64,000 nucleotides of DNA from Hallella seregens ATCC 51272 (lineage in GTDB: Bacteria > Bacteroidota > Bacteroidia > Bacteroidales > Bacteroidaceae). Position 1 is the stretch's first letter; each line of letters opens with the position of its first letter. The DNA lies in assembly GCF_000518545.1 (NCBI RefSeq), contig NZ_JADU01000001.1, forward strand, positions 1-64,000, written 5' to 3'. A model generated the notes under the pieces. The model was not told where the DNA came from and did no database searches. It saw nothing but the letters and a program-made list of their open reading frames with translations. Positions 1 to 64,000 of this stretch are shown here, piece by piece. The position numbers and the translations under genes were made by a program.

Positions 1-29
1 TGCCTTGTGCCGATGGTCATTCGTTATTT

Positions 30-140
<111 letters not shown>

Positions 141-149
141 TTTTTGGTT

Positions 150-186
150 CCCCGTCCACAGGAAGTGTGGGCGGGGGACTTTTTTG
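150..186 (+). terminator. Rho-independent terminator of the rRNA operon
   Basis: An 11-bp stem (150-160 with 166-176, one G-T wobble) closes a 5-nt loop and is followed by a run of six T. It sits 10 nt behind the 5S gene, as expected for an rRNA operon terminator. Confidence 0.9.
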
Positions 187-200
187 GTGGGGGAGGAGGT

Positions 201-359
201 GATAGGCAATTATAGGCGGGGATAGGTAATGATAGGAGGTAATAGGCAATTATAGGTTATGATAGGAGATGATAGGTAATTATAGGAAGTGATAGGTAAT
301 TATAGAGGTGATAAGCTATGATAGGGGGCGATAGGAACTTATAGGGGGCGATATGGATG
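201..359. repeat. Tandem decamer array, about 16 units of RATAGGNNNN
   Basis: From 201 the sequence reads in 10-bp steps as (G/T/A)ATAGG followed by four variable bases, for example GATAGGCAAT, TATAGGCGGG, GATAGGTAAT. One unit (301-309) has 9 bp, which shifts the register; the pattern then continues to about 359. The array fills most of the gap between the rRNA terminator and the next gene. No ORF explains it and its function is unknown. Confidence 0.9.
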
Positions 360-409
360 TGTTTTTAGATAAGGATATATTAAAATGGGGAAATTGGCGT
401 TCCTGATAT

Positions 410-1009
410 ATGGGTAGATTGAGAAGAAGTATCGTTTGGATCAGGCGTTGGAAGCACACGAGGGGATTTGGTGTGCAGTCACCATGGGCCTATCGTTTTA
501 TTCGTTATGTGATTAATGAGCACTATCCATATTATTCTTATGAAGATTTGAGGTTACGGTGGTTCAGGATAGATGTGCTGAGTCGGAAGATGGCTGAACT
601 GCTTTTTCGTATTGCCAATGACAGACAGGCACGTCATTGGTATTTCTATGGCGAGGTTCCGGCATGTTGGGAGGACTATGTGCGAACTGCATGCAGTCAT
701 GCTGATGTTACAGTGATAGATGAGCAATGGACTCCGTATATTGGTGAGTTGGAAAAAGATTTTCACGGAAATGTGGTGGTGATCGACGCGGATGAAGCGG
801 GAAAAACAGTGTATGATCGTTATGCAAGTCGTGCCCACGAGGGTTCTCTGCTTATCGTTCTCGACATCCATGACAATAAGCAAGCACTACGACGTTGGCG
901 GAATATGAGGGATGATAAGCGAAGCGGCATCACTTTCGACTTATATTATTGCGGTTTGATATTCTTTGACCATCGTTTGATCAAGCAGGATTATATAGTC
1001 AATTTCTGA
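410..1009 (+). CDS. Conserved Bacteroidetes hypothetical protein (methyltransferase-like N-terminus)
   Basis: A 199-residue protein with no signal peptide or membrane segment. Its start, with the motif RGFGVQSPWAYRFIR at about residues 19-33, resembles a Bacteroidetes-restricted family annotated in places as SAM-dependent methyltransferase-like. I do not see a convincing glycine-rich SAM motif, so a catalytic role is not supported by the sequence. The rest has alternating acidic and aromatic segments (VVVIDADEAG, LLIVLDIHD) suggestive of a Rossmann-type alpha/beta fold, perhaps a degenerate methyltransferase. It is a single gene, separated from the rRNA operon by the decamer array and from the next gene by about 170 bp. 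The family link is from memory; function unknown. Confidence 0.72.
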   Translation: MGRLRRSIVWIRRWKHTRGFGVQSPWAYRFIRYVINEHYPYYSYEDLRLRWFRIDVLSRKMAELLFRIANDRQARHWYFYGEVPACWEDYVRTACSHADVTVIDEQWTPYIGELEKDFHGNVVVIDADEAGKTVYDRYASRAHEGSLLIVLDIHDNKQALRRWRNMRDDKRSGITFDLYYCGLIFFDHRLIKQDYIVNF

Positions 1010-1114
1010 GGATGCAGCTACTGGGGTTGTTGGAGGAGTGCTTGCACATGTTTGCAGAAACGGCTGGAAAATGATGCTTTGTCTGTAGAAGCGGCTAAAA
1101 AAAAACACAAATTA

Positions 1115-1145
1115 TTTGCAAATACAAATAATTTATTTATTTTTG
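1115..1145 (+). promoter_or_regulatory. Bacteroidetes-type promoter for the DUF2795-type gene
   Basis: TTTG at 1115-1118, a 19-bp spacer, and TATTTTTG at 1138-1145 match the Bacteroidetes -33 TTTG / -7 TAnnTTTG consensus. The expected start of transcription is near 1152, about 30 nt before the ATG at 1181. Confidence 0.7.
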
Positions 1146-1180
1146 CGCAACTATTCAGTAATATGTAAAACGAGAAAACT

Positions 1181-1402
1181 ATGTATTGGACATTGGATTT
1201 GGCTTCGAAGCTCGAGGATGCTCCTTGGCCTGCAACTAAAGAAGAGTTGATAGATTACGCAGTACGTTCTGGTGCCCCGGCTGAAGTTTTGGAGAACTTA
1301 CAGGAGATAGAAGACGAGGGCGATGTCTATGAGAGCATTGAGGACATCTGGCCCGATTATCCCACCAAGGACGATTTTCTTTGGAACGAAGACGAATATT
1401 AA
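1181..1402 (+). CDS. DUF2795-type small acidic protein
   Basis: A 73-residue acidic cytosolic protein beginning MYWTLDLASKLEDAPWPAT, containing ELIDYAVRSGAPAEVLENLQEIED and ending DFLWNEDEY. This is a short, highly conserved Bacteroidetes family that I associate with DUF2795. It is alpha-helical by composition with a strongly acidic tail. No catalytic motif is visible and the role is unknown. It has its own promoter (1115-1145) and a strong terminator (1424-1499), so it is probably monocistronic. An overlapping reading frame at 1323-1520 is a shadow. The family name is from memory; that the gene is real is well supported by codon use and signals. Confidence 0.85.
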   Translation: MYWTLDLASKLEDAPWPATKEELIDYAVRSGAPAEVLENLQEIEDEGDVYESIEDIWPDYPTKDDFLWNEDEY

Positions 1403-1423
1403 GGTCTTGTGGTTGAGATACAC

Positions 1424-1499
1424 AGGCTGTACGTCGGTCTTTTCATGCTGTAGTCGGAATGTTCCGACTTGGATGAAGATACCGGCGTACAGCCTTTTT
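1424..1499 (+). terminator. Large branched hairpin terminator
   Basis: The outer arms 1424-1438 and 1481-1495 pair over 15 bp with one wobble. Inside lies a second perfect inverted repeat (AGTCGGAA, TG, TTCCGACT at 1452-1469). A run of five T ends the structure at 1499. It separates the DUF2795-type gene from the por operon. Confidence 0.75.
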
Positions 1500-1535
1500 C
1501 ATGCAATAAAGTCACCGTAAGGCCGTTATTGAATC

Positions 1536-2468
1536 GTGTTTAAACGCTTTTGGATTATAATACTCTTGGTAGCAGCATCCTCACAGAGGATGTGGGCGCA
1601 GTATGACCCGTCTTTCAGTCATTATTTTGACATGGAGACTTCTTATAATCCCGCAGCGGCTGGCAAGCAGCCGAAGCTCAACGCCACCTTTGCTTACGCT
1701 CTCGATCTGGCCGGTTTTGAGCATAATCCGCAAACAGCTTATGCTTCAGCCGACATGCCCCTTTATGCCTTGAAGACGTATCACGGCGTGGGACTACAGT
1801 TCATGAATGACAAGCTGGGTCTCTTCACCCATCAAAAACTTGCCTTACAGTATGCGTTGAAGTTCAAGTTGATGGGTGGACAGATGAGCGTGGGGCTACA
1901 GGCCGGCATGCTCAATGAGAGTTTTGATGCGAACAAACTCGATGTAGAAGACTCCAGTGACCCCGCTTTCTCCACGGCATCGGGCAACTCGCTTGATTTG
2001 AGTGCCGGATTGTATTACACACACAAGGCCTGGTATGCCGGTGTCTCCGTGTTGCATGCCAACGCCCCTCTCGTGCATCTTGGCGAGACCAACCAGTTGC
2101 AGATCGACCGTACTTATTATTTAACAGGGGGATACAATATAAAGTTGCGCAACCCGTTTCTAACAATAAAGCCTTCGTTTCTGGTGCAAACGGACCTTGT
2201 GGTCTATCGTGCGAATGTCAACGCCCGGCTGATCTACACCAATGGAGACAGGGTGATGTATGGTGGTGTGGGTTACAGCCCCACCAATTCCGTCACCGTG
2301 ATGGTGGGTGGCAGTTTCCACGGTATCATGCTGGGCTACAGTTACGAGGCCTATACCTCGGGCATCAATCCGGGCAACGGCAGTCACGAGCTTTTCGTGG
2401 GCTACCAACACGACATCAATTTAACGAAGAAAGGCCGCAACCTGCACAAGAGCGTCCGCATCTTATAG
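1536..2468 (+). CDS. porP: Type IX secretion outer membrane protein PorP/SprF family
   Basis: A 310-residue protein with a signal peptide (about residues 1-21, ending MWA before QYDPSF). The start QYDPSFSHYFDMETSYNPAAAG is the typical PorP/SprF opening, followed by alternating amphipathic strands of an outer-membrane beta-barrel. In the type IX system PorP-like proteins sit in the outer membrane and are thought to link secreted substrates to the PorK/N ring. It is first in the porP-porK-porL-porM-porN cluster, the usual gene order, which supports PorP rather than a stray SprF paralogue. No clear TAnnTTTG box lies between the upstream terminator and the ATG, so the operon promoter is not located. 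Length is normal for the family. Confidence 0.93.
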   Translation: MFKRFWIIILLVAASSQRMWAQYDPSFSHYFDMETSYNPAAAGKQPKLNATFAYALDLAGFEHNPQTAYASADMPLYALKTYHGVGLQFMNDKLGLFTHQKLALQYALKFKLMGGQMSVGLQAGMLNESFDANKLDVEDSSDPAFSTASGNSLDLSAGLYYTHKAWYAGVSVLHANAPLVHLGETNQLQIDRTYYLTGGYNIKLRNPFLTIKPSFLVQTDLVVYRANVNARLIYTNGDRVMYGGVGYSPTNSVTVMVGGSFHGIMLGYSYEAYTSGINPGNGSHELFVGYQHDINLTKKGRNLHKSVRIL

Positions 2469-2516
2469 GCTTTTGTGCAGAAGAATGCGGGAGCGAAGCA
2501 AAGACAGAAAATTGAA

Positions 2517-3983
2517 ATGACGAACCTTTCAAGCTATATGGGAAAGAAAACTATTGTGGCCCTCTGCCTGGCCGCCGTCGCAACGACGCTGACAGGCTGT
2601 TTCAGTGCCAAGTCGGCCTCTGCCTCCGGTCGAGGCGGCGAAGTGGTGGGCGTGAGTGGCAAAACCTTTACCGAACCCACACCTTACGGCATGACCCGCA
2701 TCAATCGCGGCTATCTGAAGATGGGTCTGCAAGGACAGGACAGCCTTTGGGGCAAGAAGACTCCCGTGAAAGACATCTCCGTGGACGGTTTCTGGATGGA
2801 TGAAACCGAAGTGACCAATTCACAATACAAGCAGTTTGTGATGTGGGTGCGCGACAGTATCCTGCGTACCCGGCTGGCCGATCCCTCTTACGGCGGCGAC
2901 GAGTCGTACATGATTACCGAAGACAAGCATGGCGATCCTGTGAAGCCTCACCTCAACTGGAACAAGCGTTTGCCCCGCAAGCCCACCGAGGACGAGCAGC
3001 GCGCCATCGAAAGCCTCTATGTCACTAATCCCGTGACAGGCGAAAAACTCCTTGACTACAGCCAGATGAACTACCGATACGAGGTGTACGACTACGTGAC
3101 GGCTGCACTGCGCCGCAACCGTCTCAACCCCGAGGAGCGCAATCTCAATACCGATATGGCAGCCGATCCCGATGAGACAGTCATGATTAGCAAGGACACC
3201 GCCTATATCGACGATAACGGACGCATTGTCAGCGAGACCATCAACCGCCCCCTGTCCGGCCCGTGGGACTTTCTCAATACGTACATTGTCAACATCTATC
3301 CCGACACCACATGTTGGGTTAACGATTTCCAAAACTCGGAAAACGAGACCTATCTTCGCAACTACTTCACCAATCCAGCCTACAACGACTATCCTGTCGT
3401 GGGCGTTACTTGGGAACAGGCCAACGCGTTCTGTGCCTGGCGCACCGATTATCTGCTGAAAGGACTGGGAGCCGAAGCCCGTTACATTCAGCGTTACCGA
3501 CTGCCCACCGAGGCAGAGTGGGAGTATGCCGCCCGTGGCAAAGACCAGACGGAGTTCCCGTGGGAGAATGCCGACGTGGCCAATGGCAATGGTTGCTTCT
3601 ATGCCAACTTCAAGCCAGACCGCGGCAATTACACCAAGGACGGCAACCTCATTTCCAGTAAGGTGGCCAGCTATTCGCCCAACACCAACGGCCTCTACGA
3701 CATGGCCGGCAACGTGGCCGAGTGGACGAGTACCATCTATACCGAGGCGGGCGTCGATGCCATGAACGATCTCAACCCCCAGTTGGACTACAAAGCAGCC
3801 CGCGAAGACCCCTACAAGCTCAAGAAGAAGAGCGTTCGCGGAGGCTCTTGGAAAGACCCCGAGAGCTACATCCGCTCGGCTTGGCGCACGTGGGAGTATC
3901 AGAACCAGCCCCGTTCTTACATCGGATTCCGCTGTGTGCGCTCGCTGGCCAACTCCATCACCAGTAAACAGAAAAAGAGATAA
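2517..3983 (+). CDS. porK: Type IX secretion lipoprotein PorK/GldK
   Basis: A 488-residue lipoprotein with a lipobox LTGC (Cys at residue 28 from this start). The mature part is a formylglycine-generating-enzyme-like (FGE/sulfatase-modifying) fold: DGFWMDETEVTNSQY, PVVGVTWEQANAFCAWR, RLPTEAEWEYAARG, GLYDMAGNVAEWTS, VRGGSWKD and GFRCVRS in order. PorK with PorN forms the periplasmic ring attached to the outer membrane. Three starts are possible: GTG 2475, ATG 2517 and ATG 2538. I chose 2517; 2538 would give a compact signal peptide (MGKKTIVALCLAAV...) and is almost as likely. It starts about 50 bp after porP and is followed after 5 bp by porL. Confidence 0.94.
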   Translation: MTNLSSYMGKKTIVALCLAAVATTLTGCFSAKSASASGRGGEVVGVSGKTFTEPTPYGMTRINRGYLKMGLQGQDSLWGKKTPVKDISVDGFWMDETEVTNSQYKQFVMWVRDSILRTRLADPSYGGDESYMITEDKHGDPVKPHLNWNKRLPRKPTEDEQRAIESLYVTNPVTGEKLLDYSQMNYRYEVYDYVTAALRRNRLNPEERNLNTDMAADPDETVMISKDTAYIDDNGRIVSETINRPLSGPWDFLNTYIVNIYPDTTCWVNDFQNSENETYLRNYFTNPAYNDYPVVGVTWEQANAFCAWRTDYLLKGLGAEARYIQRYRLPTEAEWEYAARGKDQTEFPWENADVANGNGCFYANFKPDRGNYTKDGNLISSKVASYSPNTNGLYDMAGNVAEWTSTIYTEAGVDAMNDLNPQLDYKAAREDPYKLKKKSVRGGSWKDPESYIRSAWRTWEYQNQPRSYIGFRCVRSLANSITSKQKKR

Positions 3984-3988
3984 CCATC

Positions 3989-4873
3989 ATGTCAAATTAT
4001 AGCAAGTACAATCTGGTGTACCGTCTGCAGAAGTGGATGGACACCGTTGCCGGCCAAACTTTCCTCAACTATGCCTATAGCTGGGGTGCTTCGGTCGTGA
4101 TTCTGGGTGCATTGTTCAAGCTCACGCATCTGGCCGGGGCCAATATCATGCTCTTCCTTGGCATGGGCACAGAGGTGTTGGTGTTCTTCATCTCTGCTTT
4201 CGACCGTCCTTTCGACAAGACGGCCGACGGGCGCGAGATGCCCACTCGCGTCACGGAGGAGTTCCTGGCCAGTGGCATCGTCTCTTATGGCAAGGGCGAA
4301 ACGCCCGCTGCTCCCGACGAACAGCCCGCCCCTGCCGCAGTGGCCGTGCAGGTTGCCCAGCCTGTCGGTTCCGTACAGACGGCTGCACCTGCCTCGTCCG
4401 GAGCTGCCGCCCAGCCCAACTACGTGCCCCGGATGTCGGCCGAGGAGGCTGCCGTCCAGCCCAACTACGTGCCCCAGATGTCGGCCGAAGAGGCTGCCGC
4501 CCAGCCCAACTACGTGCCCCAGATGTCGGCCGAAGAGGCTACCGCCCTCAACGAGGCCCAGGGCAACTACGTCGACGAGCTCAAGGAATTGGTGGAAACG
4601 CTGAAGAAAGTCAATGAGCAGAGTGCCCGACTCACGCGCGACAGCGAGGAGATGGAGAACCTTAACCGCACGCTTACCGGCATCAGCAAGGTCTACGAGA
4701 TGCAGCTTAAAGGAGCCAGCCAGCAGATAGGAACCATCGACCAGATTAACGACCAGACCCGCAAGATGGCCCAGCAGATAGAGCAACTCAACCAGATCTA
4801 TGCCCGCATGATAGAGGCCATGACGGTGAACATGCACGTGGCGGCTCCCGGTGCCGCCCACACGGACGAATAA
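3989..4873 (+). CDS. porL: Type IX secretion inner membrane protein PorL/GldL
   Basis: A 294-residue inner-membrane protein. Two hydrophobic helices (about residues 29-50 and 53-70) with the conserved KWMDT...GASVVILGALFKLTH and MGTEVLVFF segments identify GldL/PorL, the stator-like part of the proton-driven PorL-PorM motor. An Ala/Pro-rich linker follows (about 105-140), then three copies of a 15-residue unit QPNYVPxMSAEEAxx (residues 142-186), then a coiled-coil-like cytoplasmic region (about 190-285). The triplicated linker is unusual and is listed separately. The conserved intramembrane acidic residue is probably E62 in MGTEVLVFF. It is tightly packed with porK and porM. Confidence 0.94.
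   Translation: MSNYSKYNLVYRLQKWMDTVAGQTFLNYAYSWGASVVILGALFKLTHLAGANIMLFLGMGTEVLVFFISAFDRPFDKTADGREMPTRVTEEFLASGIVSYGKGETPAAPDEQPAPAAVAVQVAQPVGSVQTAAPASSGAAAQPNYVPRMSAEEAAVQPNYVPQMSAEEAAAQPNYVPQMSAEEATALNEAQGNYVDELKELVETLKKVNEQSARLTRDSEEMENLNRTLTGISKVYEMQLKGASQQIGTIDQINDQTRKMAQQIEQLNQIYARMIEAMTVNMHVAAPGAAHTDE
4412..4546 (+). repeat. Three in-frame 45-bp repeats inside porL
   Basis: Three adjacent 45-bp units encode QPNYVPRMSAEEAAV, QPNYVPQMSAEEAAA and QPNYVPQMSAEEATA. The DNA copies are nearly identical, pointing to recent duplication or ongoing homogenisation. The unit length keeps the frame. Confidence 0.92.
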
Positions 4874-4885
4874 ACGACAGACGAC

Positions 4886-6442
4886 ATGGCAATCAAGAAA
4901 AGACCGGTCAGCCCTCGCCAGAAGATGATCAACCTGATGTACATCGTCTTACTGGCCATGCTTGCACTGAACATCTCCACCGAGGTGCTCAACGGCTTTG
5001 CCGTGGTCGAGGAGAGTCTGAACCGCACAACGAATAATGCCTCGTCGGAGAACGAAGCGCTCTACGGCGACTTCAAGGACCAAATGGCCGCCAACCCTGC
5101 CAAGGTGCGGGCTTGGTTTGAGAAGGCCACCGCCGTGAAGGCCATGAGCGATTCGCTCTTCAATTTCGCCCAGGAACTGAAGGTGGCTATCGTCAGGGAG
5201 GCCGATGGTGCCGACGCCGACGTACACAACATTGAAAACATCGACAATGTCGATGCCGCCGGCACGGTGATGCTGGCTCCCGTCACTGGGCGGGGTGGCA
5301 GGCTCTACCGGGCCATCAACAGCTATCGTGAGCGCATTCTGCAATACATCACCGACCCCGAGCAGCGTCGTATCATCAGCAGCAACCTCTCTACCGCAGT
5401 TCCCCGTAAGGCCAACACGCTGGGCAAGAACTGGCAGGAGTACATGTTCGAGAATATGCCGGTGGCTGCCGCCGTCACCTTGCTGTCCAAATTGCAGAAT
5501 GATGTGCGCCATGCCGAGGGCGACGTGCTCCATACACTCGTCTCCAACATCGACCTCAAAGACATTCGTGTGAACAAACTTTCGGCCTTTGTTGTGCCCG
5601 AGAAGACTACCCTTTATCCTGGCGAGCGCTTTACAGCCAACATTGTCATGGCAGCCATCGACACCACCAAGCAGCCCGAAATCTATGTCAACGGCTCGCG
5701 GGTGAACACCGCAGCAGGGCAGTACAGCTTCACAGCCGGCGGCGTGGGCGACCATCAGTTCGGCGGTTACATCCTCATGCGCAATGCCAACGGCGACGTG
5801 CTGCGCCGCGACTTCCTGCAGAAATACAGTGTCATTCCCGTACCCGGTGGCGCCACCGTGGCTGCCGACCTCATGAATGTGCTCTATGCGGGATACCGCA
5901 ATCCCATCAGCGTCAGTGTGCCGGGCGTGCCCCAGAATGCCGTTTCGGTATCAATGTCGGGCGGAAGCCTCTCTGCAGCCGGTGCCGGCCGCTACGTGGC
6001 GGTGCCCTCGGCCGTGGGCCACGACGTCACATTCCACGTTTCTGCCCGCGACGGCGGCAAGCTGCGGTCGTTCCCGCCGTTCACGTTCAAGGTGCGCCGG
6101 CTGCCCGATCCCACGCCCTACATAGCGTTGGGCACCGACCGTTTCAAGGGCGGCAGTCTCGCCAAGGCCAGTCTCATGGGTGCCTCGACGCTCAGCGCGG
6201 CCATCGACGACGGCATCCTCGACATACAGTTCCAGGTCAGTAGCTTCTCCGCCGTGTTCTACGACAACATGGGCAATGCCGTGCAAATGGCCTCGTCGGG
6301 CGCTGGTTTCACCGACCGCATGCGGGAGCAGTTCCGTCGGCTCTCCCATGGCCGCCGGTTCTACATCACCGAGGTGAAGGCCGTGGGCCCCGACGGCATC
6401 AGCCGTACACTGCCTGGTGCGATGGAGGTGAAAGTGAAGTAG
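4886..6442 (+). CDS. porM: Type IX secretion motor protein PorM/GldM
   Basis: A 518-residue protein with a conserved cytoplasmic start (MAIKKRPVSPRQKMINLMY), one transmembrane helix (about residues 15-36, IVLLAMLALNIS with the following STEVLNGF) and a long periplasmic part. GldM/PorM dimers cross the periplasm from the PorL stator to the PorK/N ring and transmit rotation or torque. The sequence NLMYIVLLAMLALNIS is a hallmark of the family, and length is normal. It lies 12 bp after porL and 72 bp before the chosen porN start, clearly in one operon. Confidence 0.95.
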   Translation: MAIKKRPVSPRQKMINLMYIVLLAMLALNISTEVLNGFAVVEESLNRTTNNASSENEALYGDFKDQMAANPAKVRAWFEKATAVKAMSDSLFNFAQELKVAIVREADGADADVHNIENIDNVDAAGTVMLAPVTGRGGRLYRAINSYRERILQYITDPEQRRIISSNLSTAVPRKANTLGKNWQEYMFENMPVAAAVTLLSKLQNDVRHAEGDVLHTLVSNIDLKDIRVNKLSAFVVPEKTTLYPGERFTANIVMAAIDTTKQPEIYVNGSRVNTAAGQYSFTAGGVGDHQFGGYILMRNANGDVLRRDFLQKYSVIPVPGGATVAADLMNVLYAGYRNPISVSVPGVPQNAVSVSMSGGSLSAAGAGRYVAVPSAVGHDVTFHVSARDGGKLRSFPPFTFKVRRLPDPTPYIALGTDRFKGGSLAKASLMGASTLSAAIDDGILDIQFQVSSFSAVFYDNMGNAVQMASSGAGFTDRMREQFRRLSHGRRFYITEVKAVGPDGISRTLPGAMEVKVK

Positions 6443-6514
6443 GGAGTGCCCGCTCCCCGGCAGACGGGAAGAGGGCCACGGAGTCAAACCATGATAGAAG
6501 AATTTAGAAACAAC

Positions 6515-7561
6515 ATGAAGAGAATATTTTTGATGCTTCTTGCCGTCGGCCTTGCGCTGGCTGCCACGGCGCAGCCCAAGGCCCGGCGCGAGCAGCAGCA
6601 GGCAACCGCCCAGAAGTCGAACAGGGACAACATGACCCTGCGCGCCCAGATTTCGTTCCCCACCGAGGCCCGGATGAGCGAAGACGTGGTGTGGAGGCGC
6701 GACGTCTACCGCGAACTCAGCCTCAACGACGATGCCAATGCCGGCCTTTACTATCCCGTGGAGCCGCTGGGCACGCAGATGAACCTGTTCACCTATATGT
6801 TCAAGCTCATCATGGCCGGGCCGCGCCACGGTGGCATTGCGGCCTACAGCTACGACGTGAACACGGGCAACGAGCGGTTCGATGAGTCGCTGCGCGTGAG
6901 TCCGCTGAAGTTCCTCGACGACTATCACGTCTATTACGAGCGCACCGACCGCGGCGTGCACATCGACGACAGCGACATTCCCTCGGCGCAAGTCAAGGGC
7001 TACTTCATCAAGGAGAGCACTTACTACGACCAGGCCACAGCCACTTTCCATACCAAGGTGCAGGCGCTCTGCCCCGTGATGTATCGTGAAGACGACTTTG
7101 GCGACGGCGTCACCAAGTATCCCTTGTTTTGGGTGCGCTATGCCGACCTGGCTCCTTTCCTTTCCAAGCAGACCATCATGACGAGCAACCTCAACAATGC
7201 CGCCACGATGAGCATCGACGACTACTTCACCATGAATGCCTACAAGGGCAAAATCTACAAGACCACCAACATGCTCGGCCAGACGCTGGCCCAGGTGGCC
7301 GGTAGCGACAGCGTGAAGCTCTCGCGTGAGCAGCAGCGCATCGAGCGCGAGATTGCGGCTTTCGAGAAAGGCATCTGGGGTGACCAGGCCCGCAAGGACT
7401 CGCTCGACTCCATCGCACGGCTCACGCCCCGCGACCTCAAGGCCATGAAGAAAGGCCGCCGCACCTCAACCGCCAAGACCGTCAAGCCCCGTACCCGTCG
7501 GGGCGGCACGCCGTCGGGTAGCAGCAATGCCCGCGTCACCGTACGTCGGCAGCGGCATTAA
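6515..7561 (+). CDS. porN: Type IX secretion ring protein PorN/GldN
   Basis: A 348-residue periplasmic protein from the ATG that opens a good signal peptide (MKRIFLMLLAVGLALAATAQ). Upstream in-frame starts at 6446 and 6491 would add 8-23 residues before the signal and are less likely. Typical GldN segments are present: DVVWRRDVYRELSLNDDANAGLYYPVEP near the N-terminus and VRYADLAPFLSKQ in the middle. PorN associates with PorK in the 50-nm ring of the type IX machine. The C-terminus (about 310-348) is unusually basic and Arg/Ser/Thr-rich. It is last of the five core por genes; the next ORF follows after 35 bp. Confidence 0.93.
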   Translation: MKRIFLMLLAVGLALAATAQPKARREQQQATAQKSNRDNMTLRAQISFPTEARMSEDVVWRRDVYRELSLNDDANAGLYYPVEPLGTQMNLFTYMFKLIMAGPRHGGIAAYSYDVNTGNERFDESLRVSPLKFLDDYHVYYERTDRGVHIDDSDIPSAQVKGYFIKESTYYDQATATFHTKVQALCPVMYREDDFGDGVTKYPLFWVRYADLAPFLSKQTIMTSNLNNAATMSIDDYFTMNAYKGKIYKTTNMLGQTLAQVAGSDSVKLSREQQRIEREIAAFEKGIWGDQARKDSLDSIARLTPRDLKAMKKGRRTSTAKTVKPRTRRGGTPSGSSNARVTVRRQRH

Positions 7562-7596
7562 CCATTATTTTTTCACCAATACCCATAACTACAATC

Positions 7597-8235
7597 ATGA
7601 AAAAGTATCTATCCCTCCTCTTTCTGGCCGTGGCGCTGATGGTGTCCCGGTCGGCCGACGCCCAAGTCAAGTTCGGTCTCAAGGGCGGTCTCAACGTGTC
7701 CAAGATGAGCTTCAGTCAGGACGTGTTCGACGGCAACAACCGTGCCGGCTGGTTTGTTGGTCCCACGGTTAAGTTCACATTGCCTATCGTTGGCCTTAGC
7801 TTCGACGCTTCGGCCCTCTACGACCAGCGTTCGTCCAAGGTGCAGAACACGGATGCTGCCGGAGGTGAGACCACGGTGAAACAGCAGGAAATCAACATTC
7901 CCGTCAACCTGCGCTATGGCGTGGGACTGGGCTCTCTGGCCAACATCTTCCTCTTTGCCGGCCCGCAGTTCGGGTTCAATGTGGGCGATGAGGTGTTTTC
8001 TTGGACCAGCATGGGTAGCTACAAGAACACTTTCCAGTTCCAGAAGTCGAACCTAAGTGTCAACGTCGGCTTGGGTGTCACGCTGCGCAGCCACCTCCAG
8101 TTCTCGGCCAACTACAACATTGCCTGCAGCAAGACGGGTGAGGCCAAGGTGCTCAACACCGTTACAAACACCGTTACGTCGGTCTATAAAGGCCATACCA
8201 ACTCGTGGCAGGTGGCGGTGGCATATTACTTTTAG
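7597..8235 (+). CDS. Small outer membrane beta-barrel protein (PorT-like / OMP_b-brl family)
   Basis: A 212-residue protein with a signal peptide (MKKYLSLLFLAVALMVSRSADAQ) and a start VKFGLKGGLNVSKMSF typical of 8-stranded Bacteroidetes barrel proteins. Alternating polar and apolar strands run to the end, and the last residues WQVAVAYYF end in an aromatic, as needed for barrel assembly. It follows porN by 35 bp in the same direction and may be co-transcribed. Whether it serves the type IX system (PorT is such a barrel) or is an unrelated porin-like protein cannot be decided from sequence. The PorT assignment is therefore left open. Confidence 0.82.
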   Translation: MKKYLSLLFLAVALMVSRSADAQVKFGLKGGLNVSKMSFSQDVFDGNNRAGWFVGPTVKFTLPIVGLSFDASALYDQRSSKVQNTDAAGGETTVKQQEINIPVNLRYGVGLGSLANIFLFAGPQFGFNVGDEVFSWTSMGSYKNTFQFQKSNLSVNVGLGVTLRSHLQFSANYNIACSKTGEAKVLNTVTNTVTSVYKGHTNSWQVAVAYYF

Positions 8236-8311
8236 CAATTCAAAATTCAGAATTTAAAATTCAAAATTGCCGTCCGGACTCGCTGTTCAGCCGTGATTCC
8301 GGGCGGCAATT

Positions 8312-8502
8312 TTTGATATTGAGCCTTGTATTGCAGTGCCGTGAGCGGTGATTCGTCTCAGAAGGCAATGTTGAAACTTGGCTGTTGGGCCTTGTCTCGT
8401 GAAAGCATCGTGCAGGAATTTCTTAAGATGGAAATGTAGAAACTTGGATAATAGGTCTTGTCTCGTAAGTCGAACACGCAGAAATCGTCCCGGATGGTAA
8501 TT
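8312..8502. repeat. Three degenerate copies of a ~66-bp repeat
   Basis: Two clear copies start at 8371 (TTGAAACTTGG) and 8437 (TAGAAACTTGG), 66 bp apart, both continuing with (G/A)GG(C/T)CTTGTCTCGT. A more decayed copy covers about 8312-8370 (GAGCCTTGT...). Just downstream, TTTTGAATTATGAA is repeated directly before the priA start. These fill the 288-bp gap between the barrel gene and priA; nothing else is seen there. Confidence 0.65.
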
Positions 8503-8523
8503 TTGAATTATGAATTTTGAATT

Positions 8524-10800
8524 ATGAATTACGCAGACATTATTTTGCCCCTGCCTTTGGAAGGCACGTTCACCTATGCCGTCAGCGACGCTCTGGCGGG
8601 TCGTTGCGCCGTGGGTGTGCGCGTGCTTGTGCCCTTTGGCAAGAGCAAGACTTACGCTGCACTGATTGTCCGCGTACACTCCGAAGCCCCCCAGATGGCT
8701 GCCGACAAGCTGAAATCGGTGCTGGCCGTGCTCGACGACGCCCCCATCTTGCTGCCCCGACAGCTGCGCCTGTGGCAGTGGCTCTCCGCTTATTACATGG
8801 CCCCGTTGGGCGACATCTTCAAGGCCGCCCTGCCTTCGGGCCTCAAGGCCGATACCGGCTACCGGCCCAAGACCGAGACCTGCGTCACCCTTGGCCCCAA
8901 GTTTCGCACCGAGCCCGCCCTGCATGCCGCCCTCGGCATGCTGCGCAGGGCCCGCCGCCAGCAGGAAGTGTTCATGGCCTACTTGCAGTTGTCGCACTGG
9001 GACACGGCGTTTGCCGATGCGCCCGCATCCGTGAAACCCTGTACGCGCGAGGAGCTGATGAACGTTACGCACTGCACTTCGGCCATCGTTCGGCAGCTTG
9101 TAGACCACGGCTTGCTCCGGCTCTACGACCAGGAGGTGGGGCGCCTCAACGATGCCGGCGACCCCCATCTCGAGTATGTGAAGCCGCTGAGCGCCGCCCA
9201 GGGCGAGGCCTATGGCCGGTTGCTCGACCAGTGGCGGCAGAAAGACGTGGTGTTGCTCCACGGCGTCACCTCCAGCGGCAAGACCGAAATCTACATCCAT
9301 CTCATCAGCCGCACCCTTGCCGAGGGCAAACAAGTGCTCTATCTGCTGCCCGAGATAGCCCTCACGGTGCAAATCATGCAGCGGCTGCAGCACGTGTTCG
9401 GCCGCCGTCTGGGCATCTACCATTCCCGGTACAGTGACGCCGAGCGTGTGGAAATTTGGAACAAGCAGCTCTCGGCCCAGCCCTACGACGTGGTTCTCGG
9501 GGCCCGCTCGGCCGTGTTCCTGCCCTTTCAGCGGCTGGGCCTTGTCATCATCGACGAGGAGCACGAGACCAGCTTCAAGCAGCAGGACCCCGCGCCCCGA
9601 TACCATGCACGCAGCGCCGCCATCGTGCTGGCCGCCATGTATGGGGCCAAAACACTGCTGGGTACGGCCACGCCGTCGATGGAGAGCTACTACAATGCAC
9701 AGACGGGAAAATACGGTCTTGTGACCCTCGCCACGCGTTATCAGGGCCTTGCCCTGCCCGAGGTACGGGTGGTCGACATCAAGGACCTGCGCCGCCGCCG
9801 CATGATGAGCGGCCCCTTTTCGCCCGCGCTGCTCCGCGCTATGCGCGAGGCCCTGGCCGCCGGCCGGCAGGTCATCCTCTTCCAAAACCGACGTGGCTTT
9901 GCCCCGATGATAGAGTGCAAGGTGTGCGGCTGGGTGCCGAAGTGCAAGAACTGCGACGTGTCGCTCACCTTCCACAAACGGCTCAACCTGCTCACCTGCC
10001 ACTATTGCGGCTTCACCTATGCCGTGCCTACGGTGTGCCCCAACTGCGGCAACCCAGACCTTACGGGGCGGGGCTACGGCACGGAAAAGATAGAAGACCA
10101 GGTGGAGGCCCTGTTTCCCGAGGCCCGTGTGGGGCGCATGGACCTCGACACCACCCACACGCGCGGGGCCTACGAGCGCATCATCGCCGACTTTGGTCGG
10201 GGCAAGACCAACGTGCTCATCGGCACGCAGATGGTGACCAAGGGCCTCGACTTCGACCGGGTGGCCGTGGTGGGCATTCTCGATGCCGACTCCATGCTCA
10301 ACTATCCCGACTTCCGGGCCTACGAGCATGCGTTCATGATGATGAGTCAGGTGAGTGGCCGCGCCGGCCGCAAGGACAGTCGCGGCCTCGTCATCTTGCA
10401 GACGCGGAGCCCGCAGCTGCCTGTGGTGCAGCAAGTGGTGCACAACGACTATGCCGCCCTCTACCGCGACCTGCTGGCCGAGCGCGAGCTCTTCCGCTAT
10501 CCGCCGTTCTGCCATCTGGTCTATGTCTACCTGAAGCACAAGCAGGAGGGGCTGGTCGAGGCGGCGGCACAGGAGATGGGCGCCCTGTTGCGCCGCCACT
10601 TCGGCGAGCGGGTGCTGGGGCCCGACAAGCCGGCCGTGGCCCGGGTGAAGGCCATGAGCATCCGCAAGATAGTCATCAAGCTGGAAAACGGCGTCAGCCA
10701 GACCCAGGCGCGCGCCGCTCTGCGGCAGGTGCAGCAGCAGATGATGCAGCAGCCCGGTTACAAGTCGCTCACCATTTATTACGACGTCGACCCGCTTTAA
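8524..10800 (+). CDS. priA: Primosomal protein N' (replication restart helicase PriA)
   Basis: A 758-residue superfamily 2 helicase. It has the N-terminal 3'-DNA-binding domain (MNYADIILPLPLEGTFTYAV), Walker A GVTSSGKTE (about residue 247), DEEH box (about 344), and the PriA zinc-binding insert with eight cysteines (CKVCGW, CKNC, CHYCG, CPNCG, about 466-505). The C-terminal helicase motifs include GTQMVTKGLDFDRV and QVSGRAGR. PriA recognises stalled forks and D-loops and reloads DnaB. Length is normal. The start at 8524 follows the DNA-binding domain homology. It lies between repeat-filled gaps on both sides and is probably transcribed alone. Confidence 0.96.
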   Translation: MNYADIILPLPLEGTFTYAVSDALAGRCAVGVRVLVPFGKSKTYAALIVRVHSEAPQMAADKLKSVLAVLDDAPILLPRQLRLWQWLSAYYMAPLGDIFKAALPSGLKADTGYRPKTETCVTLGPKFRTEPALHAALGMLRRARRQQEVFMAYLQLSHWDTAFADAPASVKPCTREELMNVTHCTSAIVRQLVDHGLLRLYDQEVGRLNDAGDPHLEYVKPLSAAQGEAYGRLLDQWRQKDVVLLHGVTSSGKTEIYIHLISRTLAEGKQVLYLLPEIALTVQIMQRLQHVFGRRLGIYHSRYSDAERVEIWNKQLSAQPYDVVLGARSAVFLPFQRLGLVIIDEEHETSFKQQDPAPRYHARSAAIVLAAMYGAKTLLGTATPSMESYYNAQTGKYGLVTLATRYQGLALPEVRVVDIKDLRRRRMMSGPFSPALLRAMREALAAGRQVILFQNRRGFAPMIECKVCGWVPKCKNCDVSLTFHKRLNLLTCHYCGFTYAVPTVCPNCGNPDLTGRGYGTEKIEDQVEALFPEARVGRMDLDTTHTRGAYERIIADFGRGKTNVLIGTQMVTKGLDFDRVAVVGILDADSMLNYPDFRAYEHAFMMMSQVSGRAGRKDSRGLVILQTRSPQLPVVQQVVHNDYAALYRDLLAERELFRYPPFCHLVYVYLKHKQEGLVEAAAQEMGALLRRHFGERVLGPDKPAVARVKAMSIRKIVIKLENGVSQTQARAALRQVQQQMMQQPGYKSLTIYYDVDPL

Positions 10801-10857
10801 TCCCTTCCCCCGCTTTTTGTCGGTCAGCCCTTGGCTGTTTGGCCGCCGCGCCTCCAC

Positions 10858-10967
10858 GGCTTTTTCGTCGTGCGGTGGCGGCTTTTTCGCGTGGCGTTTA
10901 CGGTGTTTTCGCGATGCGTCCACGGCTTTTTCGCATGGCGTTTACGGGGTTTTTGTCGGGGGGTGCC
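10858..10967. repeat. 22-bp minisatellite, about five units
   Basis: Units start at 10858, 10880, 10902, 10924 and 10946, each exactly 22 bp, with a core GG(C/T)(T/G)TTTTCG and often GGCGTTTAC at the end. The last unit is degraded, and a decayed unit may precede the first. It lies in the 344-bp gap between the convergent genes priA and the OmpP1-like porin. The unit length is not a multiple of three. Confidence 0.8.
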
Positions 10968-11044
10968 GACCTTGCCGGCCGTCGGCCCGGCCCTTGCGGG
11001 GCTTCTCTCTCCTTTTGAATCCGCAGGGAGAAGCTCAAAAAAAG

Positions 11045-11085
11045 ATTGCGACAGAGGCGCATGGTCTGTTGCCGCCTGTCGCAAT
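11045..11085. terminator. Hairpin between convergent priA and porin gene
   Basis: ATTGCGACA (11045-11053) pairs with TGTCGCAAT (11077-11085), and GGCG pairs with CGCC inside after a 2-nt bulge. The stem lies between two converging genes and may end transcription. There is no T run on the plus side; on the minus side the arm is followed by CTTTTTTT, so it fits a terminator for the minus-strand gene only if readthrough extends there. Confidence 0.5.
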
Positions 11086-11144
11086 GGGAGGGTAACAAGG
11101 TTGGAGTTTGTTGTGTTGTGGCCCGCGGGCCACGTGTCATGGCC

Positions 11145-12671
11145 TTAGAAGTCGATGTCCAGGCCCACGCCAAACACGTGGTTCGTGCGGGTATAGTCGG
11201 CCGTGTAGTTGCCTACGACTGTGGTCTCGCTGGTCTTCTCGTGTCCGTAGAGCGTGCAGAAATAGGCTGCGTTGACACTCATTTTCTTGGAGATGTGCAG
11301 CCGGACGCCGCCGCCGATGGAGTTGGAGCTGGTCACAAACGACCTGTCGGCCATGTACTCCGGCGTGAGTCCGTAGCTGGTGTTCTGCCATCCTGCGCTC
11401 ACCGTCACCGTCTTGCTGGCGTCGAATTCTGCCCCGGCGTTCCACTCCATGGTGCCTCGAGAGAGCTTGTCCTCCCGGTGGCCGTAGGCCGTGGCCTGCT
11501 TGTCCCAGAAGTAATGGAAGCCTACATTGAGGCGCAGGGGGTCGATGGGGCTGTAGCCCACGCCGGCCGTGAGCAGGGCGGGAATGTCTGCTGCAATCTT
11601 CTTGCCGTCCTCATACTCGCCGATCGACTCGCCCAGCTTGGTGTCGAACTGCGTTTTCAGGGCCATCATGGTGTTGGCCACGGCGGGCGCGTTCAGCACG
11701 GCCGCGGCCGCAGCCTCGGACACACCGGCCTCCTTGAAGGCGGCCATCAGGTTGGCCGGCAGGTTGCCGATGCTCGGAGCCTGGTTCACCGACTCCGTCT
11801 TCAGGCGCATGCGCGTCTTGAATTCATACTTGGCGGCGAAGTTCCAACGGCCCAGTTTGTAGTCCACGCTTAGGATGGGGGTGAAGCCCACGCCCGTCTG
11901 GTCGCTGTTGAGTTCGATGTCGGCCGAGTTGGTTTTCGTGGGATCGAGCATGCGGTAGAGGGGCACCCGGCCCACCTTGATGTTTCTCACGTAGCCGTAG
12001 TAGTTGCTCATCGCATACACGCCGCGCACGCCTGCAAAGACGCTCAGCGAGGGATTGAAGCGGTAGGCTGCGCCGAGCGAGAGGCCGTAGTAGTACTGGC
12101 GGCCGCGCATGTAGCTGTCGAAGCTGTAGCTGCCCTTGCTGCCGAAGTGGGCGTCGTCCGTGAACAGGCGGGCCCCCATGGTCTGGTCGATGGCTCCGGC
12201 CAGGGCGCAGGCCCCCACGGCAGTCTCGCCTACAATCTTCTCGAACGAGCCCAGGCCGTCGTCGAAGGTGCACTTGCCGCCGCCGCCGCCCACGGCAAAG
12301 TTGCTCTGGAACGAGAATTTCTTCCAGTTGTAGGCAAACTGGAACGAGGGAAGCACGGGTGCAAAGGCCTTGCCTTGGAACTTGCGGCGGGTGGAGGCGT
12401 TGGCTGTGTTGTTGGCAAAGAGGGGATATTCGTTTTGGATGGTACGGGTCTGGAACACCAGCTGCCAGTTGATGGAGAGATGGGCTCCGGGATTCATAAA
12501 GGCGACGCCGGCGGGGTTGGAGTAGACGCCGTCGATGCCGATGGCTGCGTCACGCGAAAAATGGCGGTTGAAAGCCACGTTTTGGTTGGTGTTGGTGAGC
12601 AGACCGCCGGCCACAGCAGCCTGTGAAGCCGTTAAGGCAACGGCCATAACAGCTAATTTTAATCTTGTCAT
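11145..12671 (-). CDS. Outer membrane transport protein, OmpP1/FadL/TodX family
   Basis: A 508-residue protein with signal peptide (MTRLKLAVMAVALTASQAAVA) and the family start GGLLTNTNQNVAFNRHFSRDAAIGIDGVYSNPAGVAFM, close to the NPA-containing N-terminal hatch motif of FadL-type channels. The remainder is beta-strand rich, ending FGVGLDIDF with a terminal aromatic. FadL-type proteins pass hydrophobic compounds across the outer membrane; the substrate here is unknown. I use the ATG at 12671 rather than one ten codons upstream because it opens the signal peptide directly. A TACCTTTG box on the minus strand (12706-12699) is a plausible -7. Convergent with priA. Confidence 0.88.
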   Translation of the reverse strand: MTRLKLAVMAVALTASQAAVAGGLLTNTNQNVAFNRHFSRDAAIGIDGVYSNPAGVAFMNPGAHLSINWQLVFQTRTIQNEYPLFANNTANASTRRKFQGKAFAPVLPSFQFAYNWKKFSFQSNFAVGGGGGKCTFDDGLGSFEKIVGETAVGACALAGAIDQTMGARLFTDDAHFGSKGSYSFDSYMRGRQYYYGLSLGAAYRFNPSLSVFAGVRGVYAMSNYYGYVRNIKVGRVPLYRMLDPTKTNSADIELNSDQTGVGFTPILSVDYKLGRWNFAAKYEFKTRMRLKTESVNQAPSIGNLPANLMAAFKEAGVSEAAAAAVLNAPAVANTMMALKTQFDTKLGESIGEYEDGKKIAADIPALLTAGVGYSPIDPLRLNVGFHYFWDKQATAYGHREDKLSRGTMEWNAGAEFDASKTVTVSAGWQNTSYGLTPEYMADRSFVTSSNSIGGGVRLHISKKMSVNAAYFCTLYGHEKTSETTVVGNYTADYTRTNHVFGVGLDIDF

Positions 12672-12698
12672 CTTAAAAACATTTAAATATATTGGTTG

Positions 12699-12706
12699 CA
12701 AAGGTA
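12699..12706 (-). promoter_or_regulatory. -7 promoter element (TACCTTTG) for the porin gene
   Basis: Read on the minus strand, TACCTTTG fits TAnnTTTG about 27 nt before the porin ATG. No convincing TTTG is found 19-20 bp further upstream, so the promoter call rests on the -7 box only. Confidence 0.5.
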
Positions 12707-12890
12707 CACCGATTGTTCTAAATGTCGGATAGTTTGTGGCTATATTTATAATACGTTAACACGATGTGTAGGCCTTCAAACGAGCGTCCATGCACCTTGT
12801 TATCGTTGGGGCATGAACGGTTGGCGAGGGCTGCACGCTCCCCGTTTTTCTCCTTTTCGGGGAAGCACCGGCGGTCCTTACGTTCTTTGC

Positions 12891-12989
12891 TATCCTCGAA
12901 AAAATGTAGAAAAATAGCATTTGTATCCTCTAAAAAGTGTGGTTTTTCCTTGTTTTTATCCTCGAAAAAATGTAATTTTGCTTTAAAAT
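12891..12989. repeat. Three 33-bp repeats carrying a promoter
   Basis: Units beginning TATCCTC start at 12891, 12924 and 12957, exactly 33 bp apart. Each continues with an A-rich stretch and (A/G)TGT. The third unit ends in the -7 box of the ATPase gene. They sit in the 327-bp divergent gap between the porin and the broken ATPase gene. Confidence 0.82.
12950..12980 (+). promoter_or_regulatory. Promoter for the broken DUF4143 ATPase gene
   Basis: TTG at 12950-12952, a 20-bp spacer and TAATTTTG at 12973-12980 fit the Bacteroidetes promoter pattern. The start of transcription would be near 12987, only about 12 nt before the ATG at 12999. Confidence 0.6.
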
Positions 12990-12998
12990 CAGCTGAAT

Positions 12999-14306
12999 AT
13001 GAAGCGGAAAGCATTGGAACGACTACAAGCATGGAAAGCAAGTGCGGAGCGGAAACCGCTCTTTCTCCTTGGTGCACGCCAGGTAGGAAAGACGTGACTC
13101 ATGAGGGAGTTTGGCATGGAGTGCTACGAATCGGTTGCCTATATCAACTGCGATGCAGAGCCTTTGGCCAAGGGTTTGTTCACCGACGATTATAGCATTG
13201 AGCGCATTCTGTTTGCCGTACAGGCTATATCGGGAGTCAAACCGGAGCCGGGCAAAACGCTGTTGGTCTTCGATGAGATACAGGAGGTGCTACGTGGACT
13301 GCACAGCTTGAAGTATTTTCAGGAGAATGCGCCCGAATATCATGTAATGGCCGCAGGTTCCCTGCTGGGCATTACGCTTCACCAGGGCGACTCGTTTCCT
13401 GTCGGCAAGGTGGATATGATGTCCGTCCATCCCATGGACTTTGAGGAGTTTTTGGAGGCAAACGGCGAAGAAGCATTGTTGCAGATTCTTCGTCAAGGCG
13501 ACTGGAAAATGATGGATATGTTTGCATCCAAGTTCATAGAGCAGCTTCGCTACTATTATTTTGTGGGTGGAATGCCCGAGGTTGTCTCACGCTTCGTCGA
13601 GCATCATGATTTGGCAGAGGTGCGACGACTTCAGCAAAACATTCTGGAAGCCTATCGCAACGATATATCCAAGCATAGTTCCAAAACGGAGAATGTCCGT
13701 ATCGGGCAAGTGCTGGCCAGCCTTCCCTCGCAGTTGGCCAAGGAAAACAAGAAGTTTGTCTATGGAGTTGTCAGGCAGGGAGCACGCGCGAAAGACTATG
13801 AGCTGGCCATACAATGGCTCATTGATGCAGGGATCATTCACAAAGTAAGCCGCGTGAAAGAGATTCTGTCGCCTGTGAAGTTCTATGAAGATCCGAGTGC
13901 TTTCAAGGTTTTTCTGCTCGATTGCGGCCTGTTTGGCTGTATGGCGGATGCTCCTGCCAGAGAAATGCTGATAGGAAGCAACGTCTTTAGAGAGTTCAAA
14001 GGCTCTTTTTCCGAGCAGTTTGTCTTGCAGCAGCTAGCCTCAATGGGGTTGACCGCTTATTATTGGAGCAATGATACAAGCCCTGCGGAAATAGATTTTG
14101 TTGTCCAAACCGCGGAAAGAGTTATCCCGATTGAGGTTAAGGCCGAAGAGAACGTCCGTGCACGCTCCATGAAAACTTATATTGACAATCATCCCGATGC
14201 CCGTTTGAAGGGCCTCCGTCTCTCGATGAAAGGATACGTTGACCAGAGTTGGATGGAGAACGTGCCCCTGTATGGCATGCTCAAGTACGCCTTTGTGAAA
14301 GGCTGA
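12999..14306 (+). pseudogene. DUF4143-type AAA ATPase, interrupted by TGA after Walker A
   Basis: From ATG 12999 the frame encodes MKRKALERLQAWKAS..., then LFLLGARQVGKT, a complete Walker A motif, and then TGA at 13095-13097. The frame continues as LMREFGMECYESVAYINCD with no further stop to 14306. Related ATPases usually read GKTWLMREFG here, so the stop looks like a single TGG to TGA change of a Trp codon. Downstream are Walker B (LLVFDEIQEV), the AAGSLLG sensor-like segment, and the DUF4143 C-terminal part with EIDFVVQ...VIPIEVKAEE, a PD-(D/E)xK-like signature. An ATG at 13101 could start a 401-residue product lacking Walker A, which should not bind ATP normally. The role of the family is unclear. 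A sequencing error is possible. Confidence 0.85.
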
Positions 14307-14325
14307 TAATAGTATGGTGGTATAT

Positions 14326-15465
14326 CTATAATGTATTAACGCAATCTTCATTTTTTGTTCTTTCAATCAATTTTGCCTCAATTTCTTCGATGGTAGGCAT
14401 TGTTCCCTCTAATGTCTCAGGATAGAATTTCTCAAGGTCGTACTCGGATATGGCTATCGGTTGGCTGCTTGATTCCAAGGCGAATTGTGCTTGTATTTTG
14501 TCTTTTTCCTTGCAGATGAGCAAACCTATGGTTGGATTGTCGCGCCCCTCCCTGCGTAGAATGTGATTGCATGCAACGACATATCCTCCCAACTGTCCGA
14601 TGTCAGGGAAAGAGAACTTGCCGATTTTGACCTCTATAACTACATAGCAAGACAGTTTAAGATTGTAGAAAAGTAAGTCAACGAAATTCTCTGTGTTGCC
14701 TATTTCCAACTGATATTCCTTGCCCACATAGGCGAATCCTGTACCCAACTCTGTGAGAAACCGAGTGATATTGTTCAGCAAAGCATCTTTGAGTATTCGC
14801 TCGTTGTAAGGCTTGGCAACTCCTGTAAATGCAAAGTTGTAAGGGTCTTTGGTGAGTTCCTGTGCCAAATTGCTGTCGGTAGAGGGCAGTGTATTCTTGA
14901 AATTGGTCAATGCTTTGCCCTGTCGCTCGTAGAGATTGGACGATATGGCGTTGAGTAACAGAGAACGACTCCAACCCTTTTCTACTGTTTGCAATACATA
15001 GAAAACGGCCTTTTCAGGATTTTCAGAACACTTGTCTATCAGTATTTTGTGATGCCCCCAAGGCACGCAGAAAATGCCTTCTTGAAGTTTTGCCCCAGCT
15101 TGGGGCATATTGCCCTTGGTTGTTTTTGCCCCAGCTTGGGGCAAACTTGTCATTATCGGATGATAGAGCAGGAAGAACTGCTTGCAATAGTAGATATTGC
15201 GCTGTGTCAGTCCGCTCATATCAGGCATGGAATCTTTCAAGTCGACGGCCAAGCGACTTATTACTTTCTCACCCCAGCGTTTCTCTATGCGTAAGGCCAC
15301 AATGTCTCTGCCCAGTTCCCAATAGAAACGAAGCATCTCTTCGTTAACTTTGATAGCAGCCTTGATTTGGCTCTGACGGTAACGCTTGCACAGTCTCCTT
15401 ATCCATAGTTGATATTCTTTATCTACAATGTTGATAGATTTATTCATATATTTTTGTTGTTTCAT
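14326..15465 (-). CDS. DUF1016 / YhcG-type PD-(D/E)xK nuclease-domain protein
   Basis: A 379-residue protein. The N-terminal part (about 15-110; IKAAIKVNEEMLRFYWELGRDI, SGLTQRNIYYCKQFF) matches the DUF1016 N-terminal domain. The C-terminal part (about 200-345) carries FVDLLFYNLKLSCYVVIEVKIGKF, the D...ExK core of a PD-(D/E)xK nuclease-like fold, then GYVVACN and PTIGLLICKEKD. Members are often found as accessory or mobile genes near restriction systems; a nuclease role has been proposed, not shown here. Residues about 108-127 contain a duplicated PQAGAK motif encoded by repeated palindromes (separate entry). It starts 21 bp after pgpH in the same direction and converges on the broken ATPase gene with a 19-bp gap. 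M7 (15447) is an alternative start. Confidence 0.88.
   Translation of the reverse strand: MKQQKYMNKSINIVDKEYQLWIRRLCKRYRQSQIKAAIKVNEEMLRFYWELGRDIVALRIEKRWGEKVISRLAVDLKDSMPDMSGLTQRNIYYCKQFFLLYHPIMTSLPQAGAKTTKGNMPQAGAKLQEGIFCVPWGHHKILIDKCSENPEKAVFYVLQTVEKGWSRSLLLNAISSNLYERQGKALTNFKNTLPSTDSNLAQELTKDPYNFAFTGVAKPYNERILKDALLNNITRFLTELGTGFAYVGKEYQLEIGNTENFVDLLFYNLKLSCYVVIEVKIGKFSFPDIGQLGGYVVACNHILRREGRDNPTIGLLICKEKDKIQAQFALESSSQPIAISEYDLEKFYPETLEGTMPTIEEIEAKLIERTKNEDCVNTL
15091..15144. repeat. Duplicated palindrome TGCCCCAgctTGGGGCA within the DUF1016 gene
   Basis: The same inverted repeat occurs at 15091-15107 and, with one more base pair, at 15126-15144 (TTGCCCCA, GCT, TGGGGCAA). On the coding strand each encodes (M/L)PQAGAK. 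The copies are 36 bp apart, so the frame is kept. Confidence 0.85.
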
Positions 15466-15486
15466 TGTGATTTGCCCGCCGGCAGC

Positions 15487-17562
15487 TTACGCCTTGCGGC
15501 TGGCCGGATATTGGATGCGGGTGTGGTAGATGGCTTTAAGACGGTCGATGAGCACCTGCTTGGCCACGGCAATGTCGTAGAACGTGATCTTGCATTCCTT
15601 GAAGTTGCCGTCGGCCACTTGCTGGTCGATGAGCTTGTTCACGAGGGAGCTGATGTTCTCCTCGGTGTACTCCTTGAGCGAGTGCGACGCGGCCTCGCAC
15701 GTGTCGGCCATCATGAGAATGGCCTGTTCACGCGTGTAGGGGTTGGGGCCGGGATAGGTGAACAGCTCCTTGTCGACAATTTCGTCGGGGTGCTCGTTCT
15801 GATACTTGATGTAGAAATACTTGGCCAGTCCGTGCCCGTGATGGGTGAGAATGAAGTCGCGGATGATGACCGGCAGGTTGGCCTCCTCGGCCAGTTTCAC
15901 GCCGTTGGCCACATGACTGATGATGATACGCGCACTCTCCTTGTCGGTGAGGTTGTCGTGCGGGTTGACGCCGCCCTGCTGGTTCTCGGTGAAAAAGGCC
16001 GGGTTGACCATCTTGCCGATGTCGTGGTACAGGGCGCCCGTGCGCACAAGGGTGCTGTTGGCCCCAATCTTGTTGGCAATTTCTGAGGCCAGGTTGCCCA
16101 CGGTGATGGAGTGCTGAAAGGTGCCGGGGGCCACCTCGCTGAGGTTGCGCAGCAGCCCCTTGTTGGTGTTGGATAGTTCGATGAGCGTGATGGCCGACAC
16201 GAAGCCAAAGGCTTTTTCGATGAGAAACATCAGCGGATAGGCCAGCAACAGCAGTACGCCGTTGATGAGGAAGTGGTAGTACATGCTGGTGTCGAGTGTA
16301 AATTCTTCGACGCTCTGCATGAGTTTCAGCGTGAAATAGGTGAGACTCATGGCCAAAAACACCATGAGGGCGGTGCGGAACACCTGTGCGCGCGACGACA
16401 TTTCGCGCAGCGAGTAGATGGCCACGAGCCCTGCCACGGTCTGCATGACGATGAACTCAAACTGGAAGCGCACGGCCGCCGCACTGATGAGCACGGTGGT
16501 CATGTGAGTGATGAACGAGGTGCGCGAGTCGAGGAACACGCGCACGAACACAGGGACAAAGGCAAAGGGCAGAATGTAGACGCTAAAGTTGAAGTAGCTG
16601 TGCTGCATCATGAGCGACACCAGAATGGGGAACACGGTGATGAGCGTGTAGACCATGGTGATGCTGCGCGGCTTGTCGAAGTAGTCTTTGCGGAAAAGAG
16701 CCAGATAAATGGTGAAGAGCAGTACGAAGAGCAACACGTAGATGGTGTTGCCGATGAAGTTGTTGGTGAGCTGCGCCTGGGAGGCGCTGCGCCGCTGCAT
16801 CTCCTTTTCAAAGGAGTTGAGCACGCGGTAATTGTAGTCGGTTACCATCTCGCCCATGCCGATAATCTTCTGTCCGCTCATCACCATGCCGCTTGCAGGC
16901 GATATGCCGCTGAGCAAATCGTTCTTGGCTGTCTCGGAGATGGGCTTGTCGTAAATCAGGTTGGGCTCGATGTAATTGTTCAGATTGATTCGCTGCAGGG
17001 CCGTGCGCTCGGAGGCCAAGTCGGGATCAGAGAGCAGTTGCTCATAAGCCGACATGGTGGAGTAGATGCAGTTGATTTGGATGCTCTCGGCATTTTTGCC
17101 GAAGATGACACGTACCAGGCTCGTCGTGTCGTTGCGGATGATGCTGTTGTAATTGGGCGTCTCCATGATGCCGGCTTGGTAGAGGCGGTGCAGTCGGTCT
17201 ATGATGATGGCGGCAAGGCCGGCCGGCACGTTGGGGATGCCGTCTGCGAAGTCATGGCGGAACTTGTTGATTTCGTTCGTCTCCACCTGATTGTCGTAGT
17301 TGTAGTAAGGCTGGAACTGACGCAGCAACGAGTCTTTCTCCTTGGCCAGAGCCTCCTCGGTCTTGTAGATGGGGAAGTCGTATTTGGCAATGATGGTGTT
17401 GTAGTGCCAAGGTTCGCCCACTTCGTAGGTGAACTGACGGCCCTCGCTGCGGGGCAGGAACCACACAATGAGCAGCGTGGTGACCAGTACGAGGGTGCCG
17501 CGCGTGAAGAAATTGCGCCAATAGTGCTCCCTGCTGTGGCTGAACTGTTCGATAAATCTCAT
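15487..17562 (-). CDS. pgpH: 7TM-HD phosphohydrolase, PgpH-type cyclic-di-AMP phosphodiesterase
   Basis: A 691-residue membrane protein. Order: short cytoplasmic start and first transmembrane helix (about residues 20-38, TLVLVTTLLIVWFLP), an extracytoplasmic 7TMR-HDED domain (about 40-270), a seven-helix membrane block (about 275-470), and a C-terminal HD domain (about 480-640). The HD pair is seen in GALYHDIGKMVNP (about 513-514), with further ligand-type residues in SARIIISHVANG and FILTHHGHG. PgpH hydrolyses cyclic-di-AMP in Firmicutes, and Bacteroidetes homologues share the layout; that activity is inferred here. I chose ATG 17562 (MRFIEQFSHS) over an upstream ATG at 17643, which would extend into the gltX promoter region. 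Divergent from gltX. Confidence 0.9.
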   Translation of the reverse strand: MRFIEQFSHSREHYWRNFFTRGTLVLVTTLLIVWFLPRSEGRQFTYEVGEPWHYNTIIAKYDFPIYKTEEALAKEKDSLLRQFQPYYNYDNQVETNEINKFRHDFADGIPNVPAGLAAIIIDRLHRLYQAGIMETPNYNSIIRNDTTSLVRVIFGKNAESIQINCIYSTMSAYEQLLSDPDLASERTALQRINLNNYIEPNLIYDKPISETAKNDLLSGISPASGMVMSGQKIIGMGEMVTDYNYRVLNSFEKEMQRRSASQAQLTNNFIGNTIYVLLFVLLFTIYLALFRKDYFDKPRSITMVYTLITVFPILVSLMMQHSYFNFSVYILPFAFVPVFVRVFLDSRTSFITHMTTVLISAAAVRFQFEFIVMQTVAGLVAIYSLREMSSRAQVFRTALMVFLAMSLTYFTLKLMQSVEEFTLDTSMYYHFLINGVLLLLAYPLMFLIEKAFGFVSAITLIELSNTNKGLLRNLSEVAPGTFQHSITVGNLASEIANKIGANSTLVRTGALYHDIGKMVNPAFFTENQQGGVNPHDNLTDKESARIIISHVANGVKLAEEANLPVIIRDFILTHHGHGLAKYFYIKYQNEHPDEIVDKELFTYPGPNPYTREQAILMMADTCEAASHSLKEYTEENISSLVNKLIDQQVADGNFKECKITFYDIAVAKQVLIDRLKAIYHTRIQYPASRKA

Positions 17563-17630
17563 TTCCGTCTTATCTTCTGGTTTACCTTGCGAAAATACTA
17601 AAAAAATACGGCAAAGCCGAAAAAATGTAT

Positions 17631-17638
17631 TAATTTTG
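17631..17638 (+). promoter_or_regulatory. -7 promoter element (TAATTTTG) of gltX-waaA
   Basis: TAATTTTG fits TAnnTTTG and lies 22 nt before the gltX ATG. No clear TTTG is found 19 bp upstream. A TATTTTCG-like box for pgpH lies on the opposite strand near 17584-17591, so the gap probably holds divergent promoters. Confidence 0.55.
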
Positions 17639-17660
17639 CACAAAATAAGTTTTTATAAGC

Positions 17661-19187
17661 ATGTCAGAAAGAAAAGTCAGGGTGCGTTTTGCACCCAGCC
17701 CGACTGGTGCTTTGCACATTGGCGGCGTGCGTACTGCGCTTTACAATTATCTTTTTGCCCGTCAGCATGGCGGTGAACTGGTGTTCCGCATTGAAGACAC
17801 CGACTCTCATCGCTTTGTGCCCGGGGCCGAAGAATATATTCTGGAGTCGTTCCGCTGGCTGGGCATCCAGTTCGACGAGGGTGTCAGCTTCGGCGGCAGC
17901 CACGGTCCTTACCGCCAGAGCGAGCGCCGGGACATCTATAAGGAATATGTGAAGCTGCTGCTGGATGCCGGCAAGGCCTACTACGCTTTCGACACACCCG
18001 AGGAGCTGGAACAGAAGCGCACCGAGGTGCAGAACTTCCAATATGATGCCTCGACCCGCCAGCAGATGCGCAATTCGCTCACCATGGAGCGCAGCGAATG
18101 GGAGGCTCTGATTGCCGACGGTGCGCAGTTCACCGTGCGCTTCAAGGTGGAGCCCGGGCAGGAAATCCACGTGAACGACATGATTCGCGGCGACGTGCGT
18201 GTGAAGAGCGACATTCTGGACGACAAAGTGCTCTACAAAAGTGCCGACGAACTGCCCACCTACCACCTGGCCAACATCGTGGACGACCATCTGATGGAGA
18301 TTACCCACGTGATTCGTGGTGAGGAATGGTTGCCCAGCGCACCGCTCCACGTACTGCTCTACCAGGCTTTCGACTGGGACGACACGATGCCGCGGTTTGC
18401 CCATCTGCCCTTGCTGCTGAAGCCGGAGGGCAAGGGCAAGCTCTCCAAACGCGACGGCGACCGGCTGGGTTTCCCGGTGTTTCCGCTGGAATGGCACGAC
18501 CCCAAGACAGGCGAGGTGAGCTCGGGCTATCGCGAGAGCGGCTATTTTCCCGAGGCTGTGGTCAACTTCCTGGCCCTGCTGGGCTGGAATCCCGGCACCG
18601 AGCAGGAGTTGTTCAGTCTGGACGAACTGGTCGAGACTTTCGACATCACCAAGTGCTCCAAGAGCGGTGCCAAGTTTGATTATCAGAAAGGGATATGGTT
18701 CAACCATGAATATATGTTGCGCAAGTCGGACGACGAGATAGCTCGTGAGTTTGCCGCCATCGTGGCCAACAATGGTGTGGACGAGACGTTCGAGCGCGTA
18801 AAGCTCGTGGTGCATCTGATGAAAGACCGTGTGAGCTTTGTCAAGGAACTGTGGCCCCTGTGTTCGTTCTTCTTCATAGCCCCCACCGCCTACGACGAGA
18901 AGACCGTGAAGAAACGCTGGAAAGCCTTCTCCGGACAGCAGATGGCCGAACTGGCCGACGTGCTGCAGGGCATCGACGACTTCTCCATTGAAGGGCAGGA
19001 GCCCGTGGTGATGAAATGGGTCGAGGACAAAGGCTATAAGCTCGGCGATGTGATGAATGCTTTCCGGCTGGCCCTTGTGGGTGTCGGCAAAGGCCCCGGC
19101 ATGTTCGACATTTCTGCTTTCCTCGGAAAGGAGGAGACCATCTGTCGGTTGAAGCGTGCCATCGAGGCTTTGCCCAAAGGCGAGTAA
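17661..19187 (+). CDS. gltX: Glutamyl-tRNA synthetase
   Basis: A 508-residue class I aminoacyl-tRNA synthetase. The HIGH-type signature is in [20 protein letters not shown] (about residues 10-29), and the KMSKS-type loop is KLSKRDG (about 260-266). The N-terminal catalytic Rossmann fold is followed by the C-terminal anticodon-binding helical domain. It charges tRNA-Glu in the cytosol. Length is normal for the family, and start ATG 17661 places the catalytic motif at the usual distance. It probably shares a transcript with waaA, which begins 1 nt after its stop codon. Confidence 0.97.
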
Positions 19188-19188
19188 T

Positions 19189-20418
19189 ATGTATCAGGTT
19201 TTCATCTGTCTCTATACGTTTGGCGTATGGGTGGCCAGCCTGTTCAGCCGAAAAGTGCGAAAGATGTGGAGGGGCGAACACGAGGCTTTCCGTATCTTGC
19301 AGCAGCGTGTTGACCCGCAGGCGCGATATGTATGGTTCCATGCTGCCTCGCTCGGCGAGTTCGAGCAGGGCCGTCCGCTCATCGAGCAAATTCGTCGGGA
19401 GCATCCGGAGTACAAGGTGTTGCTCACTTTCTTCTCGCCATCGGGCTACGAAGTGCGCAAGAATTACGAGGCGGCCGACATCTGTTGCTACCTGCCGCTC
19501 GACACCGTAGCCAATGCCCGCCGCTTCCTGCGGCTGGTGCGCCCGGAGATGGCTTTCTTTATCAAGTACGAGTTTTGGTACAACTATCTGCACATCCTGC
19601 GTCATCGTGGCGTGCCCGTCTATAGCGTGTCGAGCATATTCCGGCCCGACCAGATATTCTTTCGCTGGTATGGCCGCCGTTATGGCCGGGTGCTTCACTG
19701 CTTTACCCATTTCTTCGTGCAGAATGAGGAGAGCCGCGTGCTGCTCCACAAGATAGGCATTGACGAGGTTACGGTGGTCGGGGACACGCGCTTCGACCGT
19801 GTCCTGCAAATCAAGGAGGCCAGCAAGCGGCTGCCGATGGTCGAGGCTTTCGTAGGCAAGGACACCCCCATGGTGTTTGTGGCGGGGTCGTCGTGGCCGC
19901 CCGACGAGGAGATATTCATAGATTACTTCAATGCTCACCGAGACTGGAAGCTCATCATTGCTCCCCATGTGATAGGCGAAGACCACCTTCGGCAGATTCT
20001 GGCGCGGTTCAACGGCAAGGCCGTGCGCTACTCGGAAGCCACGGAAGTGGATGTGCATGAGGCCGACTGCCTGATTATCGACTGCTTCGGCCTGTTGTCG
20101 AGCATCTATCATTATGGCAGCGTGTCGTATGTGGGTGGCGGTTTCGGCGTGGGTATTCACAATGTGTTGGAGGCCGCCGTATGGGGTATTCCCGTGATTT
20201 TCGGGCCCAACAACAAACATTTCCAGGAGGCCCAGGACCTGATTCGGACGGGTGGAGGCTTTGAGATACAGGGTGGGGACGACTTTGTTAGGTTGATGAA
20301 TCGGTTTGACGCCGATGCCGGTAGTCTGCAGCGTAGCGGCGAGGCGGCCGGTGAGTTTGTCAAGAGCAGGGCCGGTGCTACGTCTGGAGTGCTCTCGCAC
20401 ATTGCTGCATTGCGCTGA
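19189..20418 (+). CDS. waaA: 3-deoxy-D-manno-octulosonic acid (Kdo) transferase
   Basis: A 409-residue membrane-anchored glycosyltransferase that moves Kdo from CMP-Kdo to lipid A precursor at the inner leaflet of the inner membrane. Seen: an N-terminal hydrophobic anchor (MYQVFICLYTFGVWVASLFS), WFHAASLGEFEQGRPLIEQIR (the conserved acidic residue region), TFFSPSGYEV, and in the C-terminal GT-B half SYVGGGFGVGIHNVLEAAVWGIPVIFGP. These are typical KdtA motifs. The ATG at 19189, one base behind the gltX stop, is preferred to an in-frame start overlapping gltX because it opens directly at the anchor. It ends before a 22-bp hairpin that separates it from the converging lyase gene. Confidence 0.95.
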   Translation: MYQVFICLYTFGVWVASLFSRKVRKMWRGEHEAFRILQQRVDPQARYVWFHAASLGEFEQGRPLIEQIRREHPEYKVLLTFFSPSGYEVRKNYEAADICCYLPLDTVANARRFLRLVRPEMAFFIKYEFWYNYLHILRHRGVPVYSVSSIFRPDQIFFRWYGRRYGRVLHCFTHFFVQNEESRVLLHKIGIDEVTVVGDTRFDRVLQIKEASKRLPMVEAFVGKDTPMVFVAGSSWPPDEEIFIDYFNAHRDWKLIIAPHVIGEDHLRQILARFNGKAVRYSEATEVDVHEADCLIIDCFGLLSSIYHYGSVSYVGGGFGVGIHNVLEAAVWGIPVIFGPNNKHFQEAQDLIRTGGGFEIQGGDDFVRLMNRFDADAGSLQRSGEAAGEFVKSRAGATSGVLSHIAALR

Positions 20419-20451
20419 GGCATACAGTCGGTTGTGGGTGCAGAGCCCGCC

Positions 20452-20503
20452 CCTACACACGAGCCCCCTTGGAACTTTCAGTCCAAGGGGGCTCGTGTGT
20501 AGG
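20452..20503. terminator. 22-bp perfect inverted repeat between convergent genes
   Basis: Arms 20452-20473 and 20482-20503 pair perfectly over 22 bp around an 8-nt loop. No T tract follows on either strand. The position between waaA (+) and the lyase gene (-) suggests two-way transcription ending or an mRNA 3'-end stabiliser. Confidence 0.7.
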
Positions 20504-20518
20504 AACGGATGTCCGGGA

Positions 20519-21685
20519 TTATTTTGTGGCGAAGACCTCTGCCATGTGCTCCAAACCTTGGTGGAGCAGTTCGCGGGGGCAGGCCAGGTTGATGCGCAGA
20601 TAGCCCTCGCCGGCCTTTTGCCCGTAGAGCGTGCCGCTGCTCACAAGCACCTTGCCCTCGTGGAGCAGTCGTTTGGCAGCCTCGTCGCTTGTCAGTCCGA
20701 GAGTCGAAATGTCCACCCAAGCCAGATAGGTGCCTTCGAGGCGAACCGGCCGTAGTTGCGGCAGACGGTTGGCCAGGAAGTGTTTGAGCGTCTCGTAGTT
20801 GACATGGATATAGGCGTTGAGAGCGTCGAGCCAGTCTTCGCTCTCGTTGTAGGCCGCCTTGAGAGCCACGGGGCCGAATGGGTTCACGTCGCACACCTCG
20901 TAAATGTTGATGACACGGTCGATGCGCCGGCGTGTCTCGCTGTCGCTGCAGACGATGTTGGCTATCTGCAGCCCGGCCGTATTGAAACTCTTGGAGGGTG
21001 AGTTGAGGGTGATACAGATGTCGCGGTTCCGGCTATTCACGGCGGCAAAGGGCGTGAACGTGTGCCCCGGCATGATGAGTTCGCAGTGAATCTCATCGCT
21101 GATGACGTGCACGTGGTGGCGTGCGCATATTGTCCCCATGCGCTCCAATTCTTCGCGCGTCCATACGCGTCCGGCGGGATTGTGCGGGTTGCAGAGCAGA
21201 AACATGGTGGTCTTCTCATCGGAACACTTGCTCTCGAAGTCGTCCCAGTCGATGGTATAGGAGTCGCCTTCGCGGTGCAACTCGTTTTCTGCCAGTTCGC
21301 ATCCTTGGTTGCGAATGCAGGAGAAAAAGCAATTGTAGACCGGAGTCTGTACCAGCACGCGCTCGCCCGGGAGAGTAAGTGCCTTGATGCAGCAACTGAT
21401 GGCGGGCACCACGCCGCTGGTATAAAGTATCCAGTCACGCCGGATGTCCCACTGGTGTCGGCGATGGAACCACGAGATGATGGCCTCGTAGTAGCTCTCG
21501 TCTATCTGGGTGTAACCGAAAACGCCATGGGCCACACGCTCGGCCAGAGCCCGGCGAATGGGTGGAGCAGCCTGGAAGTCCATGTCCGCCACCCAGAGCG
21601 GCAGGGCATCCTCGGGTATGGAATCCCATTTGTAGGAGCCTGTGTGACGGCGGTTGATGATCTGATCGAAAGGTTGTGTGGCCAT
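20519..21685 (-). CDS. MalY/PatB-type PLP-dependent C-S lyase
   Basis: A 388-residue fold-type I aminotransferase-like enzyme. Motifs: KWDSIPEDALPLWVADMDFQAAPPI (typical MalY/PatB start), CNPHNPAGRVW, SDEIHCELIMPGH, and SPSKSFNTAGLQ with the PLP-binding Lys at about residue 232. The C-terminus has EGYLRINLACPRELL, holding the substrate-binding Arg. The family cleaves cystathionine or cysteine to give thiol or sulfide, pyruvate and ammonia; in oral anaerobes it is a hydrogen sulfide source. Exact substrate cannot be read from sequence. ATG 21685 is chosen because the family homology starts there; an open frame upstream overlaps the DUF3737 gene antisense-free but is not homologous. It lies 4 bp after the DUF3737 gene, so they form an operon. 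Confidence 0.92.
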   Translation of the reverse strand: MATQPFDQIINRRHTGSYKWDSIPEDALPLWVADMDFQAAPPIRRALAERVAHGVFGYTQIDESYYEAIISWFHRRHQWDIRRDWILYTSGVVPAISCCIKALTLPGERVLVQTPVYNCFFSCIRNQGCELAENELHREGDSYTIDWDDFESKCSDEKTTMFLLCNPHNPAGRVWTREELERMGTICARHHVHVISDEIHCELIMPGHTFTPFAAVNSRNRDICITLNSPSKSFNTAGLQIANIVCSDSETRRRIDRVINIYEVCDVNPFGPVALKAAYNESEDWLDALNAYIHVNYETLKHFLANRLPQLRPVRLEGTYLAWVDISTLGLTSDEAAKRLLHEGKVLVSSGTLYGQKAGEGYLRINLACPRELLHQGLEHMAEVFATK

Positions 21686-21689
21686 GGTA

Positions 21690-22532
21690 TCAGCGGGTTT
21701 GGATGTGACAGTCGTGCCCTTTGGCATACTCGTCGTAGGTGACAGAACCGATCTCGTCGGCCACAATGGTGCCCGAGACAGGGTTCTTGATGTTGGTGAT
21801 GGCCCCGCGGATGTCGGCTTGGATGTTTGTGCTGTCCTCAAAGGCACGGTCGCACTCGGTATCGAAAGTACAGTCTTCGAGCACGACATGATCCATATAG
21901 CAGAGCGGTTGCTCGCCACCGATGTGACAGCGCACGAGTTTCACATTCTTGCTGTGCCAAGCCAAATACTCGCCATTGAGCTCAGAGTCGTAGACTGCCA
22001 CATTGTCGCACTCCCAGAACGAGTCCTTGGTCGTAATCTTGGCATGGTGAACCTCTACGTTCTTGCAGTACTGGAATACATATTTGGCATCGCTCACCAG
22101 TCCGTCCACATAGATGTTCTTGGAGAACATGAAAGGATAGGTGCCTTCGTGAAGTTCCACATCCTTGAGCTTCAGTCCGTCTACACGCCAGAAAGTTTCG
22201 TCAGCATCATTGATTTTGACCCGCTCCAGCGAGAGGTTCTTCATCTCACGGAAGAACTTCGGGCCGTCGATGACGGAGTCTTTCATCACCATATCATTGC
22301 TGTACCAGATGGCCGAACGGCTACTCTCGGCAAAGTAACAGTTGGTGATGAGGCTGCGGTCTACGTGCCACCAGGGATATTTGCCGTAGAAACGGGAGTT
22401 GTCGCACTCCAAGTCTTCGCAGCACTTGATGCCTGACTCGCCGTCTGTAATCTCTATATTCTCCAGACGCACCTGCCTGGCGCCAAACAGAGGTCGCTCG
22501 CCTCCATACTTCTTGTCTTTGATAATTTCCAT
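21690..22532 (-). CDS. DUF3737 family protein (right-handed beta-helix)
   Basis: A 280-residue protein starting MEIIKDKKYGGERPLFGA, the usual DUF3737 opening. The body is a ladder of short strands separated by charged turns (FYGKYPWWHVDRSLITNCYF, SRSAIWYSNDMVMKDSVI, GPKFFREMKNLSLERVKI), typical of a right-handed parallel beta-helix. There is no signal peptide, so it is likely cytosolic. Function is unknown; the family is common in gut and oral anaerobes. An upstream in-frame ATG (22598) would add 22 residues (MEIINTNHQRAF...) that do not look like the family, so I prefer 22532. It is co-directional with, and 4 bp before, the C-S lyase gene, suggesting joint expression. Confidence 0.9.
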   Translation of the reverse strand: MEIIKDKKYGGERPLFGARQVRLENIEITDGESGIKCCEDLECDNSRFYGKYPWWHVDRSLITNCYFAESSRSAIWYSNDMVMKDSVIDGPKFFREMKNLSLERVKINDADETFWRVDGLKLKDVELHEGTYPFMFSKNIYVDGLVSDAKYVFQYCKNVEVHHAKITTKDSFWECDNVAVYDSELNGEYLAWHSKNVKLVRCHIGGEQPLCYMDHVVLEDCTFDTECDRAFEDSTNIQADIRGAITNIKNPVSGTIVADEIGSVTYDEYAKGHDCHIQTR

Positions 22533-22782
22533 TGCTTGTTGATGCTTTGCCCCTGCCATACAGAAGGCTCTTTGATGATTTGTATTGATAATCTCCATTT
22601 CATCAAACCACAGCGCAAAGATGATGCCAAAACGTTGTGAGCTGAATAAAAAGTTGGAAAAACTTTCAGATAGGCATGTTGCCTCGTAGGGGTTTTTACC
22701 AATTGGAGGTTATTAGGATAGAAATGCCCCTAAGAATGGGTGTGTCTAAAGAATAATCAACAAGAAATAAAACGTAAATCAC

Positions 22783-23409
22783 ATGAAAATCAAAGTTTTT
22801 GCACTATCTTTGTGCTTGGTAGCAGGGCTGGGTCAGGTTCGCGCACAGTCGATCGGCAAGTATACGACAGACAACCGTCACGAGTTCCGCATCGGTTACA
22901 GCGACGGACTTACCCTTGGTACTGCCAGTTTCTGGGGAATCGGACTGGGCGATGCCCTTACGGGAACCACGCGTACCGACGAGGTGTCGAGCGGTGTTAT
23001 CGGTTTAGGTTACCGTTATCAGCTCAGTCGGTTCCGCTTGGGTCTTGACCTTGGTTTTGCATCGGTGTCCAGCAAGTACGACTATTCAGGCAGCAAGAAG
23101 AAGGACATCAAGGAGACGCAGCTCAACTTCATGGTGATGCCTGTGGCCGAGATGGTGTACTTTAAAAAAGGTATCGTAGAACTCTATGGCTCGGCAGCCG
23201 TCGGCGTGGACTTTACCAGTACCAAGGAGAAAGGGCTTACTGAAGCAGGAAAGGCCCATGCTAATACAAAGGCCAAGACCTCGGCGGACTTTGCTTTCCA
23301 GGTGAACCCGATTGCCGTGCGCTTGGGCAACGATCGCATTGGTGGCTTTGTCGAGGCCGGACTGGGCTACAAAGGCTTCCTGACGGCCGGTGTCAGTCTG
23401 AAGTTTTAA
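22783..23409 (+). CDS. Small outer membrane beta-barrel protein
   Basis: A 208-residue protein with a signal peptide (MKIKVFALSLCLVAGLGQVRAQ). The mature part is beta-rich (EFRIGYSDGLTLGTASFWGIGLGDA, GVIGLGYRYQLSRFRLGLDLGFASVSS) and ends GYKGFLTAGVSLKF with a terminal Phe, as in barrel proteins folded by Bam. It starts a run of same-strand genes: 23 bp separate it from the ECF sigma gene. Its placement before sigma/FecR/receptor suggests shared regulation, possibly autoregulated by the sigma factor, but no repeated promoter motif is visible. Specific function unknown. Confidence 0.82.
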   Translation: MKIKVFALSLCLVAGLGQVRAQSIGKYTTDNRHEFRIGYSDGLTLGTASFWGIGLGDALTGTTRTDEVSSGVIGLGYRYQLSRFRLGLDLGFASVSSKYDYSGSKKKDIKETQLNFMVMPVAEMVYFKKGIVELYGSAAVGVDFTSTKEKGLTEAGKAHANTKAKTSADFAFQVNPIAVRLGNDRIGGFVEAGLGYKGFLTAGVSLKF

Positions 23410-23432
23410 GCCGTAGAACACAAAACAAGCTC

Positions 23433-24014
23433 ATGGAGACTCCACGGAAAGAACGTTTCAAGCAACTGTTTCAGCGATATTACCCGGTGCTGTGTAGCAC
23501 GGCACACGGGTATCTCGCCGATGCAGCCGACTGCGAAGATGTGGTGCAGGAACTTTTCGTCAGTGTGTGGAACCGCGGAAAAGACAATCTGCCTGACGAC
23601 GAACTGGCGGCCTATTTTATCAAAGCCGTACGCAACAACTGTATTACGCTGCTACGCCACCGCCAGCGTATGGAAACGGTATCGATGGAAGAACGGGCAG
23701 TCTGTATGGCCGAGCAAACCGTTGAACAGTCGCCTATGGAGACGGAAACTACCGATTATGCGTTGCTGCTTGATGAGGTGCTGGCAGCCCTGCCGCCCAA
23801 ATGTCGTGATGTCTTCATGATGAGTAAACTGCAAAAGATGAAGTACCGGGAGATAGCCATGACTCTTAACGTGTCGGAAAAGACCGTTGAGAATCACATG
23901 GGCAAGGCTTTCAAAATCATCCGGGCCTATGCAGCCACCCATGCCGTGGCTATGCTTCTTGCCACCTTATTTTATAGCAATCTTCCCTTACTCTTTATCT
24001 CTACTGCCCTATGA
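23433..24014 (+). CDS. ECF RNA polymerase sigma factor (Bacteroidetes RpoE/FecI type)
   Basis: A 193-residue sigma-70 family protein with region 2 (AADCEDVVQELFVSVWNRG, about residues 28-48) and region 4 (LPPKCRDVFMMSKLQKMKYREIAMTLNVSEKTVENHMGKAFK, about 120-160). Regions 1 and 3 are absent, as in ECF factors. A hydrophobic C-terminal tail (about 168-190) is unusual but seen in some Bacteroidetes ECF proteins. It directs RNA polymerase to a small regulon, normally held inactive by the FecR protein encoded next, whose ATG overlaps its stop by 4 bp (ATGA). The pair plus the downstream receptor form a cell-surface signalling unit. Confidence 0.95.
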   Translation: METPRKERFKQLFQRYYPVLCSTAHGYLADAADCEDVVQELFVSVWNRGKDNLPDDELAAYFIKAVRNNCITLLRHRQRMETVSMEERAVCMAEQTVEQSPMETETTDYALLLDEVLAALPPKCRDVFMMSKLQKMKYREIAMTLNVSEKTVENHMGKAFKIIRAYAATHAVAMLLATLFYSNLPLLFISTAL

Positions 24015-24958
24015 ATACTTTACAGAACATAGATGCCATTCTGGGCCGCCATTTCTCGGGCGAAGCCCTTACGAATGATGAGCGTGCCGAACTCGAAGCC
24101 TACAAGGCTGACAACGGGGACGAGTTTCACAAAATAGACACCCTGCTCTCGGCCCTGCCCGACGATGCCCCTGCACTTCAGGTAGACACCGACCGGGCCT
24201 GGCAGCAGGTGGAGTCGCGACTGGGCGAGGCAGAACATCGTGCCGGGTTGCATAGGCTCTATCCGTTGCTGGCAGTGGCAGCCTCGTTGCTGCTGTTTGT
24301 GGGCATGGGTTTCTGGGCCTACCGCAGCATTGCGGCAGACAAGGGGCTGTGCTATGTCAATGAAAACTCGCGCGACACCACGGTGACCCTGCCCGACGGG
24401 TCGTTGATGAGGCTGGCCCCGTCGTCTTCGGCCGAATACGCCGAGACATCCGAATCCTACGGCCGACAAGTGAAATTGCGGGGCAGAGCCTTCTTCGATG
24501 TGATTCACAGTGGGCGGACCTTCCGTGTGAAAGCCGGTGAGCTGAGAGTGGAAGTGCTGGGTACATCGTTTACGGTGGATGCCACCGATGTCGACCGGGC
24601 ACATGTGAGTGTGACAACAGGCCGTGTACAGGTGACAGCCCACAGGCAGACATTGGTGCTCACACGGGGTGAGCAGGTGCAGATGGAGCAGGGTCGCATG
24701 AGGCACAAGCAACAGGCCGAATCTCGGAAAGATACCCCCCATGTGTTCGACTTTGACAATACGCCTATCCGCGATGCTGTCGAGGAGGTGGCGCGTGCAC
24801 TCGATGTGCAAATCACGGTAGAGCCAAGTGTGTCGGCTGTCAATCGGGTGACGACCCACATGCAGGTGACGACACCCATGCAGGCCTTGCGCGAGTTTGC
24901 CCTGCTTTGCGGATGTCGTTGCGACTCAGTGTCGCCGCTCAGATACCGTCTGCATTGA
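24011..24958 (+). CDS. FecR-type anti-sigma factor
   Basis: A 315-residue single-pass membrane protein. The N-terminal cytoplasmic part (about 1-80) would bind the sigma factor; the transmembrane helix is about residues 86-105 (LLAVAASLLLFVGMGFWAY); the periplasmic FecR domain (about 120-235) includes VTLPDGSLMRLAPSSSAEYAE and GRAFFDVIHSGRTFRVKAGELRVEVLGTSF. A C-terminal DUF4974-like region (about 245-315; VFDFDNTPIRDAVEEVARALDVQI) completes it. It passes a signal from the partner TonB receptor to the sigma factor. The start overlaps the sigma gene stop (ATGA); the receptor gene follows after 22 bp. Confidence 0.95.
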   Translation: MNTLQNIDAILGRHFSGEALTNDERAELEAYKADNGDEFHKIDTLLSALPDDAPALQVDTDRAWQQVESRLGEAEHRAGLHRLYPLLAVAASLLLFVGMGFWAYRSIAADKGLCYVNENSRDTTVTLPDGSLMRLAPSSSAEYAETSESYGRQVKLRGRAFFDVIHSGRTFRVKAGELRVEVLGTSFTVDATDVDRAHVSVTTGRVQVTAHRQTLVLTRGEQVQMEQGRMRHKQQAESRKDTPHVFDFDNTPIRDAVEEVARALDVQITVEPSVSAVNRVTTHMQVTTPMQALREFALLCGCRCDSVSPLRYRLH

Positions 24959-24980
24959 TACGGATAGATGATTTTTCGTA

Positions 24981-27434
24981 ATGACGGAGTTTAGACCGCA
25001 CACAGACAGACCTTTGAGGAAGTATATTCTCTTCCTCTTTCTGTTGCTTGTCCCGCTATCTGTCTCGGCCCAGCACAGCATAGCCGAGGAGACCCTCCAT
25101 GTGGAGGCCTCCTCGGCTACGTTGCGTTCTTGGCTGGCTCGTGTGGAGCGGGAGGGGAAGATGGTGCTGGCCTACAACTCCGGATTGCTTGACATGGATC
25201 GACGTATGAGCTGTACGGTAACGGGAATGGTCACCGTGGGTCGTTTGCTGTCCATGGTGCTGGCCGATTATGATTACAAGCTGCTGCCCATGCCCGGCCG
25301 CAAGCTGCTCATCCAAGTGCTCGGCCCTCGCCTCTACGATCTGACTGGTACCGTGCGTGAACAAGGCACGCAGGAGCACCTAATGGGAGCCACGGTGACG
25401 GTGACTGATGCAGGGGGGCGTCGAACCTATGCTGTTACTGATCACGATGGAACTTTCAACGTGGGGGTGGCACGCGGCACAGTACGTGTGGCGGTGAGCT
25501 ATGTGGGCTATGCGCCTGAGGAACGTGTGTTGACAGTGGACGGAAACCGTATGCTTTCCTTGGCATTGAAGCCAGTTCCTTTCGAGGTGAAGGCGGTGCA
25601 TGTGAAACGACGTAAGAGCATGGAGGAAATGGACGAGGTGGCACCGTCGAACATGGTTTCGTTCAGCAATGCCGACCTTTTCTCCCAGATACGCATTCTG
25701 CCCGGCGTGTCGGCCTCTTCGGCCAATATGGACTTCAGTGTGGCTGGTGGGTCCACTGACGAGAACCTCTTCTTGCTTGACGGATTTCCGGTCTACAATC
25801 CTGGTCATATTAATTCCATGCTGACGCTCTTCAATGGCGACGCAGTGAAAAGTGTGTCGTTTTACAACGGCTTCATTCCTACCCAGTATGAAGGCCGTCT
25901 CTCCTCGGTGACCGATGTGCACCTGCGGGATGGCAACAAGCAGACCTTTTCCAATACACTCTCGCTCGACATGCCGTCGGCCTCGGCCGTGCTTGAGGGG
26001 CCGATCCTGAAGAACCGGCTGTCCTATCTTGTGGCAGGGCGGCACAGTTGGCTCGATTTTTTTGATGAGGCTGTATCTTCCGAAGACCGTATGAACCACA
26101 GTTTCCACGATGAAAATGTGAAGCTTTCGTGCGACCTCGACTCTGTGACCACGCTCAGCCTTTCGGCTTACAACTCGGTGGACGACTATCGGGCCCCTGG
26201 TGAGCGTCAGCGCAACTCCATGCTCCACTGGAACAATCAGCTCTATGCACTGCGCTTCAACACGCTACTGATGCGCAAGGTGAGTACTACGGCTTCGGTG
26301 GCCTATTCGCGCCATACCACTCGGGCCAACACCAACGACTACTTCGATGAAGACGAAAACCCCACCTCGGGGGGCAATATTCGCAACCGTATCCAAAGTA
26401 TTTATGTGAATACGGAGTTTACCTATATGCCTGGAACATTCTATACCATGCGCTGGGGACTCAAAGGCGACCTTCAGCGCTATGAGCTCACGTCTTTTGG
26501 ACGGGTTGATACCAGCCGCTGGCAACCCACGATGCAACTTGCCCTTTTCTATGACAACCGTGTACGTGTTGCCCCATGGCTCTATGCACAGGTGGGGCTC
26601 AATTACGTGCGTTACATGCCACGTCACAACCGAAGCTACAACAGTGTGCAGCCACGTTTCTCACTGAAAGCGTCGCTGGGCGATGCCGATTTGGTTTACG
26701 GCTGCGTATCGCGTATGGAACAGTTTTTCCATCACATCCGTGTGAGCGAGATTGTCACACCGTTTGATTTTGTGATGCCCAGTATCGGAACTTTCGGTCC
26801 CACTACGGGCACTCATGTGGAACTGGGCTGGAAACACTACACGGCCAGGGGCATCCTGGAGCTCTCGGCCTATTACAAGCGGCGTGCCCATGTGTTGGCC
26901 TTGCGCCCCAATGCCTATATTGAGGACAGCAACTGGGCTAACTACGTCATGGCTGGCACGGGCGAGAGCTATGGGACGAGTTTCTATTATTACGATCATT
27001 GGCGGCGGCTGGGCTGGCAGCTCTCCTATATGCTCTCGCAAAGCCGCGAGTGGTTCGACGAATTGCGTGAACGGGGACGCATGCCGGCAGCCTACGATGT
27101 TCCACATGTGCTCAACGGAGCCGTGTCTTACAATGTGGGACGGGGATCGCTTGTTACAGTAGGCGGCAACTTGCATTCTGGACGCATTTTGGGCGAAAGT
27201 TGGGATGAGGACGGCTTCCAGTTGTCCGGTTCCCGTTCTCTGCGTGACCCTCTGCGGTATCGTCTTGATGCCAGCTATTCCTGGCGCAAGGAGTTCCGCC
27301 GGTCCAAACTGCTGCTACGCGCAGGACTCTACAATATCGTGGGCAATCCCTCGGAAGAAGATATGTTCTTCTATTTCTCAGTTAAAATCAGAAACCATTG
27401 TGTTCCCTTTGGTACAGTGACATTCCGTTTCTGA
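24981..27434 (+). CDS. TonB-dependent transducer/receptor with STN-like and carboxypeptidase-regulatory domains
   Basis: An 817-residue outer membrane receptor. A signal segment (about residues 14-31, YILFLFLLLVPLSVSAQ) is followed by an STN-like signalling domain (about 32-112), a CarboxypepD_reg-like domain (about 115-200; LYDLTGTVREQGTQEHLMGATVTV), a plug (about 220-320; QIRILPGVSASSANMDFSVAGGS, LFLLDGFPVYNPGHINSM) and a beta-barrel to the terminal VTFRF. The STN domain, needed to contact FecR, agrees with the sigma-FecR genes directly upstream. The transported ligand is unknown; no SusD-like partner is encoded beside it, so a polysaccharide system is less likely than an iron, heme or other small ligand. 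Confidence 0.93.
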   Translation: MTEFRPHTDRPLRKYILFLFLLLVPLSVSAQHSIAEETLHVEASSATLRSWLARVEREGKMVLAYNSGLLDMDRRMSCTVTGMVTVGRLLSMVLADYDYKLLPMPGRKLLIQVLGPRLYDLTGTVREQGTQEHLMGATVTVTDAGGRRTYAVTDHDGTFNVGVARGTVRVAVSYVGYAPEERVLTVDGNRMLSLALKPVPFEVKAVHVKRRKSMEEMDEVAPSNMVSFSNADLFSQIRILPGVSASSANMDFSVAGGSTDENLFLLDGFPVYNPGHINSMLTLFNGDAVKSVSFYNGFIPTQYEGRLSSVTDVHLRDGNKQTFSNTLSLDMPSASAVLEGPILKNRLSYLVAGRHSWLDFFDEAVSSEDRMNHSFHDENVKLSCDLDSVTTLSLSAYNSVDDYRAPGERQRNSMLHWNNQLYALRFNTLLMRKVSTTASVAYSRHTTRANTNDYFDEDENPTSGGNIRNRIQSIYVNTEFTYMPGTFYTMRWGLKGDLQRYELTSFGRVDTSRWQPTMQLALFYDNRVRVAPWLYAQVGLNYVRYMPRHNRSYNSVQPRFSLKASLGDADLVYGCVSRMEQFFHHIRVSEIVTPFDFVMPSIGTFGPTTGTHVELGWKHYTARGILELSAYYKRRAHVLALRPNAYIEDSNWANYVMAGTGESYGTSFYYYDHWRRLGWQLSYMLSQSREWFDELRERGRMPAAYDVPHVLNGAVSYNVGRGSLVTVGGNLHSGRILGESWDEDGFQLSGSRSLRDPLRYRLDASYSWRKEFRRSKLLLRAGLYNIVGNPSEEDMFFYFSVKIRNHCVPFGTVTFRF

Positions 27435-27483
27435 TGTGAGTGGATGGTCGTGTGGAATTTTTGATAAGAATAGAAAAGAAACG

Positions 27484-27521
27484 AGCTGCCGCGTGTTCCT
27501 ATGAGGAAACACGCGGCAGCT
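27484..27521. terminator. Hairpin between convergent receptor and mdh genes
   Basis: AGCTGCCGCGTGTT (27484-27497) pairs with AACACGCGGCAGCT (27508-27521), and CCT/AGG extend the stem past a 1-nt bulge. It lies 49 bp after the receptor and 35 bp after the mdh stop on the other strand, so it can end both transcripts. No T tract is present. Confidence 0.7.
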
Positions 27522-27555
27522 GAATGTTAGAGTTGTGGAACCTGCAGAACCGAGC

Positions 27556-28548
27556 TTAGAGATTGGCGTTGTCTTTCTTCCAGTCAGCAACGGTGGGAAC
27601 AATGTCAAGGCTGACAATCTCGTCGCGCATCTTGCAGAGGTGTTCGTAAGAAGCCTTGAGCTCTGCCATTTCCTCGGCTGTGCCTGTTGGCTCTGTATAG
27701 TGTACGCCTGTGGCATCAATGGTAGTAGGCATGGCCATCATCACATTGTGGAAGCCGAGCTTGTCGTCGTTCACATAGCAGCCTGCCGGCAGAGTGAACT
27801 TTTCACCACCCATGGCTGCTTCGATCATCTTCACAGCATTGTAAGCAGGACTTTGGAAAGAACTACGGCCGCGGAGCTTGATGATGTTCGAGCCGCCCTG
27901 AACGGTGTTGTGCTTGATCTCCGCCCAACGCTCCTCCGACAGATTCATCTCCGACAGGGGCTTGCCGTCGATCTTTACCTGAGAAGCGAATACGGCCATC
28001 TGCTCGCCATGGCCACCAAAGGTATGGGCACCGGTCACTTTGTCTTGCTGTACGCCGAACTCGTGTGCCAGAGCCTGCTGCAGACGGGTAGAGTCGAGGG
28101 CAGCAAGAGAGGTGAGCTGGTTGGGCTTCAGTCCGGAGTGAATCAGTGCAGTGAGGGCCGTCACGTCGGCAGGGTTGAAGATCACTACCACGTGCTTCAC
28201 ATCGGGGCAGTATTTCTTGATGTTCTCACCGAAGTCGGCAGCAATCTTACAATTGCCTTTCAACAGATCTTCGCGAGTCATACCCTCCTTACGGGGAGCA
28301 CCACCGGAAGAAATGATGTATTTGGCACCTGTGAAAGCTTCGGCGGCATCAACGGTGTAGGACAAGTTGGCACCTGGAAAGGCACACTGCTCCATTTCGT
28401 CGAACACGCCATGAACCCCCGGTTCATAGATGTCGTACAGACAAACATTGGGAGTCAGACCGAGTGTGAGGACAGTCTGAACCATGTTGGAACCAATCAT
28501 ACCGCCGGCACCGACGATGACGAGCTTCTCGTTTGTTAAGAACTTCAT
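27556..28548 (-). CDS. mdh: Malate dehydrogenase
   Basis: A 330-residue NAD-dependent dehydrogenase of the LDH/MDH family. It shows the nucleotide-binding loop IVGAGGMIGSNM (about residues 10-21), an acidic residue after the second strand (LYDIYEPG), the mobile loop SSGGAPRKEGMTREDLL with the substrate Arg, NPADVTALTAL, and GAHTFGGHGEQM with the catalytic His. It interconverts malate and oxaloacetate in the cytosol, part of the reductive branch of the citric acid cycle that Prevotella and Bacteroides use to make succinate. Length is normal. Divergent from the aminopeptidase gene. Confidence 0.94.
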   Translation of the reverse strand: MKFLTNEKLVIVGAGGMIGSNMVQTVLTLGLTPNVCLYDIYEPGVHGVFDEMEQCAFPGANLSYTVDAAEAFTGAKYIISSGGAPRKEGMTREDLLKGNCKIAADFGENIKKYCPDVKHVVVIFNPADVTALTALIHSGLKPNQLTSLAALDSTRLQQALAHEFGVQQDKVTGAHTFGGHGEQMAVFASQVKIDGKPLSEMNLSEERWAEIKHNTVQGGSNIIKLRGRSSFQSPAYNAVKMIEAAMGGEKFTLPAGCYVNDDKLGFHNVMMAMPTTIDATGVHYTEPTGTAEEMAELKASYEHLCKMRDEIVSLDIVPTVADWKKDNANL

Positions 28549-28641
28549 AACTACTTAGTATATTTAAATGTTTTAAAGATGTTTTGCTATTGTCTGGACA
28601 ATGTGCTGTGGACGTGTTGTTATACACATCTGCTACGTATG

Positions 28642-28649
28642 CAAAGTTA
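28642..28649 (-). promoter_or_regulatory. -7 element (TAACTTTG) for mdh
   Basis: On the minus strand TAACTTTG matches TAnnTTTG and lies 93 nt before the mdh ATG. A TTTG at the right distance is not obvious. Confidence 0.45.
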
Positions 28650-28689
28650 CAATAAAATCGAGCAAAAGCGAGATTTATTTCCTGTTTAA

Positions 28690-28721
28690 TTTGTTGTTTA
28701 TTCTTAAAATCGCTACCTTTG
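28690..28721 (+). promoter_or_regulatory. Promoter of the aminopeptidase P gene
   Basis: TTTG at 28690-28693, a 20-bp spacer and TACCTTTG at 28714-28721 match the Bacteroidetes consensus. Transcription would start near 28728, about 23 nt before the chosen ATG, which argues against the longer upstream reading. Confidence 0.7.
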
Positions 28722-28750
28722 TCATGTCTGTCTTACAAAATAAAAGTCTA

Positions 28751-30553
28751 ATGAATATAGAGCAAAGATTATCTGATTTGAGGGAGGTGATGCGGCGTGA
28801 AGGAATAGATGCCTTTGTGTTTCCGAGTACCGACCCGCACAACAGTGAGTACGTTCCAGACCGGTGGAAAGGACGCGAGTGGATCAGTGGGTTCAATGGG
28901 TCGGCTGGTACGGCGGTTGTGACCATGTGTTCTGCAGCTTTGTGGACCGACAGCCGTTATTTTCTTGCTGCTGCCGAACAGCTCCAGGGAACAGAGTTTC
29001 AATTGATGAAACAGAAAGTACCGGGTACTCCCACCATTACTGATTGGCTCGGCCAGCAGTTGAAAGAGTATAATGGGGCTGTGGTAGGTATGGACGGTAT
29101 GGTGAATTCGGCAGAGCGCGTAGAGAGTTTGGCCGAAGAATTGCGTCAACAGGGTGGCATCACAGTGCGCACCAACTTTGATCCGTTGTTCTTTATCTGG
29201 AAAGACCGTCCTCAGATTCCGAAAGGCAAGATAGAGATACAACCCATGGAATATGCTGGGGAATCGGCCCGATCGAAACTTGCACGCATTCGCCAGGCTT
29301 TGCGCAAACGACATATTGACGGTATGCTGGTGTCGGCACTGGATGATATTGCCTGGACGCTGAACGTGCGCGGTGACGATGTGCATTGTAACCCTGTGGT
29401 GGTGAGCTATTTGCTCATCAGCCCAGAAGAAACCGTCTTGTACTGTCCGTTAAGCAAACTGACACCCAAAGTGGAGGCTTATTTGGCAGTAGAGGGTGTG
29501 CAGACGGCTGCTTATGAGGAGGTGGTTCAGGGATTGAAAAATTACTTTGCATATAATATTCTGCTCGATCCAGAAGAAACCAACTATACGCTTTCTCAGG
29601 TGAGCGGGCGGGCGAAAGTGGTGCGTGGGACATCACCCATCCCGGAGATGAAAGCTGTGAAGAACGAGGTGGAAATTCAGGGATTTCGTCGGGCTATGCT
29701 GCGTGACGGAGTGGCGATGGTGAAATTCCTGAAATGGCTCAAGCCGGCTGTGGAGGCTGGAGGGCAGACAGAACGGTCGATAGATCGGAAGCTCACATCT
29801 CTGCGCGCAGAACAGCCTCTTTTCCGCGGTGTCAGCTTCGATACCATTGCAGGGTATGGCCCTCATGGCGCTATCGTGCATTATGAGGCAACTCCCGAAA
29901 CGGATATGCCTTTGGCCCCTCGTGGACTACTGCTGCTCGACAGTGGCGCGCAATACCAAGATGGAACGACGGATATTACCCGCACCATAGCATTGGGGCC
30001 ACTCACGGCAGAGGAGCGCCATGTCTATACGTTGGTGCTGAAAGGGCACATTCAATTGCAACTCTGCAAGTTTCCAGCCGGGGCTTGTGGCACACAGTTG
30101 GACGCGCTGGCACGTGCGGCCATGTGGCACGAGGGGCTGAATTATCTGCATGGTACGGGTCATGGTGTAGGCTCCTACCTGAATGTGCATGAAGGTCCTC
30201 ACCAGATTCGTATGGAATACAAACCAACGCCTTTGCAGCCCGGCATGACTGTGACCGATGAACCGGGGCTCTATTTGGCTGGACGATTTGGCGTGCGCAC
30301 GGAGAACATGCTGCTTGTTACGTTCTTTAAAGAGACGGAATTCGGCTCGTTCCTGCAGTTTGAACCGCTTACACTTTGCCCTATTGATATTGCACCAATC
30401 AATTTGAACGAACTGTTGCCAGAGGAGATCGATTGGATCAATTGGTACCATGACCGGGTGTATGCAGAACTAGCCCCACACCTTGATGTTGAGGAACAGG
30501 CATGGCTGAAAGGGGCAACACGGAAAATCTGCAGAAGTGAATCTGGGATGTAG
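28751..30553 (+). CDS. pepP: Xaa-Pro aminopeptidase (aminopeptidase P, M24B)
   Basis: A 600-residue metallopeptidase with the three-domain layout of long aminopeptidase P: two creatinase-like N-terminal domains (about 1-290; DAFVFPSTDPHNSEYVPDRWKGREWISGFNGSAGTAVV) and a C-terminal pita-bread catalytic domain. Metal ligands are seen in LLLDSGAQYQDGTTDITRT (two Asp), GTGHGVG (His), VTDEPGLY (Glu) and GVRTENMLLV (Glu). It removes N-terminal residues before proline in the cytosol; no signal peptide. ATG 28751 is used because the promoter lies just before it; an upstream in-frame extension would cover the promoter. No partner genes are adjacent. The symbol pepP is by function. Confidence 0.94.
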   Translation: MNIEQRLSDLREVMRREGIDAFVFPSTDPHNSEYVPDRWKGREWISGFNGSAGTAVVTMCSAALWTDSRYFLAAAEQLQGTEFQLMKQKVPGTPTITDWLGQQLKEYNGAVVGMDGMVNSAERVESLAEELRQQGGITVRTNFDPLFFIWKDRPQIPKGKIEIQPMEYAGESARSKLARIRQALRKRHIDGMLVSALDDIAWTLNVRGDDVHCNPVVVSYLLISPEETVLYCPLSKLTPKVEAYLAVEGVQTAAYEEVVQGLKNYFAYNILLDPEETNYTLSQVSGRAKVVRGTSPIPEMKAVKNEVEIQGFRRAMLRDGVAMVKFLKWLKPAVEAGGQTERSIDRKLTSLRAEQPLFRGVSFDTIAGYGPHGAIVHYEATPETDMPLAPRGLLLLDSGAQYQDGTTDITRTIALGPLTAEERHVYTLVLKGHIQLQLCKFPAGACGTQLDALARAAMWHEGLNYLHGTGHGVGSYLNVHEGPHQIRMEYKPTPLQPGMTVTDEPGLYLAGRFGVRTENMLLVTFFKETEFGSFLQFEPLTLCPIDIAPINLNELLPEEIDWINWYHDRVYAELAPHLDVEEQAWLKGATRKICRSESGM

Positions 30554-30674
30554 TCATACAGAGTAGGGTCGTTTACTTATATATAATAAGGTGTAGGTCT
30601 TTGTTGGAAGCAAATGTTGTGGCTTGTGTCCGGCTGCTGCTTGTTACGCGATGTATGATAAAAGCCGCTAAATA

Positions 30675-30706
30675 TTTGGTTGTTAGAAAAATAAGCCGTA
30701 ATTTTG
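30675..30706 (+). promoter_or_regulatory. Promoter of rpsU
   Basis: TTTG at 30675-30678, a 20-bp spacer and TAATTTTG at 30699-30706 form a good Bacteroidetes promoter about 68 nt before the rpsU ATG. Confidence 0.7.
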
Positions 30707-30773
30707 CAGTCGCGAATAGTGGCGTTATACCCTTTCGCCAAGTTACATCATAAAATTTTAAAACCAAGACAAA

Positions 30774-30965
30774 ATGATTATTGTACCCGTTAAGGATGGT
30801 GAGAACATCGAAAGAGCACTCAAGAAGTTCAAAAGAAAGTTTGAAAAGACTGGTGTCGTGAAAGAACTCCGTGCACGTCAGCAGTTCGACAAGCCTTCTG
30901 TCTTGAAGCGCTTGAAGATGGAACACGCTATCTACGTACAGAAACTGCGTCGCGAGGAAGAGTAA
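30774..30965 (+). CDS. rpsU: 30S ribosomal protein bS21
   Basis: A 63-residue, very basic protein: MIIVPVKDGENIERALKKF at the start, KRKFEKTGVVKELRARQQFDKPS in the middle, and a basic tail ending RREEE. This is the normal length and pattern of bacterial S21. It sits near the anti-Shine-Dalgarno end of 16S rRNA in the 30S platform; in Bacteroidetes S21 is thought to help occlude that end, in line with the weak use of Shine-Dalgarno sites in this phylum. It has its own promoter and is followed by a tyrosine recombinase gene and hpf. Confidence 0.96.
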   Translation: MIIVPVKDGENIERALKKFKRKFEKTGVVKELRARQQFDKPSVLKRLKMEHAIYVQKLRREEE

Positions 30966-31041
30966 TTTTTCCCCGGAAAATTTGGTAGTTTAAATTAATT
31001 TCTGTATTTTCGTTGCCAGAAACATCGTGTAAACGAGATGG

Positions 31042-31935
31042 ATGCAACGCCAGATGATGATTGAAGGATTCTTGGACTATCTGCGGTATGAGCTTCGTCG
31101 TTCTCCGTTGACAGTGAAAAACTACGCGGATGATCTGCGGGCTTTTGAGAGATTCTTCAAGAATTTGAACGGACAGATCTCTTGGGAGTCTGTGGATGGC
31201 GATGTCATTCGGGACTGGATGGAGAGCATGATGGATCGGGGAAACCGGGCTGCAAGTGTCAATCGGCGCCTGTCAGCTTTGCGTTCTCTGTATCATTTTG
31301 CGCTGGTTCGCCATTTGATAGACAAAGACCCTGCCCATGGTATTGAGGCTCCCAAAAGGGAGAAGCCTTTGCCACTGTTCTTGAAAGAGAACGACATGGA
31401 CAGATTGCTGGACGAGACTGCTTGGGGAACGGATTATGTAGATGTGCGCGATCGTACTATTATTATGACGTTTTACGAGACAGGTGTTCGGTTGTCAGAG
31501 CTGATAGGTTTGACCGATGGAGACATTGACTGGACTGGTCGTCAGTTAAAGGTAACTGGCAAGGGGAACAAGCAGCGCATCATACCTTTTGGAGAAGAAT
31601 TGAGTGAGGCATTGTCTCATCTTATCCAAGTGCGAGATAGCGAAGTGGAGTCATTGGACGATGCGCTCTTCTTGACGAGTCGAGGCCGGAGAATGTCGCA
31701 GTCCCAGGTGCGTTCTGAAGTTAAACGACGGCTTGCGGGGGCTTGTACATTAAAAAAATTGTCGCCCCATGTGTTGCGTCATACTTTTGCCACGGCAATG
31801 CTCAATCACGGTGCAACTATAGAAAGCGTCAAGCGGCTGCTGGGACATGAGAGTGTCTCTACGACGGAGATATATACTCATACCACCTTTGAGCAGTTGA
31901 AGCGAGTATATCAAGATGCCCATCCGAGGGCGTGA
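31042..31935 (+). CDS. xerC: Tyrosine recombinase XerC/XerD type
   Basis: A 297-residue site-specific recombinase. The N-terminal SAM-like DNA-binding domain (about 5-95; FLDYLRYELRRSPLTVKNYADDLRAF) is followed by the catalytic domain with Arg in YETGVRLSELIGL, HVLRHTFATAMLNHG (His-x-x-Arg), GHESVSTTEIYTH (His and the Tyr nucleophile). It resolves chromosome dimers at dif with its partner Xer protein; which of XerC or XerD this is cannot be settled, and an integrase paralogue is less likely because of the housekeeping setting (rpsU upstream, hpf downstream). Starts at 31054 or 31057 are also possible. The hpf ATG follows after 29 bp. Confidence 0.9.
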   Translation: MQRQMMIEGFLDYLRYELRRSPLTVKNYADDLRAFERFFKNLNGQISWESVDGDVIRDWMESMMDRGNRAASVNRRLSALRSLYHFALVRHLIDKDPAHGIEAPKREKPLPLFLKENDMDRLLDETAWGTDYVDVRDRTIIMTFYETGVRLSELIGLTDGDIDWTGRQLKVTGKGNKQRIIPFGEELSEALSHLIQVRDSEVESLDDALFLTSRGRRMSQSQVRSEVKRRLAGACTLKKLSPHVLRHTFATAMLNHGATIESVKRLLGHESVSTTEIYTHTTFEQLKRVYQDAHPRA

Positions 31936-31954
31936 GTCTAACCTTTAAAACAAC

Positions 31955-31960
31955 GGAGGT
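31955..31960 (+). promoter_or_regulatory. Shine-Dalgarno-like GGAGGT before hpf
   Basis: GGAGGT lies 4 nt before ATG 31965 and would pair well with the 16S 3' end. Such strong sites are rare in Bacteroidetes, and it decides the start in favour of 31965 over an in-frame position overlapping xerC. Confidence 0.65.
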
Positions 31961-31964
31961 AACT

Positions 31965-32267
31965 ATGGAAATTAAGATCCAGTCGATTCACTTCGACACT
32001 ACTGAGAAATTGCAGGCGTTCATCGAGAAGAAGACCGCCAAGTTGGAAAAATCATTTGAAGACATTCGGAAAGTAGAGGTGCAATTAAAAGTTGTCAAGC
32101 CTGCCACTGCATTAAATAAAGAAACCAGCATGTCGGTTACCGTACCAGGCGGGAACCCGCTCTTTGTAGCGAAGACATGTGATACGTTTGAGGAGGGGGT
32201 CGACCAGTGTGTCGACGCGATGCGTGTGCAACTTGAGAAATTCAAGGAAAAATTGAGAAGCCATTGA
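31965..32267 (+). CDS. hpf: Ribosome hibernation promoting factor (short HPF/YfiA)
   Basis: A 100-residue protein of the RaiA/HPF family: MEIKIQSIHFDTTEKLQAFIEKKTAKLEKSFEDI at the start and a basic beta-alpha-beta fold with VDQCVDAMRVQLEKFKEK near the end. It binds the 30S decoding channel in stationary phase and blocks translation, protecting idle ribosomes. Length fits the short form, without the dimerising C-terminal domain. The start is fixed by the GGAGGT site 4 nt upstream. It follows xerC closely, so read-through from xerC is likely; the tRNA cluster promoter begins just behind it. Confidence 0.93.
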   Translation: MEIKIQSIHFDTTEKLQAFIEKKTAKLEKSFEDIRKVEVQLKVVKPATALNKETSMSVTVPGGNPLFVAKTCDTFEEGVDQCVDAMRVQLEKFKEKLRSH

Positions 32268-32284
32268 AATTTTCCTCGAAAAGT

Positions 32285-32315
32285 TTTGGGGATAAAAAAA
32301 TAAGTAGTATCTTTG
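32285..32315 (+). promoter_or_regulatory. Promoter of the tRNA-tuf operon
   Basis: TTTG at 32285-32288, a 19-bp spacer and TATCTTTG at 32308-32315 give a near-perfect Bacteroidetes promoter about 50 bp before the first tRNA gene. It probably drives the four tRNAs and tuf. Confidence 0.78.
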
Positions 32316-32366
32316 CAGCCGTTTTACAACGAGTCCTAAGACAAGTCGCAAGTGGCTGCAGGATAC

Positions 32367-32440
32367 GCCTCTTTAGCTCAGTTGGCCAGAGCACGTGATT
32401 TGTAATCTCGGGGTCGTTGGTTCGAATCCGACAAGAGGCT
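32367..32440 (+). tRNA. tRNA-Thr (TGT)
   Basis: A 74-nt cloverleaf: acceptor arms GCCTCTT and AAGAGGC, D arm with AGCTCAGTTGG, anticodon loop TTTGTAA giving TGT, T arm GTTGG-TTCGAAT-CCGAC. One T-T mismatch is present in the anticodon stem. CCA is not encoded. Confidence 0.94.
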
Positions 32441-32471
32441 CCTCTGTATGGGAGACATTGTTGAGAAAAAA

Positions 32472-32554
32472 GGGTGGTTACCAGAGTGGCCAAATGGGGC
32501 AGACTGTAAATCTGCTGGCTCTTGCCTTCGGTGGTTCGAATCCATCACCACCCA
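32472..32554 (+). tRNA. tRNA-Tyr (GTA)
   Basis: An 83-nt class II tRNA with a long variable arm: acceptor GGGTGGT/ACCACCC, anticodon stem GCAGA/TCTGC with loop CTGTAAA (GTA), and T arm GGTGG-TTCGAAT-CCATC. Confidence 0.95.
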
Positions 32555-32579
32555 CTTCTTTCTATGGAAGATGGAAATT

Positions 32580-32652
32580 GCGGAAATAGCTCAGTTGATA
32601 GAGCACTAGCCTTCCAAGCTGGGGGTCGCGGGTTTGAGCCCCGTTTTCCGCT
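32580..32652 (+). tRNA. tRNA-Gly (TCC)
   Basis: A 73-nt cloverleaf: acceptor GCGGAAA/TTTCCGC, anticodon stem CTAGC/GCTGG around loop CTTCCAA (TCC), and T arm with GGTTTGAGCC. Confidence 0.94.
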
Positions 32653-32663
32653 CAAAATGTTTT

Positions 32664-32735
32664 GCTGTAATAGCTCAGTGGTAGAGCACTTTCTTGGTAA
32701 GGAAGAGGTCCTGAGTTCAACTCTCAGTTACAGCT
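32664..32735 (+). tRNA. tRNA-Thr (GGT)
   Basis: A 72-nt cloverleaf: acceptor GCTGTAA/TTACAGC, anticodon stem CTTTC/GGAAG around loop TTGGTAA (GGT), and T arm with AGTTCAACTCT. It is the second Thr tRNA of the cluster and lies 91 bp before tuf. Confidence 0.94.
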
Positions 32736-32826
32736 CTTTGCTTCTTGTCCTATAATAAAATAGCACGGAAGAAAAACTGGTATCATTCATTGATTATTTA
32801 ATTTATTATAATAAAAAAGTAAAGCT

Positions 32827-34032
32827 ATGGCTAAAGAGACGTACGTGCGCACCAAACCGCATGTTAACATTGGTACAATTGGTCATGTGGACCATGGTAA
32901 GACTACTCTGACTGCTGCCATCTCTCTGACGCTGCACGAGCGTCTGGGCACTGGTGAGGATGTGAAGTCTTTCGATCAGATTGACAACGCTCCGGAGGAA
33001 AAAGAGCGTGGTATTACCATTAATACGGCCCATATTGAGTATGAGACGGCAAAGCGTCACTATGCGCACGTGGACTGTCCGGGTCACGCCGACTATGTGA
33101 AGAACATGGTAACTGGTGCTGCCCAGATGGACGGTGCTATTCTTGTGGTAGCTGCTACTGATGGTCCTATGCCTCAGACTCGTGAGCACGTGTTGCTCGC
33201 CCGTCAGGTAAACGTTCCCCGTCTGGTTGTCTTCTTGAACAAGTGTGATGACCCTGAAGTTGATGAGGAAATGATCGACCTCGTGAAGATGGATGTTACC
33301 GACCTGCTTACCTCTTATGGTTACGAGGAAGATACTCCTATCATCGTAGGTTCTGCACTTGGTGCACTGAACGGTGTGCAAAAGTGGCAGGATAGCGTGA
33401 TGGAGCTGATGGATACTGTTGACAATTGGATCCAGGAGCCGGTGCGTGAGGTTGACAAGCCTTTCTTGATGCCTGTTGAGGATGTGTTCTCTATCACAGG
33501 TCGTGGTACGGTTGCTACAGGTCGTATTGAGACAGGTAAGTGTCACATTGGCGATGAGGTTCAGCTACTTGGTCTTGGTGAAGACAAGAAATCGGTTATC
33601 ACAGGTGTTGAGATGTTCCGTAAGACTCTTCCCGAGGGTGAGGCTGGTGACAACGTAGGTCTTCTTCTCCGCGGTATCGACAAGGAGGAGGTAAAGCGTG
33701 GTATGGTTGTCGTGCATCCGGGTGCTATCACTCCTCACGATCACTTCAAGGCTTCTATCTACGTTCTGAAGAAAGAAGAAGGCGGTCGCCACACTCCGTT
33801 CGGCAACAAGTATCGTCCTCAGTTCTATCTTCGCACCATGGACTGCACAGGTGAAATTACTCTTCCTGCTGGCGTAGACATGGTAATGCCTGGTGACAAC
33901 GTTGAGATTGAAGTTACTCTGATTTATCGTGTCGCCTTGAATGAGGGTCTTCGTTTTGCAATCCGTGAGGGTGGTCGTACGGTAGGCTCTGGCCAGATTA
34001 CGGCAATCCTCGATGATGTGAAAGAGGCTTAA
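32827..34032 (+). CDS. tuf: Elongation factor Tu
   Basis: A 401-residue translational GTPase that brings aminoacyl-tRNA to the ribosome. G1 is GHVDHGKT (about residues 19-26), switch II region DCPGHADY, G4 NKCD, G5 GSALG. Domains 2 and 3 follow with [16 protein letters not shown] and [12 protein letters not shown]. It starts after the four-tRNA cluster and is followed by tRNA-Trp and secE. The tRNA-Thr/Tyr/Gly/Thr-tuf order equals the classical Proteobacterial thrU-tyrU-glyT-thrT-tufB arrangement. Codon use is strongly biased, as expected for a highly expressed gene. Confidence 0.98.
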
Positions 34033-34103
34033 CAAGCTAATATGAGAGCAAAGTAAAGCTCAAATATAAGGGTCTCCGCAACTGCGGTTACGGAGACTTT
34101 CTT

Positions 34104-34176
34104 ACGGGTTTAGCTCAGTTGGTAGAGCACTGGTCTCCAAAACCAGGTGTCGAGAGTTCGAGTCTTTCAACCCGTG
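34104..34176 (+). tRNA. tRNA-Trp (CCA)
   Basis: A 73-nt cloverleaf: acceptor ACGGGTT/AACCCGT, anticodon stem CTGGT/ACCAG around loop CTCCAAA (CCA anticodon). The genome encodes the 3' CCA (34177-34179), unlike the four tRNAs upstream. It sits between tuf and secE. Confidence 0.95.
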
Positions 34177-34191
34177 CCAAAAAAAGATAAT

Positions 34192-34383
34192 ATGCTTAAG
34201 AAAATAGTAAATTATTGCAAGAATAGTTACGACGAACTTGCGCATAATACTACTTGGCCGACTCGTGTCGAACTTACTCATAGTGCGATGATTGTATTAT
34301 CTGCTTCCCTTGTCATCGCATTGGTTGTGTTCGCAATGGATTTCGTGTTCAAGAACCTGATGGGAATCGTTTACCCAGGTTAA
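34192..34383 (+). CDS. secE: Preprotein translocase subunit SecE
   Basis: A 63-residue membrane protein of the SecYEG channel. The amphipathic N-terminal part has NSYDELAHNTTWPTRVEL, the SecE signature (W-P-[ST]-R), followed by one transmembrane helix (about residues 29-52, MIVLSASLVIALVVFAMDFVF). This is the single-helix short form usual outside enterobacteria. ATG 34192 lies 12 nt behind the encoded CCA of tRNA-Trp; the longer upstream frame would overlap the tRNA. nusG follows after 12 bp. Confidence 0.95.
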   Translation: MLKKIVNYCKNSYDELAHNTTWPTRVELTHSAMIVLSASLVIALVVFAMDFVFKNLMGIVYPG

Positions 34384-34395
34384 TTCATCAAGAAA

Positions 34396-34944
34396 ATGGC
34401 TGAAACAGGAAAGAACTGGTACGTAATGCGTGCAGTTAGCGGAAAGGAAGCTAAGTTGAAAGAATACATCGAGGCTGAATTGAAGCATAACACGTTACTT
34501 GCTGATCATGTTTTCCAGGTGTTGATACCCATGGAGAAGCATGCTGCTGTCCGTAACGGAAAGAGAGTTGAGAAAGAGAAGATTTCTCTTCCCGGCTATA
34601 TTTTTGTTCAGGCAGAGCTTGTGGGTGACGTGGCTGCAACGTTGCGTTTTATGCCTAACTGCTTAGGATTTCTTGGTGGCTTGGATAACCCGAACCCAGT
34701 GCCTCAGTCGCAGATTAATCGTATGATTGGTGCTGCGGAAGAAAGTGAGATTGATAACGAAGTGTCAATTCCTTACGTTCTTGATGAGACAGTGAAGGTG
34801 ATGGACGGTCCGTTCTCAGGCTTTGAAGGTGTGATTGAAGAAGTCAATCCGGAGAAGCGTAAACTGAAAGTCATGGTCAAGATCTTCGGACGTAAGACTC
34901 CGTTGGAGCTTGGTTTTATGCAAGTCGAAAAAGTTGCAGAGTAG
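34396..34944 (+). CDS. nusG: Transcription termination/antitermination factor NusG
   Basis: A 182-residue protein: N-terminal NGN domain (about 5-110; NWYVMRAVSGKEAKLKEYIEAEL, FRYGQ-like contact residues within GYIFVQAELVGD) and a C-terminal KOW domain (about 130-182; VKVMDGPFSGFEGVIEEVNPEKRKLKVMVKIFGRKTPLEL). NusG binds RNA polymerase and links it to ribosome or Rho. It begins 12 bp after secE; rplK follows after 56 bp, the universal secE-nusG-rplK order. Confidence 0.97.
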   Translation: MAETGKNWYVMRAVSGKEAKLKEYIEAELKHNTLLADHVFQVLIPMEKHAAVRNGKRVEKEKISLPGYIFVQAELVGDVAATLRFMPNCLGFLGGLDNPNPVPQSQINRMIGAAEESEIDNEVSIPYVLDETVKVMDGPFSGFEGVIEEVNPEKRKLKVMVKIFGRKTPLELGFMQVEKVAE

Positions 34945-35000
34945 TTGTTACGGGCTTTCTGTACTTTTTATACGTTACATTTATTTATATTTAGAAAGAA

Positions 35001-35438
35001 ATGGCTAAAGAAGTTGCTGGATTAATCAAATTACAGATTAAAGGAGGCGCTGCAAATCCCTCGCCACCCGTAGGCCCTGCATTGGGTTCTAAGGGTATCA
35101 ACATTATGGGATTTTGCAAAGAGTTCAACGCCCGTACCCAGGATAAGGCCGGCAAGGTATTGCCAGTTGTTATCACTTACTACACAGACAAGTCATTCAG
35201 CTTCGTAATCAAGACTCCTCCTGCAGCTATTCAGTTGAAAGAAGCCGCTAAGGTAAAGTCTGGTTCTGGTCAGCCCAACCGTAAGAAAGTTGCCTCTGTG
35301 ACCTGGGAACAGGTTAAGGCAATAGCCGAGGATAAGATGACAGATTTGAACTGCTTTACTGTAGAGAGTGCCATGAAACTTGTTGCTGGTACTGCTCGTA
35401 GTATGGGTATCACGGTTAAAGGGGACTTCCCTGAATAA
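35001..35438 (+). CDS. rplK: 50S ribosomal protein uL11
   Basis: A 145-residue protein beginning [32 protein letters not shown], the uL11 hallmark with the proline-rich hinge. The C-terminal domain that binds 23S rRNA at the GTPase centre follows (about 75-145). Length and context (nusG before, rplA after) are standard. It is followed by rplA after 27 bp. Confidence 0.98.
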
Positions 35439-35465
35439 TATTAAACTTCAATTTAAGTAAGTAAA

Positions 35466-36158
35466 ATGAGTAAACTGACAAAAAATCAGAAATCAGTAGC
35501 TGAGAAGGTTGAAGCAGGGAAGACATATACGTTGAAAGAGGCTGCAGAGTTGGTGAAGGAAATTACCACCACCAAGTTTGATGCTTCTCTTGATATTGAT
35601 GTGCGCTTGGGAGTGGATCCGCGCAAGGCTAACCAGATGGTTCGTGGTGTGGTTTCTCTGCCCAATGGAACTGGTAAGACCGTACGTGTGCTCGCGCTCT
35701 GTACCCCTGATCAGGAGGCCGCTGCTAAGGAAGCTGGTGCTGATTACGTGGGTCTTGATGAATATATCGACAAGATTAAGGGTGGCTGGCTTGACATTGA
35801 CGTGATCATTACGATGCCATCTTGCATGGGCAAAGTGGGCCCGTTGGGCCGTTTCCTCGGTCCTCGCGGTTTGATGCCTAACCCCAAGAGCGGTACGGTG
35901 ACCATGGATGTAGCCAAAGCCGTCAAGGAGGTAAAGCAGGGTAAGATTGATTTCAAGGTAGACAAGGCTGGTATTATCCATTCTTCTATCGGTAAGGTCT
36001 CTATGACTACTGAACAGATTTATGGCAATGCCAAGGAGTTTATCAATACAATCATTCGCCTGAAGCCGGCCGCAGCCAAGGGTACATACCTGAAGAGTAT
36101 CTTTATTTCAAGTACGATGAGTAAGGGTATTAAGATTGATCCTAAATCAGTTGAATAA
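35466..36158 (+). CDS. rplA: 50S ribosomal protein uL1
   Basis: A 230-residue protein of the L1 stalk: [35 protein letters not shown] near the start, [20 protein letters not shown] in the middle, and the terminal domain closing the fold. L1 assists exit of deacylated tRNA and in many bacteria represses its own operon by binding the leader; no clear L1 site is visible to me in the 60 nt before rplK. Length is normal. Confidence 0.98.
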
Positions 36159-36176
36159 CTCCAAAAGTTTGGTAAA

Positions 36177-36701
36177 ATGAAGAAAGAAGTAAAAGATACT
36201 ATTATTGTTGACCTTGGTGAGAAGCTGAAGAAGTATCCTCATTTTTATCTGGTAGACGTTACTGGAATGAATGCAAAGGCTACGAGTTCACTTCGCCGCA
36301 AGTGTTTCAAGCAGGAGATCAAGATGGTTGTTGTGAAGAACAAACTTCTCCACAAGGCATTTGAAGCTTCTGATGTTGATTTCTCCGATCTTTATGGTGT
36401 GCTTAAGGGCAATACAGCTGTTCTCTTTGCAGAGACTGCCAATCTGCCTGCCAAGCTGCTGAAAGATAAGGATGTTGAAAAGGCTGGTGTTCCCTCTCTG
36501 AAGGCAGCTTATGCAGAAGAAGGCATCTATGTGGGTGCTGACAAGCTTGACGAGCTGGCTTCTATCAAGAGCAAGAACGAGGTCATTGCAGACATCGTTG
36601 CCCTCTTGCAGTCTCCCACAAAGAATGTGGTTTCTGCACTCCAGTCAGGCGCAAACACTATTCATGGTGTGCTGAAGACTTTAGGCGAGCGTCCTGAGTA
36701 A
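36177..36701 (+). CDS. rplJ: 50S ribosomal protein uL10
   Basis: A 174-residue protein with the N-terminal RNA-binding part (KKEVKDTIIVDLGEKLKKYPHFYLVDVTGMNA, SSLRRKCFKQEIKMVVVKNKLL) and a C-terminal helix that carries L7/L12 dimers. It forms the base of the ribosomal stalk. It starts 18 bp after rplA and rplL follows after 54 bp. I see no obvious L10-binding leader like that in E. coli. Confidence 0.97.
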   Translation: MKKEVKDTIIVDLGEKLKKYPHFYLVDVTGMNAKATSSLRRKCFKQEIKMVVVKNKLLHKAFEASDVDFSDLYGVLKGNTAVLFAETANLPAKLLKDKDVEKAGVPSLKAAYAEEGIYVGADKLDELASIKSKNEVIADIVALLQSPTKNVVSALQSGANTIHGVLKTLGERPE

Positions 36702-36755
36702 ATCCTTATAAAGTCGAAATTGTTTTTAACGCAAATAATAAAATTTTAGAATAAA

Positions 36756-37136
36756 ATGGCAGACGTAAAAGCTATTGCAGAAGAGTTAGTAAATCTTACT
36801 GTTAAGGAAGTGAATGAGTTGGCAACAGTCCTGAAGGACGAGTATGGTATCGAGCCCGCCGCTGCAGCTGTTGCTGTGGCTGCCGGTCCGGCTGCTGGTG
36901 GTGCTGCTGCCGCAGCCGAGGAGAAGACATCTTTCGATGTTGTCCTCACTGACATCGGTGCTACAAAGCTTCAGGTGGTTAAAGCCGTGAAGGAGGCTTG
37001 TGGTCTCGGTCTGAAAGAGGCCAAGGCTCTCGTTGAAGGTGCTCCCGCTACCATCAAGGAAGGCGTTTCCAAGGACGAGGCCGAGAGCCTGAAGAAGGCT
37101 ATTGAAGAGGCTGGTGCCAAGGTAGAGCTTAAGTAA
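36756..37136 (+). CDS. rplL: 50S ribosomal protein bL12 (L7/L12)
   Basis: A 126-residue acidic protein: N-terminal dimerisation helices, an Ala/Gly-rich hinge (about residues 35-54), and the C-terminal factor-binding domain with [42 protein letters not shown]. It recruits translation GTPases. It is followed by a terminator-like hairpin and then rpoB, an arrangement expected to lower transcription of rpoBC relative to the stalk proteins. Confidence 0.98.
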
Positions 37137-37169
37137 TTCAGTCTCTGTACTGATTCATACACATAAACA

Positions 37170-37206
37170 GTTAGGATTTGCCCAGTCGGTAAGTCCTAAC
37201 TTTTTT
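37170..37206 (+). terminator. Attenuating terminator between rplL and rpoB
   Basis: GTTAGGATTT (37170-37179) pairs with AAGTCCTAAC (37191-37200) over 10 bp with one wobble, around an 11-nt loop, followed directly by six T. It is a canonical intrinsic terminator inside the rplKAJL-rpoBC unit, so partial readthrough is likely to set rpoBC expression. A weaker TGCCC/GGGCA hairpin lies at 37233-37247. Confidence 0.8.
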
Positions 37207-37275
37207 GTGTCTTTATAGTTTTTTCTCTTTTATGCCCGATAGGGGCAGTAGGTATTATACCAATAATTATCATTT

Positions 37276-40200
37276 ATGTCAAACATTATTAATAACAGAG
37301 AAAACTTTGCCAGCGTTCAGAATCCGTATCCCTACCCGGATTTTTTGGATGTTCAGCTGAAGTCGTTCAAAGATTTCCTGCAGTTAGATACTCCGCCTGA
37401 GGAACGCAAGAATGACGGTCTGTATAAGGTGTTCGCAGAGAACTTCCCTATCACCGACACGCGTAATAATTTTGTTCTTGAGTTCTTGGATTACTATATT
37501 GATCCGCCGCGCTACACTATCGACGAGTGTTTGGAGCGCGGACTGACGTACAGCGTACCCTTGAAGGCCAAGATGAAACTTTACTGCACGGATCCTGAGC
37601 ATGAGGATTTCGGCACGTTCATTCAGGATGTTTTCTTGGGAACGATTCCCTACATGACGGACAACGGCACCTTTATCATCAATGGTGCCGAGCGTGTTGT
37701 TGTGGCCCAGCTCCATCGCTCGCCGGGTGTTTTCTTCGGCCAAGGCGTTCATGCCAACGGTACCGTGCTCTACAGTGCGCGCATTATTCCGTTCAAGGGT
37801 TCCTGGATAGAGTTTGCCACTGATATTAATAATGTGATGTATGCTTACATCGATCGCAAGAAGAAGTTGCCGGTTACAACACTTCTTCGTGCCATCGGTT
37901 ATGAGAGCGACAAGGAAATTCTTCAGATTTTCGATCTTGCAGAGGAAATTAAGGTCAACAAGAAAAACCGTAAGGAACTTGTCGGCCGCAAACTTGCTGC
38001 ACGCGTGCTGAAAAGCTGGAATGAAGATTTCGTAGACGAGGACACGGGTGAGGTGGTGACTGTTGAGCGCAATGAGGTGATTCTTGAGCGTGAGACGGAA
38101 ATCAATGAGGAGAATTTCGAGGAAATCCTTGGGAGTGGAACCTCTACCGTGCTTGTGCACAAGGATGCCGAGGCTGCCAGCAAATTCGATATTATCTTCG
38201 AGACTCTGAAGAAAGATACCAGTAACTCCGAGCGTGAGGCAGTGAACTACATCTATCGCCAACTGCGCAATGCCGACCCGGCAGATGATGCCAGCGCACG
38301 CGAGGTGTTCCAGAACCTGTTTTTCTCGGACAAGCGCTACGACCTCGGTGAGGTTGGACGTTATCGCATCAACAGGAAGTTGGGCGAGAACATCGACATG
38401 GACACGCGCGTGCTGACCAAGGAGGATATTATTGAGATTATCAAGTATCTCATCAAGCTCATCAACTCCAATGCAACGGTTGATGATATTGACCACCTGT
38501 CTAACCGCCGTGTCCGCACGGTGGGCGAGCAGTTGGCCAACCAGTTCTCAATCGGACTTGCCCGAATGAGCCGCACCATTCGCGAGCGTATGAACGTGCG
38601 CGACAATGAGGTGTTCACCCCGACCGACCTCATCAATGCCAAGACCATCTCCAGTGTTATCAACTCATTCTTCGGAACCAACCCGCTGAGTCAGTTCATG
38701 GATCAGACCAACCCGCTGGCAGAGGTGACACACAAGCGTCGTCTTTCCGCCCTGGGCCCGGGCGGTCTTTCTCGTGAGCGTGCCGGCTTCGAGGTGCGCG
38801 ATGTGCACTACACCCATTACGGCCGTCTGTGTCCCATCGAGTCGCCCGAAGGCCCGAACATCGGCTTGATTTCCTCGCTCTGTGTGTATGCCACCATCAA
38901 CGAACTTGGCTTCATCGAGACCCCATACCGCAAAGTCGCCGATTCCACGGTTGATTTGAACAATGACGACGTGGTCTATCTCACGGCCGAGGAAGAGGAG
39001 GGCAAGTTGATTGCACAGGGCAATGCACCGCTGAATTCCGACGGTAGTTTCATCCGTAGTTTCGTGCATTGCCGTTTTGCAGCCGACTTCCCTGTGGTGA
39101 ATCCGGATGAGGTGAATCTCATGGACGTGTCTCCCCAGCAGATTGCTTCTGTCAGTGCCAGCTTGATTCCGTTCTTGGAGCATGACGACGGTCACCGAGC
39201 CTTGATGGGATGCAACATGATGCGTCAGGCTGTGCCTTTGTTGCACAATGACGCCCCCATTGTGGGTACCGGACTGGAGAAACAAGTCTGCGAAGACAGC
39301 CGCACAATGATTACGGCCGAGGGCGAAGGTGTCATCGAATACGTGGACGCCACAACCATCCGTATCTTGTACGACCGTACCGAGGAAGATGAATTCGTCA
39401 GCTTCGAGCCGGCCTTGAAAGAATACCGCATACCGAAATTCCGTCGCACCAACCAGAACATGACCATTGACCTGCGTCCGATTTGCAGCAAAGGCCAGCG
39501 TGTGAAGAAGGGCGACATTCTCACCGAGGGCTATGCCACCGAGAACGGCGAGCTTGCCTTGGGCCGCAACCTGCTCGTGGCCTACATGCCATGGAAGGGC
39601 TACAACTATGAGGATGCCGTGGTTATCTCAGAGCGCATGGTACGTGAGGACGTGCTTACCTCCGTGCATGTGGACGAGTATTCGCTCGACGTGCGCGAGA
39701 CCAAGCGCGGCGTGGAAGTGTTCACCAGCGACATTCCCAATGTGAGCGAGGAAGCCACCAAGGACCTTGACGACAACGGTATCATCCGTGTGGGAGCCCG
39801 TGTCGAACCGGGCGACATCATGATTGGCAAGATTTCGCCCAAGGGCGAGAGCGACCCCTCGCCCGAGGAGAAGTTGCTCCGCGCCATCTTCGGCGACAAG
39901 GCCGGCGACGTGAAGGATTCTTCACTCAAGGCCAACCCGTCACTGAGCGGTGTCGTTATCGACAAGAAACTCTTTGCACGTGCCGAGAAGACCCGCGAGT
40001 CGAAGCGTCAGGACAAGGTGTTGCTTCAGAAGATCGACGAGGAGTATGAGGCCAAGGGCGACGAGCTGAAGAACATGCTTGTGGACAAGCTGCTCACCCT
40101 GACCGAAGACAAGACCTGCCAGGGCGTCAAGGACTACACCGATGCCGAGATTATCACCAAGGGCAGCAAATTCACGGTGGCAGCACTCAAGAACTTGGAG

Positions 40201-41085
40201 TACGACGGCATCCAAAGCAACGGATGGACCGACGACGACCACACCAACGGCATGATACAGAAGCTCATCATGAACTATATCCACAAGGCCAAGCAGCAGG
40301 CTGCCGAGCTGAACCGTCGCAAGTTTGCAATCACCATCGGCGACGAGCTGCCCTCCGGCGTGCTCAAGATGGCCAAGGTGTACATTGCCAAGAAGCGCAA
40401 GATTCAGGTGGGCGACAAGCTCGCCGGTCGCCATGGCAACAAGGGCATTGTGTCCAAGATTGTACGTGCGGAGGACATGCCGTTCCTGGAGGATGGCCGT
40501 CCCGTAGACTTGGTGCTTAACCCCATGGGCGTGCCTTCGCGTATGAATCTCGGGCAGATCTTCGAGGCTATTCTTGGCGCCGCCGGCCGTAGGCTCGGCA
40601 AGAAGTTTGCCACTCCGATTTTCGATGGTGCCAAGCTCGACGACCTGAAAGAATGGACCACCAAGGCAGGCCTGCCCAATCTCTGTTCCACCTATATCTA
40701 CGATGGTGAGACGGGCGAGCGTTTCGACCAGCCGGCCACGGTGGGTGTCACCTACTTCCTGAAGCTCGGCCACATGGTGGAGGACAAGATGCACGCGCGT
40801 TCCATCGGCCCGTACTCGCTCATCACGCAGCAGCCGCTCGGCGGTAAGGCGCAGTTCGGCGGCCAGCGTTTCGGAGAGATGGAGGTCTGGGCCCTTGAAG
40901 GCTTCGGTGCCAGCCATGTGCTGCAGGAGATGCTCACCCTCAAGAGTGATGACGTGACCGGCCGTTCCAAGGCCTACGAGTCCATCGTGAAGGGCGACCC
41001 CATGCCCACTCCTGGCATCCCCGAATCTCTCAATGTGCTTCTCCATGAGCTCCGCGGCCTTGGACTGAGCGTGAAGTTGGATTAA
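37276..41085 (+). CDS. rpoB: DNA-directed RNA polymerase beta subunit
   Basis: A 1269-residue subunit. Recognisable regions include the rifampicin-pocket segment [43 protein letters not shown] (about residues 470-510), [15 protein letters not shown], and [17 protein letters not shown] (about 1045-1061) near the C-terminus. The subunit forms one side of the active-site cleft. In the rifampicin pocket, the residues seen are of the usual sensitive type as far as I can judge by eye. Length is normal for Bacteroidetes. rpoC follows after 24 bp. Confidence 0.98.
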
Positions 41086-41109
41086 TAAGAATATTGAACA
41101 GTTAGAAAT

Positions 41110-45444
<4,335 letters not shown>

Positions 45445-45468
45445 ATTGATCCGACATACATTTCAATG

Positions 45469-45512
45469 CGAGAGGCCGCAACCCTGCAGAGGGCTGCGGC
45501 CTCTCGTTTTTT
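45469..45512 (+). terminator. Rho-independent terminator of the rpoBC operon
   Basis: CGAGAGGCCGCA (45469-45480) pairs perfectly with TGCGGCCTCTCG (45495-45506), followed by six T. Confidence 0.95.
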
Positions 45513-45704
45513 CGTGGCGGCACCCCGTTCTTGCCCGCCTCCCCCCAATGTTGCCCTTGGTGGCATTGTTGCCCGCCTCCTCGATGTTGCCCATCATGGC
45601 GTTGGGACAGGCATGGGCCATGGGACACGACCGCGGTTCATAAGAAAACGGCCCGAAAACCCGATTTTTCTTTCAGCATACGGGAAAATGCAAACATTTT
45701 TTGC

Positions 45705-45712
45705 TATATTTG
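45705..45712 (+). promoter_or_regulatory. -7 element (TATATTTG) upstream of the 83-bp array
   Basis: TATATTTG fits TAnnTTTG exactly. A -33 TTTG at the right distance is not evident. If used, the 83-bp array would be part of a roughly 550-nt leader of the DUF6261-like gene. Confidence 0.45.
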
Positions 45713-45771
45713 CCGTGTCGATGCCGCTTGCGTGCGTGCGGTTCCGCAACACCGTGTAGGAAGATGCCGGG

Positions 45772-46186
45772 AGGCCTTTGGGAAGTTCCGCAAGGAAGAA
45801 AAACAACGCTGGAGGGCTTGCGGGGTTCCCGCAAGCGTCAAGGGAAAGCCTTTGAGGCCTTTGGGAAGTTCCGCAAGGAAGAAAAACAACGCCGGAGGGT
45901 TTGCGGGGTTCCCGCAAGCGTCAAGGGAAAGCCTTTGAGGCTTTCGGGAAGTCCCGCAAGGAAGAAAAACAATGCCGGAGGGCTTGCGGGGTTCCCGCAA
46001 GCGTCAAGGGAAAGCCTTTGAGGCCTTTGGGAAGTTCCGCAAGGAAGAAAAACAACGCCGGAGGGCTTGCGGGGTTCCCGCAAGCGTCAAGGGAAAGCCT
46101 TTGAGGCCTTTGGGAAGTCCCGCAAGGAAGAAAAGTAACGCCGGAGGGCTTGCGGAAGCCCCGCAAGCATGAAAGGAAAGGATTTG
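45772..46186. repeat. 83-bp minisatellite, five hairpin-bearing units
   Basis: Units start at 45772, 45855, 45938, 46021 and 46104, each exactly 83 bp. The first four are almost identical; the fifth is diverged. Each holds a perfect hairpin CTTGCGGGgttCCCGCAAG (45817-45835 in unit 1) and a further CCGCAAGG half-arm. The length is not a multiple of three, so one DNA repeat is read in three frames, and the ORFs seen here on both strands are by-products. The 832-bp gap between rpoC and the next gene is otherwise empty except for the terminator, a -7 box and a few GTTGCCC repeats at 45536-45590. Confidence 0.95.
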
Positions 46187-46276
46187 AAACTTGCGGGAAG
46201 CAACAAGGGCATGGCAGACAAATGGAAGAAAACATCGGCAAACGCCGGTGAATGTATAACTTAAACTACTGAAAAA

Positions 46277-47233
46277 ATGAAAGAAATTGCAAACATTGAC
46301 CTGTCGAGAATGAACAACGGCGCGCATTTCCAGTTCGTCAAGACCGTGGGCACGCGTGTGGAGCAAGAGGATGTCATTGTTAACAACAACCTGGCCAAGA
46401 AAGCGGTCGAAGCCTTTCTGGCTGCCATCAAGGAGGAGGACCGCTGCCTGGCCCTCTCGCAGAAGAGCCTACTCACCGACGACATCGCCACTGCCGACCG
46501 CGAGCGCGACACGCTCTTCTCGGGCTACCGCGCGGCGGTGAAAGGATTCCTGAACATGCCCGTGCCCGACATGGCCAAGGCCGCCAAGGAGCTGTTACAA
46601 GACCTGAAAGACTACAGGATAGACCCCGACATGCAGCTGGAGCGCGAGACGGGCCTCATCACCAACCTGGTGCAGGACTGTGAGAAAAAATACGCGGCGC
46701 AGGTGACGAAGCTCGGGCTGACGCCCTACATCACCGCCCTGAAAGCGGCCAATGCCAAGGTGGAGAGCCTGCTGGTGGAGCGCACCGAGCACAAGGCCGA
46801 GCAGGTGCTCGGCGCCCTGCGAAAGGCCCGCATGGCCACGGACGAGACCTACCGCATGGTGGTCAAGACGGTGAACGCACTGGCCCTGCTCAGCGCCACG
46901 CCCGACTACGACGCGTTCATCGACTTCATGAACGAGCTCATCACCCGCTACAAGCAGGAAGTGCTGGCCTCCGGCAAGAAGCCGGCTCCCGGCCCCTCGT
47001 CGGCCAAGGGGCAGCTCGCCCGCCTCATCCCCGCGTTCGAGACGGCGCAGGGCCTCGCCGCCGGCACGCTCTCGTATGCCGGCCACACGGCCAAGCTGCT
47101 CGACGGCACGAAGCTCTACCTGCTCTACGTGGACGGCAACCCCGACAAGTTCGTCTGGGTGAAGATCGACGGCGACCGGCTGGCCAAGGTCGACTACGTG
47201 GCCGGGGCCGGCAAGCCGGGCGGCGTGAAGTAG
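46277..47233 (+). CDS. DUF6261-like hypothetical protein
   Basis: A 318-residue protein without signal peptide or membrane segment. The start (MKEIANIDLSRMNNGAHFQF) and the mostly alpha-helical body (NNNLAKKAVEAFLAAIKEEDRCLALSQKSLLTDDI, ADRERDTLFSGYRAAVKGFL) resemble a Bacteroidetes family I recall as DUF6261. The C-terminal part (about 235-318) has a Pro/Ser linker and ends with a basic stretch. No catalytic motif is evident. It lies alone behind the 83-bp array and is closed by its own terminator. The family link is from memory and moderately sure; the function is unknown. Confidence 0.78.
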   Translation: MKEIANIDLSRMNNGAHFQFVKTVGTRVEQEDVIVNNNLAKKAVEAFLAAIKEEDRCLALSQKSLLTDDIATADRERDTLFSGYRAAVKGFLNMPVPDMAKAAKELLQDLKDYRIDPDMQLERETGLITNLVQDCEKKYAAQVTKLGLTPYITALKAANAKVESLLVERTEHKAEQVLGALRKARMATDETYRMVVKTVNALALLSATPDYDAFIDFMNELITRYKQEVLASGKKPAPGPSSAKGQLARLIPAFETAQGLAAGTLSYAGHTAKLLDGTKLYLLYVDGNPDKFVWVKIDGDRLAKVDYVAGAGKPGGVK

Positions 47234-47242
47234 AAAAAGTAT

Positions 47243-47270
47243 AAAGCTCCTCACAAATGAGGAGCTTTTC
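47243..47270 (+). terminator. Rho-independent terminator
   Basis: AAAGCTCCTCA (47243-47253) pairs with TGAGGAGCTTT (47258-47268) around CAAA, with a short T-rich end (TTTTC). It ends the DUF6261-like gene just before the nrf promoter. Confidence 0.85.
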
Positions 47271-47303
47271 TAATTTCGTGACATGTTGTTTCTTGAAAAT
47301 GGT

Positions 47304-47311
47304 TAATTTTG
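47304..47311 (+). promoter_or_regulatory. -7 element (TAATTTTG) of the nrf operon
   Basis: TAATTTTG lies 23 nt before the nrfH ATG. A TTG at 47286-47288 is only 15 bp upstream, so the -33 match is weak. Confidence 0.5.
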
Positions 47312-47334
47312 CAACACATCTATTCATCAAACAT

Positions 47335-47937
47335 ATGAATTTACGTAAGCTGTTGCATTGGAAAATAACGCTAACCTATCGGCAGAAGGTTACAGGAGTT
47401 GTCGTGGGCGGAACGATAATGGGCTTGGGTTTGTTGTTTGCCTATATGTTGCGTTTACACACCTATGTTGCGGGTGACGATCCGGGAGCTTGTGTGAATT
47501 GCCATATCATGTCGCCCTATTATGCCACATGGGCACATTCGTCACATGGACGAGATGCCACCTGTAATGATTGCCACGTGCCCCATCAGAACATCTTCAA
47601 GAAGTATTTCTTCAAGGGGATGGATGGGATGAAGCATGTGGCTTATTTTGTGACCAATTCCGAAAGTCAGGCCATTATGGCTGAAAGCGGATCGGCCAAT
47701 GTCATCATGGACAACTGCATCCGGTGTCATGCGCAGCTCAATCAGGAGTTTGTCAAGACCGGGCGCATCACTTATATGCAGGCTAAACGTGGCGAAGGCT
47801 TGGCTTGTTGGGACTGTCATCGCAATGTACCTCATGGTGGAATGAACGGATTGGCCAAGACTCCAAATGCCGAAAGCCAAGTGCCGCTCCCACCAAACCC
47901 TGTGCCGGAGTGGTTGCAAAAGGCCTTGGGGCATTAG
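47335..47937 (+). CDS. nrfH: Cytochrome c nitrite reductase small subunit NrfH
   Basis: A 200-residue NapC/NirT-type quinol dehydrogenase. It has one N-terminal membrane anchor (about residues 18-40, VTGVVVGGTIMGLGLLFAYML) and four heme c sites CVNCH, CNDCH, CIRCH and CWDCH. It takes electrons from menaquinol and passes them to NrfA on the outer face of the inner membrane. ATG 47335 follows the promoter box and removes an unlikely upstream extension across the terminator. nrfA begins 45 bp downstream, then resB and resC, a complete respiratory ammonification module. Confidence 0.96.
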   Translation: MNLRKLLHWKITLTYRQKVTGVVVGGTIMGLGLLFAYMLRLHTYVAGDDPGACVNCHIMSPYYATWAHSSHGRDATCNDCHVPHQNIFKKYFFKGMDGMKHVAYFVTNSESQAIMAESGSANVIMDNCIRCHAQLNQEFVKTGRITYMQAKRGEGLACWDCHRNVPHGGMNGLAKTPNAESQVPLPPNPVPEWLQKALGH

Positions 47938-47982
47938 GATTCAATTCAACAACAATATTGCAAAATTTTAAATCCAAAGAAT

Positions 47983-49479
47983 ATGGCAAAGCAATTAGGC
48001 AAATGGAAAGGATGGATGCTCTTTGGCGGTTCCATGGTGATTGTGTTTGTGTTGGGCCTTGTGTGCTTCTCGCTTTTGGAGCGCAGGGCAGAGGTTGCCA
48101 GTGTATTTAACAACCGACGCACGCCGATGACCGACTCGATAGTCGCCCAAAACGAGAAGTTTAAAGACGACTTCCCGCATGAATATGAGACTTGGGCGCA
48201 AACCGAAGACACGACTTTCAGGAGCATGTATAACAGCTCGCAGGAACGGGATATTCTTGAAGCCTATCCCGACATCGTGATTATTTGGGCGGGGTATGCT
48301 TTCTCAAGAGGCTATAACACGCCACGAGGCCACCGACATGCCATCGAAGATTTACGCAGAATCTTGCGTACAGGCAACCCCGGCATTGATGGCGAGGGCG
48401 ACATTCAGCCTGGAACCTGCTGGACTTGCAAGGGCCCTGATGTGCCAAGGCTCATGCGTGAGAAAGGATTGGCTGCTTTCTATGGTGCAAAATGGAGCGA
48501 CTGGGGACCCGAAGTGATGAATACCGTGGGTTGCTCAGACTGCCACGATGCACGCACAATGGATTTGAAGCCTGCACGTCCGGCACTCTATGAGGCTTGG
48601 AAACGTGCAGGGAAAGATGTAACCAAGGCCAGCCATCAAGAGATGCGGTCGTTGGTTTGCGCGCAATGCCACACCGAGTATTATTTTGAAAAAGACAACC
48701 ATCAGTATCTCAAGTTTCCGCAAGACAAAGGACTCACCTGTGAGGCTGCCGAGGCTTATTATGACAGCATCGGCTTCTATGACTACATCCACCCGCTGTC
48801 AAAGGCTAAAATCCTTAAGGCACAGCATCCCGGTTACGAACTTTTCAAGCAAGGCATTCATGGGCAGCGCGGATTGAGTTGCGCCGACTGCCACATGCCT
48901 TACATGCAGCAGGGTGGCATCAAATTCACCGATCACCATGTGCAGAGTCCATTGGCCAAGATTGATCGCACATGCCAGACCTGCCATCGCCAGGATGCCG
49001 AGACGCTTCGGCAGAATGTTTACGACCGCCAGAAGAAAGTTTACGACTTCGCAGTGAAAGTGAACCGCGAGCTGGCACTGAGCCATTTGCAGGCCGAGTT
49101 TGCTTGGAAGCATGGTGCCGCAGAGAAGGAGATGGCTAAGGCCCTTAGTGATATTCGCAAGGCACAGTGGCGTTGGGACTACTCGTTGGCCAGCCACGGT
49201 GCAGCATTCCATGCACCCCAAGAGGTAATGCGGCTATTGGCCAATGCCATGAACTATGCCAAAGATGCACAGGTAGAGATAACACGTGTGGTAGCCAAAC
49301 ATGGATTTACCGGGCAAATTCCTATCCCAGACGTATCTACCAAGGAGAAAGCACAGCGCTATATTGGTCTTGACCCGAAGGCTTTACATGATAAGAAAGA
49401 GCGCTTCCTTGACACCGTCGTGCCCCAATGGGTAAAAAAGGCCAAAGAAAACAAGCGATTTATCACCCAGCCTATATAA
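47983..49479 (+). CDS. nrfA: Ammonia-forming cytochrome c nitrite reductase NrfA
   Basis: A 498-residue pentaheme enzyme that reduces nitrite to ammonium with six electrons in the periplasm. An N-terminal signal/anchor helix is at about residues 9-30 (MLFGGSMVIVFVLGLVCFSLL). The catalytic heme site is the Lys-ligated CWTCK, followed by CSDCH, CAQCH, CADCH and CQTCH for the four His-ligated hemes. The pattern CxxCK plus four CxxCH is diagnostic. It is downstream of nrfH and upstream of the ResB/ResC heme-ligation proteins. Confidence 0.97.
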   Translation: MAKQLGKWKGWMLFGGSMVIVFVLGLVCFSLLERRAEVASVFNNRRTPMTDSIVAQNEKFKDDFPHEYETWAQTEDTTFRSMYNSSQERDILEAYPDIVIIWAGYAFSRGYNTPRGHRHAIEDLRRILRTGNPGIDGEGDIQPGTCWTCKGPDVPRLMREKGLAAFYGAKWSDWGPEVMNTVGCSDCHDARTMDLKPARPALYEAWKRAGKDVTKASHQEMRSLVCAQCHTEYYFEKDNHQYLKFPQDKGLTCEAAEAYYDSIGFYDYIHPLSKAKILKAQHPGYELFKQGIHGQRGLSCADCHMPYMQQGGIKFTDHHVQSPLAKIDRTCQTCHRQDAETLRQNVYDRQKKVYDFAVKVNRELALSHLQAEFAWKHGAAEKEMAKALSDIRKAQWRWDYSLASHGAAFHAPQEVMRLLANAMNYAKDAQVEITRVVAKHGFTGQIPIPDVSTKEKAQRYIGLDPKALHDKKERFLDTVVPQWVKKAKENKRFITQPI

Positions 49480-49711
49480 TATTTCTCTTTATATTAATAG
49501 GTTTAAATTAATTCCGCTGACTGAAGCACGCAGGGTTATGTTAGCTCTACAAACTTTAGCAGCGGAGTTTACTATAACAAAACAATCTTGACCGTTGCTG
49601 TAGAAGTGGATCAGCGAGTTGTGCCATATTCCTATATAAATGGTACGTGTTGATACAAAGACGCACTACTTTCTGCCGCAATTCATATTTTTGTTTGGAG
49701 AGCGATACCCT

Positions 49712-50698
49712 ATGAACAAAACGCCAACGTGGACTCAACCATGGACCTTTCGTGAAGGGCTGTTCATCGGCCTTGGTCTTGTCGTTACCGGCCTGCTCCT
49801 TCAGCTTGCCACGGGAGGAGTTCGGTGGGTGCTGTTTGCCTTTCCTGTTAATGCTGTCGCATTGATTGTTTATCTCTGTTTCCTTGTTTTGCTCTTTCTG
49901 CTTCGTCAAAAGAGCTATCCCATTCGCTTTCTCCTCACCGCAAAAGCCGCTGCCAGTGCCTTTTTCTATGTGGTTGTGCTGACGATTTTAATGGGTGTCA
50001 CGCGTCAAACCACGGGCGATGTTCCTCATGTCGATTCCTTGGGCCTCACGCAAATGCTCTCGTCGTGGCCTTTTGTGTTGGCTTATTTGTGGCTCACCAC
50101 CATCGTTGGACTCGCTGCCTTGCAGCAAGTCGCTACGTTCAAAGGTGGTAAGCTGCCGAGCTTGCTTTGCCATTTGGGGCTCTTTGTAGTGCTGCTCTGC
50201 GGCACATTGGGGGCGGCCGATGTGCAGGAACTGAAGATGTATTGTGTGAAAGACACGCCCGAGTGGCGCGCAGTCGATGCGCAAGGCCATGTGGTAGAAC
50301 TGCCCATAGCCATTCAGCTCAACCAGTTTATTCTCGAAGAATATCCAGCCGAACTGCAAAAAGTAAGGGTTGATAGCGGCAAGACGGAACTCATGAAGAT
50401 GCCGACACCGAAGCGTTATGCCAGCAAGGTGGACATTTATACCCAAGAAGGCGAATCCCTGCAGACCACAATCGAAGTGAACAAGCCCGCCACGATTGCG
50501 GGATGGAAGATTTATCAATATAGTTATGACGGCAGCATGGGCAACAATTACCATGTGAGTATTTTTCAGTTGGTGAAAGAACCGTGGCTGCCTGTGGTTT
50601 ATGTGGGTATCGGTGTGTTGCTCGTGGGGGCTGTCCTGATGTTGTTTCGCTTTGAAAAGCAACTGGGGAATCGTCAAAAAGGGGAGGACTGGCTATGA
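49712..50698 (+). CDS. resB: System II cytochrome c biogenesis protein ResB-like (CcsB)
   Basis: A 328-residue membrane protein with about four transmembrane helices in the first 180 residues (FREGLFIGLGLVVTGLLLQLA, VALIVYLCFLVLLFLL), a periplasmic domain (about 185-300; KVDIYTQEGESLQTTIEVNKPATIAGWKIYQYSYDG), and a last helix (about 300-318). The segment PATIAGWKIYQYSYD is typical for ResB. With ResC it exports heme and keeps apocytochrome thiols ready for attachment. I use ATG 49712 because an upstream extension is not ResB-like. It follows nrfA by 232 bp of featureless sequence, and its stop overlaps the resC start (ATGA). Confidence 0.9.
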   Translation: MNKTPTWTQPWTFREGLFIGLGLVVTGLLLQLATGGVRWVLFAFPVNAVALIVYLCFLVLLFLLRQKSYPIRFLLTAKAAASAFFYVVVLTILMGVTRQTTGDVPHVDSLGLTQMLSSWPFVLAYLWLTTIVGLAALQQVATFKGGKLPSLLCHLGLFVVLLCGTLGAADVQELKMYCVKDTPEWRAVDAQGHVVELPIAIQLNQFILEEYPAELQKVRVDSGKTELMKMPTPKRYASKVDIYTQEGESLQTTIEVNKPATIAGWKIYQYSYDGSMGNNYHVSIFQLVKEPWLPVVYVGIGVLLVGAVLMLFRFEKQLGNRQKGEDWL

Positions 50699-51510
50699 TT
50701 TGGGATTGGTTTGCTTATTTTGCTTTGTCGGCCATTTTCTGTTGGGTGTGTGGCGCTTTCTTGGCATGGAAACAGCGATATGTGCCCACCTTGGTGATGA
50801 CCGCTGTTGGCTTGTGCGTGTTTTTCACGTATATTGTGTTCATGTGGATTACCTTGTCACGCCCGCCCATGCGCACCATGGGAGAAACACGCCTGTGGTA
50901 TTCGTTCTTCTTGGCACTGTCGGGCATCATCGTTTATGCCCGCACACGCTATCGTTGGATGGTAGGGCTCTCCACGATTATGAGTACAGTGTTTGTTGTC
51001 ATCAATTTGTTGAAACCCGAAATCCACACGAAAGCCATGATGCCTGCGTTGCAGAGTGCCTGGTTTGCCCCCCATGTCATTGTCTATATGTTTGCCTATG
51101 CGCTGTTTGGCGCGGCCACGCTCATGGCCATCGTGCTGCTTTGGCGTGGCCATCGTGCCAAAAAGCAGGGCTGGGCAGGGCGGATTAATTGCACTGAGGC
51201 GTTTAAAACCATCGATGGTTTGGTGGTTGTAGGTTGGGCATTCCTCTCGTGTGGCATGATTTTTGGTGCTTTGTGGGCCAAAGATGCGTGGGGACATTAC
51301 TGGGCATGGGATCCCAAAGAAACTTGGGCTGCCATCACATGGTTTGCCTATCTGCTCTATATGCACCATCGTTTCATTCCCCATCATAGCCGTCGCCTGT
51401 CCCTTTGCATCCTCATCCTCTCTTTTTGTTTGCTGCAAATGTGCTGGTGGGGCATCAATTATCTGCCTTCTGCGCAGGGCGCAAGCATCCATACATATAA
51501 TAGCCAATGA
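50695..51510 (+). CDS. resC: System II cytochrome c assembly protein ResC/CcsA
   Basis: A 271-residue protein with about eight transmembrane helices. The heme-handling loop WGHYWAWDPKETWAAITWFAYLLY (about residues 198-221) is the tryptophan-rich WWD motif of the CcmF/CcsA/CcmC family, and conserved His residues flank it (MHHR). With ResB it ligates heme to CxxCH, and for NrfA also to CxxCK, motifs. The start overlaps the resB stop by 4 bp. Genetic linkage to nrfHA suggests it serves the nitrite reductase. Confidence 0.92.
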   Translation: MIWDWFAYFALSAIFCWVCGAFLAWKQRYVPTLVMTAVGLCVFFTYIVFMWITLSRPPMRTMGETRLWYSFFLALSGIIVYARTRYRWMVGLSTIMSTVFVVINLLKPEIHTKAMMPALQSAWFAPHVIVYMFAYALFGAATLMAIVLLWRGHRAKKQGWAGRINCTEAFKTIDGLVVVGWAFLSCGMIFGALWAKDAWGHYWAWDPKETWAAITWFAYLLYMHHRFIPHHSRRLSLCILILSFCLLQMCWWGINYLPSAQGASIHTYNSQ

Positions 51511-51550
51511 TTTGTTTCCATGTTGGATGTGCGATGTCACATTTTAAGAA

Positions 51551-51640
51551 ACAAACTATAATCTACAAGACATTTACTGAATATACGAAAAAGTTAGCAA
51601 AATGAAAGATTCCTGTTACTTTGCAAACCTGAATGGGAAT
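51551..51640 (+). repeat. Duplicated leader, copy A
   Basis: About 90 nt here match 53758-53847 at roughly four of five positions by eye, for example ATCTACAA(G/A)ACATTTAC(T/G)GAATATA and CAAAATGAAAG and CTTTGCAAACC. Copy A runs into the start region of the MG2-domain gene. No clear promoter lies just before it. Confidence 0.85.
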
Positions 51641-51649
51641 GGCCAGTCA

Positions 51650-53629
51650 ATGAAACATAATAGTAAAATATCTGTTTTAAAACATTTGCCACAAAGCGTG
51701 TTGCGCGAATGCTGGAGAAAAACGGTGTTTCTGGCTTTGCTGGCCATGCTTGGCGTGGTTCCAGGCATGGCCAACGAGAAAGTGTATCTTCATATAGACC
51801 AGGATGCCTACTTCTTGGGAGAGACGATGTGGTTTGCAGCTTACGTCAGTGATGCAAGAACCAATCGGCCCTCTAAGCTCAGCAAGGTGCTGTATGTGGA
51901 ATTGCTCGAGCCGGAGGGAAGTGTGCTCAAGACAGTGGTATGCAAGATTGAGGACGGAAGAGCTTCGGGGTGCATGGCGTTGGATCCTGCCATGCTGTCC
52001 GGGCTGTTTGAGGTCAGGGCTTACACCAGATTCATGTGCAACTGGGAGGAGAACTGCTATTCGCGGGTGATACCCATCTTTGACCAAGTGGTTGGCGGAA
52101 ACTATGAAAACCGGGTCATCAACAAGCGGACAAGACCGGCATGGGACATCAAAAAGAAAGTGCGCAAGCAGAGAGAGGCCAAAAAAGCGCAGGCAGAGAT
52201 AGAGACCAAGGAGGATAGAGAAGTCTTGCTGAAAGAGGCCAAAGCAAATGCACCTGTCATGATGGCTCTCGACAGTGCGCCTTCGCGTGTAAATCCATTC
52301 GATAGGGTGAGATTGCATTTTCATGGAGAACCCCATCAGACATTCTCTTTGTCGGTAAGTGATGGTGCAGGGCGGGTGATGACGAATCGGCATGCGGACA
52401 TTGCCAAGGACTTTATTCAAAACACGCAATGGATTTTGTCGGAACGAATCAGCGAACAGAAACGTCCCGACAAGATGCTGCTGCCCGAATACGGAATTTC
52501 CCTGCGTGGGACTCTGATGAAAGCGGAATCATACGAGCCCTGTCTTGAAAATAAGGTCATACCTGTTGCCAACGAAAATGTACTCATGGATTTCGTCAAT
52601 GACAGTGTTACAGCTCAGAATGTCTGCTTCACCAGTGAGCAGGGAGGCTTTGCATATAATTTCGGAGAGGTGTACGGAGACGGGGTAGCCCGGCTTCGCT
52701 GTCAGTACAATCGCAACGAGCCTCGGGCCATGCGCATAGACAAATGGTTCAGTCCCAAGCCCAAGGAGTACGGGCAAGAAGACTATGATCTTCTTTTGCA
52801 CAGCCATCCTGATGCCGGAACTTCTGAAATGTCATGGGATGACAGTACACATTTTATGGACAAGGTAGTCGTAAAAGAAAAAAAACGCAACTACGGTTGG
52901 AAGCCGCTTTATCGGAGCTTGCGGCACATTGACCTGTTGGAAGAGATGGAGTGGCAGATAGACAACCTCGAAGAAGCAGCAACCAGTTACGTGACGGGGA
53001 AGGAGTATTTTAGTCTGGTGACGGGGGTGCTTGAGCATTATCACTTGCCTTTTACGGCCTTTCGTCTACTCTTTCTGCATGAGCCGTATGGGGGCGACTC
53101 GTCTCTTCCCAAGAAATATTCCCTGCAGGATCATCCTCTCTTTAAATTCATAGGGAAGTATAAAGAGCTGGTCATACGCACGGATAAGGAAATCTGCAAT
53201 TCGTTCAGTTATGCCAACAGGCCAGCCGAGACGCAAGGTCGCAATAATAATATGGATGGAACTCAGTGGGCGACATACCATGGCATGTTCAAACAAGGTG
53301 AACGTGTGCCCTCCATGATTTGGTGTGTCATACCCTACGAGGAAAATAAAATTCCTTTCGTCAATAAAAGCCCCGACGTTCGTTATACCAAAATACATGG
53401 CTATGACTATCCTCGCTCTTTTGTTGTTCCGAACTATTCCGAGAATCATCCTTTGGAAGATAATCGCAGAACACTTTATTGGAATCCCCAAGTGACTACA
53501 GATGCAGAGGGCAATGCAACTGTGGAGTTCTATAACAACTCAACTTGCAGGGAAATACGGGTATATGCCGAGGGCATCACTCTCGATGGGCGCGCCATCA
53601 GGTGTGAGAAATTGGTAGGGGGACAGTAA
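51650..53629 (+). CDS. MG2-like (alpha-2-macroglobulin-type) domain protein
   Basis: A 659-residue exported protein. The signal peptide has a hydrophobic core at about residues 25-40 (TVFLALLAMLGVVPGMA), then NEKVYLHIDQDAYFLGETMWFAAYVSDA, the opening of a macroglobulin MG2-like domain used by many Bacteroidetes surface proteins. A charged Lys/Glu-rich stretch (about 150-185) follows. The end, DAEGNATVEFYNNSTCREIRVYAEGITLDG, is the usual C-terminal beta domain of this family. Role unknown; such proteins often accompany TonB receptors or surface lipoproteins. Start 51650 is chosen because an ATG at 51602 lies inside the duplicated leader, whose second copy is non-coding for its downstream gene. 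Confidence 0.85.
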   Translation: MKHNSKISVLKHLPQSVLRECWRKTVFLALLAMLGVVPGMANEKVYLHIDQDAYFLGETMWFAAYVSDARTNRPSKLSKVLYVELLEPEGSVLKTVVCKIEDGRASGCMALDPAMLSGLFEVRAYTRFMCNWEENCYSRVIPIFDQVVGGNYENRVINKRTRPAWDIKKKVRKQREAKKAQAEIETKEDREVLLKEAKANAPVMMALDSAPSRVNPFDRVRLHFHGEPHQTFSLSVSDGAGRVMTNRHADIAKDFIQNTQWILSERISEQKRPDKMLLPEYGISLRGTLMKAESYEPCLENKVIPVANENVLMDFVNDSVTAQNVCFTSEQGGFAYNFGEVYGDGVARLRCQYNRNEPRAMRIDKWFSPKPKEYGQEDYDLLLHSHPDAGTSEMSWDDSTHFMDKVVVKEKKRNYGWKPLYRSLRHIDLLEEMEWQIDNLEEAATSYVTGKEYFSLVTGVLEHYHLPFTAFRLLFLHEPYGGDSSLPKKYSLQDHPLFKFIGKYKELVIRTDKEICNSFSYANRPAETQGRNNNMDGTQWATYHGMFKQGERVPSMIWCVIPYEENKIPFVNKSPDVRYTKIHGYDYPRSFVVPNYSENHPLEDNRRTLYWNPQVTTDAEGNATVEFYNNSTCREIRVYAEGITLDGRAIRCEKLVGGQ

Positions 53630-53709
53630 ATGTAATCGCGTTCGTTTGTCCACTCTTAAGAGATGGATTGTACTTTGTTTTTTGGTATTCCCATTCGTTT
53701 TTTGCCAAA

Positions 53710-53745
53710 ATGGAGGCATGCGCTTTTGTGTTTGCCTCCTTTTAC
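53710..53745 (+). terminator. Terminator after the MG2-domain gene
   Basis: GGAGGCA (53712-53718) pairs with TGCCTCC (53733-53739) over 7 bp around a 14-nt loop, and is followed by TTTT. It overlaps the -33 element of the next promoter. Confidence 0.55.
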
Positions 53746-53754
53746 TTATCTTTG
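53725..53754 (+). promoter_or_regulatory. Promoter of the 53.9-kb secreted-protein gene
   Basis: TTTG at 53725-53728, an 18-bp spacer and TATCTTTG at 53747-53754 fit the Bacteroidetes consensus. Transcription should start near 53760, which coincides with the left edge of leader copy B. Confidence 0.7.
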
Positions 53755-53757
53755 CGG

Positions 53758-53847
53758 ACAAACCACAATCTACAAAACATTTACGGAATATATGAAAAAG
53801 ACAACAAAATGAAAGCATTCCGTTGCTTTGCAAACCAGAATGGAGAA
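53758..53847 (+). repeat. Duplicated leader, copy B, with small upstream ORF
   Basis: This copy of the 90-nt leader (see 51551-51640) starts at the predicted transcription start. It holds an ATG at 53809 that opens MKAFRCFANQNGELTLIITKT, ending at 53874, six bases before the next gene. Copy A reads MKDSCYFANLNGNG in the same place. Whether this peptide is made is unknown. Confidence 0.8.
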
Positions 53848-53879
53848 TTAACCCTAATCATAACTAAAACTTAAACAAA

Positions 53880-55925
53880 ATGAGAAAGATTTACATGAAA
53901 AGTCTGCTCGTGGCTGCGGGCCTGATGCTAAGCGCTTCGTCGTTTGCCCAAACGGTGCTTCTGGATTATGGCACACCCACGGGCACTGCACTTGAGACCG
54001 AGGCATGGACAACCAGCGAGGGCAGCACGCTCACGGCCGAAGAGGTTGGGGCCATCAGCAGCTCGGACGGTTTGGAGACCTGGGCCGAGGAGGGCAAGGC
54101 CATCAAGTACACCTCTCCCAAAAACGGCAGTGGCTCTTCCACCGTGACCATTGCGCCTACGGCCAATTCCATCCTGACGTTCGAGGCCGTGTGGGCTCCT
54201 GGAGCTTCGACAGGCCGCTCGGGCAACAGGAACTTCCTGCAGCTGGGCGACGTCAAGATTGAGTCGCGCGGCCAGGATAAGGCCGCGTACATTGCTCTTG
54301 GCGATGACGGCGTTGCGGCCAACCTCACCAAGCTGCCCCACCTGTCTGCGGAGACCCGCTCCAACTACTGGTGGAAAGTGAACGTCACCGTCAATCAAGC
54401 CACGGGAGCCATCGACTATGCCATTGCGTCCACGTCGGGCAAGTCGGATGCCGGCACGCTCAGCAAGCCCGACGGCAGCTATACCGTGGTGGGCATCGGC
54501 TTTACGCGTGGCGGCCGCACGGTTACGAGCAGCAATTCGCTGCGTAGCATCTTGGTGAGCGAGCGGACGCAGAGCGTCACGACCGTGAACTATACCATCA
54601 ACTACAACTACAATGGCGCCACGCTGAACCATGTGGACGGCACTGCCGCCGTTGGAGCAACGGTGACGGCCGAGAATCCCGTGGTGATAGGCGAGCAGAA
54701 ATATTATGCCGTCGACGATGCCGCTACCTCTTTGGTGCTGGCCGAGGGCGAGAACGTGCTGAACGTGGAGCTCCGTCTGCCCAAAGTTTCTCCCTACGTT
54801 GTCAAGAACAGCTTTGGCGACATCATAGCATCGGGCAGCTATACCGAGGGCGACGATGCCGTCACCGTGGCCTGGAGCAAGTATGTGCAGCACGACGGCG
54901 AGTGGTACGCATGCGACGAAACGAGCTACAGCATGGCGGTTTCGGGCGAGGTGGACAAGACCGTGGCTTATTCGGAAAAGGCAGACATCGCATGCTTTGT
55001 GGAGAGCTCTGCCCTGACATGGTCGGCCGGAGCTCCCGTGGCCACCCTGAACGACGCCAAGTATTCTGCGGGCTCTGCCGCCCGTCTGGGAGCCCATTCC
55101 TATTGCTGCACACCGGCATTTGAGTCGGCGGGCGTGTACAGCCTGGCCGTGCCCTACATGAACCAGAACTCCACGGACGGCACCATCCAGATTTGCACGC
55201 GTGATGCCGAGGGCAACCTTTCCGAAACGGGTCTGAGCCTCGTGGGGGCTGCGCGCAGCAGCGGCGTGATGACCGCCGAGGGCATCGTCATTCCTGCCGG
55301 CTGCTCCTTGGTGCTGAACAACACGACGGAGTACAACTCCAATGTCTATATGGACTATGTGGTCCTGGCCAAGACGCCCGCTCCCACGGTCGCCATTCCT
55401 GCCGCTTCCAAGCTCGCTTCCTACAGCAATGCCCAGGCAGTGACCGTTCCTGAGGACGTGACCATTTACATCGCCACGGCCATCGGCGAGAACAGCGTGA
55501 CGCTGGTCAAGGTCGAGGGCAAGGTGGTTCCGGCCAACACGGGTGTGATTCTATACAGTGCCGAGGCTGGCGAGAAGACGCTGGCCTTTGGTGGCGAGGC
55601 CGTGGCCGATTTCTCGGCCAACCAACTCAAGGCCACGGCTGCCGTTGCCGTCAAGGCTTCGGGTGCCGAGTACGCCCTCGTCAAGGGTGAGCAGAGCTTT
55701 GCCAAGGTGGCCGCCGATGTGGAGATTCCCGCCAACAAGGCCTACATCGCTGCTGCGGCCGGTGCCAAGCTGACCGTTGACTTTGGCCAGACCACGGGCC
55801 TCGACAAGGTACAGGCCAAGGCGCATGCCGGCGAAGAGTCTGTCTACAACCTCTCCGGCCAACAGGTGGATTCCGCCTACAAGGGCATCGTCATCAAGGG
55901 CGGCAAGAAGTTCATCGTGAAGTAA
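53880..55925 (+). CDS. Large secreted protein with Prevotella-type C-terminal tail
   Basis: A 681-residue protein with a signal peptide (MRKIYMKSLLVAAGLMLSASSFAQ). The mature part is beta-rich, with repeats of TVNYTINYNYNGATLN-type segments (a MucBP/InlB-like beta-strand pattern, about 235-265) and a C-terminal Ig-like region (about 500-640; VTVPEDVTIYIATAIGENSVTLVKVEGKVVPANTGVILY). The end SVYNLSGQQV...GIVIKGGKKFIVK resembles the short sorting-type tail of type IX cargo in Prevotella. It is thus probably exported by the Por machine; this is inference. It is followed after 47 bp by a small MKKxYIxP protein. No enzymatic motif is recognised. Confidence 0.85.
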   Translation: MRKIYMKSLLVAAGLMLSASSFAQTVLLDYGTPTGTALETEAWTTSEGSTLTAEEVGAISSSDGLETWAEEGKAIKYTSPKNGSGSSTVTIAPTANSILTFEAVWAPGASTGRSGNRNFLQLGDVKIESRGQDKAAYIALGDDGVAANLTKLPHLSAETRSNYWWKVNVTVNQATGAIDYAIASTSGKSDAGTLSKPDGSYTVVGIGFTRGGRTVTSSNSLRSILVSERTQSVTTVNYTINYNYNGATLNHVDGTAAVGATVTAENPVVIGEQKYYAVDDAATSLVLAEGENVLNVELRLPKVSPYVVKNSFGDIIASGSYTEGDDAVTVAWSKYVQHDGEWYACDETSYSMAVSGEVDKTVAYSEKADIACFVESSALTWSAGAPVATLNDAKYSAGSAARLGAHSYCCTPAFESAGVYSLAVPYMNQNSTDGTIQICTRDAEGNLSETGLSLVGAARSSGVMTAEGIVIPAGCSLVLNNTTEYNSNVYMDYVVLAKTPAPTVAIPAASKLASYSNAQAVTVPEDVTIYIATAIGENSVTLVKVEGKVVPANTGVILYSAEAGEKTLAFGGEAVADFSANQLKATAAVAVKASGAEYALVKGEQSFAKVAADVEIPANKAYIAAAAGAKLTVDFGQTTGLDKVQAKAHAGEESVYNLSGQQVDSAYKGIVIKGGKKFIVK

Positions 55926-55972
55926 GCCCGTTGCAAACCGAACATTTATTCATCATTAAACCATACAGAGCA

Positions 55973-56167
55973 ATGAAAAAGTCATATATCAGTCCCCGTA
56001 TCAGCGTGAAAGAGATGGCCGCCGAGCAGTCCATGCTCGCCGCCTCGTTCGACCCCGGCCAGCCGTCTTCGCAGGTGAATGTCAGCTCCACCCCTATCTC
56101 CACTCCCGGTGGTGTCGGCGCCAAGCCTTCCAGCATTTGGGGCGATGAGTCCGAGGAGGACGAATAG
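55973..56167 (+). CDS. Small acidic MKKxYIxP protein (first copy)
   Basis: A 64-residue protein starting MKKSYISPRISVKEMAAEQ and ending GAKPSSIWGDESEEDE. It has no signal peptide by composition; the middle is Ser/Pro/Gly-rich and the tail acidic. It shares with the 60,023-60,220 protein the start MKK-Y-I-P, an S-T-P stretch (SSTP/VSTP) and a C-terminal AKxxS...W(G)D motif. Similar short proteins are, from memory, common in Bacteroidetes without known function. It follows the large secreted protein gene by 47 bp and is closed by a 21-bp hairpin. ATG 55973 is preferred; an upstream in-frame extension of 14 residues begins at a non-canonical start. Confidence 0.78.
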   Translation: MKKSYISPRISVKEMAAEQSMLAASFDPGQPSSQVNVSSTPISTPGGVGAKPSSIWGDESEEDE

Positions 56168-56188
56168 TCCCGCCGGGCCTTATACTCA

Positions 56189-56240
56189 AACGATGACGCG
56201 TCGAAAGTCCCATTGTAGTGACTTTCGACGCGTCATCGTT
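56189..56240. terminator. 21-bp perfect hairpin after the small-protein gene
   Basis: Arms 56189-56209 and 56220-56240 pair perfectly over 21 bp around a 10-nt loop. No T tract follows, so it may stabilise the mRNA end or act as a Rho-linked or factor-dependent stop. Confidence 0.7.
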
Positions 56241-56305
56241 ATCTCTGTGACTGCAAGATTTTTTTCATTAAATAGGGTTAAGCATAGTTAAAGCGATGTC
56301 CCTGC

Positions 56306-56336
56306 TTTGCCGTATGCGACTTTTTTCCTACTTTTG
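56306..56336 (+). promoter_or_regulatory. Promoter of the BspA-like gene
   Basis: TTTG at 56306-56309, a 19-bp spacer and TACTTTTG at 56329-56336 match the consensus exactly. It implies a 5' leader of about 340 nt before the ATG at 56684. Confidence 0.82.
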
Positions 56337-56342
56337 CACCCA

Positions 56343-56683
56343 AATTATCAATTATTCAAATCTGTAGTCAGTGTTAGTTAATATGAGACATCGGGCCCTT
56401 TTCCCTGTTGTGCAAAAATCTTTGAAAGATTTTACACCTTTTAACGGTGAATGTTTGGCGGGTTCGGATATTTTCTTAACACACACACACACACACACAC
56501 ACACAACTCTCTCTCAACTAGTCTTTCTGAGGCGCGGGCTTTCGTTGCACTTCTTAGGGCTTTCGTTGCGGTATTCTGAGCACCCACCAGTGTTCAGGAA
56601 GGGAATCGTTGTGTGTCGTTTGATGAAAATGTAGGAGCAATCAATCATAGAAACAAGTAATAATAATGTAAGTACAAAAAGAG
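56343..56683 (+). promoter_or_regulatory. Long leader with palindrome, AC microsatellite and small ORF
   Basis: The leader holds, in order, a 19-nt palindrome AAAATCTTTgAAAGATTTT (56415-56433), a microsatellite of 13 AC units (56479-56504) followed by CT repeats, and a direct repeat GGGCTTTCGTTGC (56536-56548 and 56557-56569). A small ORF from ATG 56383 runs through the AC tract as an HTHTHT stretch and ends at 56634; changes in AC number would shift it. Nothing else is seen in this 516-bp gap apart from the upstream hairpin and promoter. Confidence 0.6.
56479..56504 (+). repeat. (AC)13 microsatellite
   Basis: Thirteen uninterrupted AC dinucleotides lie inside the transcribed leader of the BspA-like gene. 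Such tracts tend to change length by replication slippage. Confidence 0.95.
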
Positions 56684-59600
56684 ATGAAACACACCAAACA
56701 CTTTCTCTTGCTGTTGGTTTTCATGGCGACAGCGACATGCGCTTTCGCTCAGGCCGTGGGTTCCGGTTTCACAGTGAACGAAATCGTGTACACCATTACC
56801 AACAACGACTTGGTACACCACACGGACAACCGGGTGGCCGTCAGCTATATTGGCGGTTCGGGTGCCGTGACAGTTCCCTCAACGGTCAAGCATCCGCAGA
56901 GCGACGAAACCTATAAGGTTACTGAGTCGGTGGGCTGGACCGACTGTAGCAAGACCATTACCAGCCTGACCTTTTCGGAGGGCTACGAGAAGATGGGCAA
57001 CGGCTGCTACCGCTTTGCCGACGGCGTGACCAAAGTGATCCTCCCGAAAAGCTTCAAGGAGATAGGACACAGCTGCTTTGAAAACTGCCCGGCATTTACG
57101 AGATATGAGGTGAAGAGCGGCAACAACGACTTTACCCACAACTCCAAGGGCTGGCTTCTTAGCAAGAACCAGAAGACGCTGGTGTCGTTCCCCTCGGGTA
57201 TTGCGGGCGACGTGGACATCGACGAGGGCATCACCACACTTGCCACGACTGCTTTCAAGGTGTGCCGCAAGGTGAACAAGGTGAAGCTCCCTAAATCACT
57301 CACCACGATAGACGAATCGATGAATGCCTCGTTCTATGCCGTGGGAAGTAGCTTCGAGGTGCATTCCGGCAACCAGGCTTTTAAGGCTGTTAATGGCGTG
57401 CTCTGCTCAAGAGACGGGAAAAGGCTCATCGCTTTCCCGCCCCGCTATGACAAGAATAAGCTCTCGAACGGCAAGTACACCCTGCCAACTGCCGTCGAGC
57501 AAGTGGGAAGTCAGGCTTTCTGCCAGACCGAGGATTATCTCAAGACAGTGGATCTGATGAATGCCAAGACCATCAAGGAAGAAGCTTTCAACTGGACCAA
57601 TGGCTTGGAATCGGTGCATATCGGCCGCCAAGTCAATAATATAGTGCCCGGTGCGTTCCTGTACTGCAGCAAGCTGGTGAAGTTTACAGTGTCTGGTAAC
57701 AATGGCACCTACAGCGCGCAGGACGACATGATCTATTCCAAGAACAAAACGAAGCTTGTAGTCTGTCCTACGGGCAAGAGAGGAGAATATACCATTCATA
57801 ATGGAACAGTCTCTGTAGAAAATAAGGCTTTCTATGGATCAAAACTCACGAAGATAACCTTTCCATCTTCCTTAAAGTCGGTGGGCAGAGAAAGTTTCCG
57901 CTTCAGTCAGATTGCTGCCATTGATTTCGGCACAAACCCTGGGCTTGAAACCATCATGAATTCGGCTTTCTCGGGGTCAAAACTCGCGGGCACCATCACC
58001 ATTCCTGCCAGTGTAAAGGATATGCAAGGCCGTGTGTTCTACGACACGAAAATAGCCCACATTCGCATTGCCAGCAGCTCCAAGCTGGAGAAGATCGAAC
58101 AGCTGGGCTTCGATGGGATGCCCGAACTGAAGACTTTTGTCTTCCAAGGCACCAACAGCGTGAAGAGTATCGGCGAGAATGCCTTTGCCGACGATCCCAA
58201 GTTGGAGAGTTTTGAGATTCCATCTGGCGTGACAGACATTTACAAAGGAGCTTTCGTGAACACGCCCGCCCTGAAGACCGTTACCTTTAAACAGCCTGCC
58301 AGCATCAAGGTTATCGGCGAGGGCGCATTCGGCAACAGCGGCATCACGGCCATCACGCTGCCCGCCAGTGTGACCACCATCAAGAAACAGGCTTTCGACA
58401 ACTGCAAGGAGCTGCAGACAATCACTATTCCCAAGAATGTGACCAAGATTGAAACGGGTGCCTTCAACTTCACAGAGAAGATGAAAAAGTTCGAGGTGGA
58501 TGCCGCCAACACCAAGTATTCTGCCGTGGACGGCATACTCTGTTCCAATAACAAGGACACGCTCGTGACCTTCCCTGCCGGCAAGGCCGACTCCAGATAC
58601 ACTTCGCTGCCTTATTTCAAGGCTATCGGACCGTATGCTTTCTACAGCAGCAAGAAAATCACCAACGTGACCATTCCGCGCAGTGTGACCGAGATCAAGA
58701 CCCGTGCCTTTGCCCTGTGCGACAACCTGACGTCGCTCAGCTTCATGGGTACCGATAATGTGCCCACGCTCACGGCAGGTATTCTATTCAGTTCACCCGA
58801 CCCCAAGAAAGTGACCATCTACGTGCGCAAGAAGTGGTATGAGGCTTCGCCCAACGAAGCTACGGTGCGCAATTACCGTAACACCTTCAAGGAGGTGCAT
58901 CCCTCGTTTGTCAGTGCCAAGGGCTATGACCGCGGCGTGGAATTCTTCCCCACGTCGGACGGGGCCGTGGGTGTAGTGAGCTTCTATACGCCGCGTACCT
59001 CGGCCATCATCGGCACCCGCGCTACAGAGACGGCTTATAAAGATAAATTTGGCGTACAATGGCCAACGAAGACCTACGAGGTGGCCGCCGTACTCGACCA
59101 TGCTTTCGAGGCTTCGACCCCTAATGTGAAGATGATTACCGTGCTGGCCGACATCAACAACCTCGGTCTGGATGCTTTTAAAGCCCCCACGCTGAAAGAA
59201 CTCTACTTCGTGGGAGACGTGCCCGCCCCGCTGAGCTCCACCATTTATAACCTCCCGGCCAATTATCCGTTCAACAACAACGTCGACCTGAAAGTGTATG
59301 TCAAGCAGTCGAAGCTCCAAGACTATAAAACAGCATGGAACGTGAGCGGCCACACGCTGAGCTTGGGCTGGCAGATTCCGGCCAAGACACTGGGCAAGCG
59401 GGCCTCGGCCTGCTATCCGTTTGACGTAGTGTACAACACGGTTGCCGATCTGAAGCCCTACCTGACGTTGAAGCTGGACGAAAATCTGACGCAGAGTCAC
59501 CTGCACGACGGCACGGCCTATGTGTGGTCGCGCAGCGTGGACGACTTTACAGTGCCCGCCTATCAGCCGGTGCTGTTGGTGAGCAAGGGCACCACCAGTG

Positions 59601-60010
59601 TGACCTCTTGGTGCCAGATGAAAGAGGTGCAAGACCATCCAGCCATCGACAAGACGGGTTACACCGATTACATGCTGGGTACCGTAGAAGATACGGAGCT
59701 GAAGAATGAGGGCGGCTACACGCTGTTCGGATTGTCCAAGTCGGGCGTGTTCAAAAAGGTTGCTACTGCCGGCAACCATGTGACGTGGTTCAAGGCCTAT
59801 CTGAAGATAGCCAATTCGGCTATCCCGGCTGGTGCCAAGAGCATCGTTTTCCTGATGGAGGGCGAGTGTTTGCCCACGGGCATCGACGGGCCAACGACGG
59901 CCGAAGCAGCCGACGGCGACGCAGCTTATTACAACCTGAACGGTGCGCATGTGGAGCAGCCGCAGCGTGGCATCTACATTCGCAACGGCAGGAAAATAGT
60001 TATCAAGTAA
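56684..60010 (+). CDS. BspA-like leucine-rich repeat surface protein
   Basis: A 1108-residue exported protein with a signal peptide (MKHTKHFLLLLVFMATATCAFAQ). From about residue 80 to 720 it is a chain of LRR_5 (BspA/Treponema-type) repeats of roughly 23 residues: TSLTFSEGYEKMGNGCYRF, VTLPKSxxxIGxxxFxxC-type units such as VTIPRSVTEIKTRAFALC. A non-repeat region follows (about 740-1050), and the end YYNLNGAHV...GIYIRNGRKIVIK is the Prevotella short C-terminal tail of probable type IX cargo. BspA-type proteins mediate adherence to host proteins and other bacteria. Its leader carries a slippage-prone AC tract. A small acidic protein gene follows after 12 bp. Confidence 0.88.
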   Translation: MKHTKHFLLLLVFMATATCAFAQAVGSGFTVNEIVYTITNNDLVHHTDNRVAVSYIGGSGAVTVPSTVKHPQSDETYKVTESVGWTDCSKTITSLTFSEGYEKMGNGCYRFADGVTKVILPKSFKEIGHSCFENCPAFTRYEVKSGNNDFTHNSKGWLLSKNQKTLVSFPSGIAGDVDIDEGITTLATTAFKVCRKVNKVKLPKSLTTIDESMNASFYAVGSSFEVHSGNQAFKAVNGVLCSRDGKRLIAFPPRYDKNKLSNGKYTLPTAVEQVGSQAFCQTEDYLKTVDLMNAKTIKEEAFNWTNGLESVHIGRQVNNIVPGAFLYCSKLVKFTVSGNNGTYSAQDDMIYSKNKTKLVVCPTGKRGEYTIHNGTVSVENKAFYGSKLTKITFPSSLKSVGRESFRFSQIAAIDFGTNPGLETIMNSAFSGSKLAGTITIPASVKDMQGRVFYDTKIAHIRIASSSKLEKIEQLGFDGMPELKTFVFQGTNSVKSIGENAFADDPKLESFEIPSGVTDIYKGAFVNTPALKTVTFKQPASIKVIGEGAFGNSGITAITLPASVTTIKKQAFDNCKELQTITIPKNVTKIETGAFNFTEKMKKFEVDAANTKYSAVDGILCSNNKDTLVTFPAGKADSRYTSLPYFKAIGPYAFYSSKKITNVTIPRSVTEIKTRAFALCDNLTSLSFMGTDNVPTLTAGILFSSPDPKKVTIYVRKKWYEASPNEATVRNYRNTFKEVHPSFVSAKGYDRGVEFFPTSDGAVGVVSFYTPRTSAIIGTRATETAYKDKFGVQWPTKTYEVAAVLDHAFEASTPNVKMITVLADINNLGLDAFKAPTLKELYFVGDVPAPLSSTIYNLPANYPFNNNVDLKVYVKQSKLQDYKTAWNVSGHTLSLGWQIPAKTLGKRASACYPFDVVYNTVADLKPYLTLKLDENLTQSHLHDGTAYVWSRSVDDFTVPAYQPVLLVSKGTTSVTSWCQMKEVQDHPAIDKTGYTDYMLGTVEDTELKNEGGYTLFGLSKSGVFKKVATAGNHVTWFKAYLKIANSAIPAGAKSIVFLMEGECLPTGIDGPTTAEAADGDAAYYNLNGAHVEQPQRGIYIRNGRKIVIK

Positions 60011-60022
60011 ACAAGTACAGAC

Positions 60023-60220
60023 ATGAAAAAGCAATATATACAGCCTCTGGCCGAGATAATCTGCGTGGATTATGAAGAGGGCGTGATGGATTGGGTGAGC
60101 ACTCCCGTGACGGACGACGAGATTAGCGACGACGACTTCAACGCCAAGCGTGGCTCATTCGATCGTTGGGATGACGGTGGCTTCTTCCTCCCAGCCAACT
60201 ATAATCCTTGGGAGGATTAG
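60023..60220 (+). CDS. Small acidic MKKxYIxP protein (second copy)
   Basis: A 65-residue protein starting MKKQYIQPLAEIICVDYEE and ending NAKRGSFDRWDDGGFF..., strongly acidic with a Trp-rich tail. It shares MKK-Y-I-P, VSTP and AKxxS..WxD with the small protein at 55,973. The two otherwise differ, so they are distant relatives, not a recent copy. It lies 12 bp behind the BspA-like gene, tightly enough for translational coupling, and is closed by a terminator. Function unknown; possibilities include a secreted peptide, a chaperone for the partner protein, or a tail/anchor-related factor. Confidence 0.8.
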   Translation: MKKQYIQPLAEIICVDYEEGVMDWVSTPVTDDEISDDDFNAKRGSFDRWDDGGFFLPANYNPWED

Positions 60221-60240
60221 GAGTTACTTATAGAACATGA

Positions 60241-60292
60241 CAAGGGCTGCACCCTGCGCGCCAAGCGCAGCCATGCAGCCCTTGTTGTTTTT
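60241..60292 (+). terminator. Nested hairpin terminator
   Basis: CAAGGGCTGCA (60241-60251) pairs with TGCAGCCCTTG (60274-60284); inside, CTGCG pairs with CGCAG. TTGTTTTT follows on the plus strand. It separates the small-protein gene from the converging GH35 gene. Confidence 0.85.
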
Positions 60293-60329
60293 GTAGTTGC
60301 CCCCTACAAGGCGGTAGGCTTGATACGGC

Positions 60330-62723
60330 TCAATACACAAACACCTTGATGTCCTTGGCGCTGCCCGGGGCACCCTGTTCGGCGCGGGGCAGATAGTCGA
60401 GGGCGGAAATGGTCTGCCGGCTGCCCAGGTCGATGACGAGCAGGTGGGGGAAGCCTGTACCGACCGTGGTCTGCCAGTAGGTGGACTCCTGTAGGTCGAA
60501 GACCTTGTCGCCCGTGTGGTTGCCCACCTCGTTCTCGCTGTCGGCATACTTCACGGTCCAGGGCTCGCGGCTGATGCGCTTGCCGGCCGCATCCTGCAGA
60601 TAGAGCTCGGCAATGGCCGTGGCGTCCTTGCCGTCGTGGTTGCCCGCAATCTCGATGGCCAGCCAGCGGCCCGTGGCAGGCTTGTCAAACGTGACGGTCT
60701 GCCAGCCGTTGCCGCCCTTGGTGCTGCCGGCAAAGGCCGGAGTCCGGGAGTTCAAGTCGGGCCGGTCGCCGGGATTGTTGTGCTTGTTGCTCTTTTCCAG
60801 CTGCAGCTTGTCCAGTTCGGGATGGTCCTGTCCCCAGAGTGTGGGGTTGTCGGTGCCCACCACGTCGAGCACAATAATCTCGTTCCGGCCCTTGCGCAGC
60901 CAGCAACCGGGGCAGTAGAGCGTCTGTTGCGGGCCGATGCGCCAGAAGCGGCCGAGGGCGTGGCCGTTGACATAGACCTGTCCCTTGCCGAAGTTTTCCA
61001 TATTAATAAAGGTGTCGCCTACTTTCCGGAGGTTGAAAGTGCCGATGTGTACGCCGGGGTAGCTCGTGCCATGCTTCACGTCGGTGAAGAAGCCCATGTC
61101 ATTATAGGGTAGGATGGAGCGGGCTGCGATAGTGTCGGGATCGTCGGGCACCAGGTCGATGGTCCAGTTCTTCAGGTCGTAGCTGAGCTCGTGCCCGTCG
61201 GCCTCGGTGCTGATGGTGACATTCTGGGTGATGCCTTTGTAGTCCTTGATGGCGCGCCCGAAGTTGATGCGCCCCATGGCCTCCACGAGAATGGTGAGCT
61301 TGTCGCCGGCTTTCACGGTGGGCAGCATGAGTGTCTTCTCATTCTTTACGCGGTCTATCTTGCCGATGTACTCGCGGTTGATGAATACTTGGGCAAAGTC
61401 GTGCGCATCGTTCAGCGTGAGCAGGCTGGGCTGCGGAACCTCGGGCAGGGTGGTGGAATAGAAAGCCGAGCCCCAGCCCATGCCCATCTCCTCGAAGCTC
61501 TTCACGTCGCGGCTCTTCACCGTGCGCGTGGCAAAGTGGCGCAGCGTCAGGGCTGGCTGGAGCGTCACCTTGGGGAAGCTCACCAAGGGCGCGGCGGCCT
61601 TGGGTACGGCGGGCAGCTTGCGGCCGTCGTTGTATTTCTCCATTGTCTTGCGCAACTCCCAGAATTTCGGCGTGGCCTGGCCGTACTCGTTGATGGGCGC
61701 GTCGTAATCGTAGGAGGTCACGTCGGGGGCGAAGCCCGGCGAATTGGCGCCGGCCCAGTGCCCGAACGAGGTTCCGCCGTGGGTCATATAGAGTGAAAAG
61801 GAGATGCCCTTGGACAGCATCTCGTCGATGCCGGCCACCATGTCGCGGGCCGGACGCGTCTCGTGGCGTGCGCCCCACTTGTCGAACCAGCCGCTCCAGA
61901 ACTCGGAGCACATCTTCGGAGCGTCGGGACGCAGCTCGCCGAGGCGTCGGAACTGGTCGTCGATGTTGGCGCCCGTGCCGAAGTTCATGGTCCACACCAG
62001 GTCGTCGAGGCCGTTGCGCGTGAAGTTGCTCGACCAGTCGCACTGGAACATGAGGGGAGAAGCAGCCTCTCCCCGGCCCTCACCGGTAGGGGAGAGAGAC
62101 CAATAGCGGCGCAGCACATCCCTTATCTGCGACACGTAGGCCTTGTCCTCACCATACGATCCGTATTCGTTTTCCACCTGTACCATGATGATGGGGCCGC
62201 CGCGCTGGATGGTGAGCGGGGCCAGTTGCTCGGCCACTTTCTGCTCGAACAGCTCCACGTGCTCCATGAAGTAGGGATCTTGCTCGCGCAGCCGGATGTC
62301 CTTCTTCTTCAGAAGCCACCAGGGCAGTCCGCCCATTTCCCACTCGGCACACACATAGGGGCCGGGTCGCACAATGACATACATGCCGTTTTGCTGGGCC
62401 AGCCGGCAGAAAGCGGCCACGTCGTTCTGCCCCGTGAAGTCGAACTGCCCCTCCCGCTGCTCGTGGATGTTCCAGAACACGTAGAGGCACAGGGTGTTCA
62501 TGCCCAGGGCCTTGCACATCTTGATGCGCTGTTCCCAGTAGGGGCGGGGAATGCGGGGGTAGTGCACCTCGGCGGCTTTGACCACGAAAGGTTTGCCGTT
62601 GAGCAGGAATGTGCCCTTGCCAGTTGTGAAGTCGCCCGGGCGTGCAGCCGCCTGGACTGTGGCGGGACAGAACAGCAGGAGGGCCGACAAAGAGGCGGCC
62701 GATAGCCATTTGGTTAAATTCAT
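60330..62723 (-). CDS. GH35 beta-galactosidase with C-terminal F5/8 type C-like domain
   Basis: A 797-residue exported enzyme. The signal peptide (MNLTKWLSAASLSALLLFCPATVQA) is followed by the GH35 TIM barrel (about 30-340): KAAEVHYPRIPRPYWEQRIKMCKALGMNTLCLYVFWN, the acid/base Glu in VENEYG (about residue 186) and the nucleophile Glu in CSEFWSGWFDKWG (about 274). Beta-sandwich domains follow, and the last ~150 residues resemble a F5/8 type C carbohydrate-binding module. It cleaves terminal beta-galactosides in the periplasm or at the surface. About residues 210-219 carry an unusual in-frame palindrome insertion (separate entry). ATG 62723 is chosen at the signal peptide; a longer upstream reading crosses the promoter gap. 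Confidence 0.93.
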   Translation of the reverse strand: MNLTKWLSAASLSALLLFCPATVQAAARPGDFTTGKGTFLLNGKPFVVKAAEVHYPRIPRPYWEQRIKMCKALGMNTLCLYVFWNIHEQREGQFDFTGQNDVAAFCRLAQQNGMYVIVRPGPYVCAEWEMGGLPWWLLKKKDIRLREQDPYFMEHVELFEQKVAEQLAPLTIQRGGPIIMVQVENEYGSYGEDKAYVSQIRDVLRRYWSLSPTGEGRGEAASPLMFQCDWSSNFTRNGLDDLVWTMNFGTGANIDDQFRRLGELRPDAPKMCSEFWSGWFDKWGARHETRPARDMVAGIDEMLSKGISFSLYMTHGGTSFGHWAGANSPGFAPDVTSYDYDAPINEYGQATPKFWELRKTMEKYNDGRKLPAVPKAAAPLVSFPKVTLQPALTLRHFATRTVKSRDVKSFEEMGMGWGSAFYSTTLPEVPQPSLLTLNDAHDFAQVFINREYIGKIDRVKNEKTLMLPTVKAGDKLTILVEAMGRINFGRAIKDYKGITQNVTISTEADGHELSYDLKNWTIDLVPDDPDTIAARSILPYNDMGFFTDVKHGTSYPGVHIGTFNLRKVGDTFINMENFGKGQVYVNGHALGRFWRIGPQQTLYCPGCWLRKGRNEIIVLDVVGTDNPTLWGQDHPELDKLQLEKSNKHNNPGDRPDLNSRTPAFAGSTKGGNGWQTVTFDKPATGRWLAIEIAGNHDGKDATAIAELYLQDAAGKRISREPWTVKYADSENEVGNHTGDKVFDLQESTYWQTTVGTGFPHLLVIDLGSRQTISALDYLPRAEQGAPGSAKDIKVFVY
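62067..62096. repeat. REP-like palindrome inserted in the GH35 gene
   Basis: CTCTCCCC (62067-62074) pairs with GGGGAGAG (62089-62096) around a GC-rich loop. It encodes LSPTGEGRGEAA-type residues, an in-frame extension in a loop of GH35 before the conserved FQCDWSSNF. The sequence resembles dispersed GC-rich palindromes that insert in coding regions. Confidence 0.7.
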
Positions 62724-62762
62724 ACTTGTCTTGATTGTTGAATGAGCAATAAGTTGATGCCG

Positions 62763-62770
62763 CAAAGTTA
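62763..62770 (-). promoter_or_regulatory. -7 element (TAACTTTG) of the GH35 gene
   Basis: On the minus strand TAACTTTG lies about 40 nt before the ATG; no good TTTG lies 19 bp further upstream. Confidence 0.5.
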
Positions 62771-62791
62771 CGGAAAATATCCGCCAAACGC

Positions 62792-62822
62792 TTGGACGGA
62801 GCCGAAAAAGTTTATACTTTTG
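62792..62822 (+). promoter_or_regulatory. Promoter of the PQQ-propeller-like gene
   Basis: TTG at 62792-62794, a 20-bp spacer and TACTTTTG at 62815-62822 fit the consensus, about 86 nt before the ATG at 62908. Confidence 0.65.
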
Positions 62823-62907
62823 CAGCCAACCGTTCTGCCGGAGACGCTGCGGCGGGTCTGCCATGTGCGGACAGCGCGCGGCACCGGCAACCCTATTGAC
62901 AAGCATC

Positions 62908-64000
62908 ATGCACCCAAGAACAACAGCCTTGACCCTGCTGGCCGTCCTGACAGCCTTTGCGGCGGCGGCCCGCGCCACGGCCGCCGACACGCTGCGCAGC
63001 CTGGCCACACGCCCCGACGGCACTGCCGTGGAGGCTCCCTACACCGATTTTCGCAAGCCTTGCTACATGGTTTCGCCCTCGGCCGACGGCCGGAGGGCGT
63101 TGCTCTTCTTCCGCTACCCGTTGAGCAACGGGCAGTGGCAGCCCACGGGCGAGATGGGCCTCTACGACTTCGACAGCTGCAGCATGCTGTGGAGCCGCGG
63201 CTTCGACTACCGGCTGCGCTCGGTGCCCGTGGGGGCGCAGGGCTATGAGCGCAGGCTCGTCTCCTCGGCCGGCGACTCCCGCCTTACAAGTCATGGCGTG
63301 CTCATGACCGACGGCCGGAAGTACACCATGCTCGACAGCGGCGACGGACAGACCGTGCGCTGGACGGCGAGAATCTTTCCCGTGGCCGTGGTCGACTCGC
63401 TCGACCTCATGCTTGGCTACGCCTCGGGCTCGTCGTCCAAGCTGCGGGCCGTGCGGCTGAGCACGGGCGAACAGCTCTGGGAACGCAAGGTGCCCCACGC
63501 CACCAACTGGGGATGGGACGACTGCCAGACGGTGAACGACACGATGATGCTCGTCGTGGCCGACGACGTAAACTTCATCAATCCGCTCACGGGCAGCGTG
63601 CGCGTGTGCGAGGCACGCACCGGATACATCCGCACGGGCAACATGTTGCTCAAGGGTTTGGTGGCCGGACTGGCCGGTGGAGTGGTGTGCGGTCTGACGG
63701 GCGGGGCCTATTGTGGCTACGTGCCCTATGTCAATGCAGACGTGATGTCGCACACCTGTTCCAACGTGTACCGGCGGGGGCAGCGCTATTATGTGTCCGA
63801 CCGCCGCCGCCTGCGCTGTCTCGACGCCTCCGCCCGCGAGCTGTGGAGCTATGAGTTCCCGCCCAAGACGGTGGGTGCGGCCGAGATTACGGGCCGCGGC
63901 GACACCATCATGATGGTCAACTACGGGTTTGCCCTGGCCGGCGGCACCCTGATGAAGTCGTGCGGACGGCCGTTCATGGCCTCGTTCCGGGCCGATACGG
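62908..64000 (+). CDS. PQQ-like beta-propeller repeat protein, cut by window end
   Basis: An open frame from ATG 62908 to the window end, 364 codons with no stop. The start encodes a signal peptide-like sequence (MHPRTTALTLLAVLTAFAAAARATA). The rest shows repeated blades of the kind (hydrophobic)-x-x-(hydrophobic)-x-x-x-(T/S)G-(E/x)-x-L-W, for example RAVRLSTGEQLWERKV and LRCLDASARELWSYEF, as in PQQ-like quinoprotein repeats (PQQ_2). Such repeats also occur in non-enzymatic outer-membrane assembly and binding proteins; no cofactor residues can be assigned. It is divergent from the GH35 gene, sharing the gap 62724-62907. The C-terminus lies outside the window. Confidence 0.8.
   Translation, partial: MHPRTTALTLLAVLTAFAAAARATAADTLRSLATRPDGTAVEAPYTDFRKPCYMVSPSADGRRALLFFRYPLSNGQWQPTGEMGLYDFDSCSMLWSRGFDYRLRSVPVGAQGYERRLVSSAGDSRLTSHGVLMTDGRKYTMLDSGDGQTVRWTARIFPVAVVDSLDLMLGYASGSSSKLRAVRLSTGEQLWERKVPHATNWGWDDCQTVNDTMMLVVADDVNFINPLTGSVRVCEARTGYIRTGNMLLKGLVAGLAGGVVCGLTGGAYCGYVPYVNADVMSHTCSNVYRRGQRYYVSDRRRLRCLDASARELWSYEFPPKTVGAAEITGRGDTIMMVNYGFALAGGTLMKSCGRPFMASFRADT

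Follow-up and report, generated by a model that had tools for sequence, protein, structure and literature searches.

Small open reading frames (ORFs) with a YxxP-containing start are paired with genes of exported proteins that end in a short C-terminal tail, and this pairing is real and general. We propose, with a probability of about 0.6, that the two small proteins P1 and P2 of the window, i.e., the whole stretch of 64,000 nucleotides that was analyzed, are precursors of a ribosomal peptide pathway similar to that of the linear polyphosphorylated peptides (LPP), served by the enzymes of an operon on contig C16 of the same genome. Direct observations in favor of this reading are the pairing, the constraint on the small proteins, the operon together with its conservation, and ORFs of the same type inside the gene clusters of relatives.

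The first-pass annotation had described a layout that occurs twice, namely a large exported protein with a C-terminal tail followed by a small protein, and both pairs were indeed found on the forward strand. Cargo A (53,880–55,925) is a 681-aa exported protein, whose signal peptide was judged by eye and for which no family match above cut-off was obtained in Pfam or NCBIfam. It is followed after 47 bp by P1 (55,973–56,167), a 64-aa putative precursor peptide, of which residues 1–25 are leader-like (YISP ... MLAAS) and the C-terminal part is acidic and includes IWGDESEEDE; the AF2 pLDDT is 89 for residues 1–10, 83 for residues 11–20, and 54–62 beyond. Cargo B (56,684–60,010) is a 1108-aa exported BspA-type leucine-rich-repeat protein (LRR_5 match 1.8e-80), and 12 bp behind it lies P2 (60,023–60,220), a 65-aa putative precursor peptide with MKKQYIQP at the start and a W in the acidic end. 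The short tails of cargo A (55,845–55,922; YNLSGQQVDSAYKGIVIKGGKKFIVK) and cargo B (59,930–60,007; YNLNGAHVEQPQRGIYIRNGRKIVIK) matched the tail profile with E 4.5e-13 and 3.6e-14, respectively, whereby both are themselves among the 12 rows of that profile. Tails were located with this small profile; a regular expression had missed obvious tails. Immediately 3' of P1 there is a perfect inverted repeat with 21-nt arms (56,189–56,240, forward strand), which likely marks the end of the cargo A-P1 transcript, and an inverted repeat with arms of 12 nt and a T-rich stretch behind it (60,240–60,285, forward strand) is the likely terminator for P2. Neither P1 nor P2 gave a Pfam or NCBIfam match at E up to 1. 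Regarding the motifs that had been claimed for both small proteins, both do start with MKKxYIxP, contain STP, and have an acidic end with a W. STP was present in 4 of 104 tail-linked relatives and AKxxS likewise in 4, which makes both incidental as shared marks. The suggested spacing AK-x-x-S-x-x-W-x-D is exact in neither protein, with S and W one residue apart in P1 and three in P2.

The genome of the window harbors 45 short tails in 3.27 Mb. Among the 30 best of these, 11 have a short YxxP ORF behind them, 18 do not, and one was not assessable. A strict start pattern matched the genome four times, compared to no match for the reversed-pattern control, and a looser pattern 13 times, compared to six in the control. 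Seven of these 13 matches open complete frames of 35–110 aa, six of which come after a tail; the seventh (L015) is without a tail and looks spurious. The first-pass annotation had suggested to search for tail-bearing neighbors of such ORFs, and the outcome supports the pairing: among 80 named loci picked by the small-ORF start only, 59 of 69 assessable ORFs come after a tail, vs. a tail on 4 of 649 genes in 41 loci retrieved for a different purpose, a base rate that is low for Prevotella since genomes without full PorV are included. The 11 loci left out comprise five from other phyla and six that are truncated, open, or of wrong length, and one of the 10 tail-less ORFs has a weak tail score. 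Further samples gave 4 of 15 complete short ORFs behind a tail (30 genera, one locus per genome), 11 of 20 (genus sample, where three of the nine misses are an antisense artifact), and 23 of 35 (40 chosen regions), after 19 of 96 candidates had been removed for length or incompleteness. The gap between tail gene and small ORF has a median of 33 bp (n = 104), and the small ORF, which shows coding-sequence evolution, is often the final gene of its unit. The tail-bearing cargos are diverse (LRR, F5/8, BNR, fn3 with MAM), and some such small ORFs adjoin lipoprotein-like genes or sit within enzyme clusters. Small proteins of this class occur, unannotated, in many rumen Prevotella-like genomes. Several candidates were rejected: YxxP frames behind tails in L345, L350, and L363 were judged spurious (GTG or TTG starts), the match in L296 coincides with the beginning of the RRE gene, the MKKEYESP matches in L381 and L382 open 171-aa proteins, and a recurring MKKRY[LF]xP match that includes PSVQPA-like text appears to be antisense noise, which was flagged and kept in the start-pattern counts.

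The start of the small ORFs consists of YxxP, hydrophobic positions, and a Ser 18–21 residues past the Tyr. In the 104 tail-linked sequences, a Ser within positions 23–26 is present in 90 (shuffles: mean 32, maximum 44), most commonly at +19 from the Tyr (56) and then +20 (30), and positions 12, 13, 15, and 20–22 are mainly hydrophobic. Ser and hydrophobic positions were not part of the search pattern, whereas YxxP was. The selection on both ends that had been assumed from P1 and P2 is thus borne out across these sequences, in which constraint is found close to both ends. Judged from its sequence, the start fits well the form of an RRE-binding RiPP leader. The earlier suggestion that the small proteins are recognized by some machinery likewise fits well with this leader-like start and with the presence of a single RRE/kinase/peptidase operon in the genome.

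The putative PqqD-type RRE gene of this operon is located outside the window (genome G000, contig C16, about 19,889–20,176; PqqD E 5.7e-12), and no other PqqD match with E up to 1 was obtained in this genome. The best PDB matches of the RRE profile were TfuB1 (4.2e-8), TbiB1 (4e-5; both lasso B1), PbaB1 (7.2e-5), and LppB (0.006), which points to a discrete RRE of the lasso/LPP kind. It is adjoined by a predicted HprK-like kinase, assigned by its invariant SGTGKST motif and by weak family matches (NCBIfam ScmC 2.5e-5 and HprK_rel_A 2.2e-4, both below cut-off); no curated cut-off was reached, and against PDB the HPr kinase appeared at E 0.2 or worse, ranked under ABC-type P-loops. The third enzyme is a putative archaeal-type SpI-like peptidase by motif (GxSM...HR...GDG, with GxSM, HR, and GD invariant) and weak matches (S24, 0.015; nearest profile SEC11A, 0.008). 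The first gene of the operon encodes a small exported protein, for which the label "spor" was a mere impression and no significant family match was obtained. Neither an ABC exporter nor an NTP transferase was found beside the operon of the window's genome; both occur in other operon architectures of the family. An ABC match in L241 was discounted as a 945-aa UvrA-like protein.

The operon is conserved around RRE matches in relatives, with rre in 40, kin in 39, and pep in 35 of 41 loci, whereby the three profiles were iterated on these loci themselves. Within the clusters, four loci (L294, L295, L314, and L391) contain a short ORF that combines YxxP and h..S with an acidic end bearing W. They belong to the 10 loci with a different architecture, from genomes without full PorV, whereas 35 other loci and reversed DNA gave no such ORF; the filter used was devised after these four had been seen. 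None of 24 loci of the window-genome architecture passed this filter, which overlooks the tail-linked precursors L329 and L383 within its own loci, and 4 of 49 loci (L296, L309, L310, L311) fell outside all three groups. Among PorV-positive genomes, the 52 that carry the operon had on average 4.27 start-pattern matches, vs. 1.57 in the seven that lack it (p 0.005). These are raw counts that include artifacts, whereby in 19 of the 52 only PqqD was observed and two of the seven (G007, G085) have a weak PqqD and no kinase match. Since PqqD is near-universal in the family (72/80), such co-occurrence tests are limited.

From these data we infer how P1 and P2 would be bound, phosphorylated, cleaved, and exported, and what role they might have. 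The first ~25 residues would act as leader and bind the RRE, which would hand the precursor to the HprK-like kinase, so that the conserved Ser becomes phosphorylated. The RRE may also present the precursor to the archaeal/ER-type signal-peptidase-like protease for a cut near the Ser, whereby a linear, acidic, W-containing core would be released. One enzyme set would serve at least 11 precursors. As the precursor gene lies behind a tail-bearing gene and usually at the end of the unit, each peptide would be produced alongside the presumably surface-located protein of its unit, and would probably act together with that protein at the cell surface. Whether the pathway constitutes a general surface-tailoring system, in which one enzyme set provides a different phosphopeptide for each surface protein and this peptide becomes attached to its partner or matures it, appears doubtful.

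It might instead be that the small proteins are cargo-specific partners such as a chaperone, inhibitor, or escort, independent of the RRE operon. The strict pairing, the short gaps, and the shared units would agree with this, as would G067, a 94% complete genome with neither RRE nor kinase match, which keeps five precursors, all of them tail-linked. In this genome either the operon was missed by assembly or the precursor-operon link is wrong, and the tail linkage of all five makes us slightly less confident in the LPP-like reading. Against it, the small proteins share one start although the cargos are as diverse as listed above, and some of these ORFs adjoin lipoprotein-like genes or lie in enzyme clusters. 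Furthermore, no Sec signal was detected by eye in the small proteins, so they would not meet the cargo outside the cytoplasm unless otherwise exported. Overall, we consider cargo-specific partners unlikely.

A role in type IX secretion had been considered, since the core genes porP, porK, porL, porM, and porN (1,536–7,561, forward strand) do lie in the same window. For a type IX component, e.g., a cytoplasmic signal or regulator that couples cargo synthesis to the motor, speak the higher number of start-pattern matches in full-PorV genomes (p 1.8e-5) and the majority of assessable named loci behind tail genes. Yet G110, without a full PorV match, retains the operon and three such ORFs, all adjoining a lipoprotein-like gene, and Bacteroides-like relatives carry a similar ORF within an enzyme cluster. 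Cargos A and B gave no PF18962 or TIGR04183 match at E up to 1, i.e., the type A C-terminal domain was not found. In the window's genome the seven PF18962 places do not coincide with any of the 45 short tails and none has a small ORF behind it, and most of the 30 best tails lack such an ORF as well. We consider a type IX role very improbable, and the evidence is better in line with precursors of an LPP-like pathway.

Under this reading, a so far unannotated protein class gains a testable role, and RiPP leader recognition is joined with secreted surface proteins, two fields for which we found no connecting literature. RiPP precursor genes usually adjoin their enzyme genes; the scattered precursors break this rule, so that mining of enzyme neighborhoods would miss them. 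If surface tailoring were true, RiPP products would act with particular secreted proteins or lipoproteins and not as free natural products.

In type B type IX cargos, a PorP/SprF gene lies beside the cargo gene and the partner is an outer-membrane protein. The two systems resemble each other in that a partner is encoded beside the cargo, but here this partner is short, acidic, and devoid of a signal peptide. YxxP is the leader motif of lasso precursors, and PMC13381572 describes for paeninodin-like and other lasso peptides a YxxP/WxxP leader, a discrete RRE, and, in the paeninodin group, an HprK-like kinase, all of which have counterparts here; the RRE here is also closer to lasso B1 proteins than to LppB. 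That P1 and P2 are lasso precursors is nevertheless hardly credible, as the genome has no B2 peptidase match (PF13471, E up to 1), no asparagine-synthetase-like cyclase is visible in the operon, and little order is predicted for the long, acidic C-terminal part.

LPP are, according to the same source, restricted to Bacillota and derive from precursors of 35–200 aa with a YxxP leader, a conserved Ser, and a variable C-terminus (consensus YxxPxVLxHQxIxFETxxS); S3 of the core is phosphorylated, and a MsbA-like ABC exporter and an NTP transferase belong to the core genes (PMC13381572). The pathway proposed here would extend LPP-like biosynthesis to another phylum. RRE, kinase, and peptidase of the window's operon correspond to three LPP core genes (PMC13381572), the small proteins share a YxxP leader, a conserved Ser, and a variable C-terminus, and the Bacteroides-like L294, in a polysaccharide locus, adds NTP_transf_5 and an ABC exporter. 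In contrast to LPP as described there, HQ and FET are not conserved in the 104 tail-linked sequences, the Ser is mainly at Y+19/20 instead of Y+18 (PMC13381572), the window's operon is led by a small exported protein and is without exporter and NTP transferase, and Prevotella-like genomes encode many precursors at scattered sites, each following the gene of a surface protein.

The first-pass annotation had described two large exported proteins, each closely followed by a small acidic protein, and this layout was recovered from the window sequence, with cargo A (53880-55925) preceding P1 (55973-56167, 64 aa) and cargo B (56684-60010) preceding P2 (60023-60220, 65 aa). The family scan identified cargo B as a BspA-type leucine-rich-repeat protein. 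For cargo A no family exceeded the cut-off in the Pfam and NCBIfam scan, neither cargo matched a curated type IX model, and P1 and P2 gave no Pfam or NCBIfam match at E up to 1. P1 is followed by a perfect inverted repeat of 21 nt and P2 by an inverted repeat of 12 nt; the same search (minimum 10 nt) yielded no inverted repeat in the gap separating cargo and small ORF in either pair. Among 102 small ORFs linked to the short C-terminal tail of exported proteins, a perfect hairpin of at least 10 bp occurred within the 130 bases downstream of the ORF in 49 cases, within the 130 bases upstream in 7 and within the first 130 bases of the ORF in 1, and base-shuffled downstream sequence contained none. 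Since the hairpins concentrate downstream, the small ORF is often the final gene of the cargo's unit. The gap between cargo and small ORF has a median of 33 bp, and a 4-base overlap is present in 5 of 104 pairs. An (AC)13.5 repeat at 56479-56505 precedes cargo B by about 180 bp; repeats of this type can render expression phase-variable.

By combining the start pattern with the tail profile, 11 precursors were identified in the window's own genome, every one of them behind a tail. Six start with MK[KR]xYxxP, and five begin in other ways, for example with MKKYIKP, MKTYQKP, or MIRKTYMTP. The genome contains 45 tails at E 0.01, and precursors were found behind 11 of the best 30 of these, one of the 30 being not assessable. 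One such tail (L338, G000:C2:155855-155953) sits in a 49-codon frame, and judging from the sequence, the reading frame of the cargo seems to be interrupted immediately upstream of it. None of the 45 tails coincides with the genome's seven places for PF18962, the curated type IX C-terminal domain, of which two exceed the curated cut-off and none precedes a precursor. The short tails are presumed from their form to be type IX signals; if they are export signals, PF18962-based cargo counts are too low in this genome. When named genomes were searched for MKKTYIxP, at least 120 stretches matched, 80 of them listed; among these 80, 60 titles were Prevotella, Prevotellaceae, Paraprevotella or Bacteroidaceae, and 11 more were Bacteroidales only. 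A tail above 15 bits precedes 59 of the 69 assessable ORFs among the matches listed, compared to a base rate of 4 in 649 genes from 41 loci surrounding RRE matches. Other samples were less favorable to the pairing. Pattern counts can be misled by an antisense-type sequence, MKKRY[LF]xP accompanied by PSVQPA-like text, which recurs in many genomes (e.g., L065, L107, L112, L114) and mimics the start motif.

Conservation, constraint, and pairing are all established for the small proteins. They were compared in a set of 104 distinct proteins linked to a tail (median length, 58 aa); the search itself had fixed or biased positions 1-8. Leu or Ile occupies position 21 in 79 of the 104, 90 have a Ser within positions 23-26, against a mean of 32 and at most 44 in shuffles, and 86 have a W among the last 25 residues (shuffles: mean 56, maximum 67). 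The mean charge beyond residue 26 is -6.1. dN/dS was 0.02 to 0.55 in nine of ten compared pairs, which include orthologues and paralogues and four overlapping pairs from one genome (G082); the tenth gave 1.30, resting on few changes. AlphaFold2 (34 aligned sequences) modeled P1 with pLDDT >80 for residues 1-20 only. In locus L089 (G027), two MKKxYLSP proteins, 70-72 aa long and encoded in tandem, end differently (SQFDILDS..NQMENPF) and lack an upstream tail; by their sequences they may represent a further branch of precursors.

The own genome has a single PqqD match and no match to lasso B2. On contig C16, minus strand, an operon encodes a small exported protein (L241, 11669-12127; no significant family match), an HprK-like kinase, a peptidase (GxSM, HR, GDGN), and, as the last gene, the PqqD-type leader-binding protein (RRE). 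Of 80 family genomes, each at least 93% complete, 72 have a PqqD match. In 49 loci, the order exported protein-kinase-peptidase-RRE, headed by the small exported protein, was found in 24 (L241 included), kinase-peptidase-RRE-ABC exporter in 8, an NTP transferase in 8, and another or partial architecture in 9; no small exported protein was seen in the 8 loci with an ABC exporter after the RRE. A short-ORF filter (YxxP, h..S, acidic W end) was applied to 45 of these loci, grouped, and was passed in 4 of 10 loci that contain an NTP transferase or are ordered differently (L294, L295, L314, L391), in 0 of 35 loci of other kinds, and not at all in reversed DNA; as it was written after these four ORFs were known, it is a chance control rather than an independent test. 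The four are polysaccharide-type loci with the short ORF on the same strand as RRE and kinase, and L294 unites RRE, NTP_transf_5, kinase, precursor, peptidase, and ABC exporter. Similar ORFs in L313, L395, and L396 did not pass.

A full type IX system was taken as PorV at E<1e-100, a threshold set in this analysis and reached by 59 of 80 genomes (65 pass the family's own cut-off). The mean raw start-pattern count was 4.27 in PorV-positive operon-positive genomes (n=52; defined by PqqD, with the kinase additionally seen in 33), 1.57 in PorV-positive operon-negative genomes (n=7), and 1.24 in PorV-negative genomes (n=21). G067 is the clear exception: neither RRE nor kinase was matched there, although it has five small ORFs, all tail-linked. 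PorV at this threshold is absent from all four genomes with cluster-borne precursors and present in G029 (L396). Short-tailed partners are the most frequent kind in the samples, and their cargos are diverse (LRR_5, F5/8, BNR, fn3 with MAM; one of five scanned had no domain match). G110 (L377-L379, L332), from the same genus and nearly complete, has no full PorV match; it retains the operon together with three small ORFs, each adjoining, by eye, a lipoprotein-like gene, one of them fimbrillin-like by Pfam. Elsewhere, small ORFs lie behind a fimbrillin-like gene (PF13149; L145) or before a lipoprotein-like gene with fn3 domains (L195); in L124 the preceding gene is lipoprotein-like, and a tail-bearing one is found two genes upstream. 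Because tail-less ORFs adjoin such genes, the common partner may be a surface protein in general.

On the best reading, the C16 operon has the small proteins as its substrates, an assignment we infer from the leader form, the single RRE, the cluster-borne relatives, and the co-occurrence; they would then be phosphorylated and cleaved, and might have a surface role. Among titles and abstract starts, with preprints and most subscription papers outside the scope, no published work was found joining RiPP precursor peptides, RRE/HprK/signal-peptidase, PqqD or the LPP pathway with Bacteroidota, Prevotella or type IX. Bacteroidales RiPP mining reported GG-leader and transporter systems, and in the part of that article available lasso and PqqD occur only in references and a glossary line (PMC10352776). 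A rumen collection study counted 153 RRE-based clusters, the share in Prevotella not being given in the section concerned (PMC13289728), so that C16-type operons may already figure on such lists. Neither Bacteroid nor Prevotella occurs in the main text of PMC12710340 and PMC7470986, and the available part of a type IX review has no mention of chaperone, adjacent or partner (PMC10202324).

In profile searches against the PDB, the kinase gave nothing convincing (ABC-type P-loops top at 0.007, HPr kinases at 0.22 and 0.76), the peptidase matched SEC11A best, and the best RRE matches were TfuB1, TbiB1, PbaB1, and LppB. According to the accessible text of PMC13381572, discrete RREs bind the lasso leader motif [Y/W]xxPx[L/V/I/F/A], the LPP leader motif is YxxPxVLxHQxIxFETxxS, LppK phosphorylates S3, and the leader is removed by LppS, a signal-peptidase-like enzyme. 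P1 and P2, with their YxxP starts, are proposed as candidate LPP-like precursors.
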